DNA of 64,000 nucleotides from Candidatus Manganitrophus sp. (GTDB lineage Bacteria; Nitrospirota; Nitrospiria; SBBL01; Manganitrophaceae). Positions 1 to 64,000 of the stretch are shown here, piece after piece. The position numbers and the translations under genes were made by a program. The notes beneath the pieces are model-generated. The model worked only from the letters and a program-made list of their open reading frames with translations. It searched no databases and was not told the origin of the DNA. The DNA lies in assembly GCA_028865235.1 (NCBI GenBank), contig CP114561.1, positions 640,001 to 704,000 of the forward strand, written 5' to 3'. Every line of letters starts with the position of its first letter. The stretch's first letter is position 1.

Positions 1-1198
1 ATGTCTTCCGGCCGGATCGCATATTTCGACATTGTATCGGCGAGAAGCGCCACCCCTCCGGGAGCCGACTGCGGGAAAATCAGGTGGATGTCATTCTCAG
101 CCCGTTTGATATCGAGCAGATCGACGGAGGTTTCCGCAAGGCCTTTTACCGGATGGGTGAGGACGATTTCAGGAAAGACGGCGCCCCACAACATGTCGGG
201 CCGATGCAACCGAATTTCCGTCTGGAGATCCTTTACAAAGTCGCTCAAAAACGGCTCCTCCAACCGATCCAATGCCAGAATTGAGATCCTCGTCCATCCC
301 TCGTTCTCCCGACCGACCCGGCCGCCACCGAGGCGGGATCGATCGATTCGGAAAATAAATCCTCATAAAGGCGAATGGCGGAAGGGGTCCACCCCTCTTC
401 GGAACCGTACGATAAATCGCTGATATAAACGCCGTCAATCGGATAACGCGCCAGCTCCCGATAGAGGTCCAATACCATTTTCTTCACTTCCGTGTTGAAC
501 AAATCGAGTTTTTCGATGGAATGGAGAGCTTGTTTATTCGGATCATATCTGATATCGCGCCATTCCGGACGGGCCTGCGTCGCCCAGCGCATTTCCCGGA
601 TCGGCAAGACCGCCACGACGCGAAATCCCATCCGACGGGCCGTCTCCGTCCATTCGCGAAGCCGATCGGCCAACACAGGAGCGCCTGAAGCTTGAAAGAA
701 AACGCCGCTCCTTCCGGGCGAATTATTGAAAACCGGGATAATAACCGTATTCGCCCTTCTCCGAAACGCCCGGAGATAATCTTCCATCTCCCATCCGGAC
801 AAGGGAGACCAGACCACCGCGACGATCTTTTGGTCCGGCTGATCGAGCCGGGAGAGGAGAAAGCGCGCCTCCTCTTCGTGCAGGCTCTTCGGATAATTCT
901 TCAGAAAAAGTCGAAGTTCCCGAATCGCCTCCGGCTTCTCACCCGCCGCATCGTATGTCCTGGCCAACAGCCACTGCGCTTCACTCAAAAGCGGAGAACC
1001 GGGATACGACGCGATGATCCTCAAAAACCGTTGTTTCGCCTCCGAATAACGGCTCGCTTCAAAAGAACGAATCCCCTCGACCAGTTCAGCCCACCCCTGG
1101 TCATCGGTCTGAATGGACCGGGTCGGCGGCCGGACACACCCCGAGATAAAGGCCGCGAGAAAAAACCCGATCACAAAAAAGCGAAAGAACCTTCCCAA
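1..1198 (-). CDS. PgaB-like glycoside-hydrolase-like lipoprotein (partial, frameshifted)
   Basis: Probable envelope polysaccharide-processing lipoprotein. The start is TTG at 1198. A lipobox (FISGC) follows a hydrophobic signal, so the protein should be lipidated at about Cys21. Residues ~35-115 look like TPR repeats (EASRYSEAKQRF). From residue ~125 it resembles the C-terminal GHL13-type hydrolase domain of poly-beta-1,6-GlcNAc deacetylase PgaB, with a conserved-looking YPIDGVYISDLSYGSEEG segment. A one-base shift near 305-320 moves the reading into another frame (ENEGWTRISILALDR, then LQTEIRLHRPDMLWGAVFP) that stays open to the window edge, so the C-terminus is missing. It is the last visible gene of a leftward group with ndk. 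No polysaccharide deacetylase domain is visible, so deacetylation itself is not supported. Confidence 0.6.
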
Positions 1199-1240
1199 GA
1201 GAGTCCTTATTCTAATAGAAAATGGAGTAGATGCCGGGCG

Positions 1241-2641
1241 CTAAAGCCCTTGCTCGACCGTCTGGGCGAGGGAGGTTCCGGCGAGAAAGGAGGAACCCCA
1301 TGCAAGGTGATCCGACAGATCATCTTGCAGCAGAATGACATTCCTTAAATCCTTTGGTTGAAGGAAGCTCCAGGTCCCTTTCGAAATTTCGCGCGATTTG
1401 CCGCGCCACTCCGTCCGAAGCGTTTCGAGGGAAGAAGGAAGTTCCCGCTTGCCGACTGTGCCGGCGACCTCCTCGATTTGCGACTTGGAAAAGGGCATCA
1501 GCCATTGAAGTCGATCGAGCACCCTCTTTCGGACCGCTTCGATGCGCTCCTCCGTGACCTCCACGCCTGGGCGGAAAAGCGCCGTGACCACCAGCCCTCG
1601 AACACCGGCGGAGAATCCCTCTTCCTCCTCGGGCAGACTGAGGCGGAGGACCAACAGGTCTTCGACATCGGGGGGAATCTCCTCCCCCAGGTCATGAGAA
1701 GACTCTCTTTCATCGGCGTCGGAATCCATTCGTTGCGGAGGGTAAAACAGAAATGAACGAGGGAATTCGGCGGAGGTTGGACGAGAATGAGGTGTTTGGT
1801 CGGAATCCGCGTCCCATCCTCCAGGACGACTTCATCGATCCGCTTCCCCTTTGTTTCGACCTGGGTGACGGTTTTGTCTCCGACCACCTCCCCTCCCCAC
1901 CCCTTGATCAACTTAACGAAAAAGGAGATGAGCGTCGACGCGCCCCCTACCATCCGAACTCCCCCTTTGGATAGACTCCAGGTCAGAAGAATCAGATCGT
2001 AGGTCGAGATGTCGCTCAGCGGCCGTCGAAAAGCAAAGAGCGCTTGGAGATCGAGATATTCGAGAAATTCCTCATCAAAAGCGAAGGGGGCGAGGAATTC
2101 CGTCGCGGGCTTCTTTTTATAACTTTGAACCGCCCTCTGAAAATCAAATTTCTGCTTCCAGGCCCCCAATCGGTCGACCAGTCCCTGGATTTCCACCTGG
2201 GAAAAACGGCCCAGATAGGGCGCGAGGGCCGGCGTCTCTTTCTCGATCTCCTGAAAGAACGATTTAATTTTTTGGAGCTGGGGGCCGAACTCCCGTTTCA
2301 GCTCGTCGAGGTATTCTTCATTTTGGGAGGAGAGATCGATCCGATGCTGGGATTGGACGATTTGAAGAAAGGGAAGGGCCCGCTTGAATAAGAACCCTTC
2401 CTTTCTTAAGCTGGGAATGGGGAGGGGAAGCTCCGAGAAGAAACCTTCCATCGCCCCCCCTCTTCAAAACCGAGATAGAGGAGGGGCCCCTGGGCAAACC
2501 GAAAGAGAGGAGAGGGGAAGTGAACCTCGGTCCCCGCCAGGACGAGGACCGATCTCCCCTTTTCGCCAATGCGGCGGCGGCAGCCAGTGACGTCAGACTG
2601 CACCCCGCAAAAACGGCATCATACTTTTTTCGTTCTGTCAT
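1241..2641 (-). CDS. FAD/NAD(P)-dependent oxidoreductase, phytoene-desaturase-like (frameshifted)
   Basis: The N-terminus (KYDAVFAGCSLTSLAAAAAL) reads as a Rossmann dinucleotide-binding fold, followed by a beta strand (RSVLVLAG) in a shifted frame. The rest (~residues 60-460) resembles FAD-dependent amine oxidase or carotenoid-desaturase-like proteins of unknown substrate. Three frame changes are needed to read it through: near 2555, at a C7 run at 2454-2460, and near 1730. All pieces are collinear and give about 466 residues, the usual size for the family, so I read this as one real gene damaged by consensus errors rather than decayed. It starts 4 bp after the ndk stop and is probably co-transcribed with it. 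The substrate cannot be told from the sequence. Confidence 0.6.
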
Positions 2642-2644
2642 GAT

Positions 2645-3064
2645 TCAACGAACGAGATCGAGTCGACTGAAGAAAAAAGGAATTTCAACGGCCGCCGATG
2701 CGGAGGAATCGGAGCCATGAACGGCATTTGCTTCAATGCTTCCTGCAAAGTCGGCCCGGATCGTCCCCTTATCGGCCTTCTTCGGATCGGTCGCTCCCAT
2801 CAGGGTGCGATTCTTCGCAACGGCGTTTTCTCCCTCCAGCACCATCGCCACAACCGGCCCCGAACTCATAAAGGTGGCCAAGCTATCGAAGAAGGGGCGC
2901 TCCCGATGGACATCGTAAAACGCCTCCGCTTCCTTTTTCGTTAAATGACGCATCTGAATCGCGACAATCTTGAGTTGCGCGCTTTCAAACCGCTTGATGA
3001 TCTCTCCAATGACATTCTTAGACACCGCATCCGGCTTAATAATCGAAAGTGTTCGCTCAGCCAC
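2645..3064 (-). CDS. ndk: Nucleoside diphosphate kinase
   Basis: Transfers the gamma phosphate of ATP to other nucleoside diphosphates through a phosphohistidine, in the cytoplasm. The 139-residue protein starts [12 protein letters not shown], carries the RTLMGATDP segment, and has the active-site His in NAVHGSDS; length is normal. The start is GTG at 3064, set by an AAGGAGG ribosome site five bases upstream. The C-terminal tail ([11 protein letters not shown]) is normal for longer NDKs. It heads the leftward group with the FAD oxidoreductase and PgaB-like gene, from a promoter at 3135-3163. Confidence 0.95.
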
Positions 3065-3134
3065 CGATCCTCCTTCTACTTCAACATGACGCGTCCTCAG
3101 AGACGCGGGAATACAACCTGAGAAATCGCGGGTA

Positions 3135-3163
3135 AAGATACCCCAAATGTGCCTCTAAGTCAA
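3135..3163 (-). promoter_or_regulatory. Promoter of ndk
   Basis: On the minus strand TTGACT (3163-3158) and TATCTT (3140-3135) are separated by 17 bp. It lies about 70 bp upstream of the ndk GTG and back-to-back with the lipM promoter, the two -35 boxes being only 2 bp apart. Confidence 0.55.
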
Positions 3164-3165
3164 TC

Positions 3166-3194
3166 TTGACGTTTCGTTTTACTTTCCCTAAGAT
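3166..3194 (+). promoter_or_regulatory. Promoter of lipM
   Basis: TTGACG (3166-3171), 17 bp spacer, TAAGAT (3189-3194). Transcription would begin near 3201, which excludes an upstream TTG start at 3166 and supports the ATG at 3226. Confidence 0.6.
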
Positions 3195-3225
3195 CCGTCC
3201 GAGGCAGCGAAAAATCGGAAACGAG

Positions 3226-4011
3226 ATGAACTCCAAGACAACATGGCGGCTGCTCTCCCATTTACCTCAGCCGCCCGAGATGAACATGGCGATCGATGAG
3301 GCGATCGCGACCGCCTTTTCGAAAGGTCAGGTCCCGCCGACCCTCCGTCTCTACGGCTGGGCCGTTCCCTCCGTTTCGTTCGGCTCCTTTCAGAAGTGGG
3401 AGCCGGAGTGGGATGCGCTCGTGGCGGGGGGGACGCACCATTTCGTTCGGCGGATGACGGGGGGCCGGGCGCTTCTTCATGATCGGGAGTTGACCTACTC
3501 CGTTGTCGCCTCCACGAAAGATCCGCTCTTTGCCGGCGGGATTAAGGAAACTTTTTATACGATTGCGAAAGGGCTCTTGGCCGGATTGGAATCGCTCGGC
3601 GTCGAGGCTGAAGTGTATGCCCCTCCCCGCTCGCAGCGACTCGAACGACCCTCGAATTCCCTCTGTTTTGCTTCGACCTCCTGGTACGAAATCACCGCCC
3701 AAGGGAAAAAGCTGATCGGAAGCGCGCAGCGGCGATGGACGAAACATTTTCTGCAGCATGGATCGTTGATCTTGAAGAAAGGATCGGACCGGAGTTTCTC
3801 CTCCGAAAATCAGATCAGCCTTGATGCGCTTCTTCCTCTCCTGCCCGACGATGAAACCTTGTTTGCAGCGATGAAGGGAGGGTTCGAATCGGCTCTCACA
3901 ATCAATCTGGAGATGGGAAGCCTCACCCCGGAGGAAGAAGAAGTCGCCGCCCGCCTCGTCAAAGAAAAGTATGGAAATCCCGCCTGGACCCTTCGGAGAG
4001 AAACATCTTAG
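3226..4011 (+). CDS. lipM: Octanoyltransferase LipM / lipoate-protein ligase family
   Basis: Attaches octanoyl (or lipoyl) groups to carrier proteins during lipoate biosynthesis. After WRLL and a NMAIDEAI helix it has VRRMTGGRALLHDRELTYSV, the substrate-binding signature of the LplA/LipB superfamily. SLCFASTSWYEI places a Cys where LipM carries its catalytic Cys, followed by the Lys-containing GKKLIGSAQRR and LQHGSL. The Cys and about 261 residues favour LipM over an ATP-using LplA, which would normally lack that Cys. The start at 3226 is chosen because the promoter overlaps the longer open frame. No lipA is nearby. Confidence 0.8.
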   Translation: MNSKTTWRLLSHLPQPPEMNMAIDEAIATAFSKGQVPPTLRLYGWAVPSVSFGSFQKWEPEWDALVAGGTHHFVRRMTGGRALLHDRELTYSVVASTKDPLFAGGIKETFYTIAKGLLAGLESLGVEAEVYAPPRSQRLERPSNSLCFASTSWYEITAQGKKLIGSAQRRWTKHFLQHGSLILKKGSDRSFSSENQISLDALLPLLPDDETLFAAMKGGFESALTINLEMGSLTPEEEEVAARLVKEKYGNPAWTLRRETS

Positions 4012-4037
4012 CCGCTGCATCTTCCCTTATTCGGGCC

Positions 4038-4534
4038 TTATTCAGGCAAGTGGGTGCAGAACGCTCTGTAGGCCTCGATACAATCGAAATCGCCGTTTGG
4101 ACAGACCATCCCGACCAGCTTCAGCATACAATCTTCCGGTCCGGTCATGTTGGGCGGGGGCTTGAGGATCTTCTTGGGAGGAGGTTGCGCCGCGATGTTC
4201 TCGACCAGATTCATCCCGTCTTCGGAAAGATCATCCGGTTTTCTCTCCCGCGAAACTCGATCTCCCCCTGCTCATCCTCCCCTTTTTCAGGAGGAAAGAC
4301 GGGAAATTCTCTTTTGCCTCCGAAGGGGTCGTCCCCCTCGTCAACGTCGTTGGGAGAAAGGAGTTCGATATCGAGATTGCTCGGGCCGCCGGACCCCTTC
4401 CGATCGATCAGGACCAGAAACGGATTTCCGAAGAGATAATAAAAGACAATGTAATGGACCATCACCGAATAGAGGAGGATGCGAGGGAGATCCTCTTTGG
4501 CGGATTGATGCAAATCGAGAAGACGGGATTTCAT
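4038..4534 (-). CDS. Small TonB-like membrane protein with Cys-rich C-terminus (frameshifted)
   Basis: Unrecognised protein of about 165 residues. Residues ~18-42 (LLYSVMVHYIVFYYLFG) form one N-terminal membrane anchor after a short basic tail, as in TonB-like proteins. An acidic Pro/Gly linker follows (DVDEGDDPFGG). A one-base shift near 4250 leads to PPPKKILKPPPNMTGPEDCM, then VCPNGDFDC and AYRAFC, giving four Cys in about 30 residues. No TonB C-terminal domain is visible. It lies just downstream of the second RND pump and converges with lipM. The Cys residues could form periplasmic disulfides or bind metal; I cannot assign a function. Confidence 0.5.
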
Positions 4535-4587
4535 CGAGCGGCCCTGTTGTCTTTCACATCATATCAGGCGTAAAGAAATGGTTTCAA

Positions 4588-4607
4588 GGGCGTATCGCAA
4601 TACGCCC
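4588..4607. repeat. Hairpin GGGCGTAT-CGCA-ATACGCCC
   Basis: A perfect 8-bp inverted repeat with a 4-base loop in the gap between the second RND gene and the TonB-like gene. It lacks a clear T-run on the minus strand. It could slow or end transcription of the efflux operon, or be one copy of a dispersed palindromic repeat; only one copy was noticed here. Confidence 0.45.
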
Positions 4608-4622
4608 CTACGCAACGCAAAT

Positions 4623-7600
4623 TTAACTTCGATCGGCATGGACGAGTTCGGGCGGCGTTCTAACCCCTTCCGTCTCCGCCACCTGCCGTTTTTTCGCAAA
4701 GAAGGTATATGCCGTCGGAATAACGAAGAGGGTCAGAACGGTCCCTACCGTCATCCCTCCGACGATGACCCATCCGATTTGCTGGCGGCTCTCCGCCCCC
4801 GCGCCGGTCGCCAATGCCAGCGGCACGGCGCCGAGCACCGTGGCGATCGATGTCATCAGGATCGGGCGCAGCCGCAGGACCGACGCTTCGATCACCGCCT
4901 CCCCAAGTTCTTTCCCTTGTTCCTGAATCTGGTTGGCAAACTCGACGATCAGGATTCCGTTCTTGGTGATCAGGCCGATCAGCATGACCAGCCCGATCTG
5001 GCTGTAGACGTTGAGCGTGCCGCCGGTGAGCCAGAGCGACAGGTGATAGCGCGCCGGTCATCGCCAGCGGCACGGTGAGCAGGATGACGAACGGATCGAT
5101 GAAGCTCTCGAACTGTGCGGCGAGCACGAGGTAGATGAAGGCCAGCGCGAGCGCGAAGATCAGGATACAGCGCCGCACCGGACTCCTTGAATTCGCGCGA
5201 CTGGCCGTCGAGGTCGGCTCTCGCACGTCGGCGGCAGGCCACTTCTCCGCCGCCGCCTGTTCGAGAAACTTCAAGGGCGTCGCCGAGGGCGTAGCCGGGC
5301 GCGATGTTGGCGGTGATGATGGCGGCGCGGAAGCGGTTGAAGTGATTCAGCTCCTTGGGCGCGACGGTTTCATTCATCTGCACCAGATTGGCGAGCTGCA
5401 CCAGCTCGCCCTCGGCGCCGCGCACGTAGATCGAGCTCAGGTCGCGCGGATTGGTGCGGTCCTCGTCCGCCAACTGCACGATCACGTCGTATTGTTCGCC
5501 TTCGCGCTTGAAGCGGGTGACCTCCCGGCCGCCCAGCAACGTCTCCAGCGTGCGGCCTATCGTCATCCACGCCCCGCCCCGACGTCGGCGGTCTTGTCGC
5601 GATCCACCGACACCGTGAGCTGCGGCTTGTTGAGTTTGAGGTCGCTGTCGACGTTGGCGAGGCCCGGATATTCGCGCGCCTTGGCCATCAGTTTGTCGAC
5701 CACCTCCTGCAGTTGCTGATATGACGTGCCCATCACCACGAACTGCACCGGCGGGTTGCGGAAGCTCTGGCCGAGCGAGGGCGGGTTGATCGGAAACGCG
5801 AACACGCCGGGCAGGCCGAACAGTTTCGGCATCAATTCCTGGGCGATGTCCTGCTGCTTGCGGGTGCGTTCATCCCAGTGTTTGAGGCTGACGAAGGAGA
5901 GGGCGAAGTTGACCGGGTTCGGCCGCTCGAGGCCCGGCGCCACCACCATGAAATAGGTGCGCACCTCGGGGATCGCGCCGTACATCGCCTCGATCTGGCG
6001 CGCGTATTTGTCCGTGTATTCCATGGTGGCGCCCTCGGGCGCCGATGATGATGCCGATGATCATGCTGCGGTCCTCGGTCGGCGCGAGCTCCTGCTTGAT
6101 CAGCGTGTAGACGTAGACCGCCGCCGGCCGCGGTGGCCGCCCCGAGACAGAGCACCAGCCAGCGCAGCTTCAGCACCGCGGCGAGGAGCCTTCTATAGCC
6201 GCCGTTCATCGCGAGCAGGCCGCGCTCGGTGATGTTGTAGAACCAGCCGTGTTTGGCTGATGGCTCTTGAGGATCTTCGAGCACATCATCGGCGTCAGGG
6301 TGAGGGCGACGAAGCCCGATACCAGCACGGCGCCGGTCACCGCCAGCGCGAACTCGAAAAACAACCGTCCGGTGTTACCGGAGATGAAGGCCAGCGGGCA
6401 CGAACACCGCCACCAGCGTCAGCGTCATCGCCACCACGGCGAAGGCGATCTCCCTGCTGCCTTCGAGGGCGGCCTGGTACGGGCTGCATGCCTTCCTCGA
6501 TGCGGCGATAAATGTTCTCCAGCATGACGATGGCGTCGTCAACGACGAGACCGATCGCGAGCACCATGCGCGAGCAGGGTGAGGATGTTGATCGAGAACC
6601 GCCACGACATACAGAAAGAAGAAGCCGCCGATCAGCGACACCGGAATGGTGACGAAGGGAATCAAGGTGGCGCGCAAGGTGCGCAGAAACAGGAAGATCA
6701 CCAGCACCACCAGGATCAGCGCCTCGGCGATGGTCTTGTACACTGACTGGATGGATTCCTCGATGAACACTGAGGTATCGAAGGCGATCTTGAATTCCAT
6801 GCCTTCGGGCAGGCCGGCGCTGAGCTTGGGCAGCTCGGCCTTGATGGCCTGGCCGACTTCCAAGGTATTGGCGGTGGATTGTTTGACGATGCCGAGGCCC
6901 ACCGCGGTGTTGCCGTTCACCCGCACCGTGTTGCGGTCATCGGCGGCGCCCAGCTCGGCGTGCCCGACGTCCTTGAGGCGCACGGGATAACCGGCCACCT
7001 GGCGGATGATGATGTCGTTGAACTGCTCGGGCGTGGTGAGGCTGGTCTCGGTGAGCACGGTGAATTCGCGCATCGCGCTCTCGATGCGGCCCGACGGCAC
7101 GTCGACGTTCTGCGCGCGCAGCGCGTTTTCCACGTCTTGCGGCGTGAGGCCATAACGCCGCCAAACGGTTGCGATCCAGCCACAGCCGCATGGCGTAGCG
7201 GCGCTCGCCGCCGATGATGACGCTCGCGACGCCGGGCAGGGTCTGCAAGCGGTCTTTCACGTAGCGGTCGGCGTAGTCGGTGATCTCCAGCGGCGTATGG
7301 CGGTCGCTCACGAACGCGAGCCAGATGATGGCCTGCGCGTCGGCGTCCACTTTGGCGACGACTCCAGGGGGTCGTCCGGATTCGTCGGGCAGCACGCGGC
7401 CGACGCGCGAGACGCGGTCGCGCACGTCGTTGGCCGCGGCGTCCACGTCGCGCTCGAGCTGGAACTCGATGGTGATCTGGCTGACCTCTTCGCGGCTCAC
7501 CGATTTGATGGTGCGGATGCCTTCGATGCCGGCCAGCGATTCTTCGAGCGGGTTGGTGATCTGGCTCTCGATGATCTCGGCGCTGGCGCCCGGATACACG

Positions 7601-7746
7601 GTGCGCACCGACACCACCGGCGTGTCGATCTTGGGGTATTCGCGCACCGAGAGGCGGTCGTAGGAGATGATGCCGATCAGCACCAGGATCAGGCTCATCA
7701 CCGTGGCGAACACGGGACGGCGGATGGATATCCCGGGCAAATTCAT
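4623..7746 (-). CDS. RND efflux inner-membrane pump, HAE1/AcrB family, second copy (multiply frameshifted)
   Basis: Proton-driven drug or solvent exporter. The ~1041-codon span matches a full AcrB-type pump: N-terminal ISIRRPVFATVMSLILVL helix, YPGASAEIIESQ pore region, DDAIVMLENIYRRIEEGM in the central membrane block, and C-terminal LITKNGILIVEFANQIQEQG. At least six frameshifts break it. From about 4990 to 7746 the DNA is distinctly more GC-rich, with a different codon choice from the adaptor just upstream, while the last ~120 codons return to the local style. The start ATG overlaps the adaptor stop as ATGA. Whether the organism has an intact gene here cannot be judged until the consensus is fixed. 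Confidence 0.75.
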
Positions 7747-8885
7747 TTGGACGATCCTCCCGCCGGCGCCTTTTCAGGCGCGGTCTCTTTGGCCCCCACG
7801 GTCATCACCGGGGCGCCGTCGAAAAGCTTCATCTGGCCGGCGGTGATCACCGTCTCCTCCGGGCCGATCCCTTCGACAACTTCAACTCGGCCCTCTTTCC
7901 GAAGACCCAGACGGACCTTCGTGAAAACCGCCTTCCCGTCGACGACCCGATAGACGAATTTATCTCCCCCCATCGGGACCACCGCCTGCTCCGGGACGAA
8001 GACGGCATTTTCCCGCTCGCCGAGGAGCAGCGTCACGCGGGCGAACATTCCCGGATGGAGCGCCCCGGCCGGATTCGGCACCCGCCCCCGAACGAGAACG
8101 GTCCGCGTCGCATTGTCGATCCGCGAGTCGATCGCATAAATTTTCCCTTCGAAGAGCCGATTCGGGTAAACGTCCACCCCGACTTGAAGCGACTGGCCGT
8201 CTTCGATCCGATTCAAGTAGATCTCCGGGATACGGAAATCGACCTTGATCGAATCGGTATCTTCCAGGTTGACGATCGCCTGGCCCGGCTGAACAAAGTC
8301 GCCCGGACTCACCTGACGGAGACCGAGTTGGCCGCTGAAGGGGGCGCGGAGGATCGATTTGTCGAGGCGCACCTGCGCCAGGGAGAGGCTCGCTTCCGAT
8401 TCCTTTAATCTCGATTCGGCCTCATCGTACGCCCGCTCGGCGATCAACCCCTCCGGGCGCAGCTGTTTTGCCCGCTCGAAATTCATCTTGTTCAGCTCGA
8501 CGACCGCTTTGATCTGATTGAGCTGGGCCTGGAACTCCTCCGAATTGATCGTGAGAAGAACGCTCCCCTTCGTCGCCCGCTCCCCCTCCTTGAACCGGAT
8601 GGCGGTGATCCGGCCGGCAATCTCCGACCGAATCACCGTCGATTCATTCGCCTCCAGGGAGCCGACGGCGGTGACTTCCAACCGTCCCGTTCCGGTCTGA
8701 ACCCGCGCCGCCTCCACCGGCATCGCAGGGGGCCCCGCGGGGGCCGTCTGCGGCCCCGAAGCCTGGGGCGGCTTGGCGTCGGACTTTCCCCCCTCGCCGC
8801 ATCCGGCGAAAATCAGGAGCAATAATAAGAGCGCCCCTCCCTTTTTCAGCGTCACATACAATCGAAACCGATATTTCATGAACAC
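7743..8885 (-). CDS. RND periplasmic adaptor lipoprotein (MexE/AcrA type), second copy
   Basis: Links the downstream RND pump to a TolC channel. The 380-residue intact protein has a lipoprotein signal (LLLLLLIFAGC), then GRLEVTAVGSLEANESTVIR opening the barrel-sandwich (lipoyl-like) domain, a coiled-coil hairpin (~residues 115-185, AVVELNKMNFERAKQL), and a beta-barrel region containing HPGMFARVTLLLGE. The C-terminus is Pro/Ala/Lys-rich. An ATG two codons inside the open frame (MKYRFRL) may be the true start. It lies 11 bp after TolC2 and overlaps the pump by 4 bp, so coupling is near certain. Confidence 0.88.
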   Translation of the reverse strand: MFMKYRFRLYVTLKKGGALLLLLLIFAGCGEGGKSDAKPPQASGPQTAPAGPPAMPVEAARVQTGTGRLEVTAVGSLEANESTVIRSEIAGRITAIRFKEGERATKGSVLLTINSEEFQAQLNQIKAVVELNKMNFERAKQLRPEGLIAERAYDEAESRLKESEASLSLAQVRLDKSILRAPFSGQLGLRQVSPGDFVQPGQAIVNLEDTDSIKVDFRIPEIYLNRIEDGQSLQVGVDVYPNRLFEGKIYAIDSRIDNATRTVLVRGRVPNPAGALHPGMFARVTLLLGERENAVFVPEQAVVPMGGDKFVYRVVDGKAVFTKVRLGLRKEGRVEVVEGIGPEETVITAGQMKLFDGAPVMTVGAKETAPEKAPAGGSSK

Positions 8886-8896
8886 CGCTCCCTCTC

Positions 8897-10250
8897 TTAT
8901 GGAACCTGCGGATTGCCTGTCGGCCCCCTTGAATCTTCATCATCCCGCCCCGTTTTCGGCGGCATTAAATCAAGGAAAACGCCGACCGCTCTTTCCACCT
9001 GGAGGATCGCCACCTCCCGGTCATAGGTGGTGTTCGTGAGCTGCCGCTCCGCGCTGATGAGGGTGGCATTCGCATCAAGGACGTCGATGTTTGTGGCAAG
9101 CCCCACCGCAAACTGCCGGGAGATCAGCGAAAAGTTCTCACGCGCAAAGGCGACCTGCGCCTGAAGAACATCGAGCTGAGAGGTAAGGGCATTCAGGTTC
9201 AGCAGAGCGCGCCGCACCTCGACGGAGATTTGATCCGACAGAAACGATTTTTGCAAGAGCTGTTGACGATGACGGGACCTCGCTTGCGCCAACTCCGCAA
9301 CCCGCAGGCGTCCCTCAAAAATGGGGAAGCTGAGGCTGAGGATCGCCGATCGATCGTTGGTGGTCAAAAAGGAGGTTTCCGGGTCTTGATCGATCCAGTT
9401 GTACCGTCCCTGGAGGCTGAGAGACGGGAAAAAGGTCCCCTTGGCGATGCTGATCTGCTCTTCGGAAATCTTGACGTTCGTCGACTGCAACGCGAGATCG
9501 GACCGCCGTTCGTGCGCCGTTTTGACCCACTCCGCCTCGCTCTGCTCCGAGAGGGTTAAGGAGGGAGGATCGGCGAGGTTAAACGGCCCCTCGATTCGAG
9601 CGAAGAGCGCCAGTTGATCTTTCGTCGTTTCTTGATCGTTTCGGGCCCGGATCAATCGGGCGCGGGCGTCGGCCAGCTCCGCTTCGGCGCGCAACACCAC
9701 CGTCTTGATCGCCTCCCCGACCCGAAAACGTTTCTCGGCGTCGCGAAGATGGGCCTCCAACCGTTTGACCTCATTCTCCTCGATTTCGACATTACGCTGC
9801 GCCTTGAGCGCCTCGTAATAAGCGCGGGCGACATCGAAGAGAATATTTTCGGTGGTCAGACTGAGGTCGAGCTTTTCCCCCTCGGACACCGAGCTTCGCG
9901 CTTCGATAGGCGGCCGACGCCCGGCCGCCGGTGTAGAGCGGCTGATCGATGGTCAGGTTAAATTGTTTTTGCTCTTCGGGGAGCAAGACGCCGAACGGCC
10001 CTTGTTTCGCCTCCGCCCGGCGGAGATAGCTCGCTTCGGTGTTGATGCTGGGATAGAGAAAGCTTTTCGCCCGGTCGATCTCCCGCTCCGCCTGCATCAA
10101 ATTCTCTCTGGAAATCCCGATCTGCTCGCTTTCGGCCATCGCGGAGCGATAGGCCTCTTCGAGCGTGACGACCTCCTGCGCAAATCCCTGAAAAGGATCG
10201 ACGATGATCAGTTGAACCAACACAAGAAGAAAAACGCCCCTCCGGATCAT
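8897..10250 (-). CDS. TolC-family outer-membrane efflux channel, second copy (frameshifted)
   Basis: Outer-membrane and periplasmic tunnel. It has a signal peptide (~1-24), VVTLEEAYRSAMAESEQIGI at the start of the first repeat, YNWIDQDP and FEGRLRVAELAQARSRH in the second, and NIDVLDANATLISAERQLTN near the end. Together the two repeats give about 451 residues, typical for TolC. One shift near 9890, at the SARSVSEGEKLDLS region, separates two open frames. It lies 19 bp after the ABC permease and 11 bp before adaptor 2, so it may serve either the ABC or the RND system. Confidence 0.82.
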
Positions 10251-10269
10251 GATTCACCTTCTCCCATGT

Positions 10270-11387
10270 TTATAAGTCTCGCTTGAACGTTTTAATGGAC
10301 AACAGAAACATCACCAGTGTGAAACCGATCAAATAAAGGATATCTCCCCGGATCGCCTGCCAATCGGCCCCTTTGAAGAGGACCGATTTTAACGCATGGA
10401 CCGAGTAGGTCTCCGGATTGACCTTGCTGAACGCCTGGAGCCATTTCGGGAAACTCTCCACGGGGTAAACCGCCCCGCTCGGAAAAAAGAAGATGACATT
10501 GAGAAAACCGCCGAGCAGACCGACGATCCGGGGATGATCGACCCGGGAGAGGAGGGCGCACATCATGGTCAGCAACCCCATCGCCGTCAAGATGATCACC
10601 AGGACCACCGCCGAGAAGGAGGCGGCCCCCCCGGCGACCGGCACCTCGGTGATCCAGATCCCGGCGCCCAAGACCACGAGAGAGATCAGCGTCGTCACCA
10701 GCACCCCGCTGATCAGAATACCGAGGATCATATCGATCTTCGTCAACGGCGTCGAGAGGTAGGCTTCGTGGACCCCCAGGAATCGATCCATCACCAGATT
10801 GAACGCCCCGGTGATCATCGTCCCCATGAAGATCGCCATGATCACCGCCCCCGGCACAAGCGAGGCGTCGTAGTCGATTTTTCGATAAAGCTCGATCGGA
10901 TACATTTGCGGCGTCCTCGGATCGGACCGGATCGGAAGCGCATCGACTTTCAACGAATTGAACGCCTCCGAGAGGCTCTGCTGCAGCGCCGCCGCCGAGA
11001 CGCCGTCGGTGTTGTCGAGGACCAGCCCCACCTGCGGCACGGTCCCCCGATCGATATTTTTCGAAAAGTCGGGGGGAATCACCACCGCCCCTTTGAACAC
11101 TCCCTCTCGAACCCCTCCTCCGCCGCCACCGGATCGGAGAGATAAACCAGCCGGAAAGTGCTCGGCCCGGTCTCGATGGAACGGAGCCGGTCGAGCATCC
11201 GCTCGGCATACGGCCCATGATCCTGATCGACAAAAGCCAAGGGAAGGTTCTTAAGACTCCCCTGAAACGAGTTCCCGATAATGAGCAAATAGACCATCGG
11301 CAACAGAATGCTCGACAGAATCGCAATCGGATTCCGGAGAAATTTTCGAAGATCCCGTTCTACGAAGGCGAGAGTACGCATTGTCAT
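10270..11387 (-). CDS. ABC-2 type transporter permease (frameshifted)
   Basis: Membrane half of an ABC exporter of the YbhR/DrrB-like ABC2_membrane_3 type. An N-terminal helix (AILSSILLPMVYLLIIGNSF) precedes a long periplasmic domain (~35-170), then five C-terminal membrane segments including MTIRGAFNL-like MITGAFNLVMDRF and PSGAVYPVESFPKWL. About 372 residues in all. A single shift near 11095-11105 splits it (WR-KGRW to MFKGAVVIPPDF). It follows the ATPase gene by 30 bp. With the HlyD adaptor at the head of the cluster it probably forms a tripartite ABC exporter. Confidence 0.82.
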
Positions 11388-11417
11388 ATAAAAACGTTCA
11401 TCGTGAATCGATAACGA

Positions 11418-12433
11418 TCACCTTCCCCATCTCCTCGGCACGCCAGCCCCGATGAAGTAACTCACCTTCTTGGTATCTTCGGTCCGGATCGAGCGGCCGG
11501 TGTAGTGGATGAAGACCTCTTCGAGCGTCTGCTGCTTGACGCTGATCGATTGAACCTTCAGCCCCTGCTTCTGAATCGCCTCCATCAGGACCGGAACCGA
11601 CTGAGCCCCCTGATCGGCAAAGACACGGAGCAGTCCCTCTTCAACGACGACCTTGTGGACCGAAGGAAGCGATTCGAGAGAGGCCGACAGCCCTTCCCGC
11701 TCTCCTTCGATGGAGATCTCGATGATGTCGCTTCCGGGGATTTTCTTTTTGAGATTCTCCGGGCTGTCCATCACGACGATTTTTCCGGCGTCGATGATCG
11801 CGATCCGGTCGCAAAGAAGGTCGGCCTCGTCCATATAATGGGTCGTCAAAAAGATCGTCAGGTTTTCATTCTTTCGAAATTGTTGTAAAGGTCCCAGACC
11901 ACCCGGCGCGACTGCGGATCGAGGCCGATCGTCGGCTCATCGAGAAAGAGAATCTTGGGACGGTGAATCAACCCGCGCGCGATCTCCAGCCGGCGCCGCA
12001 TCCCCCCGGAGTAAGCCGCGACGAGATCGTCCGCCCGCTCCGTCAAGCCAACCCGCTCGAGAAGGTCCCCGATCCGCTCGCGCCGGTCTTTGTCGGGAAC
12101 CTGATAGTACTTTCCATAAATGTCGAGGTTCTCCCGGCCGGTCAAATCAAGATCGGTCGTCATCGCCTGGGAGACGACGCCGATCGACCGGCGGACGGCG
12201 TCCGGCCGCTTGGCCACGTCGTGCCCCGCGACGATCGCCTCCCCCTCCGTCGGGTGGATCAACCCGGTCAAAATCCGGATGAGGGTCGTCTTGCCGGCGC
12301 CGTTGGGACCGAGCGATCCGAAACATTCGCCGAACGGCACGGTTAAATCGACATGATCGAGGGCGTTGAATGCGTCATACCGCTTGACCAGGTTTTTGAC
12401 GATGATCGCATTGGGGACTTCGTTCTGAATCAC
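11418..12433 (-). CDS. ABC transporter ATP-binding protein, drug-exporter type (frameshifted)
   Basis: Powers the neighbouring permease. Walker A (GPNGAGKTTLI), the Q-loop region, signature YSGGMRRRLEIARGL, and Walker B LFLDEPTIGLDP are all present in the first 190 residues. After a shift near 11880 come the switch His segment LTTHYMDEADLLCDR and a C-terminal ~110-residue domain as in DrrA-like exporters. Reading N-N-F-R-K-N-E-N-L-T-I-F across the break restores the usual sequence, so a lost T in a short T-run is likely. The gene lies 6 bp after RND1. Confidence 0.88.
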
Positions 12434-12439
12434 GGGATC

Positions 12440-15400
12440 CTACTCCGTCAATTTCGGCTCGGTCTCGACCGGCTGGACCGCCCGCCGCCCGCCGCGCCAT
12501 CCTTTAATCTTCACCGCCATCTGATCGGCCACAACGTAAAACGCCGGGACCACAAAAAGGCTCAGCACGGTGGAGACGATCAGCCCCCCGATAACCGCCA
12601 TCGCCATGGGAGAGCGGATCTCCGAACCGGAGCCGAGGGCGAGCGCCGCGGGAACGGCGGCCATCAGAGTGGAAGCCGATGTCATCAAGATCGGCCGCAG
12701 CCGGACGGGACCGGCCCGAAGCATCGCCGTTGCGGCGTCCCCTCCCCCTTCTTCCCGTATCTGATTGGCGTAATCGACCAGGATGATCGAATTTTTTTTC
12801 ACGATTCCCATCAATAAAAGAAGCCCGATCATGCTGAAGATATTCAAGGTTTTTCCCGCCAGCAGGAGCGCGATGGCGGCGCCGACGATCGAAAGGGGAA
12901 GGATCGTCAGAACGGTGACCGGGTGGAGAAGCGAGTTGAACTGCGACGCCAGAATCATATAAGCGACGATGATCCCTAATAAGATCGCGAAGATCAGGCT
13001 CCCCATTGATTCCTGGAACGCCACGCTCGCCCCACCGAGCACGGCATGGTATCCGATCGGCAACTCCTTGGAGAGCTGCTTCACGAGGGTGAGCGCTTCG
13101 TCCTGAGAGCGGCCCGGCGCGACATTGGCGAAAAAGGTGATCGCCCGCTCCCGATCGCTTCGGGTGATCGCCTGGAGGGCGGGACGCTCCTCATAGGTGA
13201 CGAGCGAGGAGAGCGGTATCAGCTCGTCCGTCGCGCTTCGAACCCGAAGCCGCGACAGATCCTCCGGACGGGAGCGCTGGTCGGCCAAGAGGCGAAGCCG
13301 GACGTCGATGCGGCGCCCTTCGGTGCTGTATCTTCCGACCCGAAGCCCGCCGACCATGGCGTTGATTGTCTGAGCTACCCGCTCGACGGAGATTCCCAGA
13401 TCGGCCGCGCGGGCCCGATCCGGCGTAATCCGCAGCTCCGGCATCCCGACCTGGTAATCGGTGTCTAGATCGATCACCGCGCCGCTGGCCGTCAGTTTTT
13501 GTCTGATTTCCTGACTCAGATCCACCAGCCGATCCCACTCGGGGCCGCGGATGGAAAACTCCACCGGGAAGCCCCGCTGCGCGGTGAACCCTTGCTGCGA
13601 GAGATCCTGAACCACCGCCCGCACCCCCGGATAAGAGTTGAACTCTTTCCGGACAATCCCGGCGAACTCCTGCTGTGTCACATCCCGCTGATCGGGAGGA
13701 ACCATCGTCACAAACATGACGCCGGTATTCACACCGCCGCCGCCGAATCCGCCGACAATTGCATAGGCCCGGGCCACTTCCGGCCGGGTCGCCATGAACG
13801 CCTCGGCCCGGTGGAAAATCCGATCGGTCTCGGCCAGATTCGATCCGACCGCAGTTTGCATCCGGATCAGCATCCGGCTCTGATCCTGGGAAGGGACCAG
13901 TTCTCTCGGCAATCGGGTCATCAACATGAAAGAGCCGGCAAAAAGGACCGCCGCCAGAGAGAGGACCGCCACCGGCCACTTCAGCCCGCGCGCCAGGAGT
14001 CGGCTATAACGGTGCGACAGCCACTCGAATCCACGATCGCCCCATTGGCCGAGCCGGCTTCGCCCCTCCCGCGAGGTGGAGAGGAATTGGGCGCAGCGAG
14101 CCGGCGCCAGGGTGATCGCCTCCAGATAGGAGAGCAGCACCGCCACGCTCAGGGTGATCCCGAACTGGAGGAAGAACCGGCCGATGATCCCTTTCATGAA
14201 GATGACGGGGATGAAAATGGCGATGACCGCCAGCGTCGCCGCCAGCGCGGCGAACTTGATCTCCTCCGTCCCCTCCCGCGCCGCACGGACCCGGTCTTTC
14301 CCTTCTTCCGAATGGCGGAAGATGTTCTCCAGGATCATGATCGCGTCATCGACGACGATCCCGACGGCCAGGGAGAGGGCCAGCAGCGTAAAGGTGTTCA
14401 GTGTAAATCCGAGAAAATAGATCGTGGCGATCGTCCCCAACAGCGACATCGGAATCGCGAGGACGACGTTCAGGGTGCTCGAGAGCGAACCGAGGAAGAG
14501 CCAGCAGACGACCGCCGTCAGAATTACCGCCAACACCAGCTCGAACTCGACTTCATGAACCGACTCTTCGATAAAGCGGGTCGAGTCAAAGTTGACCCCC
14601 AGCTCCATCCCCTCCGGAAGGGTCGGCCGGATCTCTTCCATCGCCTTGCGGATTCCCTCGGCGAGCGCGACGGCATTGGCCCCCCGCTGCTTCTTGATGC
14701 CGAGCCCCTGCGCCGGCGCCCCCGCGACGCGCGAGAGCCGGCGGACATCCTCGAAGCCGTCCTCCACCAAGGCGACGTCCTCCAAGTAGACGGGGGCCTC
14801 TTTCGTATTTCCGACGATGATCCGGCGGAAGGTCGAGAGATCGAGCGCCTCCCCCAAGATCCGGACGTTCACCTCGCGTCCCTCGGTCTCGATCCGTCCG
14901 GCGGGAAGCTCGACATGCTCCCGTTGAAGCGCTTCGATGACATCGGTGACCGTCAGCCCCTTTTCATCAAGCCGGGTGGCATCCAGCCAGACCCGGATGT
15001 TCCGCTCGACGAATCCCCCCATGGTGATTTCGCCGATTCCCGGAACGGTCTGCAACTTTTCCTTCAGCCGATAACGTGCGAAGTCGCTTAAGACCCGCGT
15101 CGGGAAAGGGCCGGAGAGGCCGACCCACATGATCGGCTGGTCTTCGGGATTGGTTTTTGAGATGACCGGCGGATCGATATCTCGCGGCAAGCGCCGCTGG
15201 GCCTGGGAGACTTTTGACTGGACATCCTGCATCGCCAGATCGACATTCCGGGCGAGGTCGAGCTCCACGGTGATATTCCCCCCGCCCTGCCGGGACGAAG
15301 AAGTAATAGACCGGACCCCTTCGACCTGAACCACCGCCTCTTCCAGGATCTCGATGACATCATGCTCGACCACCTCCGGCGCAGCCCCTTCCCAGGTCAC

Positions 15401-15544
15401 GTTGACGGAGATCGTCGGGAAATCGACGTCGGGAAATTGGCTGATGCCGATGCGGGTCGCCGCGATCCCGCCGAAGACGACGGTGGCCGCCATCAACATC
15501 CAGGCGAAAACCGGCTTTTTGATGCAGATGTCGGTGAGATTCAT
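12440..15544 (-). CDS. RND efflux inner-membrane pump, HAE1/AcrB family, first copy
   Basis: Intact 1034-residue proton/drug antiporter. It has TDICIKKPVFAWMLMAATVV at the N-terminal helix, TWEGAAPEVVEHDVIEILEE in the porter domain, AVGIVVDDAIMILENIFRHS carrying the transmembrane Asp pair (helix IV), and MGIVKKNSIILVDYANQIRE in the C-terminal half. Twelve membrane helices and two large periplasmic loops can be recognised. It overlaps adaptor 1 by 4 bp (ATGA). Unlike the second pump in the same cluster it has no frameshift and uniform codon usage. Substrate cannot be predicted. Confidence 0.93.
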   Translation of the reverse strand: MNLTDICIKKPVFAWMLMAATVVFGGIAATRIGISQFPDVDFPTISVNVTWEGAAPEVVEHDVIEILEEAVVQVEGVRSITSSSRQGGGNITVELDLARNVDLAMQDVQSKVSQAQRRLPRDIDPPVISKTNPEDQPIMWVGLSGPFPTRVLSDFARYRLKEKLQTVPGIGEITMGGFVERNIRVWLDATRLDEKGLTVTDVIEALQREHVELPAGRIETEGREVNVRILGEALDLSTFRRIIVGNTKEAPVYLEDVALVEDGFEDVRRLSRVAGAPAQGLGIKKQRGANAVALAEGIRKAMEEIRPTLPEGMELGVNFDSTRFIEESVHEVEFELVLAVILTAVVCWLFLGSLSSTLNVVLAIPMSLLGTIATIYFLGFTLNTFTLLALSLAVGIVVDDAIMILENIFRHSEEGKDRVRAAREGTEEIKFAALAATLAVIAIFIPVIFMKGIIGRFFLQFGITLSVAVLLSYLEAITLAPARCAQFLSTSREGRSRLGQWGDRGFEWLSHRYSRLLARGLKWPVAVLSLAAVLFAGSFMLMTRLPRELVPSQDQSRMLIRMQTAVGSNLAETDRIFHRAEAFMATRPEVARAYAIVGGFGGGGVNTGVMFVTMVPPDQRDVTQQEFAGIVRKEFNSYPGVRAVVQDLSQQGFTAQRGFPVEFSIRGPEWDRLVDLSQEIRQKLTASGAVIDLDTDYQVGMPELRITPDRARAADLGISVERVAQTINAMVGGLRVGRYSTEGRRIDVRLRLLADQRSRPEDLSRLRVRSATDELIPLSSLVTYEERPALQAITRSDRERAITFFANVAPGRSQDEALTLVKQLSKELPIGYHAVLGGASVAFQESMGSLIFAILLGIIVAYMILASQFNSLLHPVTVLTILPLSIVGAAIALLLAGKTLNIFSMIGLLLLMGIVKKNSIILVDYANQIREEGGGDAATAMLRAGPVRLRPILMTSASTLMAAVPAALALGSGSEIRSPMAMAVIGGLIVSTVLSLFVVPAFYVVADQMAVKIKGWRGGRRAVQPVETEPKLTE

Positions 15545-16736
15545 CGTTTCTCTCCTTGCGGCGGATCGGGGGTGCCGCCCCCTTGCTCCGGTCTCGATCC
15601 CGGTCCGCCGGAAGGGGCGCCTTCCCGCTCCTCGGCGATCCGAACCGGCGCCCCGTCCCGGAGCGCCTCGGCTCCGCGGACCACGAGGACTTCACCCGGC
15701 TGAACGCCCGATCGGACCTCGACAAGGCCTTCGGCCGTCCGCATCCCCAGGGTGAGGACCCGCTCTTTAGCAATCCCCTCTTCCACCACGAAAGCAAGGA
15801 AACCCTTCTCGCTGGGACGGACCGCCGTCTGCGGGATCACCGGGGTCTCCGCCGTGACTTCCAACGGGATGCGGACCTCGGCAAAGGTCCCCGGCCGCAA
15901 CTCCTTTCGGTTCGGATCGTTCACTTCGCCCGTCACCGCAACCATCCGCGAAGCCGGATCGGCCGAACCGGCCACATGGGTCAACACCGCCGAATAGGCC
16001 CGCTGACTCCCCCGAACGCTAAAGCGGGCCGACATGCCGGGACGAAGCTCCGCCGAATCTTGCTCCGGCACGCGGAAACGAAGCAGAAGCGGCTCCCGTC
16101 GAATCAACGTGGCCAATACTTTTCCGGGCTGGACATACTCTCCGGTTTGAACGGTGCGGGTCTGAATGATGCCCACGACCGGCGCCTTGGTAAAGGCGTC
16201 CCGGAGGTTGAGCTCGGCGATCTCCAGCGCGGCGCGCGCTTGGGAGAGCTCCGCCGAAGCGGTCTGAACGCGGGTCCGAAAGGTCTCGATCTCTTCCCCG
16301 ATGATCAGCCCCGGATTTTTCTCATTCACCGCCTCCCGGCGGGCCAATGCCGCCTCGGCATCGACCTTCGCCGCTTCGGCCTTATTTAACACGGCGCGGG
16401 CCGATTCGACCGCCAACCGGAATCGGTCCGGCTCGATCTCAGCGAGAACTTTGTCCGCCTTGACCGTTTCCCCTTCGCTGAAGTGAACCCGTTCGATCAC
16501 GCCGGCGACGCGCGCCGTGACCTGAACCGTTTCGAATGCTTCAACCGACCCGACCGCGATCACCTGATATTCAACCCGGCGGCTCTCGATCTTCTCGGTC
16601 TCGACCGGAAAGGCGACCGGCGGTTTTCCTCCTGCCGTCCCTTGGCGGTAGAAGAGCCGGCATTGTCGGCGCACGCCGTCGCCGCCAAAATAAACGTAAG
16701 GAGCAACAGGGCCAAGATCGGGTTTTCAGACCTCAC
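15541..16736 (-). CDS. RND periplasmic adaptor lipoprotein, first copy (frameshifted N-terminus)
   Basis: Partner of RND1. The start is GTG at 16736, overlapping the TolC1 stop as GTGA. The leader VRSENPILALLLLTFILAATAC is a lipoprotein signal; a one-base shift near 16640 then leads into VAFPVETEKIESRRVEYQVI. The barrel-sandwich domain (VEAFETVQVTARVAGVIERV), alpha-hairpin (~95-165) and beta-barrel (RPGTFAEVRIPLE) follow. The C-terminal tail is Gly/Pro-rich and probably disordered. Without the leader in another frame the 377-residue open frame would lack any export signal. Confidence 0.85.
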
Positions 16737-18079
16737 GGGGTCACCTCCATTCCAAAGGGATCGAATCCAAGGGCGGCTCGCAGATTCAGATGCGAAAGCC
16801 CCTGTCCATAACGGGCCTGCACCAGGGCGACCTCCGCGACAAAACGCTGAAGATTGGCGTCGGCCACCTCGAGGGCGCTTGCCAGCCCCTGTCCGTAGAG
16901 AACGGCGACCTCCTCCGCATTCCGCTCCCCCATCTGAGCCGCCGTGGCCGCCTGCCGGGTCGCCGTCCGGTTGCTCTCCAGGTCGGCGAGGGCGCGGTGG
17001 ACATCGAGTGCCACCCGACGCCGCGTCGCCTCCACTTCCAATGCCGAACTTCGGGCCAGGGCATTCCGCTCGGCCCGATCGGCCTGCCGCTCTCCGCCGT
17101 CGTACAACAGCCAGGTCAGATTCAGCCCGATCAGCCACTCGCGGCTTCGGCTCTCGGCCTCGGAACCGGCTTCTTGTTGAAACTGTCCGGTCAGCCCCAA
17201 GATCGGGATGATCCTCCGAGACGGCTCCTCTGCAAAGGCACGCAGCGCCTCGGTCCGCTCATGACCGGCGGCAAGATCAAGCCGGCGCGTCTGCGCCTCC
17301 GCGACCAACCGTCCCGGTTCGGCCATCTGGGGAGGGTTCAGCAACGTGTCGGGGAGCACCAACGCTCCCCGAATCTCGGAGACGATCAAGAACCCCAGCT
17401 GTAGACGGGCCAGTTCGGCCTCTCCGCGGGCCAACGTCGCTTCCCTCTCCGCGTTGGCCAGCTCCAGCTCGGCCCGGGTGACGTCGTTCGAGCTGACGAG
17501 TTTCGCCTCAAAACGGACCCGGGTGTCTTCGAGCGTCTCCCGAGCGAAGGCCTCCCTCCGCTCCGCAGCCGCTTGGACCTGTTCGACCCCGAGCGTTCTT
17601 AAGAAAGCATCGGCCGCCTCAAACGCCAGAAGACGTTTATCCTCCTCGGTGCTGAAGCGGGCCGCGACATGCGCGTGTTTGGCCTGGCGATAAAGCGGAA
17701 AAGCCCGCGCATCGAAGAGAGGGAGGTTCAATATAATCGTCCCCAACAGAGACTCGGGATCCCGATCGAACCGGCTCCCGTCGTCTTCGCCGTCGTCAAA
17801 ACCGCTTCGAGAATATCCACCGGTGGCGGTGAGATCGGGAAAAAAGAAAGCGCGCGCTTTTTTCACCCGGGCCGCCGCCGCCGCGAGCTGCGCGTCGGCG
17901 ATTTCTGTTCGTTCGTTCCGCGTGAGGGCGAGCCGAACCGCCTCTTCGATCGTCAGCCCTTCTTCTTGGGCCGAGGCCGCATCGATCGAAGAAAATCCGA
18001 AAAGGCTCATCAGAGAAAAAACCACCCAAAACCTCCCGCCGGCGCTCAAGCCGGCCGCTCCCGTCCGCCGAAGCTGCAT
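16733..18079 (-). CDS. TolC-family outer-membrane efflux channel, first copy
   Basis: Intact 448-residue channel. It has a basic N-terminus and signal (~15-38, FWVVFSLMSLFGFSSIDAASA), then EEGLTIEEAVRLALTRNERT, long coiled-coil helices and two repeats, ending NLRAALGFDPFGMEVTP. YGQGLASALEVADANLQRF is the typical second-repeat motif. It follows HlyD by 6 bp and overlaps adaptor 1 by 4 bp, so it belongs to the same transcript. Confidence 0.9.
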   Translation of the reverse strand: MQLRRTGAAGLSAGGRFWVVFSLMSLFGFSSIDAASAQEEGLTIEEAVRLALTRNERTEIADAQLAAAAARVKKARAFFFPDLTATGGYSRSGFDDGEDDGSRFDRDPESLLGTIILNLPLFDARAFPLYRQAKHAHVAARFSTEEDKRLLAFEAADAFLRTLGVEQVQAAAERREAFARETLEDTRVRFEAKLVSSNDVTRAELELANAEREATLARGEAELARLQLGFLIVSEIRGALVLPDTLLNPPQMAEPGRLVAEAQTRRLDLAAGHERTEALRAFAEEPSRRIIPILGLTGQFQQEAGSEAESRSREWLIGLNLTWLLYDGGERQADRAERNALARSSALEVEATRRRVALDVHRALADLESNRTATRQAATAAQMGERNAEEVAVLYGQGLASALEVADANLQRFVAEVALVQARYGQGLSHLNLRAALGFDPFGMEVTP

Positions 18080-18085
18080 CCTTTG

Positions 18086-19012
18086 TTATTTCTCCATCTC
18101 GTTAACGAAAATTCGCACTCTCGCCGTCATCCCCGGCTTCAACAGCCCCTCTGGAGAAAGGGCGCGGACCTTCACGCGAAAGGTCTTGATGTCCTGCCTT
18201 CCCCGGGTGACATCGCGCTGCGTTGCAAATCCCCCCTCCGCCCCGACCTCGGAGACCTTTCCCTCAAACGCCCGATTCGGAAGAGAGCCGACGAAGATCT
18301 CCGCACGCGCGCCGATCCGCACTTTGCCGACCTCTCCCTCTTCCAGGTTGACCCGCGCCCAAACCGAATTCGGATCGATCAATGTCAGGATCGTCGCCCC
18401 CGGCGAGATCATCTCCCCGGCTTCGAACGCTTTTAAGGTCACCACCCCTCCGATGGGAGCATGAATCTCCGTCTCTTTCAACCGGATCTCAACAAGGTTG
18501 AGATTTGCCTGCCGCTGTTTTAGCTCCGCCGCCGCCGATCGCGCCTCCGCCTCCGCCGCCTTCAGCTCCGCGCCGGCCAATTCCAGCCGGGTCCGGGCGC
18601 TGTCCCAGTCGGAATCGGAGACCAATCCCTCCTGACGGAGGGACGACAGGCGATCGATGTTCCGCCGGGCGTCTTCCAGCGTCGCTTTTGCCTTTTCGAT
18701 CTGGGCCCGCGCGTTGACCAGGCCCGCCTCCCCCCGCTGGACGTTCGCCTCCGCTTGGGCCACCTCCGCCGCAATCTCCCGCTCATCAAGGCGAACCGCC
18801 ACGGCATTTACCGGAACGGGATCTCCCTCCTCATAGGGGAGGGCCTCGATCCGCTCGGCGATCTTCGAGCTGAGATGCACCTCCGTCGCCTCGATGATCC
18901 CGACCCGCTCGATGTAATTCGATTCAGGCGGCTTTCTGAAAAAAGGAAAGGCGGCAAAGGAGAGAACCAATGTGAGCAGAATGAAGAGGACGATCATCGT
19001 GCGGGTTTTCAT
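18086..19012 (-). CDS. HlyD/YbhG-type membrane fusion protein
   Basis: Periplasmic adaptor anchored by one N-terminal helix (MIVLFILLTLVLSFAAFPFF). IEATEVHLSSKIAERIEALP opens the barrel-sandwich domain, a coiled coil rich in Ala/Glu/Arg spans ~85-190, and HAPIGGVVTLKAFEAGEMIS closes it. At 308 residues it is of the short HlyD type that works with ABC-2 exporters, so its likely partners are the ATPase and permease five and six genes downstream rather than the RND pumps. It is the first structural gene after TetR. Confidence 0.85.
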   Translation of the reverse strand: MKTRTMIVLFILLTLVLSFAAFPFFRKPPESNYIERVGIIEATEVHLSSKIAERIEALPYEEGDPVPVNAVAVRLDEREIAAEVAQAEANVQRGEAGLVNARAQIEKAKATLEDARRNIDRLSSLRQEGLVSDSDWDSARTRLELAGAELKAAEAEARSAAAELKQRQANLNLVEIRLKETEIHAPIGGVVTLKAFEAGEMISPGATILTLIDPNSVWARVNLEEGEVGKVRIGARAEIFVGSLPNRAFEGKVSEVGAEGGFATQRDVTRGRQDIKTFRVKVRALSPEGLLKPGMTARVRIFVNEMEK

Positions 19013-19038
19013 CGGCGCTTGTCCCGGGAACGGCGGTT

Positions 19039-19981
19039 TTAATTCTCACACTTTTTGATGCCGCGAAGGAATACATCGATCAAACACTTCAAAAAATGCT
19101 CCGGCGGAACGTCGGTGACGGTCTTGCCGAGCAAGATCTCTTGAAATAAAAAAAGGCGACGAGCGATCCGCTGAACTGGCGGGCCAGCAAAACCGGCTCC
19201 ATTTCACGGATCTCCCCGCGCTCCATCCGCTTCTTGAGAAACGCGCCGAATCGGAGCATGTTGTTTTCGTAGATCAATTTCGGAATGAAGTAGTCTTTAT
19301 CCTTCTCGAAGAGACGGGCCTCCGCCAGCATGAGGGAAGATTCTTGCGATTCCGGAGTTTCAACAGTGGGGGATTTTAAGCTTTCGATCGGCAGCGATGA
19401 CCTGATGATGGAGAAGGAGAGGTTATGGAGTAATGATAATATGTGGGATGGTGAGTTGGAAATGAAAAAAGGCGACAGCGATCCGCTGAACTGGCGGGCC
19501 AGCAAAACCGGCTCCATTTCACGGATCTCCCGCGCTCCATCCGCTTCTTGAGAAACGCGCCGAATCGGAGCATGTTGTTTTCGTAGATCAATTTCGGAAT
19601 GAAGTAGTCTTTATCCTTCTCGAAGAGACGGGCCTCCGCCAGCATGAGGGTGAAGATCTCTTTGCGATTCCGGAGGTTCTCCAACAGGTGGGCGCCGATT
19701 TTCAAAACCGCTTCCTCGATCGGCAGCGACTCGACCTGATCGATCTGCTCGAAGACCACGCCGTCGCAGACCGACCCCTGAACGATCGCCTTTAGAAGGT
19801 CTTTCTTTCCCTGAAAGTAATGATAGATAAGACCTTCCGTAATCCCGGCCTCCCGGGCGATGTCGCGGATGCTGGTGGCATCATATCCATTTTCCGAGAA
19901 AAGCCGAAGGCTGACCTCCAGAAGCTCTTTTCTGCGGCGCTCCGCTTTGTCCGATCGGGATGTTTGATGTTTAGAAGGCAT
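19039..19981 (-). CDS. TetR-family repressor of the efflux cluster (internal duplication)
   Basis: DNA-binding regulator. Residues ~12-60 form the TetR helix-turn-helix (RRKELLEVSLRLFSENGYDA then GITEGLIYHYFQGKKDL). The ligand domain follows to ~residue 160. The DNA then contains an extra ~315 bp: 19149-19336 nearly repeats 19465-19650 and the piece between is a degraded version of the next segment. Removing one copy gives a normal ~211-residue TetR ending FLRGIKKCEN at 19039. The gene is divergent from mltD, 26 bp upstream of the HlyD gene, with a palindrome (19997-20006) just before its start. It most likely represses its own operon in response to a pump substrate. Confidence 0.8.
19149..19650. 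repeat. Direct repeat inside the TetR gene (two ~187-bp copies)
   Basis: Copy one 19149-19336 and copy two 19465-19650 are nearly identical, differing by a few single-base indels. The intervening 128 bp is a noisy match to the sequence just after copy two. The pattern looks like one badly corrected read inserted beside its own template. Confidence 0.75.
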
Positions 19982-19996
19982 GATGATTCAATTTAC

Positions 19997-20006
19997 TAAA
20001 CGTTTA
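19997..20006. promoter_or_regulatory. Candidate TetR operator
   Basis: TAAACGTTTA, a perfect 10-bp palindrome, inside ttactaaacgtttactcag, 16 bp upstream of the TetR start and 28 bp from the mltD -35 box. The position suits autoregulation; the binding itself is inferred. Confidence 0.45.
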
Positions 20007-20033
20007 CTCAGTAGTCAAGTGAATGTTATTTAT

Positions 20034-20061
20034 TTGACAAAAGGGAAGAAAAAAGTATTAT
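20034..20061 (+). promoter_or_regulatory. Promoter of mltD
   Basis: TTGACA (20034-20039), 16 bp spacer, TATTAT (20056-20061), 57 bp before the mltD ATG. A near-consensus sigma-70-type promoter. Confidence 0.65.
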
Positions 20062-20118
20062 ATGCTTGAGGTTGAGGCATTCCTGGATGCTTAATTTTCA
20101 TGTCAGAATGGAGCCAAG

Positions 20119-21519
20119 ATGGGTCGAAAAGAACGATTTCCTCTCCGGTTCGCTTTTTTCTTATTGGCTTTTCTTTACCTTTATTCCACCCCTTCGGTTG
20201 TAAATGCCTCTCTGGAAACAGGCCATCCTACATCGGTCGCTTTGATTGAATCGACTTCGGAGGAAGGGACCGTCGCCTCCCCCGACCGATCGACCCCTCT
20301 TGAAGAGATTGAAGAAGAGGAGCACCTTCCCGAGGATTTTTTTGACCTCCTGACGCTGGAGCTGCCCCCTGATGCACTCCCTTTTTCGATGCAGACGATC
20401 ACGGCAGACCCCTCCGACCCCTCTATTACCTATGATGTTCCGATTGTCTTTAACGAGCTGGTCAATGATTACATCGTTTTTTTCCAGACCCGGTTGAGAG
20501 ATAAATTCGAGCTCTGGCTCGCCCGCTCCGGCCAATATACCACGCTGATGCGGGACATTCTACGGGAGCATCAGCTTCCCGAAGATCTGGTCTTCCTTTC
20601 TCTGATCGAAAGCGGGTTTAACCCGAAAGCCTTTTCCAGAGCGAAAGCGGCCGGCCCCTGGCAATTCATCAAAGGGACCGGGAAAAAGTATGGATTGCGG
20701 ATCGATGACTGGATCGATGAGCGAAGAGATCCGGTCAAATCGACCGTCGCCGCCGCGAAATATCTCAGAGATCTTTATGGCCTGTTTGGATCGTGGCCCC
20801 TCTCGATGGCCTCCTACAACGCGGGGGAGGGAAGAATTATGCGCGCCATGGCCCGGACAAAGGCGGAAGATTTTTGGGAGCTAAAACAGTCGCACCATAT
20901 CCGTCTTGAGACAAAGAACTATGTCCCGAAATACATGGCGGCGACAATGATTGCGAGGAACCCGCAGAAATATGGGTTCTCGATCGAATATCATCCCCCC
21001 TTCACTTATGACGAGGTGGAAATTCCGAATGCGACGTCGCTGAGGACGATTGCAAAGGCGGCGGGGGTCACGGTGGCCGAGATTAAAGCGTACAATCCCG
21101 AATTGAAAAAAGAGTCGACCCCGCCGCGTTATCCGCGTTATCGTCTGAAACTCCCTCCGGGAACGCGCGAAACCTTCCTGGCAAACTTTTCTCCGAATTC
21201 ACAGACGGGACCGAAGTCGACCGAGGGTCAACGGCATCGCATTTCGAAGGGAGAAACGGTCAGCTCGATCGCCAGGATGTATGATGTCAGCATCGAAAGC
21301 ATCCTTCAGGCGAATGGATTGAGTAAAGAGAGCACGATTCGGACGGGAGACTATCTGATCATTCCGACAGAGAAACACCGCATTTCGACTGGAGAGACCC
21401 TCAGCTCAATCGCACGAAAGTACAATGTCAGCGTCGGAAGTCTTCTGCGAGCCAATCACCTGCGAAGAAACAGCGCGATCCAGGCAGGACACTATCTGAT
21501 CATCCCCACCGAAGACTGA
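20119..21519 (+). CDS. mltD: Membrane-bound lytic murein transglycosylase D
   Basis: Cleaves peptidoglycan between MurNAc and GlcNAc in the periplasm. The 466-residue protein has an N-terminal signal (RFAFFLLAFLYLYS), a ~100-residue acidic linker, then an SLT domain (~140-265) with the catalytic Glu in FLSLIESGFNPKAFSRAKAA followed by GPWQFIKGTGKKYGL and SMASYNAGEGRI. Two LysM repeats close the protein (~373-415 and ~420-464, HRISKGETVSSIARMYDVS and HRISTGETLSSIARKYNVS). No lipobox is obvious. The gene is intact, with its own promoter and GGAG ribosome site. Confidence 0.93.
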   Translation: MGRKERFPLRFAFFLLAFLYLYSTPSVVNASLETGHPTSVALIESTSEEGTVASPDRSTPLEEIEEEEHLPEDFFDLLTLELPPDALPFSMQTITADPSDPSITYDVPIVFNELVNDYIVFFQTRLRDKFELWLARSGQYTTLMRDILREHQLPEDLVFLSLIESGFNPKAFSRAKAAGPWQFIKGTGKKYGLRIDDWIDERRDPVKSTVAAAKYLRDLYGLFGSWPLSMASYNAGEGRIMRAMARTKAEDFWELKQSHHIRLETKNYVPKYMAATMIARNPQKYGFSIEYHPPFTYDEVEIPNATSLRTIAKAAGVTVAEIKAYNPELKKESTPPRYPRYRLKLPPGTRETFLANFSPNSQTGPKSTEGQRHRISKGETVSSIARMYDVSIESILQANGLSKESTIRTGDYLIIPTEKHRISTGETLSSIARKYNVSVGSLLRANHLRRNSAIQAGHYLIIPTED

Positions 21520-21551
21520 CCTTTCCCATTTTGAGGCCAATCCGTTCCCGA

Positions 21552-22388
21552 TTATTTCTTTCCCGTTTCCGCCGGGGCGGATGCGCCCGCCGGGGGAGTC
21601 GTTCCTTTTGCCGGTTCCGTTGTGGAAGGGGCCGGCGTCGATGCGGTCGGAGGATTCAGGATATCCATCCGGACTTTCGCTTCAACCCCCCAGGGGGACT
21701 TTTCGAAATCCTCTGAAACCTTTTTATAAATCTCGACCGCCTCGTTCTTTTTGTCGCTTATTTCCAAGGCGCGCGCCAATTCAAAACCGGCTTGGTCTCT
21801 GCTGTTGCCCCCCTCCACTTCATAAGAAGCCCGGAAGTGCTTCAACGCCGATTCGGGATTTCCTTTTTTCTGGTAGAGATACCCCAGCTTCAGATGCGCC
21901 AAGGAGGCGAGGTTTTTTTGGGCGGCATTTTTTTCCAGGAAAGCGAGATAACGCTTCTCCGCCGCATCATAATCCTTGAGTTCAAAATAGACGTTGCCGC
22001 TTTCATACGGCGCCATCCGCGCCACGTCGGTCCGGGAATGCTTTTCCACGATTTCATCATAGAGGCTGGCCGATTTCTTCAACCGCTCCGTCTTGTCCAT
22101 GATGTCCGGCTCAGGCTCCGGCTTTCCTTCCTCGATCGGCTGCGGAAGCGGCGGGGGTTCATGGAAAAGCCGAAATGCCTCCGCTTCAATCGCGGCGGCT
22201 TTTTTCTCGGCCCGTTGGTTCAGGAACCAACCGGTGATGAAGATGGCGATGAGGGCAAGCGCGACGCCCATTCCCCCCCAGATCCACTTCGGATTGGATC
22301 GGACCTGCTCGACCAGCTCTTCCGATCGGGTGACCAGGCGAAGCGGCGCTTCATCCCTCTTCTTTTGAACTCGAATTTTATGGGGCAT
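21552..22388 (-). CDS. TPR protein with N-terminal membrane anchor (YfgM-like)
   Basis: 278 residues. The anchor at ~36-58 (GGMGVALALIAIFITGWFL) follows a cytoplasmic basic segment. A Pro/Glu linker leads to TPR units at ~105-230 (YDAAEKRYLAFLEKN, GNPESALKHFRASYEV), then a Pro/Thr/Ala-rich tail. Topology and layout resemble YfgM, the periplasmic TPR partner of SecYEG, but no bamB or hisS neighbour supports that role. It converges with mltD; 32 bp separate the stops. Confidence 0.6.
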   Translation of the reverse strand: MPHKIRVQKKRDEAPLRLVTRSEELVEQVRSNPKWIWGGMGVALALIAIFITGWFLNQRAEKKAAAIEAEAFRLFHEPPPLPQPIEEGKPEPEPDIMDKTERLKKSASLYDEIVEKHSRTDVARMAPYESGNVYFELKDYDAAEKRYLAFLEKNAAQKNLASLAHLKLGYLYQKKGNPESALKHFRASYEVEGGNSRDQAGFELARALEISDKKNEAVEIYKKVSEDFEKSPWGVEAKVRMDILNPPTASTPAPSTTEPAKGTTPPAGASAPAETGKK

Positions 22389-22512
22389 TAAAAGACTCCT
22401 TTGATCAAAACCGAGCTATCCTATGAAAATGGGGAGCGATTGTCAAGTAAACGGTGGACGGAACGAAGGACGTTCCGACTTTATCGCGGAGTCGCCCGAG
22501 GCGGCCCATTTA

Positions 22513-22541
22513 TTGACAAGCGCAAGGTCCCGTGGTACCTT
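22513..22541 (+). promoter_or_regulatory. Promoter of the CPBP protease gene
   Basis: TTGACA (22513-22518), 17 bp spacer, TACCTT (22536-22541). Predicted transcription start is near 22548, so an ATG at 22568 in another frame could also be used. Confidence 0.45.
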
Positions 22542-22637
22542 GCCATTTCATTCCCGCTGATTTTATCATGAAACCCCCGAAAACGTCGTGTGATCCGATG
22601 AAGGAAAAAGAAACCATCCCATCCGTTCCGCAGACGC

Positions 22638-23155
22638 GTGCAAATCAAAACGCTCTACCGAAACGTCTCCTTCACCATGATGCGTAAACTCATTCAAGCG
22701 ATCGGTCTCGATACTTTTTCCCCCTTCTATAAAGATCCCCCCTTTCTCCTCGCCCTCGGCGCAGGAGGTTTCTTTTTTGGCTTCTTCTCGCTCAGGTTCA
22801 GCCGCTCACGCCGATGGCGCCGCGTCAGATCTTCTCGATCCCCTTTTTATTCCTGGTCGTTTGGCAGCCCTGGTTTGAAGAGATCCTTTTTCGCGGTTTC
22901 CTCCAGGGAACGTGGGCCGACCATCCCTGGGGAAAGCGCTCCTTTTTTGGTATCACCGGCGCAAATGCGCTGGTCTCGCTTTTATTTACGATCATGCATT
23001 TCTGGACCCACCCTCCCCTCTGGGCCGTCTCCGTTTTTTTCCCCTCCCTCCTCTTCGGATACTTTCGGGATCGCTACGGAAGCCTCTACCCCTCGATCTT
23101 CCTCCACATGTTCTACAACGGGGGATATTTTTTTCTGACGGGACTCCCTAATTAA
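22638..23155 (+). CDS. CPBP-family intramembrane metalloprotease (frameshifted)
   Basis: Membrane-embedded glutamic/zinc-type protease family (CAAX-protease and bacteriocin-processing). WFEEILFRGFLQG carries the EExxxR motif, LLFTIMHFWTH the second His motif, and LHMFYNGGYF the third conserved helix. The first part (LALGAGGFFFGFF) is in a different frame; a shift at the T6 run near 22775 joins it to LAQVQPLTPMAPRQIFSIP. The N-terminus is uncertain: GTG at 22638 is in frame with the first part, but ATG at 22568 lies better relative to the promoter and would need another shift. Confidence 0.65.
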
Positions 23156-23173
23156 CTGGAAAAGGCCTTTTTG

Positions 23174-23202
23174 TTGACAAAGAAACCAGGGGCGTATAGA
23201 AT
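23174..23202 (+). promoter_or_regulatory. Promoter of nadK
   Basis: TTGACA (23174-23179), 17 bp, TAGAAT (23197-23202), 46 bp upstream of the nadK ATG. Confidence 0.55.
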
Positions 23203-23248
23203 CGGACTCGCCCTAAATTACTCATTTTTTCACTGAAATCATGATCTC

Positions 23249-24070
23249 ATGAAAACAATCGGCATCGTCTTAAAACCCGATCATTCTCAGGGGAAAGCCG
23301 TCCTTGAGAAGCTGATCCCTTGGCTTCAACAACAGGGGAAAGAAGCCCTCACGGTCGATGTCGCCAAGAAAACCATCCCGCGCTCCCTCGACATGCTCAT
23401 CGTCCTCGGGGGAGACGGAACCCTCCTCTCGGCGGCACGACTGGTGGAAGCGCTCGATATCCCGATCCTCGGAGTGAACCTTGGCAGCCTCGGTTTTTTG
23501 ACGGAGGTCACTCTGGATGAGCTCTATCCAACCCTCGAGAAAATTTTCAAAAACCAGTATGTCCTCGATCCGCGCTTGATGCTCAAATCGTTCATCCGGC
23601 GCGGTGGAAAAGAGATCCCTCAACCGCGGGTCTTAAATGATATCGTCGTCGGTCACGGAACGCTGGCGAAGCTGATCAAGCTGGAGATCACCATCAACAA
23701 CCAATTCGTCACCTCGCTGCGGGCCGACGGTCTGATCATTGCCACCGCCACCGGCTCCACCGCTTATTCTCTCTCCTCCGGCGGGCCGATCGTTCACCCA
23801 TCCGTCGATGCCGTCATTCTCACCCCGATCTCCCCCCATATGCTGACCAATCGCCCGATTATCATTCCTTCTAACGTGGCGGTCGACGTTGTTTTGAAAA
23901 CCGCCGAGAAGGGCCCCCACGTCACGGTCGACGGGCAAGAGATCTTTCCCCTGGAAGAAAACGACATCGTCCATATCGAGGCCTCGGAGCGGCGGCTGAA
24001 ATTAATCCAATCCCCCCATCGGAATTATTATCAGGTCCTCCGGCAAAAATTGAAATGGGGAGAGGGGTAA
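23249..24070 (+). CDS. nadK: NAD kinase
   Basis: Phosphorylates NAD to NADP in the cytoplasm. The 273-residue protein has the GGDGTLLSAARL phosphate-binding motif (~54-65), LGVNLGSLGFLTEV, the conserved NDIVVGHGTLAK segment, and GLIIATATGSTAYSLSSGGP of the C-terminal beta domain. Length is typical. The next gene starts in the stop codon (TAATG), so the two are translationally linked. Confidence 0.95.
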   Translation: MKTIGIVLKPDHSQGKAVLEKLIPWLQQQGKEALTVDVAKKTIPRSLDMLIVLGGDGTLLSAARLVEALDIPILGVNLGSLGFLTEVTLDELYPTLEKIFKNQYVLDPRLMLKSFIRRGGKEIPQPRVLNDIVVGHGTLAKLIKLEITINNQFVTSLRADGLIIATATGSTAYSLSSGGPIVHPSVDAVILTPISPHMLTNRPIIIPSNVAVDVVLKTAEKGPHVTVDGQEIFPLEENDIVHIEASERRLKLIQSPHRNYYQVLRQKLKWGEG

Positions 24071-25246
24071 TGCCCGATCGCGGCGGACCGCTCCGGACAA
24101 ACGCGCCCGAGCCATCCCGTGTGAGACCGGCGGCCGCTTTCCTCCGCCCGATTCTTTTTCTTTCCGCGACCCTTCTTCTATTGGCCGCCGGGATCGGCCG
24201 GGGGCAGCCCCTTCCCCCCCCGAAGCAGCCTCCCTCTGGACCGGCTGGCAGATCGGACAGGTGGTGATCCGGGCGTTGGCGGTCCAAGGGGACGAGGTTT
24301 GGATCGGGACGTCGAACGGCCTGATCCGATTCAATCGGAAAAGCGAGACGCATCAGATCTACAATACGAAATCGGGGCTCTTGTCGAACGTGGTCGTCTC
24401 GATTCGATTCGATTCGAAGGGGTCCGCTTGGATCGGCACCTACGGCGGCGGACTGAGCCGGTTCGACGGCGGCGCGTGGGAGCACTTCACCCCCTATGGA
24501 CGGGGCCCGAAGACCTATGGCCCCGAGTGGGTCCTGTACAATCCGAAAAACGGATTGGGGGACCTCTGGGTCTATGATCTCCTGTTCGAGCCGAACGGAA
24601 CGATGTGGGTCGCCACCTGGAAAGGGGCCAGCCGCTTCGACGGAAAAGGTTTTGTGACCTATACGATGGACGACGGCTTGGTCGATAAATGGGTCTACAC
24701 GATCGAGCGCGAGCCCTCCGGGGTCCTCTGGTTCGGCACCGAGGGAGGGGTAAACCGGTTCGACGGAAAAACGATGAAAGGATGGACCCACCGCGACGGT
24801 CTCGGCGCCGCGGTCGGGAATTCGAAAGCGAGTCCGCCGTCCGGCGATGAATACGAAGAGGGACCGGCGCATCACCAGCAAGACCGAAAAGAAAATCAAG
24901 AGGCCAACCCCAACTATGTCATCTCCTCTGCAATCGACGGCGAAGGGATCAAATGGTTCGGAACCTGGGGGGAGGGCTTTCTCGTTTCGACGGAAAGCGC
25001 TTCAAAAATTACACGACCGCCGACGGTCTGGCGGGAAACATCGTCAACGCCATCGAGATCGACAAACAAGGGGTGATGTGGATCGGCACCAATAAGGGGG
25101 TCAGCCGGTTCGACGGAAAAAGCTTCAAAAATTTTAACACGATGAGCGGCCTTTTAGGAGATTACGTCTATTCGATTGCGATCGACCCCGACGGGAACAA
25201 ATGGTTCGGGACCTTCGGCGGGGTCAGCCGATATTCGGGAAGGTGA
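24070..25246 (+). CDS. Exported beta-propeller protein with Reg_prop repeats (frameshifted)
   Basis: Starts at ATG 24070 overlapping the nadK stop. A signal segment (ILFLSATLLLLAAGIGRG) leads into repeated propeller blades of the two-component-regulator propeller type. Each has a W-x-G-T strand and a SRFDG turn, for example AWIGTYGGGLSRFDG, MWVATWKGASRFDG, LWFGTEGGVNRFDG and MWIGTNKGVSRFDG. Two shifts, at a C8 run (24224-24231) and a G6 run (24967-24972), must be bridged to read ~390 residues. Such domains usually sense ligands in front of a kinase, but here the protein ends after the propeller, so the role is unknown. Confidence 0.7.
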
Positions 25247-25283
25247 GAAACAGGCCGCTTCAGGAGCAAAGGAGGGAATGGAG

Positions 25284-25535
25284 ATGGACGAAGTCGAGGC
25301 AGGACGGGCAAAGTTCTTGGAAGTTCTCAAAAAGATCGATCCGAAAGCCGAAGGGGTCATTCCGGTTCGCTCGACCAACAACAATTTCCTCATCTCCCTC
25401 TCAAAAGGAAGCGCGAGGAAGTTCATCACCGTAACGGAAGATGATCTGATCGACATGGTGGACGATGATTTGATCTGCGAAGGGGTCGAAACGCAAATCA
25501 GGGAAGCGCTGGAGGCAATGAGAAAGTCGGGATGA
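25284..25535 (+). CDS. Small conserved-looking protein of unknown function
   Basis: 83 acidic residues, no signal or membrane segment (begins MDEVEAGRAKFLEVLKKIDP). A GGAGG at 25271-25275 is 8 bases from this ATG, so it is preferred over the in-frame ATG at 25278. The order helix, beta strands (IPVRSTNNNFLISL), helix (EDDLIDMVDDDL) suggests a compact cytoplasmic fold. It follows the propeller gene by about 37 bp. I do not recognise the family. The 287 bp after it contain nothing clear. Confidence 0.6.
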   Translation: MDEVEAGRAKFLEVLKKIDPKAEGVIPVRSTNNNFLISLSKGSARKFITVTEDDLIDMVDDDLICEGVETQIREALEAMRKSG

Positions 25536-25822
25536 CGCTTCAGCCTCGCGCCCATTCGTTCCAGTTGGAAAAAGCCCTTGTTAAACCGATGAGAAAATCC
25601 TCAGTTAGAACAGGCATTCTCGCCCTTATTTAATTCTCCGATCTCTGCGTCTCCTTCAACCGATGATCGCTTGGCGAGGGGCAATTACTCTGCCCTTTTC
25701 CAGGTGCACCTTGAATGTATGCATGACATCATGGGAATCCGAACAATGAGGTGGTAGAATGTTTATCATTCATGAAAAACAGTATCCATTTCACAATTCG
25801 TTAGGAGGGATCGACTCGGAAT

Positions 25823-28800
25823 ATGAATACGTTGTCTCTTGGGATCAAAGGGTGGAGATACGCCGACCTCTATGATCCCCTTCGGCTGAAGGAACTGGCG
25901 GAAATGTTTTACCGATCGGTTGAAGCGTCCGATCCCGATCTCGGCCGAAGCTACGCGGCATACCGTGAAAGCGGGGGGAAAGGGATCTCCGCCGTCGACG
26001 AATCGAACCTGATCGTGGCACTCGCTCCCCACCTGGACCGATTCGTCTCGCGCCTCTTTCGAATCGAGCCGGCCCTCTCCGCGGAAGTACAACGGGCCGA
26101 GGCTGAAAAGCCGATTTTCGACTTCAAGCGCGATTTCGTGATCAAGCGGGCGTTGAAAGCAATCCCTTCTTCCGCCGTGGCGGAGTTCGACCTCAAAAAA
26201 CTCGACCGTCAGATGGAGATGTTGGAAGCGGTCATCGCCCCGCAGGTGCAAGGAGACCGCGAGCGGTCGATCGCCGTCGCCTCGGTTCAGTTGATGGAGA
26301 TCGAACGGGATCTGGTCCGAAAGGCCAAAGGGCAGCAGCAGGTCGACGCCGAGCCGAGCCGGAAGCGGCTCGCCGAAATCTGCGACCTGCTCCGGAGCGA
26401 TCGGGCGCGCCGCCCGTTTTTCGAAGACCGTCTTCCTTTCCCCTCTGCACTCGATTCAATCCCGACGGCGGCCGAAACGGCCACGCGTCTCCTTCAGATT
26501 CCGGAGCAGTGGGTCGCCCTCCATGCCCATCGGGCCGATGCGAAGGGCCGCGTCAAAGAGTGGGTCTCGTTCCGTTTCCCGGAGAAGATCGACTTTATGC
26601 ATCTGGTGGAGACCCGCCCGATCAAAGAAGATCTCCCCGAAGCGGTCCAGGGACCGGAGAAACACCGGCGACGGCGGGACGGGTTTGTCCTGACCGACCC
26701 CCGTTTCAATCTCCGGCAGGTCTTCAACGAGGTCCACTACTGCATCTTCTGCCACGAGCGGGACAAAGACTCCTGCTCCAAGGGCTTCATCGAGAAGGAC
26801 GGAAACATCAGAGAGAACCCCCTCGGCATCCCCCTAACCGGCTGCCCGCTCGACGAGAAGATCTCCGAGATGCCCAGCTGCTGAAGCGGGACGGCGACGA
26901 CGATCGGGGCGCTGGCGATGATGATGATCGACAACCCAACGATGTGCCCCGGCACCGGCCACCGCATCTGCAACGACTGCATGAAGGCCTGCATCTACCA
27001 AAAACAGGAGCCGGTCAACATCCCGCAGATCGAGACGCGCATCCTCACGGACGTGCTGGAGCTGCCCTGGGGCTTCGAGATCTACAGCCTGCTCACGCGC
27101 TGGAATCCGCTCAACGTGAAGCGCCCGCTACCCCCTGCCCCTTCCGACGGGCCAAGAACGGTGCTGGTGGTCGGCATGGGCCCGGCCGGCTACACGCTGG
27201 CGCACTACCTGCTGAACGAAGGCATTCGGCGTTGTCGGCATCGACGGCCTCAAGATCGAGCCGCTGCCGACGGAGCTGACGGCGTCGCGCCGATGGCAAG
27301 CGCGCCGCGCCTCATCCGATCGACGTGGGTCTCCGAGCTGTACGAACCGCTCGACGAGCGGATCATGGCCGGCTTCGGCGGCGTCGCGGAGTACGGCATC
27401 ACCGTGCGCTGGGACAAGAACTTCCTGAAGCTGATCTATCTCTCGCTCGACCGACGCGCCCACTTCCGGGTCTACGGCGGCGTGCGCTTCGGCGGCACGC
27501 TGACGCTCGACGACGCCTGGCGGCTTGGCTTCGACCACGTCGCGCTCGCCACCGGCGCGGGCCGGCCGACGATCATCGACATGAAGAACAACCTGATCCG
27601 CGGCGTCCGCAAGGCGTGCGACTTCCTGATGGCCCTGCAGCTGACCGGCGCGGCGAAGCGGAGCAGCATCGCGAACCTGCAGGTGCGCCTGCCGGCGGTC
27701 GTGATCGGCGGCGGCCTGACCGCGATCGACACCGCGACCGAGCTGCTGGCCTACTATCCGCTGCAGGTCGAGAAGATCCTCGAGCGCTACGAGGCCCTCC
27801 GCCGGGAGTTCGGCGATGAGCGCATCTGGTCGATGTACGACGCGGAAGAACACGAGATCCTGGACGAGTTCCTCGCCCACGCCGAAGCGTGCCGGCGCGA
27901 ACGGGCACGGGCCGCCGAGGCGAGGGAAGAGCCCGACTTCACCCCCTTGGTCCGGTCCTGGGGCGGGGTGACGATCGTCTACCGCAAGCGCCTGTCCGAC
28001 TCGCCGGCCTACCGCCTGAACCACGAGGAAGTCGACAAGGCGCTCGAGGAGGGCATCGTTTTCGTCGAGAACATGAGCCCGGTGGAGTGCGTTCCCGACA
28101 CACACGGCGCCGTCAAGGAAGTCACCTTCGAGCGTCAGAAAAAAGACGAGAAGGGAAAGTGGCGCGGCTCAGGTGAGATCGTCCCCTTCCCGGCGCGGAG
28201 CGTCTTGGTCGCGGCCGGCACCTCGCCCAACATCATCTACGAGAAGGAGATGGCCGGGCACGTTCCAGCTCGACGGGAAGAACAAGTTCTTCCAGAACTA
28301 CGAGCCGAAGTGGAACGGAAAGCCCGAGCCGGAGCTGATTCAAATTGAAGGATGGGATACCGTCGCCACCGACGTCCCGAGCCTCTTCACCTCGTACCAG
28401 AACGACGGCCGCTACATCACCTTCTACGGCGACAACCACCCGGTCTACGCCGGCAACGTCGTCAAGGCGATGGCGTCGGCGAAGCACGGTTATCCGCACG
28501 TCGTCAACCTCTTCGAGAAGGAGATCGCCGCGATCGATCCCGCCGATCAGCCGGCGCGTGAAACGCAATTCAAGACGCTGGCGCAGACCCTCGAGGACAA
28601 GCTGCGTGCCCCGCGTCCATCGAGGTGAAGCGCCTCACGCCGACGATCGTCGAGGTCGTGGTGAAGGCCCCGTGGCAGGCGCGGAAGTTCGAGCCGGGCC
28701 AGTTCTACCGCCTGCAGAACTTCGAAATCGAATCGCCCGTCATCGAAGGAACCCGCTTGGCGATGGAAGGCCTCGCGCTCACCGGCGCCTGGGTCGACAA

Positions 28801-29584
28801 GGAGGCGGGGCTTCTCTCGCTGATCGCCCTCGAGATGGGCGGCTCCAGCCGCCTCTGCGCCGCCCTGCGGATCGGCGAGCCGGTGGTCGTGATGGGACCG
28901 ACCGGCTGCGCCGACCGAGATCCCGGAGAGGGGCGAGACGGTCGTCCTGGCGGGGGCGGCCTCGGCAACGCCGTGCTGTTCTCGATCGGCAAGGCGCTGC
29001 GCGCCGCGGGCAACAAGGTGCTCTACTTCGCCGGCTACAAGAATGGCGCCGACGTCTTCAAGCTGGACGACATCGAGGCCGCGGCCGACGTCATCGTCTG
29101 GTGCTCGGACATCGCCCCGGCGACGCAGCCGCGGCGGCCGCAGGATCAGACCTTCGTCGGCAACATCGTCCAGGCGATGGTGGCCTACGGCGAGGGGAAG
29201 CTGGGCGAAACGGCGGTTCCCCTTCGCGACGCCGACCGGATCATCGCCATCGGCTCCGACCGGATGATGGCGGCGGTCAGCCGGGCCCGCCACGCCGTCC
29301 TGACGCCCTATCTCAAGGAAAACCACACGGCCATCGGCTCCATCAACTCGCCGATGCAGTGCATGATGAAGGAGGTCTGCGCCCAGTGCCTGCAGCGCCA
29401 GGTCGATCCGGAGACCGGCGAGGAGATCGAGCCGGTCTTCTCCTGCTTCAACCAGGATCAGCAGCTGGACGAGGTCGACTTTCCGAATCTCAACGCCCGT
29501 CTCAAACAGAATTCAGTTGAGGAAAAGTTGACCAATTTGTGGCTCGATTACCTGCTCAAGAAAAAACCTCTTCTCCGAGTCTAG
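25823..29584 (+). CDS. Large fused GltD/FNR-type flavin iron-sulfur NAD(P)H oxidoreductase (frameshifted)
   Basis: A single ~1250-residue polypeptide once several shifts (near 26882, 27225, 27290, 28265, 28615, 28915) are bridged. Residues 1-300 are a helical N-terminal domain of unknown type. Next come two Cys groups, CIFCHERDKDSCSKG with GCPLD, then CPGTGHRICNDCMKACIYQ, likely for iron-sulfur clusters. A GltD/NfnB-like FAD domain follows (VLVVGMGPAGYTLAHYLLNE, PAVVIGGGLTAIDTATELL). The last ~320 residues are FNR/PyrK/NfnA-like (FEPGQFYRLQNFEIE, VLAGGGLGNAVLFSIGKAL) with C-terminal Cys in CMMKEVCAQC and SCFNQD for a [2Fe-2S] cluster. It precedes pntAB. DNA from ~26.9 to 29.48 kb has foreign-looking codon use. 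Confidence 0.7.
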
Positions 29585-29603
29585 CCCCCGCAGTTCTACC
29601 TAT

Positions 29604-29640
29604 GGGAGGCCTTCTAAAATAGAGGCCTCCCTCGATTTCT
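29604..29640 (+). terminator. Intrinsic terminator after the fused oxidoreductase
   Basis: Perfect 9-bp stem (29604-29612 with 29623-29631, GGGAGGCCT/AGGCCTCCC), 10-base loop, then a T-rich tail (tcgatttct). It separates the oxidoreductase from the pnt operon. Confidence 0.65.
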
Positions 29641-29718
29641 CTTCCCATTTCAGCCCGAAAACCGATCCAATTCGTTGCAAATAGAAGTGCCATCCCCTAT
29701 CAACACTGTTGAAAATCC

Positions 29719-29748
29719 TTGACGAGACGCTTTTAGGCTGTGTATAAA
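29719..29748 (+). promoter_or_regulatory. Promoter of the pnt operon
   Basis: TTGACG (29719-29724), 18 bp, TATAAA (29743-29748), 45 bp upstream of the pntA ATG. Confidence 0.6.
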
Positions 29749-29793
29749 TAGCTATTTGCGTTTTCCCCAACCCCACTCACTGAGGAAGCCAAG

Positions 29794-30933
29794 ATGAAGG
29801 TAGCGATCCCTAAGGAAATCATGACTGGGGAACGTCGTGTGGCCGCGACCCCCGAAACCGTCGATAAAATGATCAAAGCGGGGCTGGAGGTGCGGATCGA
29901 GTCCGAGGCCGGTCAAGCAGCCTCCTTCTTCAACGCCGATTATGAGAAGGTCGGCGCCAAGATTGCCCCCGACGCCGCCTCTGTTTATGCCAATGCCGAC
30001 TTTATCCTAAAGATCCAAAGACCGCTGATGAACGAGAAGATCGGAAAACACGAGGCCGATCTAATCAAAGAAGGGGCGATTTTGATCGCCCTTCTTCAAC
30101 CGCTGGCCTACCCCGATCTGGCCAAGACGCTCGCCGAGAAAAAAATCACCGCCTTCTCCGTCGATCTGATCCCCAGAATCACCCGGGCCCAGCGGATGGA
30201 TGTCCTCAGCTCCATGGCGAGCATCGCCGGATATAAAGCGGTTCTCTTGGCGGCCAGCACTTTCGGGAAGCTGATCCCGATGATGACCACGGCGGCCGGA
30301 ACCCTCCCGCCCGCCAAGGCGCTTATTTTGGGAGCCGGGGTTGCGGGATTGCAGGCGATCGCGACGGCCAAACGGTTGGGAGCGACGGTCGAGGCCTTCG
30401 ATACCCGCCCGGCGGTGAAAGAGCAGGTCAAGAGCCTCGGCGCCGAGTTCGTCGAGCTGGATCTCGGACACGAACAGGCGGAAGATGCCGGAGGATACGC
30501 GAAGGAGCTCTCTCCCGAATTTTACAAAAAAGAGAAGGAGCTGATTCATCAGCGGGTAAAAGCAGCCGACATTGTCATCACCACCGCCTTGATTCCCGGG
30601 AAAAAAGCGCCGGTTCTGATCACGGCGGAAATGGTCAAAGACATGAAAAAAGGGTCGGTCATCGTCGATATGTCGGTGGAACAGGGGGGAAACTGCGAAT
30701 TAAGCAAAATGGGACAAGAGGTGGTGGAAGAGGGAGTCACGATCATCGGCGCAACCAATCTCGCCAGCAGCGTCCCGATTCACGCCAGCCAGATGTATTC
30801 AAAGAACCTGCTTAATTTTCTTTTTCATCTCTATGTAAACAAGGAATTAAAATTAGATCTGAATGACGAAATCACGCGAGGATCCCTCTTAACACACAAA
30901 GGGGAAATCCTCCACACAGGAGTAAAGAAATGA
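29794..30933 (+). CDS. pntA: NAD(P) transhydrogenase alpha subunit, soluble NAD-binding part
   Basis: Domain I of the proton-translocating transhydrogenase, which transfers hydride between NADH and NADP. The 379-residue protein begins KVAIPKEIMTGERRVAATPE, has QRMDVLSSMASIAGYKAVLL and the dinucleotide motif LILGAGVAGLQAIATAKRLG, and ends as the split form does, without membrane helices. A GAGGAAG ribosome site precedes the ATG. Intact and in the local codon style. Confidence 0.95.
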   Translation: MKVAIPKEIMTGERRVAATPETVDKMIKAGLEVRIESEAGQAASFFNADYEKVGAKIAPDAASVYANADFILKIQRPLMNEKIGKHEADLIKEGAILIALLQPLAYPDLAKTLAEKKITAFSVDLIPRITRAQRMDVLSSMASIAGYKAVLLAASTFGKLIPMMTTAAGTLPPAKALILGAGVAGLQAIATAKRLGATVEAFDTRPAVKEQVKSLGAEFVELDLGHEQAEDAGGYAKELSPEFYKKEKELIHQRVKAADIVITTALIPGKKAPVLITAEMVKDMKKGSVIVDMSVEQGGNCELSKMGQEVVEEGVTIIGATNLASSVPIHASQMYSKNLLNFLFHLYVNKELKLDLNDEITRGSLLTHKGEILHTGVKK

Positions 30934-30955
30934 TTCAAAAGGGAGGAGTGGGTCA

Positions 30956-31245
30956 ATGACATCGGAACTTGAAATTGGACTCTATATCTTCATGTTGGCA
31001 GGCTTCGTCGGCTTTATGGTGATCACCCGGGTGCCGCCGCTGCTTCACACGCCGCTTATGTCGGCGACGAACGCGATCTCCGGGATTTCGCTCGTCGGAT
31101 CGCTGGTGGTGGCAGGGGGAGACCACGGCACATTGAGCACCGTCCTCGGGTTTATTGCGGTCACCTGCTCCACGATCAATGTGGTGGGCGGCTTCACCAT
31201 TACTGACCGGATGCTGAAAATGTTTAAGAAAAAGGAAAACCTGCC

Positions 31246-31249
<4 letters not shown>
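30956..31249 (+). CDS. pntA2: NAD(P) transhydrogenase alpha subunit, membrane part
   Basis: 97 residues forming the small integral-membrane PntA2 subunit, with about three helices (LYIFMLAGFVGFMVI, ISGISLVGSLVVAGG, VLGFIAVTCSTINVVGGF). The conserved PPLLHTPLMSATNAISGI loop is the family hallmark. The split alpha subunit (pntA1 + pntA2) is the arrangement found in many bacteria outside the enterics. It starts 22 bp after pntA, and its stop overlaps the pntB start. Confidence 0.93.
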
Positions 31250-32632
<1,383 letters not shown>

Positions 32633-32657
32633 AAATCTGGAAAACAATCGAACCGTC

Positions 32658-32690
32658 ACAATGGCCGCGAAAGCGGCCATTGTTGTTTTT
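32658..32690 (+). terminator. Intrinsic terminator of the pnt operon
   Basis: Perfect 11-bp stem (32658-32668 with 32673-32683) closed by a GAAA tetraloop and followed by TGTTTTT. A textbook terminator 26 bp after the pntB stop. Confidence 0.9.
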
Positions 32691-32731
32691 CCGGCCGTGC
32701 CTCCCCCTTATACTAGAAGGTGTAAGGGGAA

Positions 32732-34315
32732 ATGACATTGTCCAAAAAGTGGTACTGGCTGATCGGTTTTATTACTCTCTTTGCTCTGTTGCTGGTGATC
32801 GTCGGCTTTTTTATCGACGAGCCGCTTCGCCGATACATGGAGCGGGAGGCGAACAGAAACCTGAAGGGGTACACCCGTTCGGATAGGCGCGTTGGACTTT
32901 CACCCGATCGGTCTCTCGCTCGATCTGATGGATGTCAAAATCCTACAAGAGGCCCATCCCGACACCCCCGACGGCGTCGATTCAAAAGGCGAGCGCGAGC
33001 CTCCAATGGCGCGAGATTCTCACTGGCGATATCGTCAGCAATTGGCGCATCGAACGCCCCATCCTCTACCTCAATTTCAAGCAGGCTAAAAAGGAGACGA
33101 AGGACACCACCCGGTTAAAGAACGGGGCTGGCAAGAGGCGGTGAAGGCGATCTACCCCGTCATGATCAATCTTTTCGAAATTGTCGACGGCCAAATCACC
33201 TACTCGGACAACAGCCCGCTGAAACAGGTCCGTATCCATGACCTCCAGTTCAAAGCGGAGAATATCCGAAACGTCCGCGCCAAAGACGACAATGAACGCT
33301 ACCCCTCCCCGGTCCATCTAAAAGCGACCGTTCTCGATACCGGAAAGATGCGGATCGACGGCCACGCCGACTTTCTCTCAAAGCCGCATATGGGGGTGAA
33401 GGGAGATGCCGTTTTAGAGGAGGTCAATCTTGAAGTGTTCGAACCGTTTCTGAGGCAGATCAATATCGCGGTGAACGGGGGAACCGGATCACTCGACGGC
33501 TCGGTTGAATTTTCCCCCCACGCGAAGGTGGTGGAGCTGGAACGCCTCTCGATCCGGAACACCCGGATCGATTACATTTACAATCCCCAATCGGGCGCCA
33601 CCCAAAAGGTCGAAGAAAAAACGGTGAAGACGGCGAAAGAAGCGGGTGAAACCGCGAAAGCGCCGGAGGTTCTGTTCAAGATCAACCAATTTGAAATCGA
33701 CGACAGCGACGTCGGATTCGTGAACAAGAGCACCGATCCGGATTATCGGCTCTATGTGACCGAGACGCAGTTTCGTCTGACCGAGTTTAGCAACCACAAG
33801 ACACGTGGAACGACCGAAGCAGATCTTAAAGGAAACTGGATGGGGAGCGGAAATCTCGGCGTCTCGGCTCAGTTCCGCCCGGAGAAACAAGGCCCCGACT
33901 TCGATCTCGCCATCATCATGGAAAAGGCGCAGCTCCGCTCGATGAACGACCTTCTGCGGGCCTATGGTAATTTTGATGTGAAAGAAGGACTCTTTTCGTT
34001 TTACATGGAAGTGGGGGTGAAACACGACGAAATCAGCGGCTATGTTAAACCACTCTTCAAAGATCTCAAAGTCTACGACAAGCGCCAGGACAAAGATAAA
34101 AAACTCTTCCGGAAATTATACGAAGGGCTCGTCGGCGGCATTTCAAAACTTTTGGAGAACCGGCCGCGCGATGAAGTGGCCACACAAGCCGACATTTCCG
34201 GAAAGGTAGAAGATCCGGAATCAAGCACCTGGGAGGTGATGGCCCGCCTCATCCAAAACGCTTTCTTTCAAGCGATTCTGCCGGGATTCGAAAAAGAATT
34301 AAGCGGCGATCGGTG
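32732..34315 (+). CDS. AsmA-like DUF748 membrane-anchored protein (frameshifted N-terminal third)
   Basis: About 527 residues. An N-terminal helix (WLIGFITLFALLLVIVGFFI) anchors a long periplasmic beta-rich region. The family (DUF748/AsmA-like) is thought to bridge inner and outer membranes; that role here is inference. Shifts near 32885, 32935 and 33100 split the first 150 codons (LDFHPIGLSLDLMDVKI, then QWREILTGDIVSNWRIERPI, then VMINLFEIVDGQITYSD). The remaining 391 residues are open, including VEFSPHAKVVELERLSIRNT and GYVKPLFKDLKVYD. It stands alone after the pnt terminator. Confidence 0.7.
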
Positions 34316-34375
34316 AAGCCCGGCCCGGGCTTCTTTCTCATTGCTGAGGCAATCGGGGTGTGTTAAGATTTCGCC

Positions 34376-35316
34376 ATGCCATCTACCTCATTTCCAAGCC
34401 GCTTAGGCCTCGTTGAAAACCTCCGCAATTATCTTCTCGCCGGCCAATGGTCCGCGATGTTCGGCGGCCCCATGATCGGCAAAAGCACCCTGGCTCGGCG
34501 CCTTGCAGGAGAATTGGACGACGCCGGGGCAAAGTCCGTTTCTCTTCAACTTCCGCTGTTGATCTCCGATTCGGCCTTCTGGCCGCTGCTTCTTGAGGCC
34601 CTTCTTCACCAGGGGATCGGACCGGCCGCGCGCAATCCCTTCAAGAAGCCCCCGCGTCGCTCCCCGATCTGATGTCGCAACTTCATCATCTCTATGAGCG
34701 GGCCCCTTCGGAGATCACCGCCCGTCCGGTCATTCTGATTTTAGACGACTCCGATCACCTCCTCCGCCACGAAACATTGATTCCGCAGATCGTCAATCTG
34801 GCGTTGGAATCGACCCTCCCCTCGATCCAGGCGATTTGTTGGGTGGGGGGACCCGCTTTCGCCGATTGGGTCGCCGCCCATCCGGGGACATTCAAACGAG
34901 CGCTCCGTCTTTATCCTCTTTCGGTCATTCCGATCCGGGAGGCGCGGAAGATTATTCGGGAACAGCTCGGGCCGGAAAAACCGGTCGAAGAGATCGATCG
35001 AATCTGGAACGAAACCGGCGGCCACCCCCTTTTGATGGAGCGGGCCTTCAACCGGCAGGAAACCCCTTCAACGAAATCGCTTCGAGACCAGCTCCGGCAG
35101 ACGCTCCGCCCCGAAGACGAAGCGATTCTCGACCAGCTCGACCCGGTGGGACGATGGACGATTCTCGATGCACTGAAAGATAAAAAAGGAGAGAAGATCC
35201 AGAAGCCGGCCCTCGACCGCCTCTGCATGCTCGGCCTGACGGTTCGGACATTGATCGACGGCGTCGCCGCCATTCGGATCACTTCTCCCCTCTTCGCCGA
35301 GGTAACCAAAAAATGA
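34376..35316 (+). CDS. P-loop AAA-type ATPase (frameshifted)
   Basis: About 314 residues. Walker A is GGPMIGKSTLARRL (~30-43) and Walker B is RPVILILDDSDHLL, in a shifted frame entered near 34645 (NPFQEAPASLPDLMSQL). ALRLYPLSVIPIREARKII resembles the sensor region of STAND/ORC-like ATPases, and the C-terminal ~90 residues look like a winged helix (DQLDPVGRWTILDALKDKKG). The downstream membrane-protein gene overlaps its stop by 4 bp, so the pair is probably a functional unit. Function not recognised. Confidence 0.65.
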
Positions 35317-35774
35317 TCGAGAGGCAGTCCGAATCCCAAACGGTCGAGACCCTCCGCTCCATCTACCCGATCTTTAAGCAAGAGGTCTACAACCGCCGCG
35401 GCGCGATGATGCAGATCGCGCGGAGCGGAATGCTGACCTTCGTCTCCCTCTCCGTGTTGGCCGTTCTTTTCTCCGGCGGGCGGCTGATCCATCCGGGCCT
35501 CAAAGGGCTGGCTTGCGTCGGCGTCGGTTTGGTAACTTTCTTTCTCATCGATCAGATCAGACAAGAGAAATCGCGCCACGAGCGGGCCAAGCGGCAACTG
35601 ATTCTTCTCGAACAGCAGCTTCAATTCTTCGAGCCTGGGGCGTACGTCCCAGATGCGCCCCTTTATCCGACCGAATGGCAAGACCGGCCTTCAATCGACC
35701 GGGGACTGATGATCTCGATTGTCGAATTGTTATTGTCTGCGATCCTTTTAATCTTGGTGATCCTGCTCGTCTAG
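35313..35774 (+). CDS. Membrane protein translationally coupled to the ATPase
   Basis: 153 residues, start overlapping the ATPase stop (ATGA). Helices at ~38-60 (SGMLTFVSLSVLAVLFSGG), ~63-80 (GLKGLACVGVGLVTFFLI) and ~132-153 (LMISIVELLLSAILLILVIL), with a basic, coiled-coil-like cytoplasmic stretch between (QEKSRHERAKRQLILLEQQL). No family recognised. It may anchor the upstream ATPase at the membrane. Confidence 0.65.
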   Translation: MIERQSESQTVETLRSIYPIFKQEVYNRRGAMMQIARSGMLTFVSLSVLAVLFSGGRLIHPGLKGLACVGVGLVTFFLIDQIRQEKSRHERAKRQLILLEQQLQFFEPGAYVPDAPLYPTEWQDRPSIDRGLMISIVELLLSAILLILVILLV

Positions 35775-35856
35775 CCATTTTTTTCCGCACGCCACTGATC
35801 CGATTTCCCTTACTCCCAAACGATCGCTCAAAAGGATGGATCGATCCGGTCGATCT

Positions 35857-36618
35857 TCACCGGCCTTCCTCTTTTCGCCCCATCCGCAGAGGAAGGGGAT
35901 ACTTTAACATCCGCGGCATCTTGGGATCGCCCCAGAGCGGGGCGAGTTCCGCCAGCAACGGCGCAACCGGATCGCAGCCCTTTTCCTTGCTGTAGCGCTG
36001 CACCGCCGACCAGGTCTGAAGAAAGCCGCCGAATTGATCGAGGGTGAGGGGGGATTCGAGCGAGAAGGAAGGGGTCCGCAACTCGGTAAACGCAGAGGGA
36101 ATGGAAATTGACCGATATCCTTCCTCGATCATCTTCCGCTCCGGCGGCCAGTATCGTCCAACGGTCTCTGTGTAGAAGCGAAGGACGATCCGGTCGATCT
36201 CCGGATCGATCGTAAAGAGCTGATAACACCAAACGGCGAAAAGCCCGCCGGGGGCCAGAACCCGCTTCACCTCCTGAAAGAAAGCAGGGATGTCGAACCA
36301 GTGTAACGCCTGGGCGACGGTGACCAGATCGATCGATTCTGGCTCCAGCCCGCTCTTCTCGGCGGGGGCGACCCGATAGTCGACGCGCGGGCTTGGAAGA
36401 GCGTGCGCAATCTGCTCGGTGCTGGCGTCGGTTGCAATCACCCGTTCGAAGTGTTTCGCCAGCCCGATCGCCGCCTGGCCGCTTCCCGTCGCGCAATCCC
36501 ACGCCCGCGCTCTTCGCGGCGCCGCACCCGCCAAGTAATCGAATAACGTCTCCGGATAACGGGGTCGAAAACGGACGTAACCGGCGGCGGTTTCCGAGAA
36601 GTGATCTTTGAAAGACAT
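35857..36618 (-). CDS. Class I SAM-dependent methyltransferase
   Basis: 253-residue UbiE/Methyltransf_11-like enzyme. Motif I ARAWDCATGSGQAAIGLAKH binds S-adenosylmethionine, with VIATDAS as the acidic-loop strand, DLVTVAQALHWFD as motif II/post-II and APGGLFAVWCY as motif III. It begins KDHFSETAAGYVRFRPRYPE, typical of trans-aconitate-methyltransferase-like proteins. Substrate unknown. Stands alone between convergent and divergent neighbours. Confidence 0.82.
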   Translation of the reverse strand: MSFKDHFSETAAGYVRFRPRYPETLFDYLAGAAPRRARAWDCATGSGQAAIGLAKHFERVIATDASTEQIAHALPSPRVDYRVAPAEKSGLEPESIDLVTVAQALHWFDIPAFFQEVKRVLAPGGLFAVWCYQLFTIDPEIDRIVLRFYTETVGRYWPPERKMIEEGYRSISIPSAFTELRTPSFSLESPLTLDQFGGFLQTWSAVQRYSKEKGCDPVAPLLAELAPLWGDPKMPRMLKYPLPLRMGRKEEGR

Positions 36619-36753
36619 TTGATTTCGTCGCGCTCCGGGATAGAAGGGACCTGCGGCAGCAACGTTGATTCCGGTCTCTTTAATTTAGTATAGTGAGGAT
36701 GATCTCATCAAGGCCATAGTGATGTTGTTCCGATTCCGGCGGGAGGAGAAACG

Positions 36754-37050
36754 ATGGCGATGAAAATGATTCATGTCGAACGGATCGAAAAGGCCGAAGA
36801 GCCGCTGGAGTTTTGCGTCATCGTCGGCGAAGATCAGAGCGAGACGAAACACGAAGTGACGATGCCCGAATCGGTCTACAAGAAATTGACCAACGGGAAG
36901 GTCACCCCGGAGCGTTGCATTCAGGCGGCGTTTCAGTTCTTGCTCGATCGGGAGCCGAAAGAATCGATCCTCTCCCGGTTCGACGTGACTGTGATTTCAA
37001 AGTACTTCCCCAACTTCGAGCGGGACCTGGGCAGATACCTCCACCCATAA
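36754..37050 (+). CDS. Small conserved-looking cytoplasmic protein, unknown
   Basis: 98 residues (starts MAMKMIHVERIEKAEEPLEF). A GGGAGGAG ribosome site lies 6 bases from the ATG. A beta-rich N-terminus (EFCVIVGEDQSETKHEVTM) is followed by helices (RCIQAAFQFLLDREPKESIL) and SRFDVTVISKYFPNFERDL. No signal peptide and no recognised domain. Codon use matches neighbours. Confidence 0.65.
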   Translation: MAMKMIHVERIEKAEEPLEFCVIVGEDQSETKHEVTMPESVYKKLTNGKVTPERCIQAAFQFLLDREPKESILSRFDVTVISKYFPNFERDLGRYLHP

Positions 37051-37060
37051 CCTCCACCTT

Positions 37061-37786
37061 TTAAGAGAGCGCCCCCTTTTCCCGCAGCAGGGCGGCCATG
37101 ACATTGTGCTTCCCCGTTGCCGCCAGTTCCAGCGGCGTCTTGCCGTTTTCCGCCTTGGCATTGACGTCGGCGCCATGATCCAGCAGAAGCTTTGCCAGGT
37201 TGATTTGACCGTGAATCGCCGCCTGATGGAGCGGCGTCCATCCGGCCGCCTGCCGTACATTCACATCCGCGCCATGCGCCACCAGCATTTCGGTGATCGC
37301 CAACGAAACTTCCGGTTGACGTTGTGCCAGCGCGCTGTGAAGCGGACAAACACGCATCGGATTCTTCGAGGCGGCATTCACATCCGCCCCCTTCTTAACC
37401 AAATAGGCCGCGACCTTCGGGTGGCCGAAAAACGCGGCGAGCCCCAACGGCGAGAACCCATCGGGGGAGACGGCGTTCACCTGCGCAGGATCTCCTTGAA
37501 TGAGATCCTGCACCCGCTTTAATTTTCCGAGGGCAACCGACTCGAAAAGATCCGGCTCGGATTGAAACTGAAGAAGGAGATCGACCACTTCTTGTCGGCC
37601 ATGATAAATCGCCAACATGAGCGAAGAGACGCCGTTTTCATCCCGGGTCTGAATGAGGAGGGGATCTGATTCGAGAAGGGTTTTGACTTTGTCGGTGTTG
37701 CCGGATTTAGTTGCTTCGAGAAATTCTCTTTTAAAATCCATCAAGAGCTCTATTAAGAGATAATCTTGGCGGCCATCTTCACGCAT
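37061..37786 (-). CDS. Ankyrin-repeat protein
   Basis: Up to 241 residues built from six to seven ankyrin repeats, for example NGVSSLMLAIYHGRQEVVDL, GFSPLGLAAFFGHPKVAAYL, GWTPLHQAAIHGQINLAKLL and GKTPLELAATGKHNVMAALL. Proteins like this mediate protein-protein contacts. No signal peptide is present. An internal ATG at 37741 (MDFKREFLEATKSGN) is the more natural repeat boundary and may be the real start; the upstream ATG has an AAAGG only three bases away. It converges with the 36754 gene. Confidence 0.82.
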   Translation of the reverse strand: MREDGRQDYLLIELLMDFKREFLEATKSGNTDKVKTLLESDPLLIQTRDENGVSSLMLAIYHGRQEVVDLLLQFQSEPDLFESVALGKLKRVQDLIQGDPAQVNAVSPDGFSPLGLAAFFGHPKVAAYLVKKGADVNAASKNPMRVCPLHSALAQRQPEVSLAITEMLVAHGADVNVRQAAGWTPLHQAAIHGQINLAKLLLDHGADVNAKAENGKTPLELAATGKHNVMAALLREKGALS

Positions 37787-37922
37787 TAACCTTTCTTTGT
37801 ATAAGCCAGATCACATCAGGAGTCAAGCTCATTCAGGCTCGCTCAACCTTATCCAATATTTATGAGCCATATGCTTAACCAATGAGTCAACTTGTTCCCT
37901 ATACACCCTACCCCCTTTTGTC

Positions 37923-37951
37923 TTGACGTTTTTACACCATAACATTAAAAT
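37923..37951 (+). promoter_or_regulatory. Promoter of dnaE, leaderless arrangement
   Basis: TTGACG (37923-37928), 17 bp, TAAAAT (37946-37951). The dnaE ATG starts 7 bases after the -10 box, where transcription should begin, and there is no Shine-Dalgarno sequence. Confidence 0.6.
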
Positions 37952-37957
37952 CTCCCC

Positions 37958-41574
<3,617 letters not shown>

Positions 41575-41581
41575 GGTAAAC

Positions 41582-42567
41582 GTGAACGACTTTTTGGAAT
41601 TCGAAAAACCGATATTAGAGATTCAGGCCCGGATCAATCATTTAAAAGATGTTGTGAAAACCGAGCCGCGGCAGAGCGAAGAGATTAAGAAGCTCCAGAA
41701 AAAGATGGAGGCGCTGCAAGAGGAGATCTACTCCAAGCTGACCGCCTGGCAGAAGACACTCATCGCCCGGCACTCCCAGCGGCCGAACACCGACGACTAC
41801 ATCGAAATGTTGTTTGAGGATTTCACCGAGCTGCACGGCGACCGGCTCTACGGCGACGACAAATCGATCCTCACCGGCCTCGCCCGATTGGATGGACGCT
41901 CCGTCGCTGTGATCGGCCATCAAAAAGGGAAAACGGTCAAGGAGAGAATTACGCGGAACTTCGGCATGCCGCACCCCGAAGGCTACCGCAAGGCGCTGCG
42001 GCTCATGCAGCTGGCCGAGAAATTCAAAATGCCGATCATCACCTTCGTCGACACGCCCGGCGCCTACCCCGGTGTCGACGCCGAGGAGCGCGGGCAGATC
42101 GGAAGCCATCGCCGAAACCTGTATGGTCATGGCGCAAATGCCGGTGCCGATCGTCTCCGTGGTGATCGGCGAGGGCGGCACCGGCGGGGCGCTGGCGATC
42201 GGGGTCGGCGACCGCCTTCTGATGCTGCAGTATTCGCACCTACTCGGTGATCTCGCCGGAGGGCTGCGCCTCCATCCTCTGGAACGATGCCGCCAAAACG
42301 GCCGAAGCGGCCGAGGCCCTCAAGATGACGGCACAAGACCTCCTTCACTTGAAGGTGATCGACGAGATCATTCCGGAGCCTCCCGGCGGGGCGCATCGCA
42401 ATCCCTCAAAGATGGCCGAAGGACTTGCCAAAACCCTCTCCAAACATCTTCGGGAACTCGAATCGCTCCCTCCAGAAGAGCGCCTTCAGGCCCGCTACAA
42501 CCGTCTTCGAAAGATCGGAACCTACTCGGAGGAAGCGTCCCTACCGAAGGCTCCTCCCTCCTCCTGA
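41582..42567 (+). CDS. accA: Acetyl-CoA carboxylase carboxyltransferase alpha subunit (frameshifted)
   Basis: Carboxyl transfer from biotin to acetyl-CoA at the first step of fatty-acid synthesis. GTG start at 41582 with GAGG six bases upstream; begins [40 protein letters not shown] and [20 protein letters not shown] are family signatures. Shifts near 42103 and 42240 interrupt it, and [39 protein letters not shown] and [20 protein letters not shown] are read across frames. About 328 residues, normal. The middle (41.98-42.3 kb) is more GC-rich than either end. It overlaps the 3' end of the convergent lipoprotein gene by 27 bp. Confidence 0.88.
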
Positions 42568-42957
42568 ACCGCCGCCTGAACCACCTGAGCCGCCGCCGGT
42601 CGAACCGCCGCTGCTAGGTCCCCTCATTCCGCCACTGCCGGTACTCCCGTTCCAGCCAGGTGCCGTGTTGAAACCACGCAGGCTGCGCGCTCCAGGTGAC
42701 GGGACCCTCCCATATGGATAATAATAGGGATAATACGGATAGAAATTCGAATAGCCGTAATAAAAACTGGAACCGAAAAAAAAGCTCGGGTAGGGATCAT
42801 AAAAGTAGCGCGGATAGAAGGGATCGTAATAGCCATAAGGAGCATACCTTCCGCCGCTGTAATAGTCTGCTCGAACGGAAGTGCTCGCCCCCGTGTGGCA
42901 GCCGGCTAAAGCGGTCAGCCCGACGATTAAAATAATGAAAAGCATTCTTTTTATCAT
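42541..42957 (-). CDS. Tyr/Phe- and Gly-rich lipoprotein
   Basis: 138 residues. Lipobox LTALAGC after a hydrophobic leader. The middle is a low-complexity aromatic region ([20 protein letters not shown] and several YGYYDP-type units), and the last ~45 residues are Gly/Ser-rich. No enzymatic motif. It probably sits on the outer membrane. It shares 27 bp with the end of accA on the other strand and lies 17 bp after the barrel-protein gene. Confidence 0.65.
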
Positions 42958-42974
42958 GTTGTTTCCGTTTGTTG

Positions 42975-43748
42975 TTAAAAGCCGACCCGGATTCCTCCGG
43001 TCAGCGAGTATTGATCAAATAAACTCCCCTCGATAAAGAGAGCCGCCCGGTCCGAGGGGGTGAGATAATAGAGCGTCCCCAAAAAGATCCCGAAGGTGTC
43101 GTCGTTTTTCAGATCGAGATCAAGCCTCTGAGCCTGTGAGTGGATACGGTCCTCCCCACTCACAACGGAGAATTGAACCCCGCCATACGGCTCAAACTCA
43201 TAGTGCCTTCCCATCACTCCAAATTTGATCACCTGCTCAAGCCAATCAATTTCTTCCCGAACATTCTCGTTGGTTAATTCAATGATGTTTCCCGAGGCAT
43301 CCACAATCTGAGGGCTAAAATTAACCGTGTCGTCGACTTCGTATTTGAGAAAGTGGTAATCAACGAAGACTTGATAGGGCATCCTCGGATCTCGCTCCCG
43401 GAAGAGAACCACGCGGGTTCCCGCGCCGTAGGCCATTTCAAAATCGGAGCTGAAACCGAAATCATCAATCTCCAGATCACTCCCGCCGATCAGGCCGTAG
43501 ATCTCGATGGGGTCGATCACCTGAATACTCAACTTCCCCAAGAGCCGAAGTGATTGGGCTGATGTAATGGTCGAAGGAAAGCTCTCACCCAGAAACTCAG
43601 ACTCCTCTTCTTCAAGATCTCGATCGAGCACTTGAAAGAGCGCTTCGAAATGAATCCGACTGTCCTCATTGTAAGCGGCCGCTTTTCCAGGAACCATCAG
43701 AGGAAGTGAAACCAAAAGGAGCAGAATGAAACCCTTCGCGTACGACAT
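42975..43748 (-). CDS. Outer-membrane beta-barrel protein
   Basis: 257 residues with a cleavable signal (ILLLLVSLPLMVPGKAAA). Alternating beta strands (MAYGAGTRVVLF, YQVFVDYHFLKYEV, VMGRHYEFEPYGGVQFSV) end in SLTGGIRVGF, a C-terminal Phe signal for BAM insertion. Predicted as a small OmpA/W-like barrel; substrate or partner unknown. It is likely co-transcribed with the aromatic lipoprotein. The ~190 bp upstream (43749-43932) hold nothing clear. Confidence 0.7.
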   Translation of the reverse strand: MSYAKGFILLLLVSLPLMVPGKAAAYNEDSRIHFEALFQVLDRDLEEEESEFLGESFPSTITSAQSLRLLGKLSIQVIDPIEIYGLIGGSDLEIDDFGFSSDFEMAYGAGTRVVLFRERDPRMPYQVFVDYHFLKYEVDDTVNFSPQIVDASGNIIELTNENVREEIDWLEQVIKFGVMGRHYEFEPYGGVQFSVVSGEDRIHSQAQRLDLDLKNDDTFGIFLGTLYYLTPSDRAALFIEGSLFDQYSLTGGIRVGF

Positions 43749-44038
43749 CGCCCACCTCCTAGAAAGAGTTTTGATCTATTCTAGGCTCTTCAAAAATTTG
43801 TTGTCAATGGCCGAAGGCTGGTAACAGTGTCGGTACTCGACGGGTGGACGGCAGGAAATATCGGCTCGAATGTAAGCGCGATCACCGCAATCGGAAAGAG
43901 TGAAGACAGCTTGGATGACGAAGAGAAATGGATCAGCTCTTAAGCCGATTCATCCCCTGCGATGGATTTGACCCGCTCAGGATCGGCTCTTCTTCGAGCG
44001 GCTCCGGCGTTTCCGCCTCGGCCATTATTTCGGGAGCT

Positions 44039-44656
44039 TCAGGAGAAGCCCCTTCTAGGGGAGGGCGCTTGCGTTGAATCAGAGATTGCTTCCGATGTTT
44101 CTGAATAGACCTCTCCTTCCCGTTCCGCGTCGACCACTTCCGAGAATTCTTTGAGGGTCGGAAGGCCGGTGATGTCGGCAAGGCCGAAGTACTGGAGGAA
44201 TTCGCGGGTGGTGCCGTACATCATCGGTCTGCCGGCAACTTCTTTTCTGCCGACGATCTTGATCAGCTTTCGCTCCATCAATGTCTTCAAGACGCCGGCC
44301 GCATCGACGCCGCGGATCTGCTCGATCTCGGCGCGGGTCACCGGCTGCTTGTAGGCGATGATCGCCAGCGTCTCCAATCCCGGCTTCGAAAGACGGGCCG
44401 CCGCCTTTACTTTCTCCATCTCTTTGATCCAGGGGGCCATCTCGATCCGGGTGGTGATCTGATAGCCGCCCGCCACTTCGACCACCTGGAGTCCCCGATT
44501 CGACTGAGCATAATCGAATTTAAGCTCCTCCAGGAGGGCCCTGATCTTCGCCTTATCGACCGCAGTGAGGACGTCATGAAGCCGATCGATTGTGATCGGA
44601 TCGCCCGAAACGAACATCAATGCTTCTATGACCGGCTTTATCTCATGATCTTCCAT
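44039..44656 (-). CDS. scpB: Segregation and condensation protein B
   Basis: Kleisin-binding winged-helix protein of the SMC-ScpAB condensin. It begins MEDHEIKPVIEALMFVSGDP, has GGYQITTRIEMAPWIKEM and PGLETLAIIAYKQPVTRAEI, then GVDAAGVLKTLMERKLIKIV. The ATG at 44656 is one base from the scpA stop. In this frame the tail ends SPRRGFS, but one frame over an acidic Pro/Glu tail (PEIMAEAETPEPLEEEPIL) runs on to 43933, typical of ScpB tails, so a missed base near 44060 is possible. Confidence 0.9.
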   Translation of the reverse strand: MEDHEIKPVIEALMFVSGDPITIDRLHDVLTAVDKAKIRALLEELKFDYAQSNRGLQVVEVAGGYQITTRIEMAPWIKEMEKVKAAARLSKPGLETLAIIAYKQPVTRAEIEQIRGVDAAGVLKTLMERKLIKIVGRKEVAGRPMMYGTTREFLQYFGLADITGLPTLKEFSEVVDAEREGEVYSETSEAISDSTQAPSPRRGFS

Positions 44657-44657
44657 A

Positions 44658-45395
44658 CTACTCCACCTCTCCCGAAAGATTTTTTGTTTTGAATAAGCGA
44701 AGCGGCCCGCAAACATCTCCCTGAACCACCCGAACCAGGCCGAGACGAATGATCTCCAGAAGCGCCAAGAAGGTGACCACGACGGAATGGCGCGTCCGAA
44801 TCCCCTCAAAGAGATCGTCAAAGAGAATGCTTTCGATCGTCCCCATCCGCTCCATCAGAAACTGCATTCGATCTTTGACGGTCAGCTCATCGATCGTGAC
44901 TTGAAGCACTTTTTTGTCGGGAATTTTCGCCAGAACATTCTTCAAGGCATCGAGAAGGTCGTAAAGATCGAGATCGACCAGCGGAACTTCCTCGGGAAGA
45001 AGCTCGGGAGAGGGGGAAGGCTCTTTGCGGAAAATCTCCCGCCAAAGGCTCTCTCTCTCCTCCAACTGTTCGGCCGCATCTTTAAATTTCTGATATTCCA
45101 GAAGACGCGCCACCAATTCGCGGCGCGGATCTTCCTCGTCGGCCTCTTCTTCCGCGGGAGGCAGGAGTGTTTTCGATTTGATGTGGATGAGGGTCGCCGC
45201 CATGACCAGAAATTCCCCGGCGATCGAGAGATTGAGGGATTTCATGAGATCGAGCGTTTCAATATACTGCTGGGTGATCAGCGCGATGGGGATATCGTAG
45301 ATATTGATCTCGTTCTTCTTGATGAGATGAAGGAGGAGTTCGAGGGGTCCCTCGAACGTCCCGACTTTTACTTCATATGCCGCTTCTGATTCCAT
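44658..45395 (-). CDS. scpA: Segregation and condensation protein A
   Basis: Kleisin subunit bridging SMC heads. It begins YEVKVGTFEGPLELLLHLIK, then NIYDIPIALITQQYIETLDL and GEFLVMAATLIHIKSKTLLP, all family hallmarks; an acidic linker and a C-terminal winged helix (SVVVTFLALLEIIRLGLVRV) follow. At 245 residues it is normal. It is coupled to scpB. Confidence 0.94.
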   Translation of the reverse strand: MESEAAYEVKVGTFEGPLELLLHLIKKNEINIYDIPIALITQQYIETLDLMKSLNLSIAGEFLVMAATLIHIKSKTLLPPAEEEADEEDPRRELVARLLEYQKFKDAAEQLEERESLWREIFRKEPSPSPELLPEEVPLVDLDLYDLLDALKNVLAKIPDKKVLQVTIDELTVKDRMQFLMERMGTIESILFDDLFEGIRTRHSVVVTFLALLEIIRLGLVRVVQGDVCGPLRLFKTKNLSGEVE

Positions 45396-45580
45396 CCAAC
45401 CCCGTATACATCTGAAATGATCATTGATAAACCTGGATTAAATGAGGGTTACGATTGATAAATCTTTATATCATTAGAAAGCCTGCGAAGCAAGGGAAAA
45501 AATCAAGGGATGGTGGAAAGAAAATAGGAGGACCCAACATAAAGTATTCTGTGATGGAATGGACGTCCTGGAACTTAGTT

Positions 45581-45793
45581 TCAGATCAGCCCCGAAAGGA
45601 GGACTTTTGCATCCTGGAGATCGTCTTGACGAACCATGAGACGCGCCCCCATCGGGGCCGGTCCGGCGCCCGGTCCGAAGATTCCAATATCTTCGGATTG
45701 AATCAGATAAGGGATCTCCGCTTGCTTTAAGATCTCCCCTGCCATTTCCGCTTCCATCCGAGATGGAAAGCGATGGAGAAGGATGAAATCCAT
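45581..45793 (-). CDS. DUF2007 family protein
   Basis: 70 residues: FILLHRFPSRMEAEMAGEIL, then AEIPYLIQSED and GARLMVRQDDLQDAKVLL. This is the compact ferredoxin-like DUF2007 (putative signal-transducing) fold that binds an unknown ligand or partner. Intact. It is divergent from glsB; the 190 bp on its 3' side show nothing clear. Confidence 0.8.
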   Translation of the reverse strand: MDFILLHRFPSRMEAEMAGEILKQAEIPYLIQSEDIGIFGPGAGPAPMGARLMVRQDDLQDAKVLLSGLI

Positions 45794-45967
45794 CTTTGAT
45801 TTCCCACATTCGTTGGGCCGATACGGAAACTGAACCTATTATGGCACTCTCAATCATAATTCACAAGCGACAGAGAGGACGGCTCATCTATTCGGGTGCC
45901 CTCCTTTCGGAGGATAGGAACTCTTTTTCGATTTTGCTAAGATAATTCCAAGACAAGGAGGAAAACT

Positions 45968-46225
45968 ATGAGTATTCTCGGCTGGATTATCTTTGGAGCA
46001 ATTGTCGGCGTCATCGCAAAATTTCTGATGCCGGGTGATGATCCTGGCGGAATCATCGTCACGATTTTGCTCGGCATCGTCGGGGCGCTGATCGGCGGTT
46101 TCATCGGTCGGGCGCTCGGAATGTATGGGCCCGAACAACAAGCGGGCGGCTTTATCATGTCGATTCTCGGGGCGATTCTCGTCCTCTGGGGATATCGCGC
46201 AACGATTGGCCGCAGAACCGCTTGA
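45968..46225 (+). CDS. GlsB/YeaQ/YmgE stress-response membrane protein
   Basis: 85 residues, three hydrophobic segments with Gly-rich turns: ILGWIIFGAIVGVIAKFLMP, TILLGIVGALIGGFIGRALG, FIMSILGAILVLWGY. This is the transglycosylase-associated GlsB family, often induced by envelope or general stress. AAGGAGG lies 6 bases upstream of the ATG. Confidence 0.9.
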   Translation: MSILGWIIFGAIVGVIAKFLMPGDDPGGIIVTILLGIVGALIGGFIGRALGMYGPEQQAGGFIMSILGAILVLWGYRATIGRRTA

Positions 46226-46743
46226 GGAGGATTAGACCTCTCGCATAGGCCGGTTACGGGGAGCGACTCAGGAAGCGCCGTTGGTTCTTACCGAAAATGC
46301 TCAACGTAACCGGCTTCTTAGCTAAAAATTTAAGGTCTTTCTTTGATTGATAAACGTTACACGCCATTCCTCAACCTCGAGGAACGGCCTCGTAAACGCT
46401 TCAATTACCTCTGCGCTTACCCTTAAAAAAGACCGGTCTAAGTAAATACTTGAAATGATAATAATTTAATGGTAGAATTTTCTACGCTTATCTCAAACTC
46501 CACAGGCCAGTTAAAAGCTCATTATCTATCTGATCCTCTCCATCTCTGTCCGAATCGCCACTCCAAGCGCAATAACAATGATTGATGCCGGTATGGCACT
46601 CGGAGAATGTTATGGTTGAGCCCCTTTTTAGTGATATTCATCACTAGATGGTTGAGAACGTTCTGCCTTAGGAGGCAAAAACCATATTAGATCTGTCGGA
46701 CGCTAATCCACTGCGCTCGATTTTTTCAAGAGGAGAATAAACC
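46226..46743. other. 518-bp non-coding region with an inverted repeat
   Basis: No open frame stands out. Arms GCCGGTTACG (46249-46258) and CGTAACCGGC (46305-46314) could close a 46-base loop. A smaller TTCCTC/GAGGAA hairpin lies near 46363-46382. The stretch 46440-46500 is AT-rich. It may hold the glsB 3' UTR and the thioesterase promoter, or a small RNA; nothing is decisive. Confidence 0.35.
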
Positions 46744-47217
46744 ATGTCCACCCATTTAAAAACCATCCCTTCTAAAAAAGAAAGCACCCAAAAAGAGATC
46801 ATCAAAAAACAGTTTATCTTTCAAAAAAGGGTCTATCTCTCCGATACAAACGCTCAAGGGAATGTCTATTTTGCCCGTATTTTCGAGTGGCAAGGGGAGG
46901 CAAGAGAAGAGTACTTAAGAGTCGCCGTTCCTAATCATGAAGACCTTTTTAAAACAGGCCTTCGTCTTCTGACGGTTGAAGCCGCTGCCGAGTATAAAGG
47001 TGAAGCGCGACTTTATGATGAAATCAAGATCATCATCACCGTTACATGGATAAAAAGGGCGAGCTTTCAACTCTGCTTCAACATCATGAATGCCCTTACA
47101 GGCCAATCTCTTTCGGTCGGGAGACAGCTGATCACTTGTGCGAACTCAGAAGGGAAGTTGATCGCAATTCCACAGCCGATCAAGGATGCCCTTCTTCCTC
47201 TGTGTCAGGCAGCTTAA
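46744..47217 (+). CDS. Hot-dog acyl-CoA thioesterase, 4HBT family
   Basis: Hydrolyses acyl-CoA or acyl-ACP thioesters. VYLSDTNAQGNVYFARIFEW is the active-site segment (catalytic Asp in SDTNAQGNVYF), with EAREEYLR in the long helix, VEAAAEYKGEARLYDEIKI and the closing strands FQLCFNIMNALTGQSLSVG. 157 residues, including a Lys-rich N-terminal extension of ~28. AGAGGAG ribosome site. This region is slightly richer in AT than its neighbours. Confidence 0.8.
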   Translation: MSTHLKTIPSKKESTQKEIIKKQFIFQKRVYLSDTNAQGNVYFARIFEWQGEAREEYLRVAVPNHEDLFKTGLRLLTVEAAAEYKGEARLYDEIKIIITVTWIKRASFQLCFNIMNALTGQSLSVGRQLITCANSEGKLIAIPQPIKDALLPLCQAA

Positions 47218-47360
47218 ATAAATTAAGGAATTTTATTTATCACTCCCTCTGGATTTTTAGTCCTGCAATGTGCTACTTATAGAAATGTTCTTCGCCATAC
47301 CCCTTTGTCCTTCAATCACGTTATCGTTATAATTATAAGCTTGGGATCAGCTTAAGTTCG

Positions 47361-49981
47361 ATGAATGCCTACGCCTGGTCGTCTCTGATTACTTTCATAT
47401 CCGTATTCTGGCTTGGGGTTGGTGTCCTCCTCCATAATCCACACGGGAGAGTCAACCGACAATTCACCCTTTTTGCGGTCAGTATCGCGATCTGGGGGGG
47501 TGGTCGTGTTCTTTACCTCACTTCTCCTCAACACGATGCCGCATTATTCTGGGCGCGCTTTACGATCGCTGGAACTGTTTTTATCCCAACCCTCTTTCTT
47601 CACTTTGTCTCCACCCTACTAAAATCAGAGATCAATAAAGTACTCCGCTTTTCCTATGCAGCGTCTCTCCTTCTCTTCGCTGCAAATTTAACCCCTGGAT
47701 GGTAAAGGATGTCTCAATCCAATATCAGTCGGCCTACTTTATCGATCCCGGTCCACTTTATCCCCTGCTCTTGGTTATCTTTACAGTCGATCTGCTCATT
47801 GGGTTTAACCTTCTTCTAAAACGCTACCACGTCTCCTCCGGATTGGAGCGTAACCAGATCCGGCTGGTCTTCTGGGCCTCCGTGATCGGCTTCTCCGGAG
47901 GAACGACAAACTTCTTGACCGATTTTAGAATAGAACAATATTCTCTCAGCGCTTATGCAACCTATTTGGTCCCTCTTTTTGCAGCCATATTGACCTATGC
48001 GATTATTCGTTACCATTTTCTCGACATCCAAATTGTCATCCAGAGAGGGATCGTTTACCTTCTCACCCTGCTTATTACAGCAATTCCTTTTTTCCTCCTG
48101 ACCGAATTCTTTCAGAGGGTCCTTCCCCTGCAGGCCGCCAACATTGCAAGCTTTCTTCTGTTTGCCGTGATCCTTCTCATTTTCTCCAATATCAAACCGC
48201 TGACCCAGCAATGGGTGGAGCAGTCACTTTTCCGAGAGCGATTTCGGCACTATCAGTCGATTCATGAATTCAGTCAGTCCGCAGTCCGGTTTCTTCACCT
48301 TGAGGATCTGACGGGAAAATTCTTTACTATGTTAGTTAAAACACTCCATCCCGCCTCTATTTCTCTTTTTCTCTCGGATGGAAAAGGAAATTACCGCCTG
48401 CATCGAACCACTGGCCACGACGAAAATGCAATTGATATCCTCGTTCCAGGGGGGCACCCACTCGTTAAGAACCTGGAGCAGAGAAATAAAATTCTCCACC
48501 TTGACGAATTGGAACGGGACAAATCGGCGCTCCCACTGGCCCAGCAGATGAGAGATTTGCAGAGCGTTCTTTGCGTTCCGTTGACGTTCGAGCATCGTCT
48601 GATCGGAATATGTCACCTGGGCCAGAAGCAAAGCGGTGAACCCTATTCCCAAGCCGAGCTTTTTATGCTTCAAACACTCGCCGCGAACGCCTCCGTTGCT
48701 TTCAAGAATGCCCAGCTCTTCAAGGAAGTCAGCCGGTACACTGAACAGTTCGGGGCGATCGGTCAGGCGATTAATCTCAGCCCCGACGTCGACCAAATTT
48801 TCGATCTCCTCCTCCGGGAAATCCAAAAATACACCCCCTTCGACTGGGGGAGCATGGCCATCTACAAAGAAGAAGGAGAAGTCCACTTTTATCGGGTGAA
48901 GGGAAGAGAAGGAAATCCGCTGCCGGAGAACTACACCTGGCCCCTGACCGATCTCAACCTCCTCTCGCGTCTGACCCTGAAGCAGGAACCACTTCTTCAG
49001 GCCGATCTATTCGGGGAAGATGTCTCGGAGTCCGAGCGCAAACTAGCGAGGACCGGCGTACGGTCGTATCTCATTCTCCCTTTGTTGGTGCGGGGGAAAT
49101 TAATTGGAACGTTGAACCTATGGAGTGCGAGGGCATTAGAGCGGCCGGCGCAGGCGCTTGAATTCGTCGTTCCTCTGACGTATCATCTCGCCCCTTTCCT
49201 GGAAGTGGCTCGGCTCTTCGAAGGAATGAAGCGAGCCAACGAGGCGCTCCGGATGAAAAGCATCGAATTAGAAGAATCCCAACGCCGGCAAACACGATTC
49301 TATTCATTTATCACGCACGAATTGCGAACCCCTCTCAACTCAATCATCGGCTATCTCTCCTTGATCATTAACGGAACCTATGGACCGATCGAATCAAAAC
49401 AGGTCTTTCCGATGAGTCGAATCAAGGAAAACGCAAATCTCTTGGGGCAGTTGATCAACGACCTGCTCGATCTTGCCCGGATCGAATCAAAAGAGATCTC
49501 TCTCCATCTTGAAGAGATCGAGTTGGAGCAATTCGTCACGAAAATGGCGATCAATCTCGAACCGCTCTTCCTGGAGAAGGGAATCGAGCTTCAGGTGGAG
49601 ATCGACTATCCCGGAATACTCTACTGTGACAGCACCCGCCTGAGGCAAATCTTTCAAAACCTTCTCAGCAACGCCGCCAAATTTACGGAAAACGGTTTTG
49701 TGCGGATCTCTGCGACGGAAATCCCGGAGCGAGGCGGCGTGCTCATTCAAATCAGCGATTCAGGAATCGGTATTTCCGAAGACGACCTCCCCCACATCTT
49801 CGATCCCTTTTGGCAAGGGACGTCCGAATCCCAGCGTACCTCAAAAGGGAGCGGACTCGGCTTGGCGATCGTGAAAAAGTCGGTGGAAATCTTAAAGGGA
49901 GAAATCAACGTCTCCAGTCATCCCGGCCAGGGAACCACATTTACCCTCTTCCTCCCACGGCAATATCCGGGGGCCAATTAA
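47361..49981 (+). CDS. Orphan membrane sensor histidine kinase with 7TM, two GAF domains (frameshifted)
   Basis: About 873 residues after bridging one shift at a C4 run (47692-47695). Residues ~1-235 hold seven or more helices, 7TMR-HisK-like (SSLITFISVFWLGVGVLL to VILLIFSNIKPLTQQW). GAF 1 is ~265-410 (SVLCVPLTFEHRLIGICHLG) and GAF 2 ~415-570 (SYLILPLLVRGKLIGTLNLW). HisKA has the phospho-acceptor in FYSFITHELRTPLNSIIGYL. HATPase has QNLLSNAAKFTENGFV (N box), ISDSGIGISEDDLPHIFDPF (G1/F) and SKGSGLGLAIVKK (G2). No response regulator is adjacent, so the partner is unknown. Confidence 0.85.
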
Positions 49982-50018
49982 AAATCGCCTAATCGTTCAC
50001 AGATTGGACCCCTTCCGT

Positions 50019-50174
50019 TCATGCGATCCGGCGCCCGGTCGCGAGCCGGACGACTAAAATCACCAGGGCCGCGACAAGCAACATATGCAGCGCGCCGCCG
50101 AGCGTGTAAGAGCTCACGACGCCCAGCAGCCACAACACCAACAAAATAATAATGATCGTTTCCAACATCTCCAT
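50019..50174 (-). CDS. lmo0937-family short membrane peptide
   Basis: A 51-residue membrane protein: ETIIIILLVLWLLGVVSSY, GGALHMLLVAALVILVVRLA and a C-terminal basic TGRRIA. Two hydrophobic helices with the GGALHMLLVAAL core typical of the lmo0937 family. GGAGG lies 2 bases from the first ATG and 8 from the second (50168), so the second Met may be the true start. It has its own promoter and convergently follows the sensor kinase. Confidence 0.8.
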   Translation of the reverse strand: MEMLETIIIILLVLWLLGVVSSYTLGGALHMLLVAALVILVVRLATGRRIA

Positions 50175-50249
50175 TCCTCCGAGGGTGAATGCACCGGCCT
50201 CCCCTTTTGTTCAAGGGAAACCCTCCCGCAAAAAGCGATCTCTACTTTT

Positions 50250-50279
50250 AGTATATTCAAACCGGGTAATCCGATGCAA
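50250..50279 (-). promoter_or_regulatory. Promoter of the lmo0937-family gene
   Basis: Minus-strand TTGCAT (50279-50274), 18 bp, TATACT (50255-50250), about 75 bp before the start. Confidence 0.45.
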
Positions 50280-50320
50280 TTCCATGAGATCGATCGGACC
50301 ACGAATATCCGATCGTGCCC

Positions 50321-50350
50321 TTGACATGAGATGATCCATTTCTCTATGCT
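50321..50350 (+). promoter_or_regulatory. Promoter of malQ
   Basis: TTGACA (50321-50326), 18 bp, TATGCT (50345-50350), 57 bp upstream of the ATG at 50408. Confidence 0.5.
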
Positions 50351-50407
50351 AAAGGCGACCCGGCCGCTTACGCTGAACTCCTTCGCAACCATTGAATGAT
50401 TCAATCC

Positions 50408-52047
50408 ATGAGAGATCATCCCGATCAACACACCCTACGGCCCGCCTCCCTGAACCGAAAAATCTGCGGGACCATGATCCCCCTTTTTCCATCCGGACCG
50501 AGACGAACTTCGGTATAGGAGAAATCCTCGATCTGCTCCCGCTGATCGATTGGATGGCCGATCACCATCTTCATCTGCTCCAGATCCTTCCGGTTTATGA
50601 AACCTCTCCGATGGAGACAAGTCCTTATCAAGCGTTGAGCGGCTTCGCGCTCGATCCAATTTATCTTTCCCTGCTTGCCTGGAATGATTTCAAGAAAAGC
50701 GATGCCACCAACGGGATTTTCTCCTCCCCTTCCACGCAAGAGACGCTTCACCGATTACGTGCGAATAAAGATGTCTCCTATGAAGCGATCCGCCGACTCA
50801 AAGCCCCCCTCCTGGAACAGACGTTCCGATATTTTCTCGATGAGGAGTGGAAAAAGAACACCGACCGCGCGCGAGCGCTCCAACGATTCATCGACGCGCA
50901 TTCCGACTGGCTCGAGGATTATGCGCTCTTTCGTCTCTTGAAAGAAAAAAACGATTGGCGCTATTGGAAGGAATGGCCGGCCCCTTACCGGAACAGAAGC
51001 AAACCGGAGTTGAAGAAGCTTCAGGACCAGGAGGAAGAACGACTCCTCTTCTTCAAATATCTCCAATGGGCCCTCGCGGAACAGTGGAAGGAGGTTCGGG
51101 AGCATGCCAAACGGAGAAACGTTCTCCTCATGGGAGATCTCCCCTTCCTCGTCAGCGGGGACAGCGCGGATGTCTGGAGCCATCCCCATTCATTCAGCGC
51201 CGTCGATTCGGTGGGGGCCCCGCCCGACGTTTTCAACGACAAAGGACAGGACTGGGGTCTGCCTCTCTTCAATTGGAATGTGATGGAAAAGAGGAACTTT
51301 CTCTGGTGGCGGCTTCGCATTCGGCAGGCGCGGGAGCATTATGACCTGATCCGGCTCGATCATGTCGTCGGATTTTACCGGGTCTGGGTGATTCCCAAAG
51401 ATGGAGCGCCTCATTTTGAGCCAAGTGAAGAGAACGAGCAGATAAAACGCGGCCGACAGCTTCTTAGCGCAATTATCGAAGAGGCGGGAATGTGTATCCC
51501 GGTCGCAGAAGATCTCGGCGTCATTCCCGATTTTGTCCGCGAGACGCTTGCTGAATTTAAAATCGCCGGGCATAAAGTGCTTCGATGGGAAAAACGCGAT
51601 CAGGTTTACTTAGATCCGAAAGATTATCCATTCATCTCGCTGGCCACCACCGGCACCCACGACACCAGCACGATCATGAATTGGTGGGAAGAAATCTCCC
51701 TGGAAGAGCGGGCTGCTTTCCTGGCCATGCTGGATGAAGGTTTAGAAATGACGCCGGAAGAGCCGTTCTCGGATCGCTTACACAAGGCGATCTTAGAGCG
51801 GCTGATCCGCTCGGGGTCGAGTCTGGTTCTTTTTCCGATCCAGGATATCCTCGGCCTTCCCGATCAGATCAATATTCCCGCCACCGTCGGCCTGCATAAC
51901 TGGCGCTTTCGACTCCCGGCCCCCCTCCACGAGCTCGACCGCATTCCTCCCTTTCATGAAAAGTTGACCTCCTTCACCTCTCTGATCGATCGGCATTTGC
52001 GCTACGCCGGATCTGAACCATTGCTTGCCCCTCCCTCACCCCCGTAA
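50408..52047 (+). CDS. malQ: 4-alpha-glucanotransferase (amylomaltase; frameshifted near the start)
   Basis: Disproportionates maltodextrins; GH77. The ATG at 50408 gives LRPASLNRKICGTMIPLF, and a shift at the C5T5 run (50479-50488) leads to SIRTETNFGIGEILDLLPLI. Further on are YQALSGFALDPIYLSL, GDLPFLVSGDSADVWSHP, GAPPDVFNDKGQDWGLPLFN, the nucleophile Asp in LIRLDHVVGFYRVWVIP, the acid/base Glu in PVAEDLGVIPDFVRE and SLATTGTHDTSTI. An alternative start in the downstream frame (50392) would give an N-terminus unlike the family. No glycogen genes are adjacent. Confidence 0.9.
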
Positions 52048-52061
52048 AAACACCCGCCCTC

Positions 52062-52088
52062 TTGACAATGACCCGCGCCTCTTATAAA
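52062..52088 (+). promoter_or_regulatory. Promoter of the second TetR gene
   Basis: TTGACA (52062-52067), 15 bp, TATAAA (52083-52088), 31 bp before the ATG; transcript leader would be only ~25 bases and lacks a Shine-Dalgarno sequence. Confidence 0.5.
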
Positions 52089-52100
52089 GTACTTAAAAAT

Positions 52101-52118
52101 AAACCAACCAGTCGGTTT
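52101..52118. promoter_or_regulatory. TetR/AcrR-type operator
   Basis: AAACCAACCAGTCGGTTT, an imperfect palindrome around ACC-N-AC-C/A-GT-N-GGT, immediately before the TetR ATG and downstream of its -10 box. The form is common for AcrR-like autoregulators. Confidence 0.6.
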
Positions 52119-52119
52119 T

Positions 52120-52734
52120 ATGGGCCTGAAGGGCGAAACAACAAAGCAAAAGATCCTTGAAACAGCGTGCAACCTGTTTTATTTAAGAGGATACAACGGC
52201 ACCAGCATCGACGATATTCTCAAGGCGGCCAAGGTTAAGAAGGGAAATTTTTACTTTCACTTCAAAAGCAAAGAAGATCTCGGCTACGCGGTGATCGATG
52301 CCTACGCCGCCAGAACGATTCCGCTGCTTCAAGAAACGTTGAAACAAGATGGAAATCCGCTCCGTCGGCTCTTTGAGCTTTTTCGAAAACAAGACGGTCG
52401 GATGAAAGCCTCTCAATATCGGGGAGGTTGTCCTTGCGGAAACCTGGCGCTGGAGCTTGCAGACCACCATGACGGCTTCAGACGGCAGCTGGACGCCATC
52501 TTCGATGCCTGGGCGCGGGAGATCACGCTCATTCTGAAACAAGCGCAGAAGGAAGGAACGTTGGAAGAAACGGTCCATCCGAAAGAAATGGCCCACTTGA
52601 TCGTCGCCGTGCTCGAAGGAAGCACCCTCTTGGCCAAGACCAAGAAATCGGGCGAGGTGTATCGCTCTTGCGTGAAGAGTCTTGAATCTTTGATAAAGGG
52701 TTCAACGTCCAAACGAGTCACAGAAATACACTGA
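52120..52734 (+). CDS. TetR/AcrR-family regulator
   Basis: 204 residues. Helix-turn-helix in KQKILETACNLFYLRGYNGT, IDDILKAAKVKKGNFYFHFK. The C-terminal ligand domain has YRGGCPCGNLALELADHHDG with two close Cys, found in the TetR_C_6-like group, where they could sense thiol-reactive or metal ligands. An operator lies directly upstream. Its targets may include the two small genes downstream; nothing in the first efflux cluster carries this operator. Confidence 0.85.
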   Translation: MGLKGETTKQKILETACNLFYLRGYNGTSIDDILKAAKVKKGNFYFHFKSKEDLGYAVIDAYAARTIPLLQETLKQDGNPLRRLFELFRKQDGRMKASQYRGGCPCGNLALELADHHDGFRRQLDAIFDAWAREITLILKQAQKEGTLEETVHPKEMAHLIVAVLEGSTLLAKTKKSGEVYRSCVKSLESLIKGSTSKRVTEIH

Positions 52735-52754
52735 CGTTATCAGGAGGAAATGAC

Positions 52755-52958
52755 ATGGACTGTCCACGATGCAAAAGCGTCATGATTGAAGAACGATTCC
52801 AAGATATCAACGATGATACCGGGAAGATCCACTTTTTCGGCTATCGATGCCTCTCCTGCGGGGAAATTCTCGATCCGGTGATTGCCCGCAACAGAAGTCA
52901 TCGGCCGGCCCGGCCTCTACGAGGGAGAGGGCGGCATGTCAAGCCGGTCGCGGCTTGA
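52755..52958 (+). CDS. Small zinc-ribbon protein
   Basis: 67 residues: CPRCKSVMIEERF then RCLSCGEILDPVI, two CxxC pairs forming a zinc ribbon, followed by an Arg-rich tail (SHRPARPLRGRGRHVK). AGGAGG sits 7 bases from the ATG. Its stop codon lies inside a strong hairpin. Probably nucleic-acid or protein binding; no closer assignment. Confidence 0.65.
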   Translation: MDCPRCKSVMIEERFQDINDDTGKIHFFGYRCLSCGEILDPVIARNRSHRPARPLRGRGRHVKPVAA

Positions 52959-52963
52959 CATGC
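52934..52963. repeat. 13-bp perfect hairpin at the zinc-ribbon stop codon
   Basis: GCATGTCAAGCCG (52934-52946) pairs perfectly with 52951-52963 across a GTCG loop. It covers the last codons and the TGA. There is no T-run, so it may be a pause site, an RNA-stabilising element or a bidirectional block rather than a standard terminator. The next ~230 bp have no gene. Confidence 0.6.
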
Positions 52964-53195
52964 ACCGCCGCTCAGGCGCTCTCAGCCTGCGCTTTCCCGC
53001 CTAAAAACACTTCGTCAAGAAATACGATACATCCGCCCTTCGACTCATCCGCTGATCACGGGCGCGTATTCCCTCTTCGGAACCGCAAGTAAAGCAATTC
53101 CTTTTCAAAATACGACGATAATGATTGACAAGTTTACAAAAGGAAGGGTAGGCTAAACTTACAACCTATTGAGCCGATCTGCTAAGGAAACCCTA

Positions 53196-54230
53196 ATGAT
53201 AAAGGGCCGGGGAAGCGAATTAAATCCTCCGAACAGATTTGAGAAGACACATCGATTCGTCGAGGAAGAAGAAAGCGGACTCACACTGCCGGTCACGCAA
53301 TTCCTTCAAGATTGCTCTCGAACGATCATCGCTTACAATAATAGCCCCGATGTCGGTTTTGAGGCGAGTATTAACCCTTATCGCGGATGTGAACACGGAT
53401 GTGTTTACTGCTATGCGCGCCCGACTCACGAGTATCTCGGGTATTCGGCCGGTCTTGATTTTGAGACAAAAATCTTGGTGAAGGAAGACGCCCCGCTTCT
53501 GCTGCGCAAGGAGCTTCAGAGCCCCTCTTGGAAGCCGCAAGTCTTGGCCATGAGCGGGGTGACCGATCCGTACCAACCGATTGAAGGAAAGCGCCGACTC
53601 ACACGTCAATGCCTTGAAGTTCTCCTTGAGTTCAGGAATCCGGTTGTCGTTATTACGAAGAACCGGCGGGTCATCCGCGATCTTGACCTGTTATCTGAGT
53701 TGGCTCGTTTCCAATCGATTGCCGTATTCCTTTCGATCACAACGTTGAATAAGGATCTATGCAGCATCCTGGAACCGCGGACCTCTCCACCGGAAAGGAA
53801 ACTCGAGGCCGTCTCGATCCTCGCGAAAGCCGGTATTCCGACCGGTGTTCTCATCGCGCCTATTATTCCCGGCCTGACCGATCATGAAATTCCGAACATT
53901 CTCCGTTCCGCCGTGGCTGCGGGAGCCGCCTTTGCCGGAATGGTTCCTCTTCGTCTTCCCTATGCCGTTGCATCGCTCTTCGAGACATGGCTGGAAAAAC
54001 ACCTTCCGGATCAAAAAGATAAAGTCCTCAATCGGATCCGATCGATCCGGGGTGGAAAACTGAACGATCCACGGTTCGGCAGCCGGATGGAAGGAGAAGG
54101 AATATTTTCGGATCAGATCAGGAGTCTTTTCGACCTTGCGTGCCGGAAATACGGGATTGCAGGGCGGTCTCCCCTACTCTCAACTGCGCACTTTCGCTCC
54201 TCCCAACCGGTGCAAGAGAGTCTTTTTTAA
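53196..54230 (+). CDS. PA0069-family radical SAM protein (SplB-like)
   Basis: Radical S-adenosylmethionine enzyme. NPYRGCEHGCVYCYARPTHE carries the CxxxCxxC that binds the [4Fe-4S] cluster. VLAMSGVTDPYQPIEGKRRL, VVVITKNRRVIRDLDLLSEL, FLSITTLNKDLC and APIIPGLTDHEIPNIL follow the SplB/PA0069 pattern. AAGGA before ATG 53196 favours that start over TTG at 53169. ~344 residues. The reaction is unknown in the family, though a relation to spore photoproduct lyase suggests DNA or nucleotide work. Confidence 0.85.
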   Translation: MIKGRGSELNPPNRFEKTHRFVEEEESGLTLPVTQFLQDCSRTIIAYNNSPDVGFEASINPYRGCEHGCVYCYARPTHEYLGYSAGLDFETKILVKEDAPLLLRKELQSPSWKPQVLAMSGVTDPYQPIEGKRRLTRQCLEVLLEFRNPVVVITKNRRVIRDLDLLSELARFQSIAVFLSITTLNKDLCSILEPRTSPPERKLEAVSILAKAGIPTGVLIAPIIPGLTDHEIPNILRSAVAAGAAFAGMVPLRLPYAVASLFETWLEKHLPDQKDKVLNRIRSIRGGKLNDPRFGSRMEGEGIFSDQIRSLFDLACRKYGIAGRSPLLSTAHFRSSQPVQESLF

Positions 54231-54358
54231 TGAAAATTGATGCGAAATGCGGAATTTATCTATTTTTCACTTGAAAGACGGTCAAAAATTTTGTACGCTC
54301 TCAAGCGTTTCCTAAGCTCTGCCGCTTGATTGCGTTCGTTCATGAGAGGGAGGTTCTT

Positions 54359-54619
54359 TTGAAGAAATTGTGGTTGGAATTGGATATTTCCGGAACGCTC
54401 GGCGATGACGCCTGGATCGATTTGGAACAACCGAAAGGTTTTATTGAAGGGGGTGTCGTGAATGATCCGAAATCAGGGAGCAATCATCCCGTCGATCAAC
54501 CTCATCCTGAAGGAGCATGGCGGGAGGTGTGGGTTCAGATCGAGGATCTCCACGTTGAAGATGCAATTCGTTTTTACAAGGAACAAGAGCGGGTGCTCTC
54601 GGTTGAAGTAGACGGCTGA
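54359..54619 (+). CDS. Small protein of unknown function
   Basis: 86 residues from TTG at 54359, chosen because GGGAGG lies 5 bases upstream; an earlier in-frame start has no ribosome site. Begins KKLWLELDISGTLGDDAWID; also EGGVVNDPKSGS and EDLHVEDAIRFYKEQE. Acidic, no membrane segment, no known domain. It converges with orn. Confidence 0.5.
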   Translation: MKKLWLELDISGTLGDDAWIDLEQPKGFIEGGVVNDPKSGSNHPVDQPHPEGAWREVWVQIEDLHVEDAIRFYKEQERVLSVEVDG

Positions 54620-54663
54620 AAATCGTGGATACGGTCTTTCATCTTATGGTCACTCGCCCCGCC

Positions 54664-55224
54664 TCATTGTTTAACGAAGTAGTAGTTTCGATAGAAGATC
54701 AGCTCATTAATCGACTCTCTGATATCATCTAAAGCCAAGTGGTTTCCCTTCTTCATCGGCGGCGGTGGCCCATTCGGATACCACCGTCGGACCAGTTCCT
54801 TCAGGGTGCTCACATCCACGTTTCGATAGTGAAGATAGTCGAAGAGCGTCGGCATATACCGTTCTAAGAAGCGTCGATCGTGCCCGATCGAATTGCCGCA
54901 GAGAGGAGAGGTCCTTTCGGGACAGTAGTGCCGGATGAATTCGAGCGTCATTTCCTCCGCCTGCCTGACATCGATCGTGGACGATCCGACCCGCTTCAGA
55001 AGACCCGATTTGGAATGGGTATCCCGGCTCCATTTTTCCATCGTCTTCAGCGCCTCCGGATCTTGATGAATCGCGATGGCGGGCCCTTCGGCCAAAATAT
55101 TGAGCTGGCTATCGGTAATGATGGTGGCAATTTCGATGATCGCACAACATTTGGGGTCGAGCCCGGTCATTTCGAGGTCAAGCCAAACCAGATTCGAGTC
55201 ATTCTGCAGATGGGACACAAACAC
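54664..55224 (-). CDS. orn: Oligoribonuclease
   Basis: 3'-5' exonuclease that degrades 2-5-mers and pGpG. DEDDh residues are visible in [14 protein letters not shown] (D, E), [18 protein letters not shown] (D) and [11 protein letters not shown] (H, D). [20 protein letters not shown] is typical. 186 residues. GTG at 55224 is the longest start; GTG at 55218 sits better relative to AGAGG and may be used. Confidence 0.94.
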
Positions 55225-55320
55225 CTCTTTATTTTAGAATTTTGACCTAAGAATTATCGTATTCGAGCCGAACTGTCAAGAAAAGAAAAACAAGTTACTC
55301 GTCTGGCCGTTCGCCGACCT

Positions 55321-56151
55321 TCAGATTCTCTCCGCAATGAGGTTCAACCAGCGCCCCTTGCGTTCCCGGTTGCACACCGTCTTCAGCGAAAGGATCTTCC
55401 AGCCGGCCCGGGTGAATACCTGGGCCAATTCATCCTTCTTCCAATAGGAAAAGTACCTCCCCGGAATCCAACCCTCCGTTGCGAATCCCTCTCCCTTTCC
55501 ATGGGCGAAGGTCGCCCCGAATTTCCCGCCCGATCGAATACGCTGTCGCAACGCGACCAAAACACGATCCAGTTTTTTCTTTGGAAGATGAATCAGCGAG
55601 GCGGCCGCCCAGATTCCATCAAACGCGTCAAACCGGAAAGGCATTGCCTCCAGATCGGCCATGACCAGAGAAAGACGGCGGGAGCGCCTGCGCGCGTGAG
55701 CGAGAAACGGCCACGTCCCGTCGAGCGCGATCGGACGGAACCCCTCTCTTTGAAGATAACGGCTGTCCTGCCCCGGACCGCAGCCGAGATCTAAAATCAG
55801 AGCCCCCTTCGGAAGAGGATCCGCCCACTCTCTGAGCAACGGCGGAACACGATAGGTTCGGCCGCGGTCCCAATGCGCCAGATAATCATCCGCCCGGGCC
55901 GTATACGATGCGAGGGTTTTCCGACTCGGCCTAGGCTTCCTCTTTTTCGATCTTGATTTTGACGAGGCATTTGCATTATTTTGCAGATATCCTTGACGGC
56001 ACACGATTGCGAGAGAGCGGAAGGAACCGGATCGATGCTTGAGAAAATGCCAGAAGATACCGGCAAGGGAAACCCCTTTTGCCGCAAGCCGCTTCGACTC
56101 CGGCGCCCGCTGTGATTCAGGAACCACCCCCAATCCGGCCGGCGGCCGCAC
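55321..56151 (-). CDS. Class I SAM-dependent methyltransferase with basic N-terminal extension
   Basis: Motif I ALILDLGCGPGQDSRYLQRE, acidic strand PIALDGT, motif II FDAFDGIWAAASLIHLPKKK and RIRSGGKFGATFAHGKGEG. The core begins at ~residue 90 with TARADDYLAHWD. The upstream part is Lys/Arg/Ser-rich and overlaps the first ~110 bp of the divergent beta-helix gene, so translation probably starts nearer 56000 (GTG VCRQGYLQNN) rather than at 56151. Substrate unknown. Confidence 0.78.
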   Translation of the reverse strand: MRPPAGLGVVPESQRAPESKRLAAKGVSLAGIFWHFLKHRSGSFRSLAIVCRQGYLQNNANASSKSRSKKRKPRPSRKTLASYTARADDYLAHWDRGRTYRVPPLLREWADPLPKGALILDLGCGPGQDSRYLQREGFRPIALDGTWPFLAHARRRSRRLSLVMADLEAMPFRFDAFDGIWAAASLIHLPKKKLDRVLVALRQRIRSGGKFGATFAHGKGEGFATEGWIPGRYFSYWKKDELAQVFTRAGWKILSLKTVCNRERKGRWLNLIAERI

Positions 56152-56899
56152 TCTGATTGTCGATGGAGCCGATCCCCAATTCTACCCGAGGCCGAGCGCC
56201 GCGCTAAAGGACGCCAAGCCGGAGGATCAGATCTTCATACGACCCGGGGTTTATGAAGACAAGATTTTTCTAATCCACAAACCGGTCCGGTTAATCGGCG
56301 CGGGCCGAGATGCCGTCCAAATCTTCAGCCGCCGGGGCGGCCCGCTCTACCTTCAACACGTGCCGGAAGGGCTGATCAGCGGAATCACCTTTCGATACAT
56401 CGGGAGCGATCCCCATTCGGCCATAAACGTTCTCGATTCGGTCTGCACGATTACCCAATGCCGAATTACGGAGGGGGTCCTCTCCGGCATTGTCGTCTAC
56501 GGTCCCGAATGCCGTGCGACGCTGACCGAAAACGAAGTCTGCTACAACCGCGAATCGGGAATCTTTATCTTCGCCGGAGCGCGGCCCTACATTTCCAAAA
56601 ACGACTGCTTCGGCAACCACCACTTCGGCATTGCGGTGCGCGATCCGCAGACGCGTCCCGATCTGGTGCGGAATCTCTGCCGAAAGAACATGCTCAGCGG
56701 CATCCTCCTCTTCTATCATGCAGAAGCGATGATCCTGGAGAATACCTGTCGCGATAACCACCATTGGGGACTCGTGACCACTCCGGAGTGCAAGAGCTCT
56801 CCCGATCGAGAAGCGTTGGTTTCGGCCAATCTCTTCGTACAAAATCCCCGGGGTCCTCTCTTCATTACCGAGGAGCCGCTGGCCGAAATCGGCCGGTAA
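56039..56899 (+). CDS. Right-handed parallel beta-helix (NosD/pectate-lyase-like) protein
   Basis: ~286 residues. The core from TLIVDGADPQFYPRPSAALK onward shows PbH1 coils: EDQIFIRPGVYEDKIFLIHK, RLIGAGRDAVQIFSRRGG, ENEVCYNRESGIFIFAGARP, KNDCFGNHHFGIAVRDPQTR and LENTCRDNHHWGLVTTPECK. Such folds bind or cleave polysaccharides or display ligands. No clear signal peptide is seen. The first ~40 residues overlap the methyltransferase gene on the other strand, so the true start may be later. Confidence 0.72.
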   Translation: MRKCQKIPARETPFAASRFDSGARCDSGTTPNPAGGRTLIVDGADPQFYPRPSAALKDAKPEDQIFIRPGVYEDKIFLIHKPVRLIGAGRDAVQIFSRRGGPLYLQHVPEGLISGITFRYIGSDPHSAINVLDSVCTITQCRITEGVLSGIVVYGPECRATLTENEVCYNRESGIFIFAGARPYISKNDCFGNHHFGIAVRDPQTRPDLVRNLCRKNMLSGILLFYHAEAMILENTCRDNHHWGLVTTPECKSSPDREALVSANLFVQNPRGPLFITEEPLAEIGR

Positions 56900-56926
56900 G
56901 TCCGGGCCGCCTCGTTCCGGAGAGAA

Positions 56927-57831
56927 TCAGCTTGACTCACTTTTCAAGACGGATCGGAAAAACCGCTGACCTTGCGCCATCATCGTTTCGGAAAGCTCGG
57001 AGAATAAAATCCCGCCGATAATCAGCCCCCCTCCCAGCATCCCCCATATTCCCATCGTTTCCTGAAGAAAGAAATAACCCAAAGCGGCAGCCCAGAGCGG
57101 CTCGACGGTAAAGATCAGCGCGGCGCGGGTCGGCGTCGTGTCCCGCTGATAGCGGGTCTGAATATAACCGGTCACTACCGTCGCAAGAATCGCCGTGTAG
57201 CCGAGCGCGAAGAATGCCCCCTGCGTCGGCCTGAATACAGGCGGTTCGAAAAAGGGAGGAGAATCCAGCCGCAGACGGCGGGAAAGGATATCTGGAGGAA
57301 GGTCATCAGAAGAAAATCATATCGCCGGGTCGTCCAGTCGAGCAATACGATAAACAGGCCGAACACAATGGCGCAGAGCAGGGTGAGAAGATCTCCCCGG
57401 TTCAATCCTCCCCCGGAGGGATTCGTCAGGAACCAGAGACCGACGGAAACAACAATCACTCCCACGAGATTTCCCCATCTCGGACGCCGTTTCAAAATGA
57501 GCATTTGAAAAAGAGGGGTGAAAATGACCATCATGGTGGTGATGAAGGCCGACTTCGACGTCGTGGTCTCTTTTAAGCCGAGGGTCTGCAAGAGGAAGCC
57601 GGCGAAAATAAGAAACCCGAGAAAACACCCCCAGAAGATCGACTTTCGATCGGCACGGAGAAGCGCTTTCATGCAGAAAGGAAGAAGAACAAGCGTTGCC
57701 AGGGTAAACCGGATCGACACCATCAGAAGGGGGGAGAGATCGACCAGACCCTGTTTGATGATGACAAAGGTTCCACCCCAAATAAATGTCGTGGCAAAAA
57801 GAAACCACTCCGCCCGTCCTTTCGCCGTCAC
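56927..57831 (-). CDS. EamA/DMT-family permease (frameshifted)
   Basis: Ten-helix drug/metabolite transporter of ~301 residues. The first half has FATTFIWGGTFVIIKQGLVD and the second half has YQRDTTPTRAALIFTVEPLW and GYFFLQETMGIWGMLGGGLI. A shift near 57240 separates PFSNRLYSG from PVFRPTQGAFFALGYTAILA, after which the C-terminal EamA repeat is read. Substrate unknown, often amino acids or nucleotide sugars. Confidence 0.85.
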
Positions 57832-57867
57832 GGCTCGAACGTTCCTTTCAAAAAATGGTTTTATGAT

Positions 57868-58524
57868 TTAGGAAAAGCGCGCATCGCGGATTCGGCTGAG
57901 GCTCTCTTCTTTGTGAACCCGCTCGTCATAGCCGATCTGACGAACCGCATCGGCCATCGACTTGAAATCCCCGAAGTCGGATTTAAACGCGCTTTCAAAG
58001 GGCTCCGACTCCAACTCCGGATGTTCTTGAACGTACCGCATATACTCATGCTCGGCATGGTCTTCGAACTGCGCATTCAATGCGTAGCTCATGGAGGGGC
58101 GAATGACATATAAAAACCAGCAAATATGATAATAGAAAAAAGCGATAATCTGAGGAATGATTCGATAGAGGAAAAAGTTCTCCCGAATCTGCAGACGATG
58201 TACCCACTCTTCCAAAATCAGAAGATGCCACTGCTCATTGTCCTGCTGAATTCGGCTCTCTTGGACCCGATCAAAAATCCTTCGCGCAAAATCGGCCTGC
58301 TTGTAAGTGTGGGTAATCGCGATATAAGCAATATGCTCCCACGCCTGATAAGGGACCCGGGCGATCACCTCGAGCACCTTAAATTTACTGAGGCTTCTCC
58401 CCTTCCCGTAAATCAGGTCCATCACCACAAAAAGGATCTTCGCGAGAAACCCATAAGGCAGCTTCTGAGCGGACAGGGTATTTGCTTGCTCTTTCCTCAG
58501 CTGCTCGGCAGTCAATCGTTCCAT
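57868..58524 (-). CDS. PTOX/AOX-like diiron quinol oxidase
   Basis: Membrane-bound di-iron quinol oxidase reducing oxygen to water without proton pumping. LEVIARVPYQAWEHIAYIA matches LETIARVPYF of plastid terminal oxidases; NEQWHLLILEE, FYYHICWFLYVIRPSMSYAL, FEDHAEHEYMRYV and GYDERVHKEES match the later helices. Likely iron ligands, numbering from a TTG three bases upstream: Glu98, His101, Glu155, Glu202, His205. The usual first-helix Glu (HMYE in PTOX) falls on Ile71; Glu64 is nearby. The ATG at 58524 follows GAGAGGGA by about 7 bases. It might protect redox state under changing oxygen supply. Confidence 0.82.
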   Translation of the reverse strand: MERLTAEQLRKEQANTLSAQKLPYGFLAKILFVVMDLIYGKGRSLSKFKVLEVIARVPYQAWEHIAYIAITHTYKQADFARRIFDRVQESRIQQDNEQWHLLILEEWVHRLQIRENFFLYRIIPQIIAFFYYHICWFLYVIRPSMSYALNAQFEDHAEHEYMRYVQEHPELESEPFESAFKSDFGDFKSMADAVRQIGYDERVHKEESLSRIRDARFS

Positions 58525-58660
58525 CAAACGTCCCTCTCAAACAAGCCGTTAAAATCAGGTCAATCGTTCCCATTATAATGCCGGAACGCTGAACGATCAA
58601 CCTCTCCCATCCGCATAATGGGAAGAGCCGGAGAAGACGAATGAAACAACCGAACAGAAT

Positions 58661-59779
58661 TTACGAAATGTTCAAAAGACGGCTCCTCCGAGGATCGATC
58701 AGGTCACTCAACGGGCTTTTGTAGCCGCCGAACTCTTGGATCTCCCTGAGCAGCGGAATATGCTCAATCGGTTCGTCGTCTTTTCTCTCCCATGAAAGGG
58801 TGCAGCGGGAGGTCGCCTGCTTCAGCGTCTCGATTAATGAGACACCCCCTTTCCATCCGGAGGCATCCGACGCCGAGCAGTGAAAGAGGACCCGTTTTTC
58901 CAGATCTGTCTTGTTGAAGAGGATCTCTTTGAGGGCCTCCGCCGACCAACGCCGGGGAGCATCAAGAACAATTCGGATCTGATTTCGCTCCGACGCGTTC
59001 TTGAGCAGGTGGAGTTGAATCGTCCCCTCTTCCAGCAATGAGCGAATCTGCTGCATCACCGTCCTCACCAACACCCCGTCAGGAAGCGAACTGATCGAGA
59101 GCCGGGTCCGGGCCCCCTCCATCTCTGTCTGGATGTCGGCCCTCAGGATCAGCTCCCCTTTTCCATCCGCGTAGAGCGCGCGAACGGCGGCATGTCCGCC
59201 GACCACCCCGCCGGAGGCGAAGTCGGGTCCCGGCAGAAACTCCATCAGCTCATCAAGCGGCATCTCCGGCGCTTGCCGGATCTGCTCGAAGGCGGTCCAA
59301 AGCTCTTCCAAATTATGCGGAGGGATCCGCGTTCCATCGGGCAAGCTCGCGCCGTTCAAAAGGGCGAGGGGAAGAAGCGGGGCTTTCCCCACCGGCATGA
59401 CGATGTGGGAAAAACGGGAGAGCCGAAGCTCGACATATTCGGGTCCCTGGGGGACCTCATCATGCGGATCACCATACATCCCGCGCAGCTCAAAATGGGG
59501 ATACCGACAGCGCCACGGAAGACCGAGCTGGAGGATCATCCGGTAAGCATATCCGAGGCTGTCCGGGGGATACGACTCCATCGGCTCGACGTAAGAGCTA
59601 AGGGCCTCGCAATCATATTCAAAGTCATTCTCGTCCATCTTCCAATCGTTGAGCGCCAAGACCTTGAGAATATCTTTCGCGTTAATCAAGGTCCGATCAT
59701 TCGGCGCTTCCGCCCGGCAGATGTCGATCAACCGCCGCTGAAGTGGGGTCAGCCCGTCTAAAAAGAGAAAATCATCCAT
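58661..59779 (-). CDS. Stand-alone divergent GyrA/ParC-like protein
   Basis: 372 residues aligning with the breakage-reunion domain of type IIA topoisomerase A subunits: DGLTPLQRRLIDI (~8-20), RYPHFELRGMYGD (~92-104), PEYVELRLSRF (~113-123), IPPHNLEELWTAFEQIRQAP (~152), LDELMEFLPGPDFASGG (~175-191) and the tower strands ILRADIQTEMEGARTRLSIS. Tyr115 aligns with the active-site Tyr, but the preceding Arg is Glu and the HPHGD loop reads YPPDSLG. No C-terminal pinwheel and no gyrB-like gene nearby. The AAAGGA site fixes the start. Confidence 0.7.
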   Translation of the reverse strand: MDDFLFLDGLTPLQRRLIDICRAEAPNDRTLINAKDILKVLALNDWKMDENDFEYDCEALSSYVEPMESYPPDSLGYAYRMILQLGLPWRCRYPHFELRGMYGDPHDEVPQGPEYVELRLSRFSHIVMPVGKAPLLPLALLNGASLPDGTRIPPHNLEELWTAFEQIRQAPEMPLDELMEFLPGPDFASGGVVGGHAAVRALYADGKGELILRADIQTEMEGARTRLSISSLPDGVLVRTVMQQIRSLLEEGTIQLHLLKNASERNQIRIVLDAPRRWSAEALKEILFNKTDLEKRVLFHCSASDASGWKGGVSLIETLKQATSRCTLSWERKDDEPIEHIPLLREIQEFGGYKSPLSDLIDPRRSRLLNIS

Positions 59780-59881
59780 GTCATTCCTTTCCGATAGAAG
59801 CGATTCCGCAAAAGGTTATTTTATAACACGGCTTTTGTCCTTGTCATGTTTTTTCTTCTTGGAGCGCGACGTTTTCCCCCT

Positions 59882-59910
59882 TTGAAGCGGAAGCCATGTT
59901 ATGGTATAAA
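59882..59910 (+). promoter_or_regulatory. Promoter of dus
   Basis: TTGAAG (59882-59887), 17 bp, TATAAA (59905-59910), 25 bp upstream of the GTG. Confidence 0.55.
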
Positions 59911-59935
59911 AGAACGGGTTATTCAGGAGCCAAAC

Positions 59936-61042
59936 GTGCATTTCTGGAACAACATCCCCAAACCGATCATCGCCCTCTCCCCCATGGACGGGGTGACCGA
60001 TCCCTGCTTTCGGCGGATCGTGGCGACCCACGGGAAACCCGACCTGATTGTGACCGAGTTCACCAGTGTGGAAGGAATCCTCCATGGCGCCGAGAGCGAG
60101 TTGGGGGGGTTGGTTTTCGATGAAATCGAGCGCCCCATTGTTGCTCAAATCTACGGCGCCAAACCGGAATCGTTCTTTCTGATCGCTCAGCTTGTCTGCG
60201 AGTTGGGATTCGACGGCCTCGACATCAACATGGGCTGTCCCGCCAAGGCGGTTTCGTCCAAGGGATGCGGGGCCGGGCTCATCGCCGATCCCCCCCGCGC
60301 GAAAGCGATTCTCCAGGCGGCCCGGCAAGGGATCGATGCCTGGGTGGCCGGCGGCGCGCTTCCGATCGTCGATCTTCACCCCAAAATCGGTGAATGGCTC
60401 ACCCGCAGAAAAGAGGCGGGACAGATCCCCCCTTCCGAGCGGCGTCCCCTCCCCGTTTCGGTCAAGACACGGATTGGCGTCCATCGCGTCGTCATCCAAG
60501 AGTGGGTCTCCCACCTGTTGGAAGAAAAACCGGCCGCCATCTCCATCCATGGCCGAACCCTGCACCAGGGCTATCGCGGTGCCGCCGACTGGAAGGCGAT
60601 CGCCGAAGCGGCCTCCATCGCGCGCGGCTCCGGCACATTGATCCTTGGAAACGGCGATATTCGATCGCTCAACGAGGCGGCTCAGCGCATTCGGGAAAGC
60701 GGCGTCGATGGGGTCCTCATCGGCCGGGCCGCCCTGGGAAATCCGTGGATCTTTCGAAAAAAGAGCCTTCTCCGCGAAGCACTCAGCCTTCACAACCTGG
60801 AACTCATCCCGGACGAGCCGGCCTCTCCCCTGGAGCGGCTGGAGGCGGCGCTGGAGCATGCCCGCCTCTTTCAAGAGAGCCGTCCTCTCTCCCGGTTTGC
60901 CGAGATGAGAAAACATCTCGGCTGGTACTGCAAGGGATTTCCCGGCGCAAGCCAGCTGCGAGAGAAGCTGGTCCGTGTCCGCAACGTCGATGAGGTCGAA
61001 GCGCTGCTCGCCCCCTTCCTGAGCGAAGTTTCATACCGATGA
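59936..61042 (+). CDS. dus: tRNA-dihydrouridine synthase
   Basis: FMN-dependent reduction of uridine in tRNA D-loops. It begins HFWNNIPKPIIALSPMDGVT, has LDINMGCPAKAVSSKGCGAG with the catalytic Cys, PVSVKTRIGVHR, ISIHGRTLHQGYRG and LILGNGDIRSL plus LIGRAALGNPWIF of the FMN site. GTG at 59936 is chosen from AGGAG seven bases upstream; the longer open frame lies within its promoter. ~368 residues. maf starts in its stop (ATGA). Confidence 0.92.
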   Translation: MHFWNNIPKPIIALSPMDGVTDPCFRRIVATHGKPDLIVTEFTSVEGILHGAESELGGLVFDEIERPIVAQIYGAKPESFFLIAQLVCELGFDGLDINMGCPAKAVSSKGCGAGLIADPPRAKAILQAARQGIDAWVAGGALPIVDLHPKIGEWLTRRKEAGQIPPSERRPLPVSVKTRIGVHRVVIQEWVSHLLEEKPAAISIHGRTLHQGYRGAADWKAIAEAASIARGSGTLILGNGDIRSLNEAAQRIRESGVDGVLIGRAALGNPWIFRKKSLLREALSLHNLELIPDEPASPLERLEAALEHARLFQESRPLSRFAEMRKHLGWYCKGFPGASQLREKLVRVRNVDEVEALLAPFLSEVSYR

Positions 61043-61689
61043 GCCCCCCTTCCGGCGCCCGGCGAGAGATCATCCTCGCCTCAACTTCTCCCCGCCGCAG
61101 AGAGATCCTCTCCCTTCTCGGCCTCCCCTTTCGAATCGTCCCTCCCGATTTCGAGGAGATCCTCAGCGAAAGGCGGTCTATTGCCGAAGAGGTGACTGCG
61201 TTTGCCGAAGGGAAGGCCCGTTCGGTCGTCAAAGAATTTCCGGAAGGGGTCATTATCGGGAGCGACACCCTGATTGAGTGTAAAGGGGAAAAGGTCGGAA
61301 AGCCGCGCGACCCGGAGGATGCCAAGCGTATTTTGCGCCGGTTAAGCGGCCGCTCTCATCGAATTTGGACGGCGGTCTCCTTGATCGATCCGCATCAGCC
61401 CCCTACTGAAACAAGCGTAGAAACCATCCGGGTCTTGATGAAGCCTATCGCTGAGGCTGAGATCGACCGTTATGTCGCGACCGGTGAGCCGCTCGATAAG
61501 GCGGGGGCCTATTCTCTTCAGGGGGAAGGGCGGCGCTTTATCGAACGGCTGGAGGGGGACTATTTGGCGGCGGTCGGACTTACCCTCAAACCGATCGTTT
61601 CCTTTCTCCGAAGACATGCGATTGCCGTCCCGCTCGACCTGGAACGGCTCTATCGTGAAAGGGATTTCCTCAACTGGAATACGTTTTAG
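61039..61689 (+). CDS. maf: Maf-family nucleoside triphosphate pyrophosphatase
   Basis: Hydrolyses non-canonical or modified NTPs to NMPs. REIILASTSPRRREILSLLG is the Maf signature, with GVIIGSDTLIECKGEKVGKP (catalytic Asp), LSGRSHRIWTAVSL and GEPLDKAGAYSLQGEGRRFI. A C-terminal extension of ~20 residues. 216 residues, coupled to dus. Confidence 0.93.
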   Translation: MSPPSGARREIILASTSPRRREILSLLGLPFRIVPPDFEEILSERRSIAEEVTAFAEGKARSVVKEFPEGVIIGSDTLIECKGEKVGKPRDPEDAKRILRRLSGRSHRIWTAVSLIDPHQPPTETSVETIRVLMKPIAEAEIDRYVATGEPLDKAGAYSLQGEGRRFIERLEGDYLAAVGLTLKPIVSFLRRHAIAVPLDLERLYRERDFLNWNTF

Positions 61690-61727
61690 AGGGGGGTGCA
61701 AATCAGAAAATTCTGTGTTATATTCAC

Positions 61728-62036
61728 CGTTGAGGAGAGGCGACACACCTTTCCGAGTCCCCAACGCCTTGGGGGCGGCCTTCCGGGCGGCGATCGGCGC
61801 GACGATTCGGAGGGGGGCAAGGTCTGGGCCTTGCCGCAACGTTCCACGCCGGCGGAAGGAGGTGGTCCAGTGGGCAGTACGAACCCTACGGCAAGTGAGG
61901 TGGCGGCGTCCCGATTGACGCGTCACAGTACTAGGTAGATGCTAGGGACGCATGTCCCCGGCGCCACCGAAACCCGGAAGCGCGGTTGCTGTAGCCGCTT
62001 TGAGATCGAAACGATCTGCTTCCGGGTTTTTATTTT
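61728..62036 (+). ncRNA. Candidate structured RNA, family unassigned
   Basis: A TATATT box at about 61720-61725 precedes ~300 bp that have no good gene and several strong pairings: CCCCAA/TTGGGG (61757-61772), GGCAAGG/CCTTGCC near 61815-61838, and GGTGGCG (61899-61905) with CGCCACC (61962-61968) plus GTCCC/GGGAC inside. The 3' end is a 12-bp stem AAACCCGGAAGC/GCTTCCGGGTTT (61970-61981, 62018-62029) enclosing two small hairpins, followed by TTTTATTTT, a terminator with a three-way junction. I could not match it to 6S, SRP, tmRNA, RNase P or a known riboswitch. Confidence 0.45.
61970..62036 (+). terminator. Branched intrinsic terminator
   Basis: Perfect 12-bp closing stem, inner hairpins at 61982-61998 and AGATCG-AAA-CGATCT at 62003-62017, then a T-rich tail. 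It ends either the dus-maf transcript or the candidate RNA. Confidence 0.7.
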
Positions 62037-62148
62037 AAGCCCATACCGGCCCCCCTTCTTCAGCCTTAAAATCAGTTGAAAATTGTTGATGCCAAAGGGG
62101 GTCTCTCTGTGTATAATGGCAGATACAAACAGGTTAAGGAGACCCAAA

Positions 62149-62352
62149 ATGGCTGAAGAAAAGGGAAAATCCGAAAAGAAACAGGACGAGACGCAAGACA
62201 AGAAAAAGGAAGAGAAAAAGAAAGAAACCACCCACATCCCCCTTCGCTTTATCCGAAACGACAACGACGAACTCGAGGAAGATATGAAAGAAATCTTCGA
62301 TGAGGATAAGGTGACCCACCGCCAGGGATCGAGCGAACCCGAAGCCGATTAA
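62149..62352 (+). CDS. Lys/Glu-rich small protein
   Basis: 67 residues: a charged low-complexity N-terminal third (KSEKKQDETQDKKKEEKKKE), then HIPLRFIRNDNDELEEDMKE and a short acidic tail. AAGGAG lies 7 bases before the ATG and a TATAAT box lies at 62112-62117. Likely disordered except the central amphipathic segment. Function unknown. The next 250 bp are AT-rich and hold nothing recognisable. Confidence 0.6.
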   Translation: MAEEKGKSEKKQDETQDKKKEEKKKETTHIPLRFIRNDNDELEEDMKEIFDEDKVTHRQGSSEPEAD

Positions 62353-62602
62353 ACCACCTTTCCTTCCCACCAGAACTCCCGAAGAGATATCCATCCTCAC
62401 CTATAAACTCAGCAACGTATACTACTGTCTGAATATCCTACTCTCCCCTCCCCCTTGTTTGCCTTGAGCCTTATTTGCTACGATTAAATTATAAATAATT
62501 AAAGCAGATCTTGAATTTCAAGAGTGTTCGCATTCCTTCAGGCATAACTTTTCTGGAATTCCCGAAGGGTGTGGTGAACGCTGAAAGCGTGAGAGGTAGA
62601 AA

Positions 62603-62992
62603 ATGATGGTAGAGAGATCCTCTAATCGCTCAATGAAAGCCCTGGTATCGTTTCTGCTCTTTTTACTGCTGTTTTGGACGACGGCGGCCTTAGCGCAGAG
62701 TGCCAATCCCCCGCCGACACAAACCCCACCCACTACTCTGGAAAACAGCACCCCGGGAGAAGGGATGGAAGGAGGCGCCTCCGCTGAACCTCCCCAGAGA
62801 AGCCGGGCCGACGGCTGGTTTAATCGTTCCGGTTCCGGACTTTTCATTTCACTGACCCCCTTTGCCACGGCGGTCACCCTGTTGGTTCTTTTGCTGATTA
62901 TTTTACTCCCCTTTTTCATCCGGGCGGCATACAAAAGAGGGACGAGAGGCTATTTTAAAACCGTCCAGACAGGACAGAGGAGGGTCGCATGA
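62603..62992 (+). CDS. Small exported single-pass membrane protein
   Basis: 129 residues: signal segment ALVSFLLFLLLFWTTAALAQ, Pro/Thr/Gly linker, a second hydrophobic helix (FATAVTLLVLLLIILLPFFI) and a short basic tail. The PRC-barrel gene starts in its stop codon (ATGA), so the two are coupled. Family not recognised. Confidence 0.65.
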   Translation: MMVERSSNRSMKALVSFLLFLLLFWTTAALAQSANPPPTQTPPTTLENSTPGEGMEGGASAEPPQRSRADGWFNRSGSGLFISLTPFATAVTLLVLLLIILLPFFIRAAYKRGTRGYFKTVQTGQRRVA

Positions 62993-64000
62993 TCTCAGGG
63001 AGAGAGTTCATTGGAATGCCGATTTTTTCCTTGGATCGCGGAGAAAAGATCGGGGAGGTCGAAAATCTGATCTTCGATCCGGACCAGAAAAAGGTGGTCG
63101 GGTTTGTTCTGGAAGAGGGGGGTCTTTTCCGATCCCCCGAGGTGATCCCTTTTGAAAGCGTCGAGAGCATCGGCCCCGATGTGATCGTATTAAAACGAGG
63201 CGAGTCCTTAAAAACGTTCTCTGATGAGATCGATCCGAAACAGGTCAAAAAAGAGGGGTTTAATTTGACGGGACGAAAGGTGATTTCCGACCGCGGTCAC
63301 GAGATCGGAACGGTGTACGATTTGGAGATCAATGAGCCGACCGGCGCCGTAACCGGAATTGAAGTGAGGCGCGGCCTCTTCCAAGATACGGCCGAAGGAA
63401 AGAAACGGATCGATTTCGAATACATTCAGCAGATCGGAAAAGACGCCGTCATCGTATCGGAGACGGCGTTGGAAGCCCTTGCCGCCCAGAAAGGGGGGCT
63501 TTCTGCAACCTATCAGAGCGTCAAAGAGTCCGGGGCCGCAACATACCAAAGTGTGAAAGAGTCGAGTGTTGAATCTTTGGAAAGAGTCCGAGGGAAATCA
63601 GGAACTCTCGGCGCCACGGCGCGAGAGAAGAAGGAGTCGTGGGGGAAAACCGCTCAGCAGCGGATGGAAGAAATGCGGGAGCGGAGTCGATCCGGCCTCG
63701 ATCGGGGGAGAAGCGAAGCTTCGCGCTTCTGGGAAGACCTCCGGACCGGTTTCGAGCGCTTCCGGAGAAGAGCAGAGGACTATTTCGACTGGCTTCACAG
63801 CCGGCTCCTGCAACGCCGCATCGAGCAGTCGGTCGGGCGCCGGGTCAGCCGAACGATTTTGGATCCCTCTGACGATGTGATCCTCAACCAAGGGGAGATG
63901 ATCACATACATTGCAATACGACGAGCGAAGGAAGCAGGCGTTTTGGAAATTCTGCTCGATTCGGTCGTGAAAGAAAACATTTTCGCGCTCCGCCGTAAAG
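62989..64000 (+). CDS. PRC-barrel domain protein (partial at window end)
   Basis: Open from ATG 62989 to the window end (≥337 residues). Two PRC-barrel units: GMPIFSLDRGEKIGEVENLI with DPDQKKVVGFVLEEGGLF (~8-75), then GRKVISDRGHEIGTVYDLEI with PTGAVTGIEVRRGLF (~95-160). Next is a helical, basic and acidic segment with repeated TYQSVKES units, then a Trp/Arg-rich helix (ASRFWEDLRTGFERFRRRAE) and SRTILDPSDDVILNQGEMIT, which looks like another beta domain. PRC barrels bind RNA, metals or proteins. The C-terminus lies outside. Confidence 0.75.
   Translation, partial: MISGREFIGMPIFSLDRGEKIGEVENLIFDPDQKKVVGFVLEEGGLFRSPEVIPFESVESIGPDVIVLKRGESLKTFSDEIDPKQVKKEGFNLTGRKVISDRGHEIGTVYDLEINEPTGAVTGIEVRRGLFQDTAEGKKRIDFEYIQQIGKDAVIVSETALEALAAQKGGLSATYQSVKESGAATYQSVKESSVESLERVRGKSGTLGATAREKKESWGKTAQQRMEEMRERSRSGLDRGRSEASRFWEDLRTGFERFRRRAEDYFDWLHSRLLQRRIEQSVGRRVSRTILDPSDDVILNQGEMITYIAIRRAKEAGVLEILLDSVVKENIFALRRK

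Follow-up and report, generated by a model that had tools for sequence, protein, structure and literature searches.

A probable type IIA topoisomerase pseudo-enzyme family in the class Nitrospiria

A 64,000-nucleotide stretch of the genome of Candidatus Manganitrophus sp. (hereafter the window) encodes a 372-residue protein that is a member of the GyrA/ParC superfamily by descent, though it lacks every functional hallmark of GyrA/ParC that was tested. We regard it as one of a Nitrospiria family of type IIA topoisomerase pseudo-enzymes, here termed pseudo-GyrA: the superfamily is known, while the family itself is undescribed in the sources searched. Judging from the sequences, pseudo-GyrA is probably a catalytically dead paralogue of the A subunit, reduced to a winged-helix plus tower core that now serves as a protein- or ligand-binding module. 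Such a family would show a topoisomerase core recruited to another role. Few bacterial proteins are as conserved as GyrA and ParC, and we know of no other type IIA A-subunit family kept by selection after losing catalysis, DNA grip and partner interfaces. Searches of family libraries and of open-licence papers found no description of such a GyrA-derived family, in agreement with a first-pass annotation of the window, made from the sequence alone, which knew of none.

By sequence and predicted fold the window protein is a true homologue of GyrA/ParC. Pfam PF00521 matches pseudo-GyrA with E 8.9e-25, ParC and GyrA chains of the PDB match it with E 2e-22, and a profile of the family aligns with a GyrA/ParC profile over residues 8-300 with E 2.8e-38 (hhalign). 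The profile match begins at the GyrA motif DGLKPxxRR and stops short of the coiled coil, at position 331 of the GyrA profile. The curated cut-offs of the NCBIfam topoisomerase A-subunit models are not reached: PRK05561 scores 117 bits (E 8.9e-34) where 654 are required, another GyrA/ParC equivalog gives 99 bits against 902, and at most about one fifth of the required score is attained. An AlphaFold2 model of the window protein, based on the 17-row family alignment, has a pLDDT of 85.5 and a pTM of 0.83, and was matched by Foldseek with E 5.5e-23 and a TM-score of 0.71 over 351 columns. Every one of the best 50 Foldseek PDB matches is a gyrase or topoisomerase IV, with TM-scores of ~0.7 over ~350 columns. 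A second model, from the most distant branch of the family, has a pLDDT of 82.8 and the same kind of PDB matches. The relationship to GyrA/ParC proposed by the first-pass annotation is thus borne out, and a lack of structural match to GyrA, which it had named as the opposite outcome, is ruled out for the predicted model. Its description of a single-domain protein without a C-terminal domain holds in that the chain ends at 372 residues, but both winged-helix and tower regions remain, and the losses extend to the coiled coil of the C-gate.

Table 1. Features of the pseudo-GyrA gene and its neighbours (window positions unless a locus is given; residues are those of the window protein)
Feature	Position	Strand	Basis
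Pseudo-GyrA gene, intact frame, 372 aa, ATG start	58661..59779	-	ORF, homology, family, predicted fold, dN/dS
Ribosome-binding site GGAAAGGA directly 5' of the ATG	59780..59795	-	sequence read directly
Residues 8-18, remnant of GyrA DGLKPVHRR(I/V)L; Lys42 equivalent lost	59726..59758	-	alignment
Residues 49-75, once the DNA-recognition helix and HPHGD loop; acidic residues in place of KKSAR, no HPHGD	59555..59635	-	alignment, charge
Residues 103-119, former active site; GDxHD[ED]xPxGP, Glu114 in place of the catalytic Arg, Tyr115	59423..59473	-	family alignment
Residues 142-155, NG...IPPH; 3-residue deletion taking out the DNA-intercalating Ile	59315..59356	-	deleted in 17/17
Residues 157-300, tower domain, most conserved part (PGPDF etc.)	58880..59311	-	Pfam, PDB, hhalign
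Residues 351-370, conserved C-terminus GGYx[SN]PLxxLxDxR[RK][ST]x[IL]L	58670..58729	-	family alignment
Dihydrouridine synthase (Dus), divergent neighbour, context only	59846..61042	+	orthologue in L145
MobA-like neighbour	L146:8836-9780; also L147, L148, L149, L150, L151, L153		4-bp overlap

Residue losses were scored in 17 family members against 61 GyrA/ParC sequences, at positions invariant or nearly invariant in the latter, with E. coli numbering assigned by alignment. The roles of the GyrA residues and segments concerned, in DNA contact, GyrB docking, the C-gate and DNA wrapping, are established structural knowledge. The catalytic Arg121 equivalent is kept in none of the members (Glu in 15, Ala in one, Asp in one), and the position of Tyr122 holds Tyr in seven, Ser in seven, Leu in two and Gln in one. 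The first-pass annotation had read a Glu for the Arg ahead of Tyr115, an absent HPHGD loop and a retained Tyr amid lost catalytic surroundings. Both the Glu and the absence of the loop (His78, His80 and Asp82 are gone throughout the family) are confirmed. All members from the window's genus, the window protein included, have the Tyr, but its retention in only 7/17 of the family means that it is probably a leftover. The degeneration itself had been called correctly but understated. In an alignment with a ~20-residue insertion beside the recognition helix, which bears on the assignment of DNA contacts, the Lys42 equivalent has become Thr, Ser, Asn or Ile and that of Lys65 Asp, Glu or Ala, the Arg68 equivalent is lost, and the three residues of the GIAVGMAT loop that carry the DNA-intercalating Ile174 are deleted in all 17. 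The mean charge of the recognition-helix segment is -7.7 in pseudo-GyrA versus +2.0 in GyrA/ParC, the net charge over the homologous span is -16 versus -4.5, and the pI is 4.95 versus 6.21. Furthermore, pseudo-GyrA begins where the N-terminal arm that docks GyrA to GyrB ends, so that this arm is absent, and both the coiled-coil C-gate and the DNA-wrapping C-terminal beta-pinwheel are missing. The conserved C-terminus LxDxR[RK][ST]x[IL]L resembles the YGDxRRTEI that follows the coiled coil in GyrA; a weak hhalign match of the C-terminal slice (P 0.0094) is suggestive only of a remnant, which, if real, would mean that the C-gate was excised internally.

What the family shares with GyrA/ParC is ancestry, the predicted winged-helix plus tower fold and 43 of the 82 GyrA-invariant columns, at which the same majority residue is held. 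The kept residues include PGPDF, PxHN, NG, the RYP region and the Arg of YTExR, and R16 (GyrA R47) is retained in 16/16 scorable members. A further 43 positions are conserved within pseudo-GyrA and different or variable in GyrA. These are densest where the active site used to be (G103 D104 x H106 D107 [ED]108 x P110 x G112 P113), a pattern of changed function and not of decay.

A search of the window's genome and 97 relatives recovered 17 orthologues at 41-98% identity, all within the class Nitrospiria. Six belong to the window's genus (family f1), eight to two further families of its order (f3 and f5) and three to a family (f11) placed further away within the class; the window's own family, Manganitrophaceae, has been assigned to the order Ca. 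Troglogloeales (PMC9040806). A class sample of 247 genomes returned the identical 17 members, and a phylum sample of 296 genomes held no additional pseudo-GyrA lineage. No pseudo-GyrA stood above E 1e-42 in the phylum samples drawn for a deltaproteobacterial record (237 genomes), a planctomycete (246), Legionella (319), a Gemmatimonadetes record (200) and a record titled Gammaproteobacteria (298), the last two samples overlapping and hence representing the same phylum. That titled record (L043, VXNP01000118.1) groups with the Gemmatimonadetes record (L092) at full support in the GyrA tree, which, together with the overlap, indicates that its title is likely a misnomer. In a collection-wide scan GyrA proteins fill the matches listed, so rare members elsewhere are possible; among those listed, Candidatus Manganitrophaceae bacterium GW715_bin.13 carries a member at 92% identity.

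In the maximum-likelihood tree pseudo-GyrA forms a single clade (100/100) whose stem is very long, too long for an origin from GyrA to be told apart from one from ParC. The inner branching, with f11 outside f1 plus f5, matches that of the hosts' GyrA, and for this reason the family looks old and mostly vertically inherited. The absences in several families between the carriers may reflect loss, or one early transfer. Branch lengths give an estimated rate of evolution three to four times that of GyrA. Within the genus dN/dS is 0.07-0.12, and outside it, where measurable, 0.08-0.21; protein length is uniform across the four host families; pseudo-GyrA is under long-term purifying selection. The first-pass annotation had asked whether phylogeny would reveal an ancient conserved paralogue, and the single clade, its long stem, the 17 members and the selection on them answer in favour.

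Its further observation that no ATPase partner gene is present also holds beyond the window. A single GyrB C-terminal domain per genome was found in 37 of the 38 matching relatives, the remaining genome (G030) having a second partial match, and the single gyrB adjoins the normal gyrA. Hence, nothing points to an additional GyrB/ParE that could serve pseudo-GyrA. In the window's own genome gyrA (G000 contig 1, ~2271000-2274500, L197) is broken into several frames, and it is intact at 849 aa in the closely related genome G005; the breaks are probably assembly errors, so this genome provides no argument for gyrA loss.

Fold, family tree and residue losses together support the view that the protein is topoisomerase-derived and non-catalytic. 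We infer that pseudo-GyrA would be unable to cut or pass DNA and would no longer grip DNA in the manner of GyrA, and that the formerly DNA-facing surface, now acidic and conserved, may instead dock a protein or small ligand. In manganese-oxidising bacteria and their kin the protein probably serves another purpose now. As a guess, the likeliest class of partner would be the host's machinery for DNA topology or nucleic acids, gyrase foremost, with pseudo-GyrA as a non-enzymatic modulator; that gyrase itself is the partner is a plausible idea but rather doubtful. In its more specific form this proposal, close to the inhibitor or decoy suggested by the first-pass annotation, makes pseudo-GyrA a gyrase inhibitor or protector, either by presenting its acidic face as a DNA mimic at the DNA site of GyrA/GyrB or by standing in for one GyrA subunit of a mixed complex. 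The charge of the protein and of its recognition helix, the single type IIA enzyme of the hosts and the existence of acidic gyrase-binding proteins such as phage Igy are all consistent with such a role, which we nevertheless consider unlikely: pseudo-GyrA has neither of the interfaces, arm and C-gate, by which GyrA is held to its partners, its gene was seen neither linked nor fused to those of gyrase, and related hosts lacking pseudo-GyrA manage on gyrase alone, with no evident need for it. That the acidic paralogue mimics DNA, sits in the DNA gate of the one type IIA topoisomerase that the host possesses and so tunes supercoiling appears distinctly unlikely; if true, a topoisomerase would be controlled by a charge-inverted copy of itself in manganese-oxidising Nitrospirota. 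The protein offers a compact means of asking whether cells regulate gyrase with gyrase's own relative.

The known gyrase modulators (YacG, MurI, GyrI/SbmC, MfpA, the Qnr pentapeptide repeats and Igy) resemble pseudo-GyrA by analogy, in a possible role and in being non-catalytic and acidic, and to our knowledge none of them derives from GyrA. Topoisomerase folds have also been reused without their original activity in the meiotic break machinery, which contains non-catalytic topoisomerase relatives built on topo VI parts; these are derived from type IIB enzymes, whereas pseudo-GyrA is bacterial and derived from type IIA GyrA/ParC. A recent review (PMC10886550), searched by terms, yielded no GyrA-derived inhibitor; among the proteins it treats is phage Igy, an acidic gyrase-binding protein proposed to be a DNA mimic.

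Alternatively, pseudo-GyrA could be a new enzyme or ligand-binding protein in which GDxHD[ED]xPxGP forms a new site for a metal or nucleotide, possibly in concert with the nucleotidyltransferase-like protein encoded next to it in one family. The family-specific positions, among them D104, H106, D107, P110, G112 and P113, are compatible with such a site, as is the gene order in f5, where in 7/7 genomes a MobA-like gene related to NTP_transf_3 overlaps the pseudo-GyrA stop by 4 bp. However, the conserved loop could be structural, and the nucleotidyltransferase gene does not adjoin pseudo-GyrA in f1, f3 or f11. The neighbour has also lost its own signature motifs. MobA-like NTP transferases carry a glycine-rich loop and a metal-binding Asp in GDxP; the f5 protein (PF12804, 26.3 bits, just under the cut-off) is without the loop, has G[NH]IP for GDxP and, from its sequence, is apparently itself degenerate. 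Taken together, the enzyme reading is quite improbable. The same neighbour ends in a conserved stretch that holds two Cys, C[PS]x[ST]GxxC.

The DNA-binding protein suggested by the first-pass annotation, an architectural or regulatory factor still using the topoisomerase fold on DNA, can draw on the winged-helix fold retained in the predicted model and on the invariant R16. It is disfavoured, and we rate it as very unlikely, as most of the DNA-contacting Lys, Arg and His residues and the intercalating Ile (Lys42, Lys65, Arg68, His78, His80, Arg121 and Ile174) are lost or charge-reversed family-wide, several having become acidic. Pseudo-GyrA may bind DNA through a new surface. Finally, an ordinary or decaying A subunit (a fragment, a pseudogene, or an active protein with an undetected partner) could be argued from the Tyr of the window protein and its genus, and is given next to no chance by the Arg lost in 17/17, the Tyr lost in 10/17, the one GyrB, the low dN/dS and the uniform length.

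Several other origins were rejected. A broken gyrA fragment is ruled out by intact frames in 17 genomes with dN/dS near 0.1, and a hidden partner subunit by the one GyrB per genome. Searches of phage, plasmid and viral-contig sequences yielded only GyrA/ParC-like proteins at 24-28% identity, and the PHROGs search returned only phage topoisomerase II (1e-9) and no specific phage family; a phage- or plasmid-borne origin was rejected. No PADLOC match was obtained, and an anti-phage defence gene was likewise discarded.

The best reading remains a dead A-subunit paralogue serving as a binding module, and the gene neighbourhood, which differs between host families, points to no common function. In f1 and f5 most pseudo-GyrA genes stand back to back with a gene for dihydrouridine synthase, behind which comes a Maf gene, and in f11 a PilZ-domain gene lies downstream. 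A family-wide conserved operon was not found, only two arrangements recurring, namely the overlapping nucleotidyltransferase gene of f5 and dus in divergent orientation. Just downstream of pseudo-GyrA in the window is a small alternative-oxidase-like gene (57868-58527, minus strand) that was seen at this site in only three genomes of the genus and whose orthologue in L142 matches PF01786 with 7.5e-9. The EamA-type transporter gene at 56927-57831 (minus strand) is split by a frameshift into 218 plus 82 aa; it is a single 301-aa frame in the nearest relatives, and the split is probably an assembly indel.
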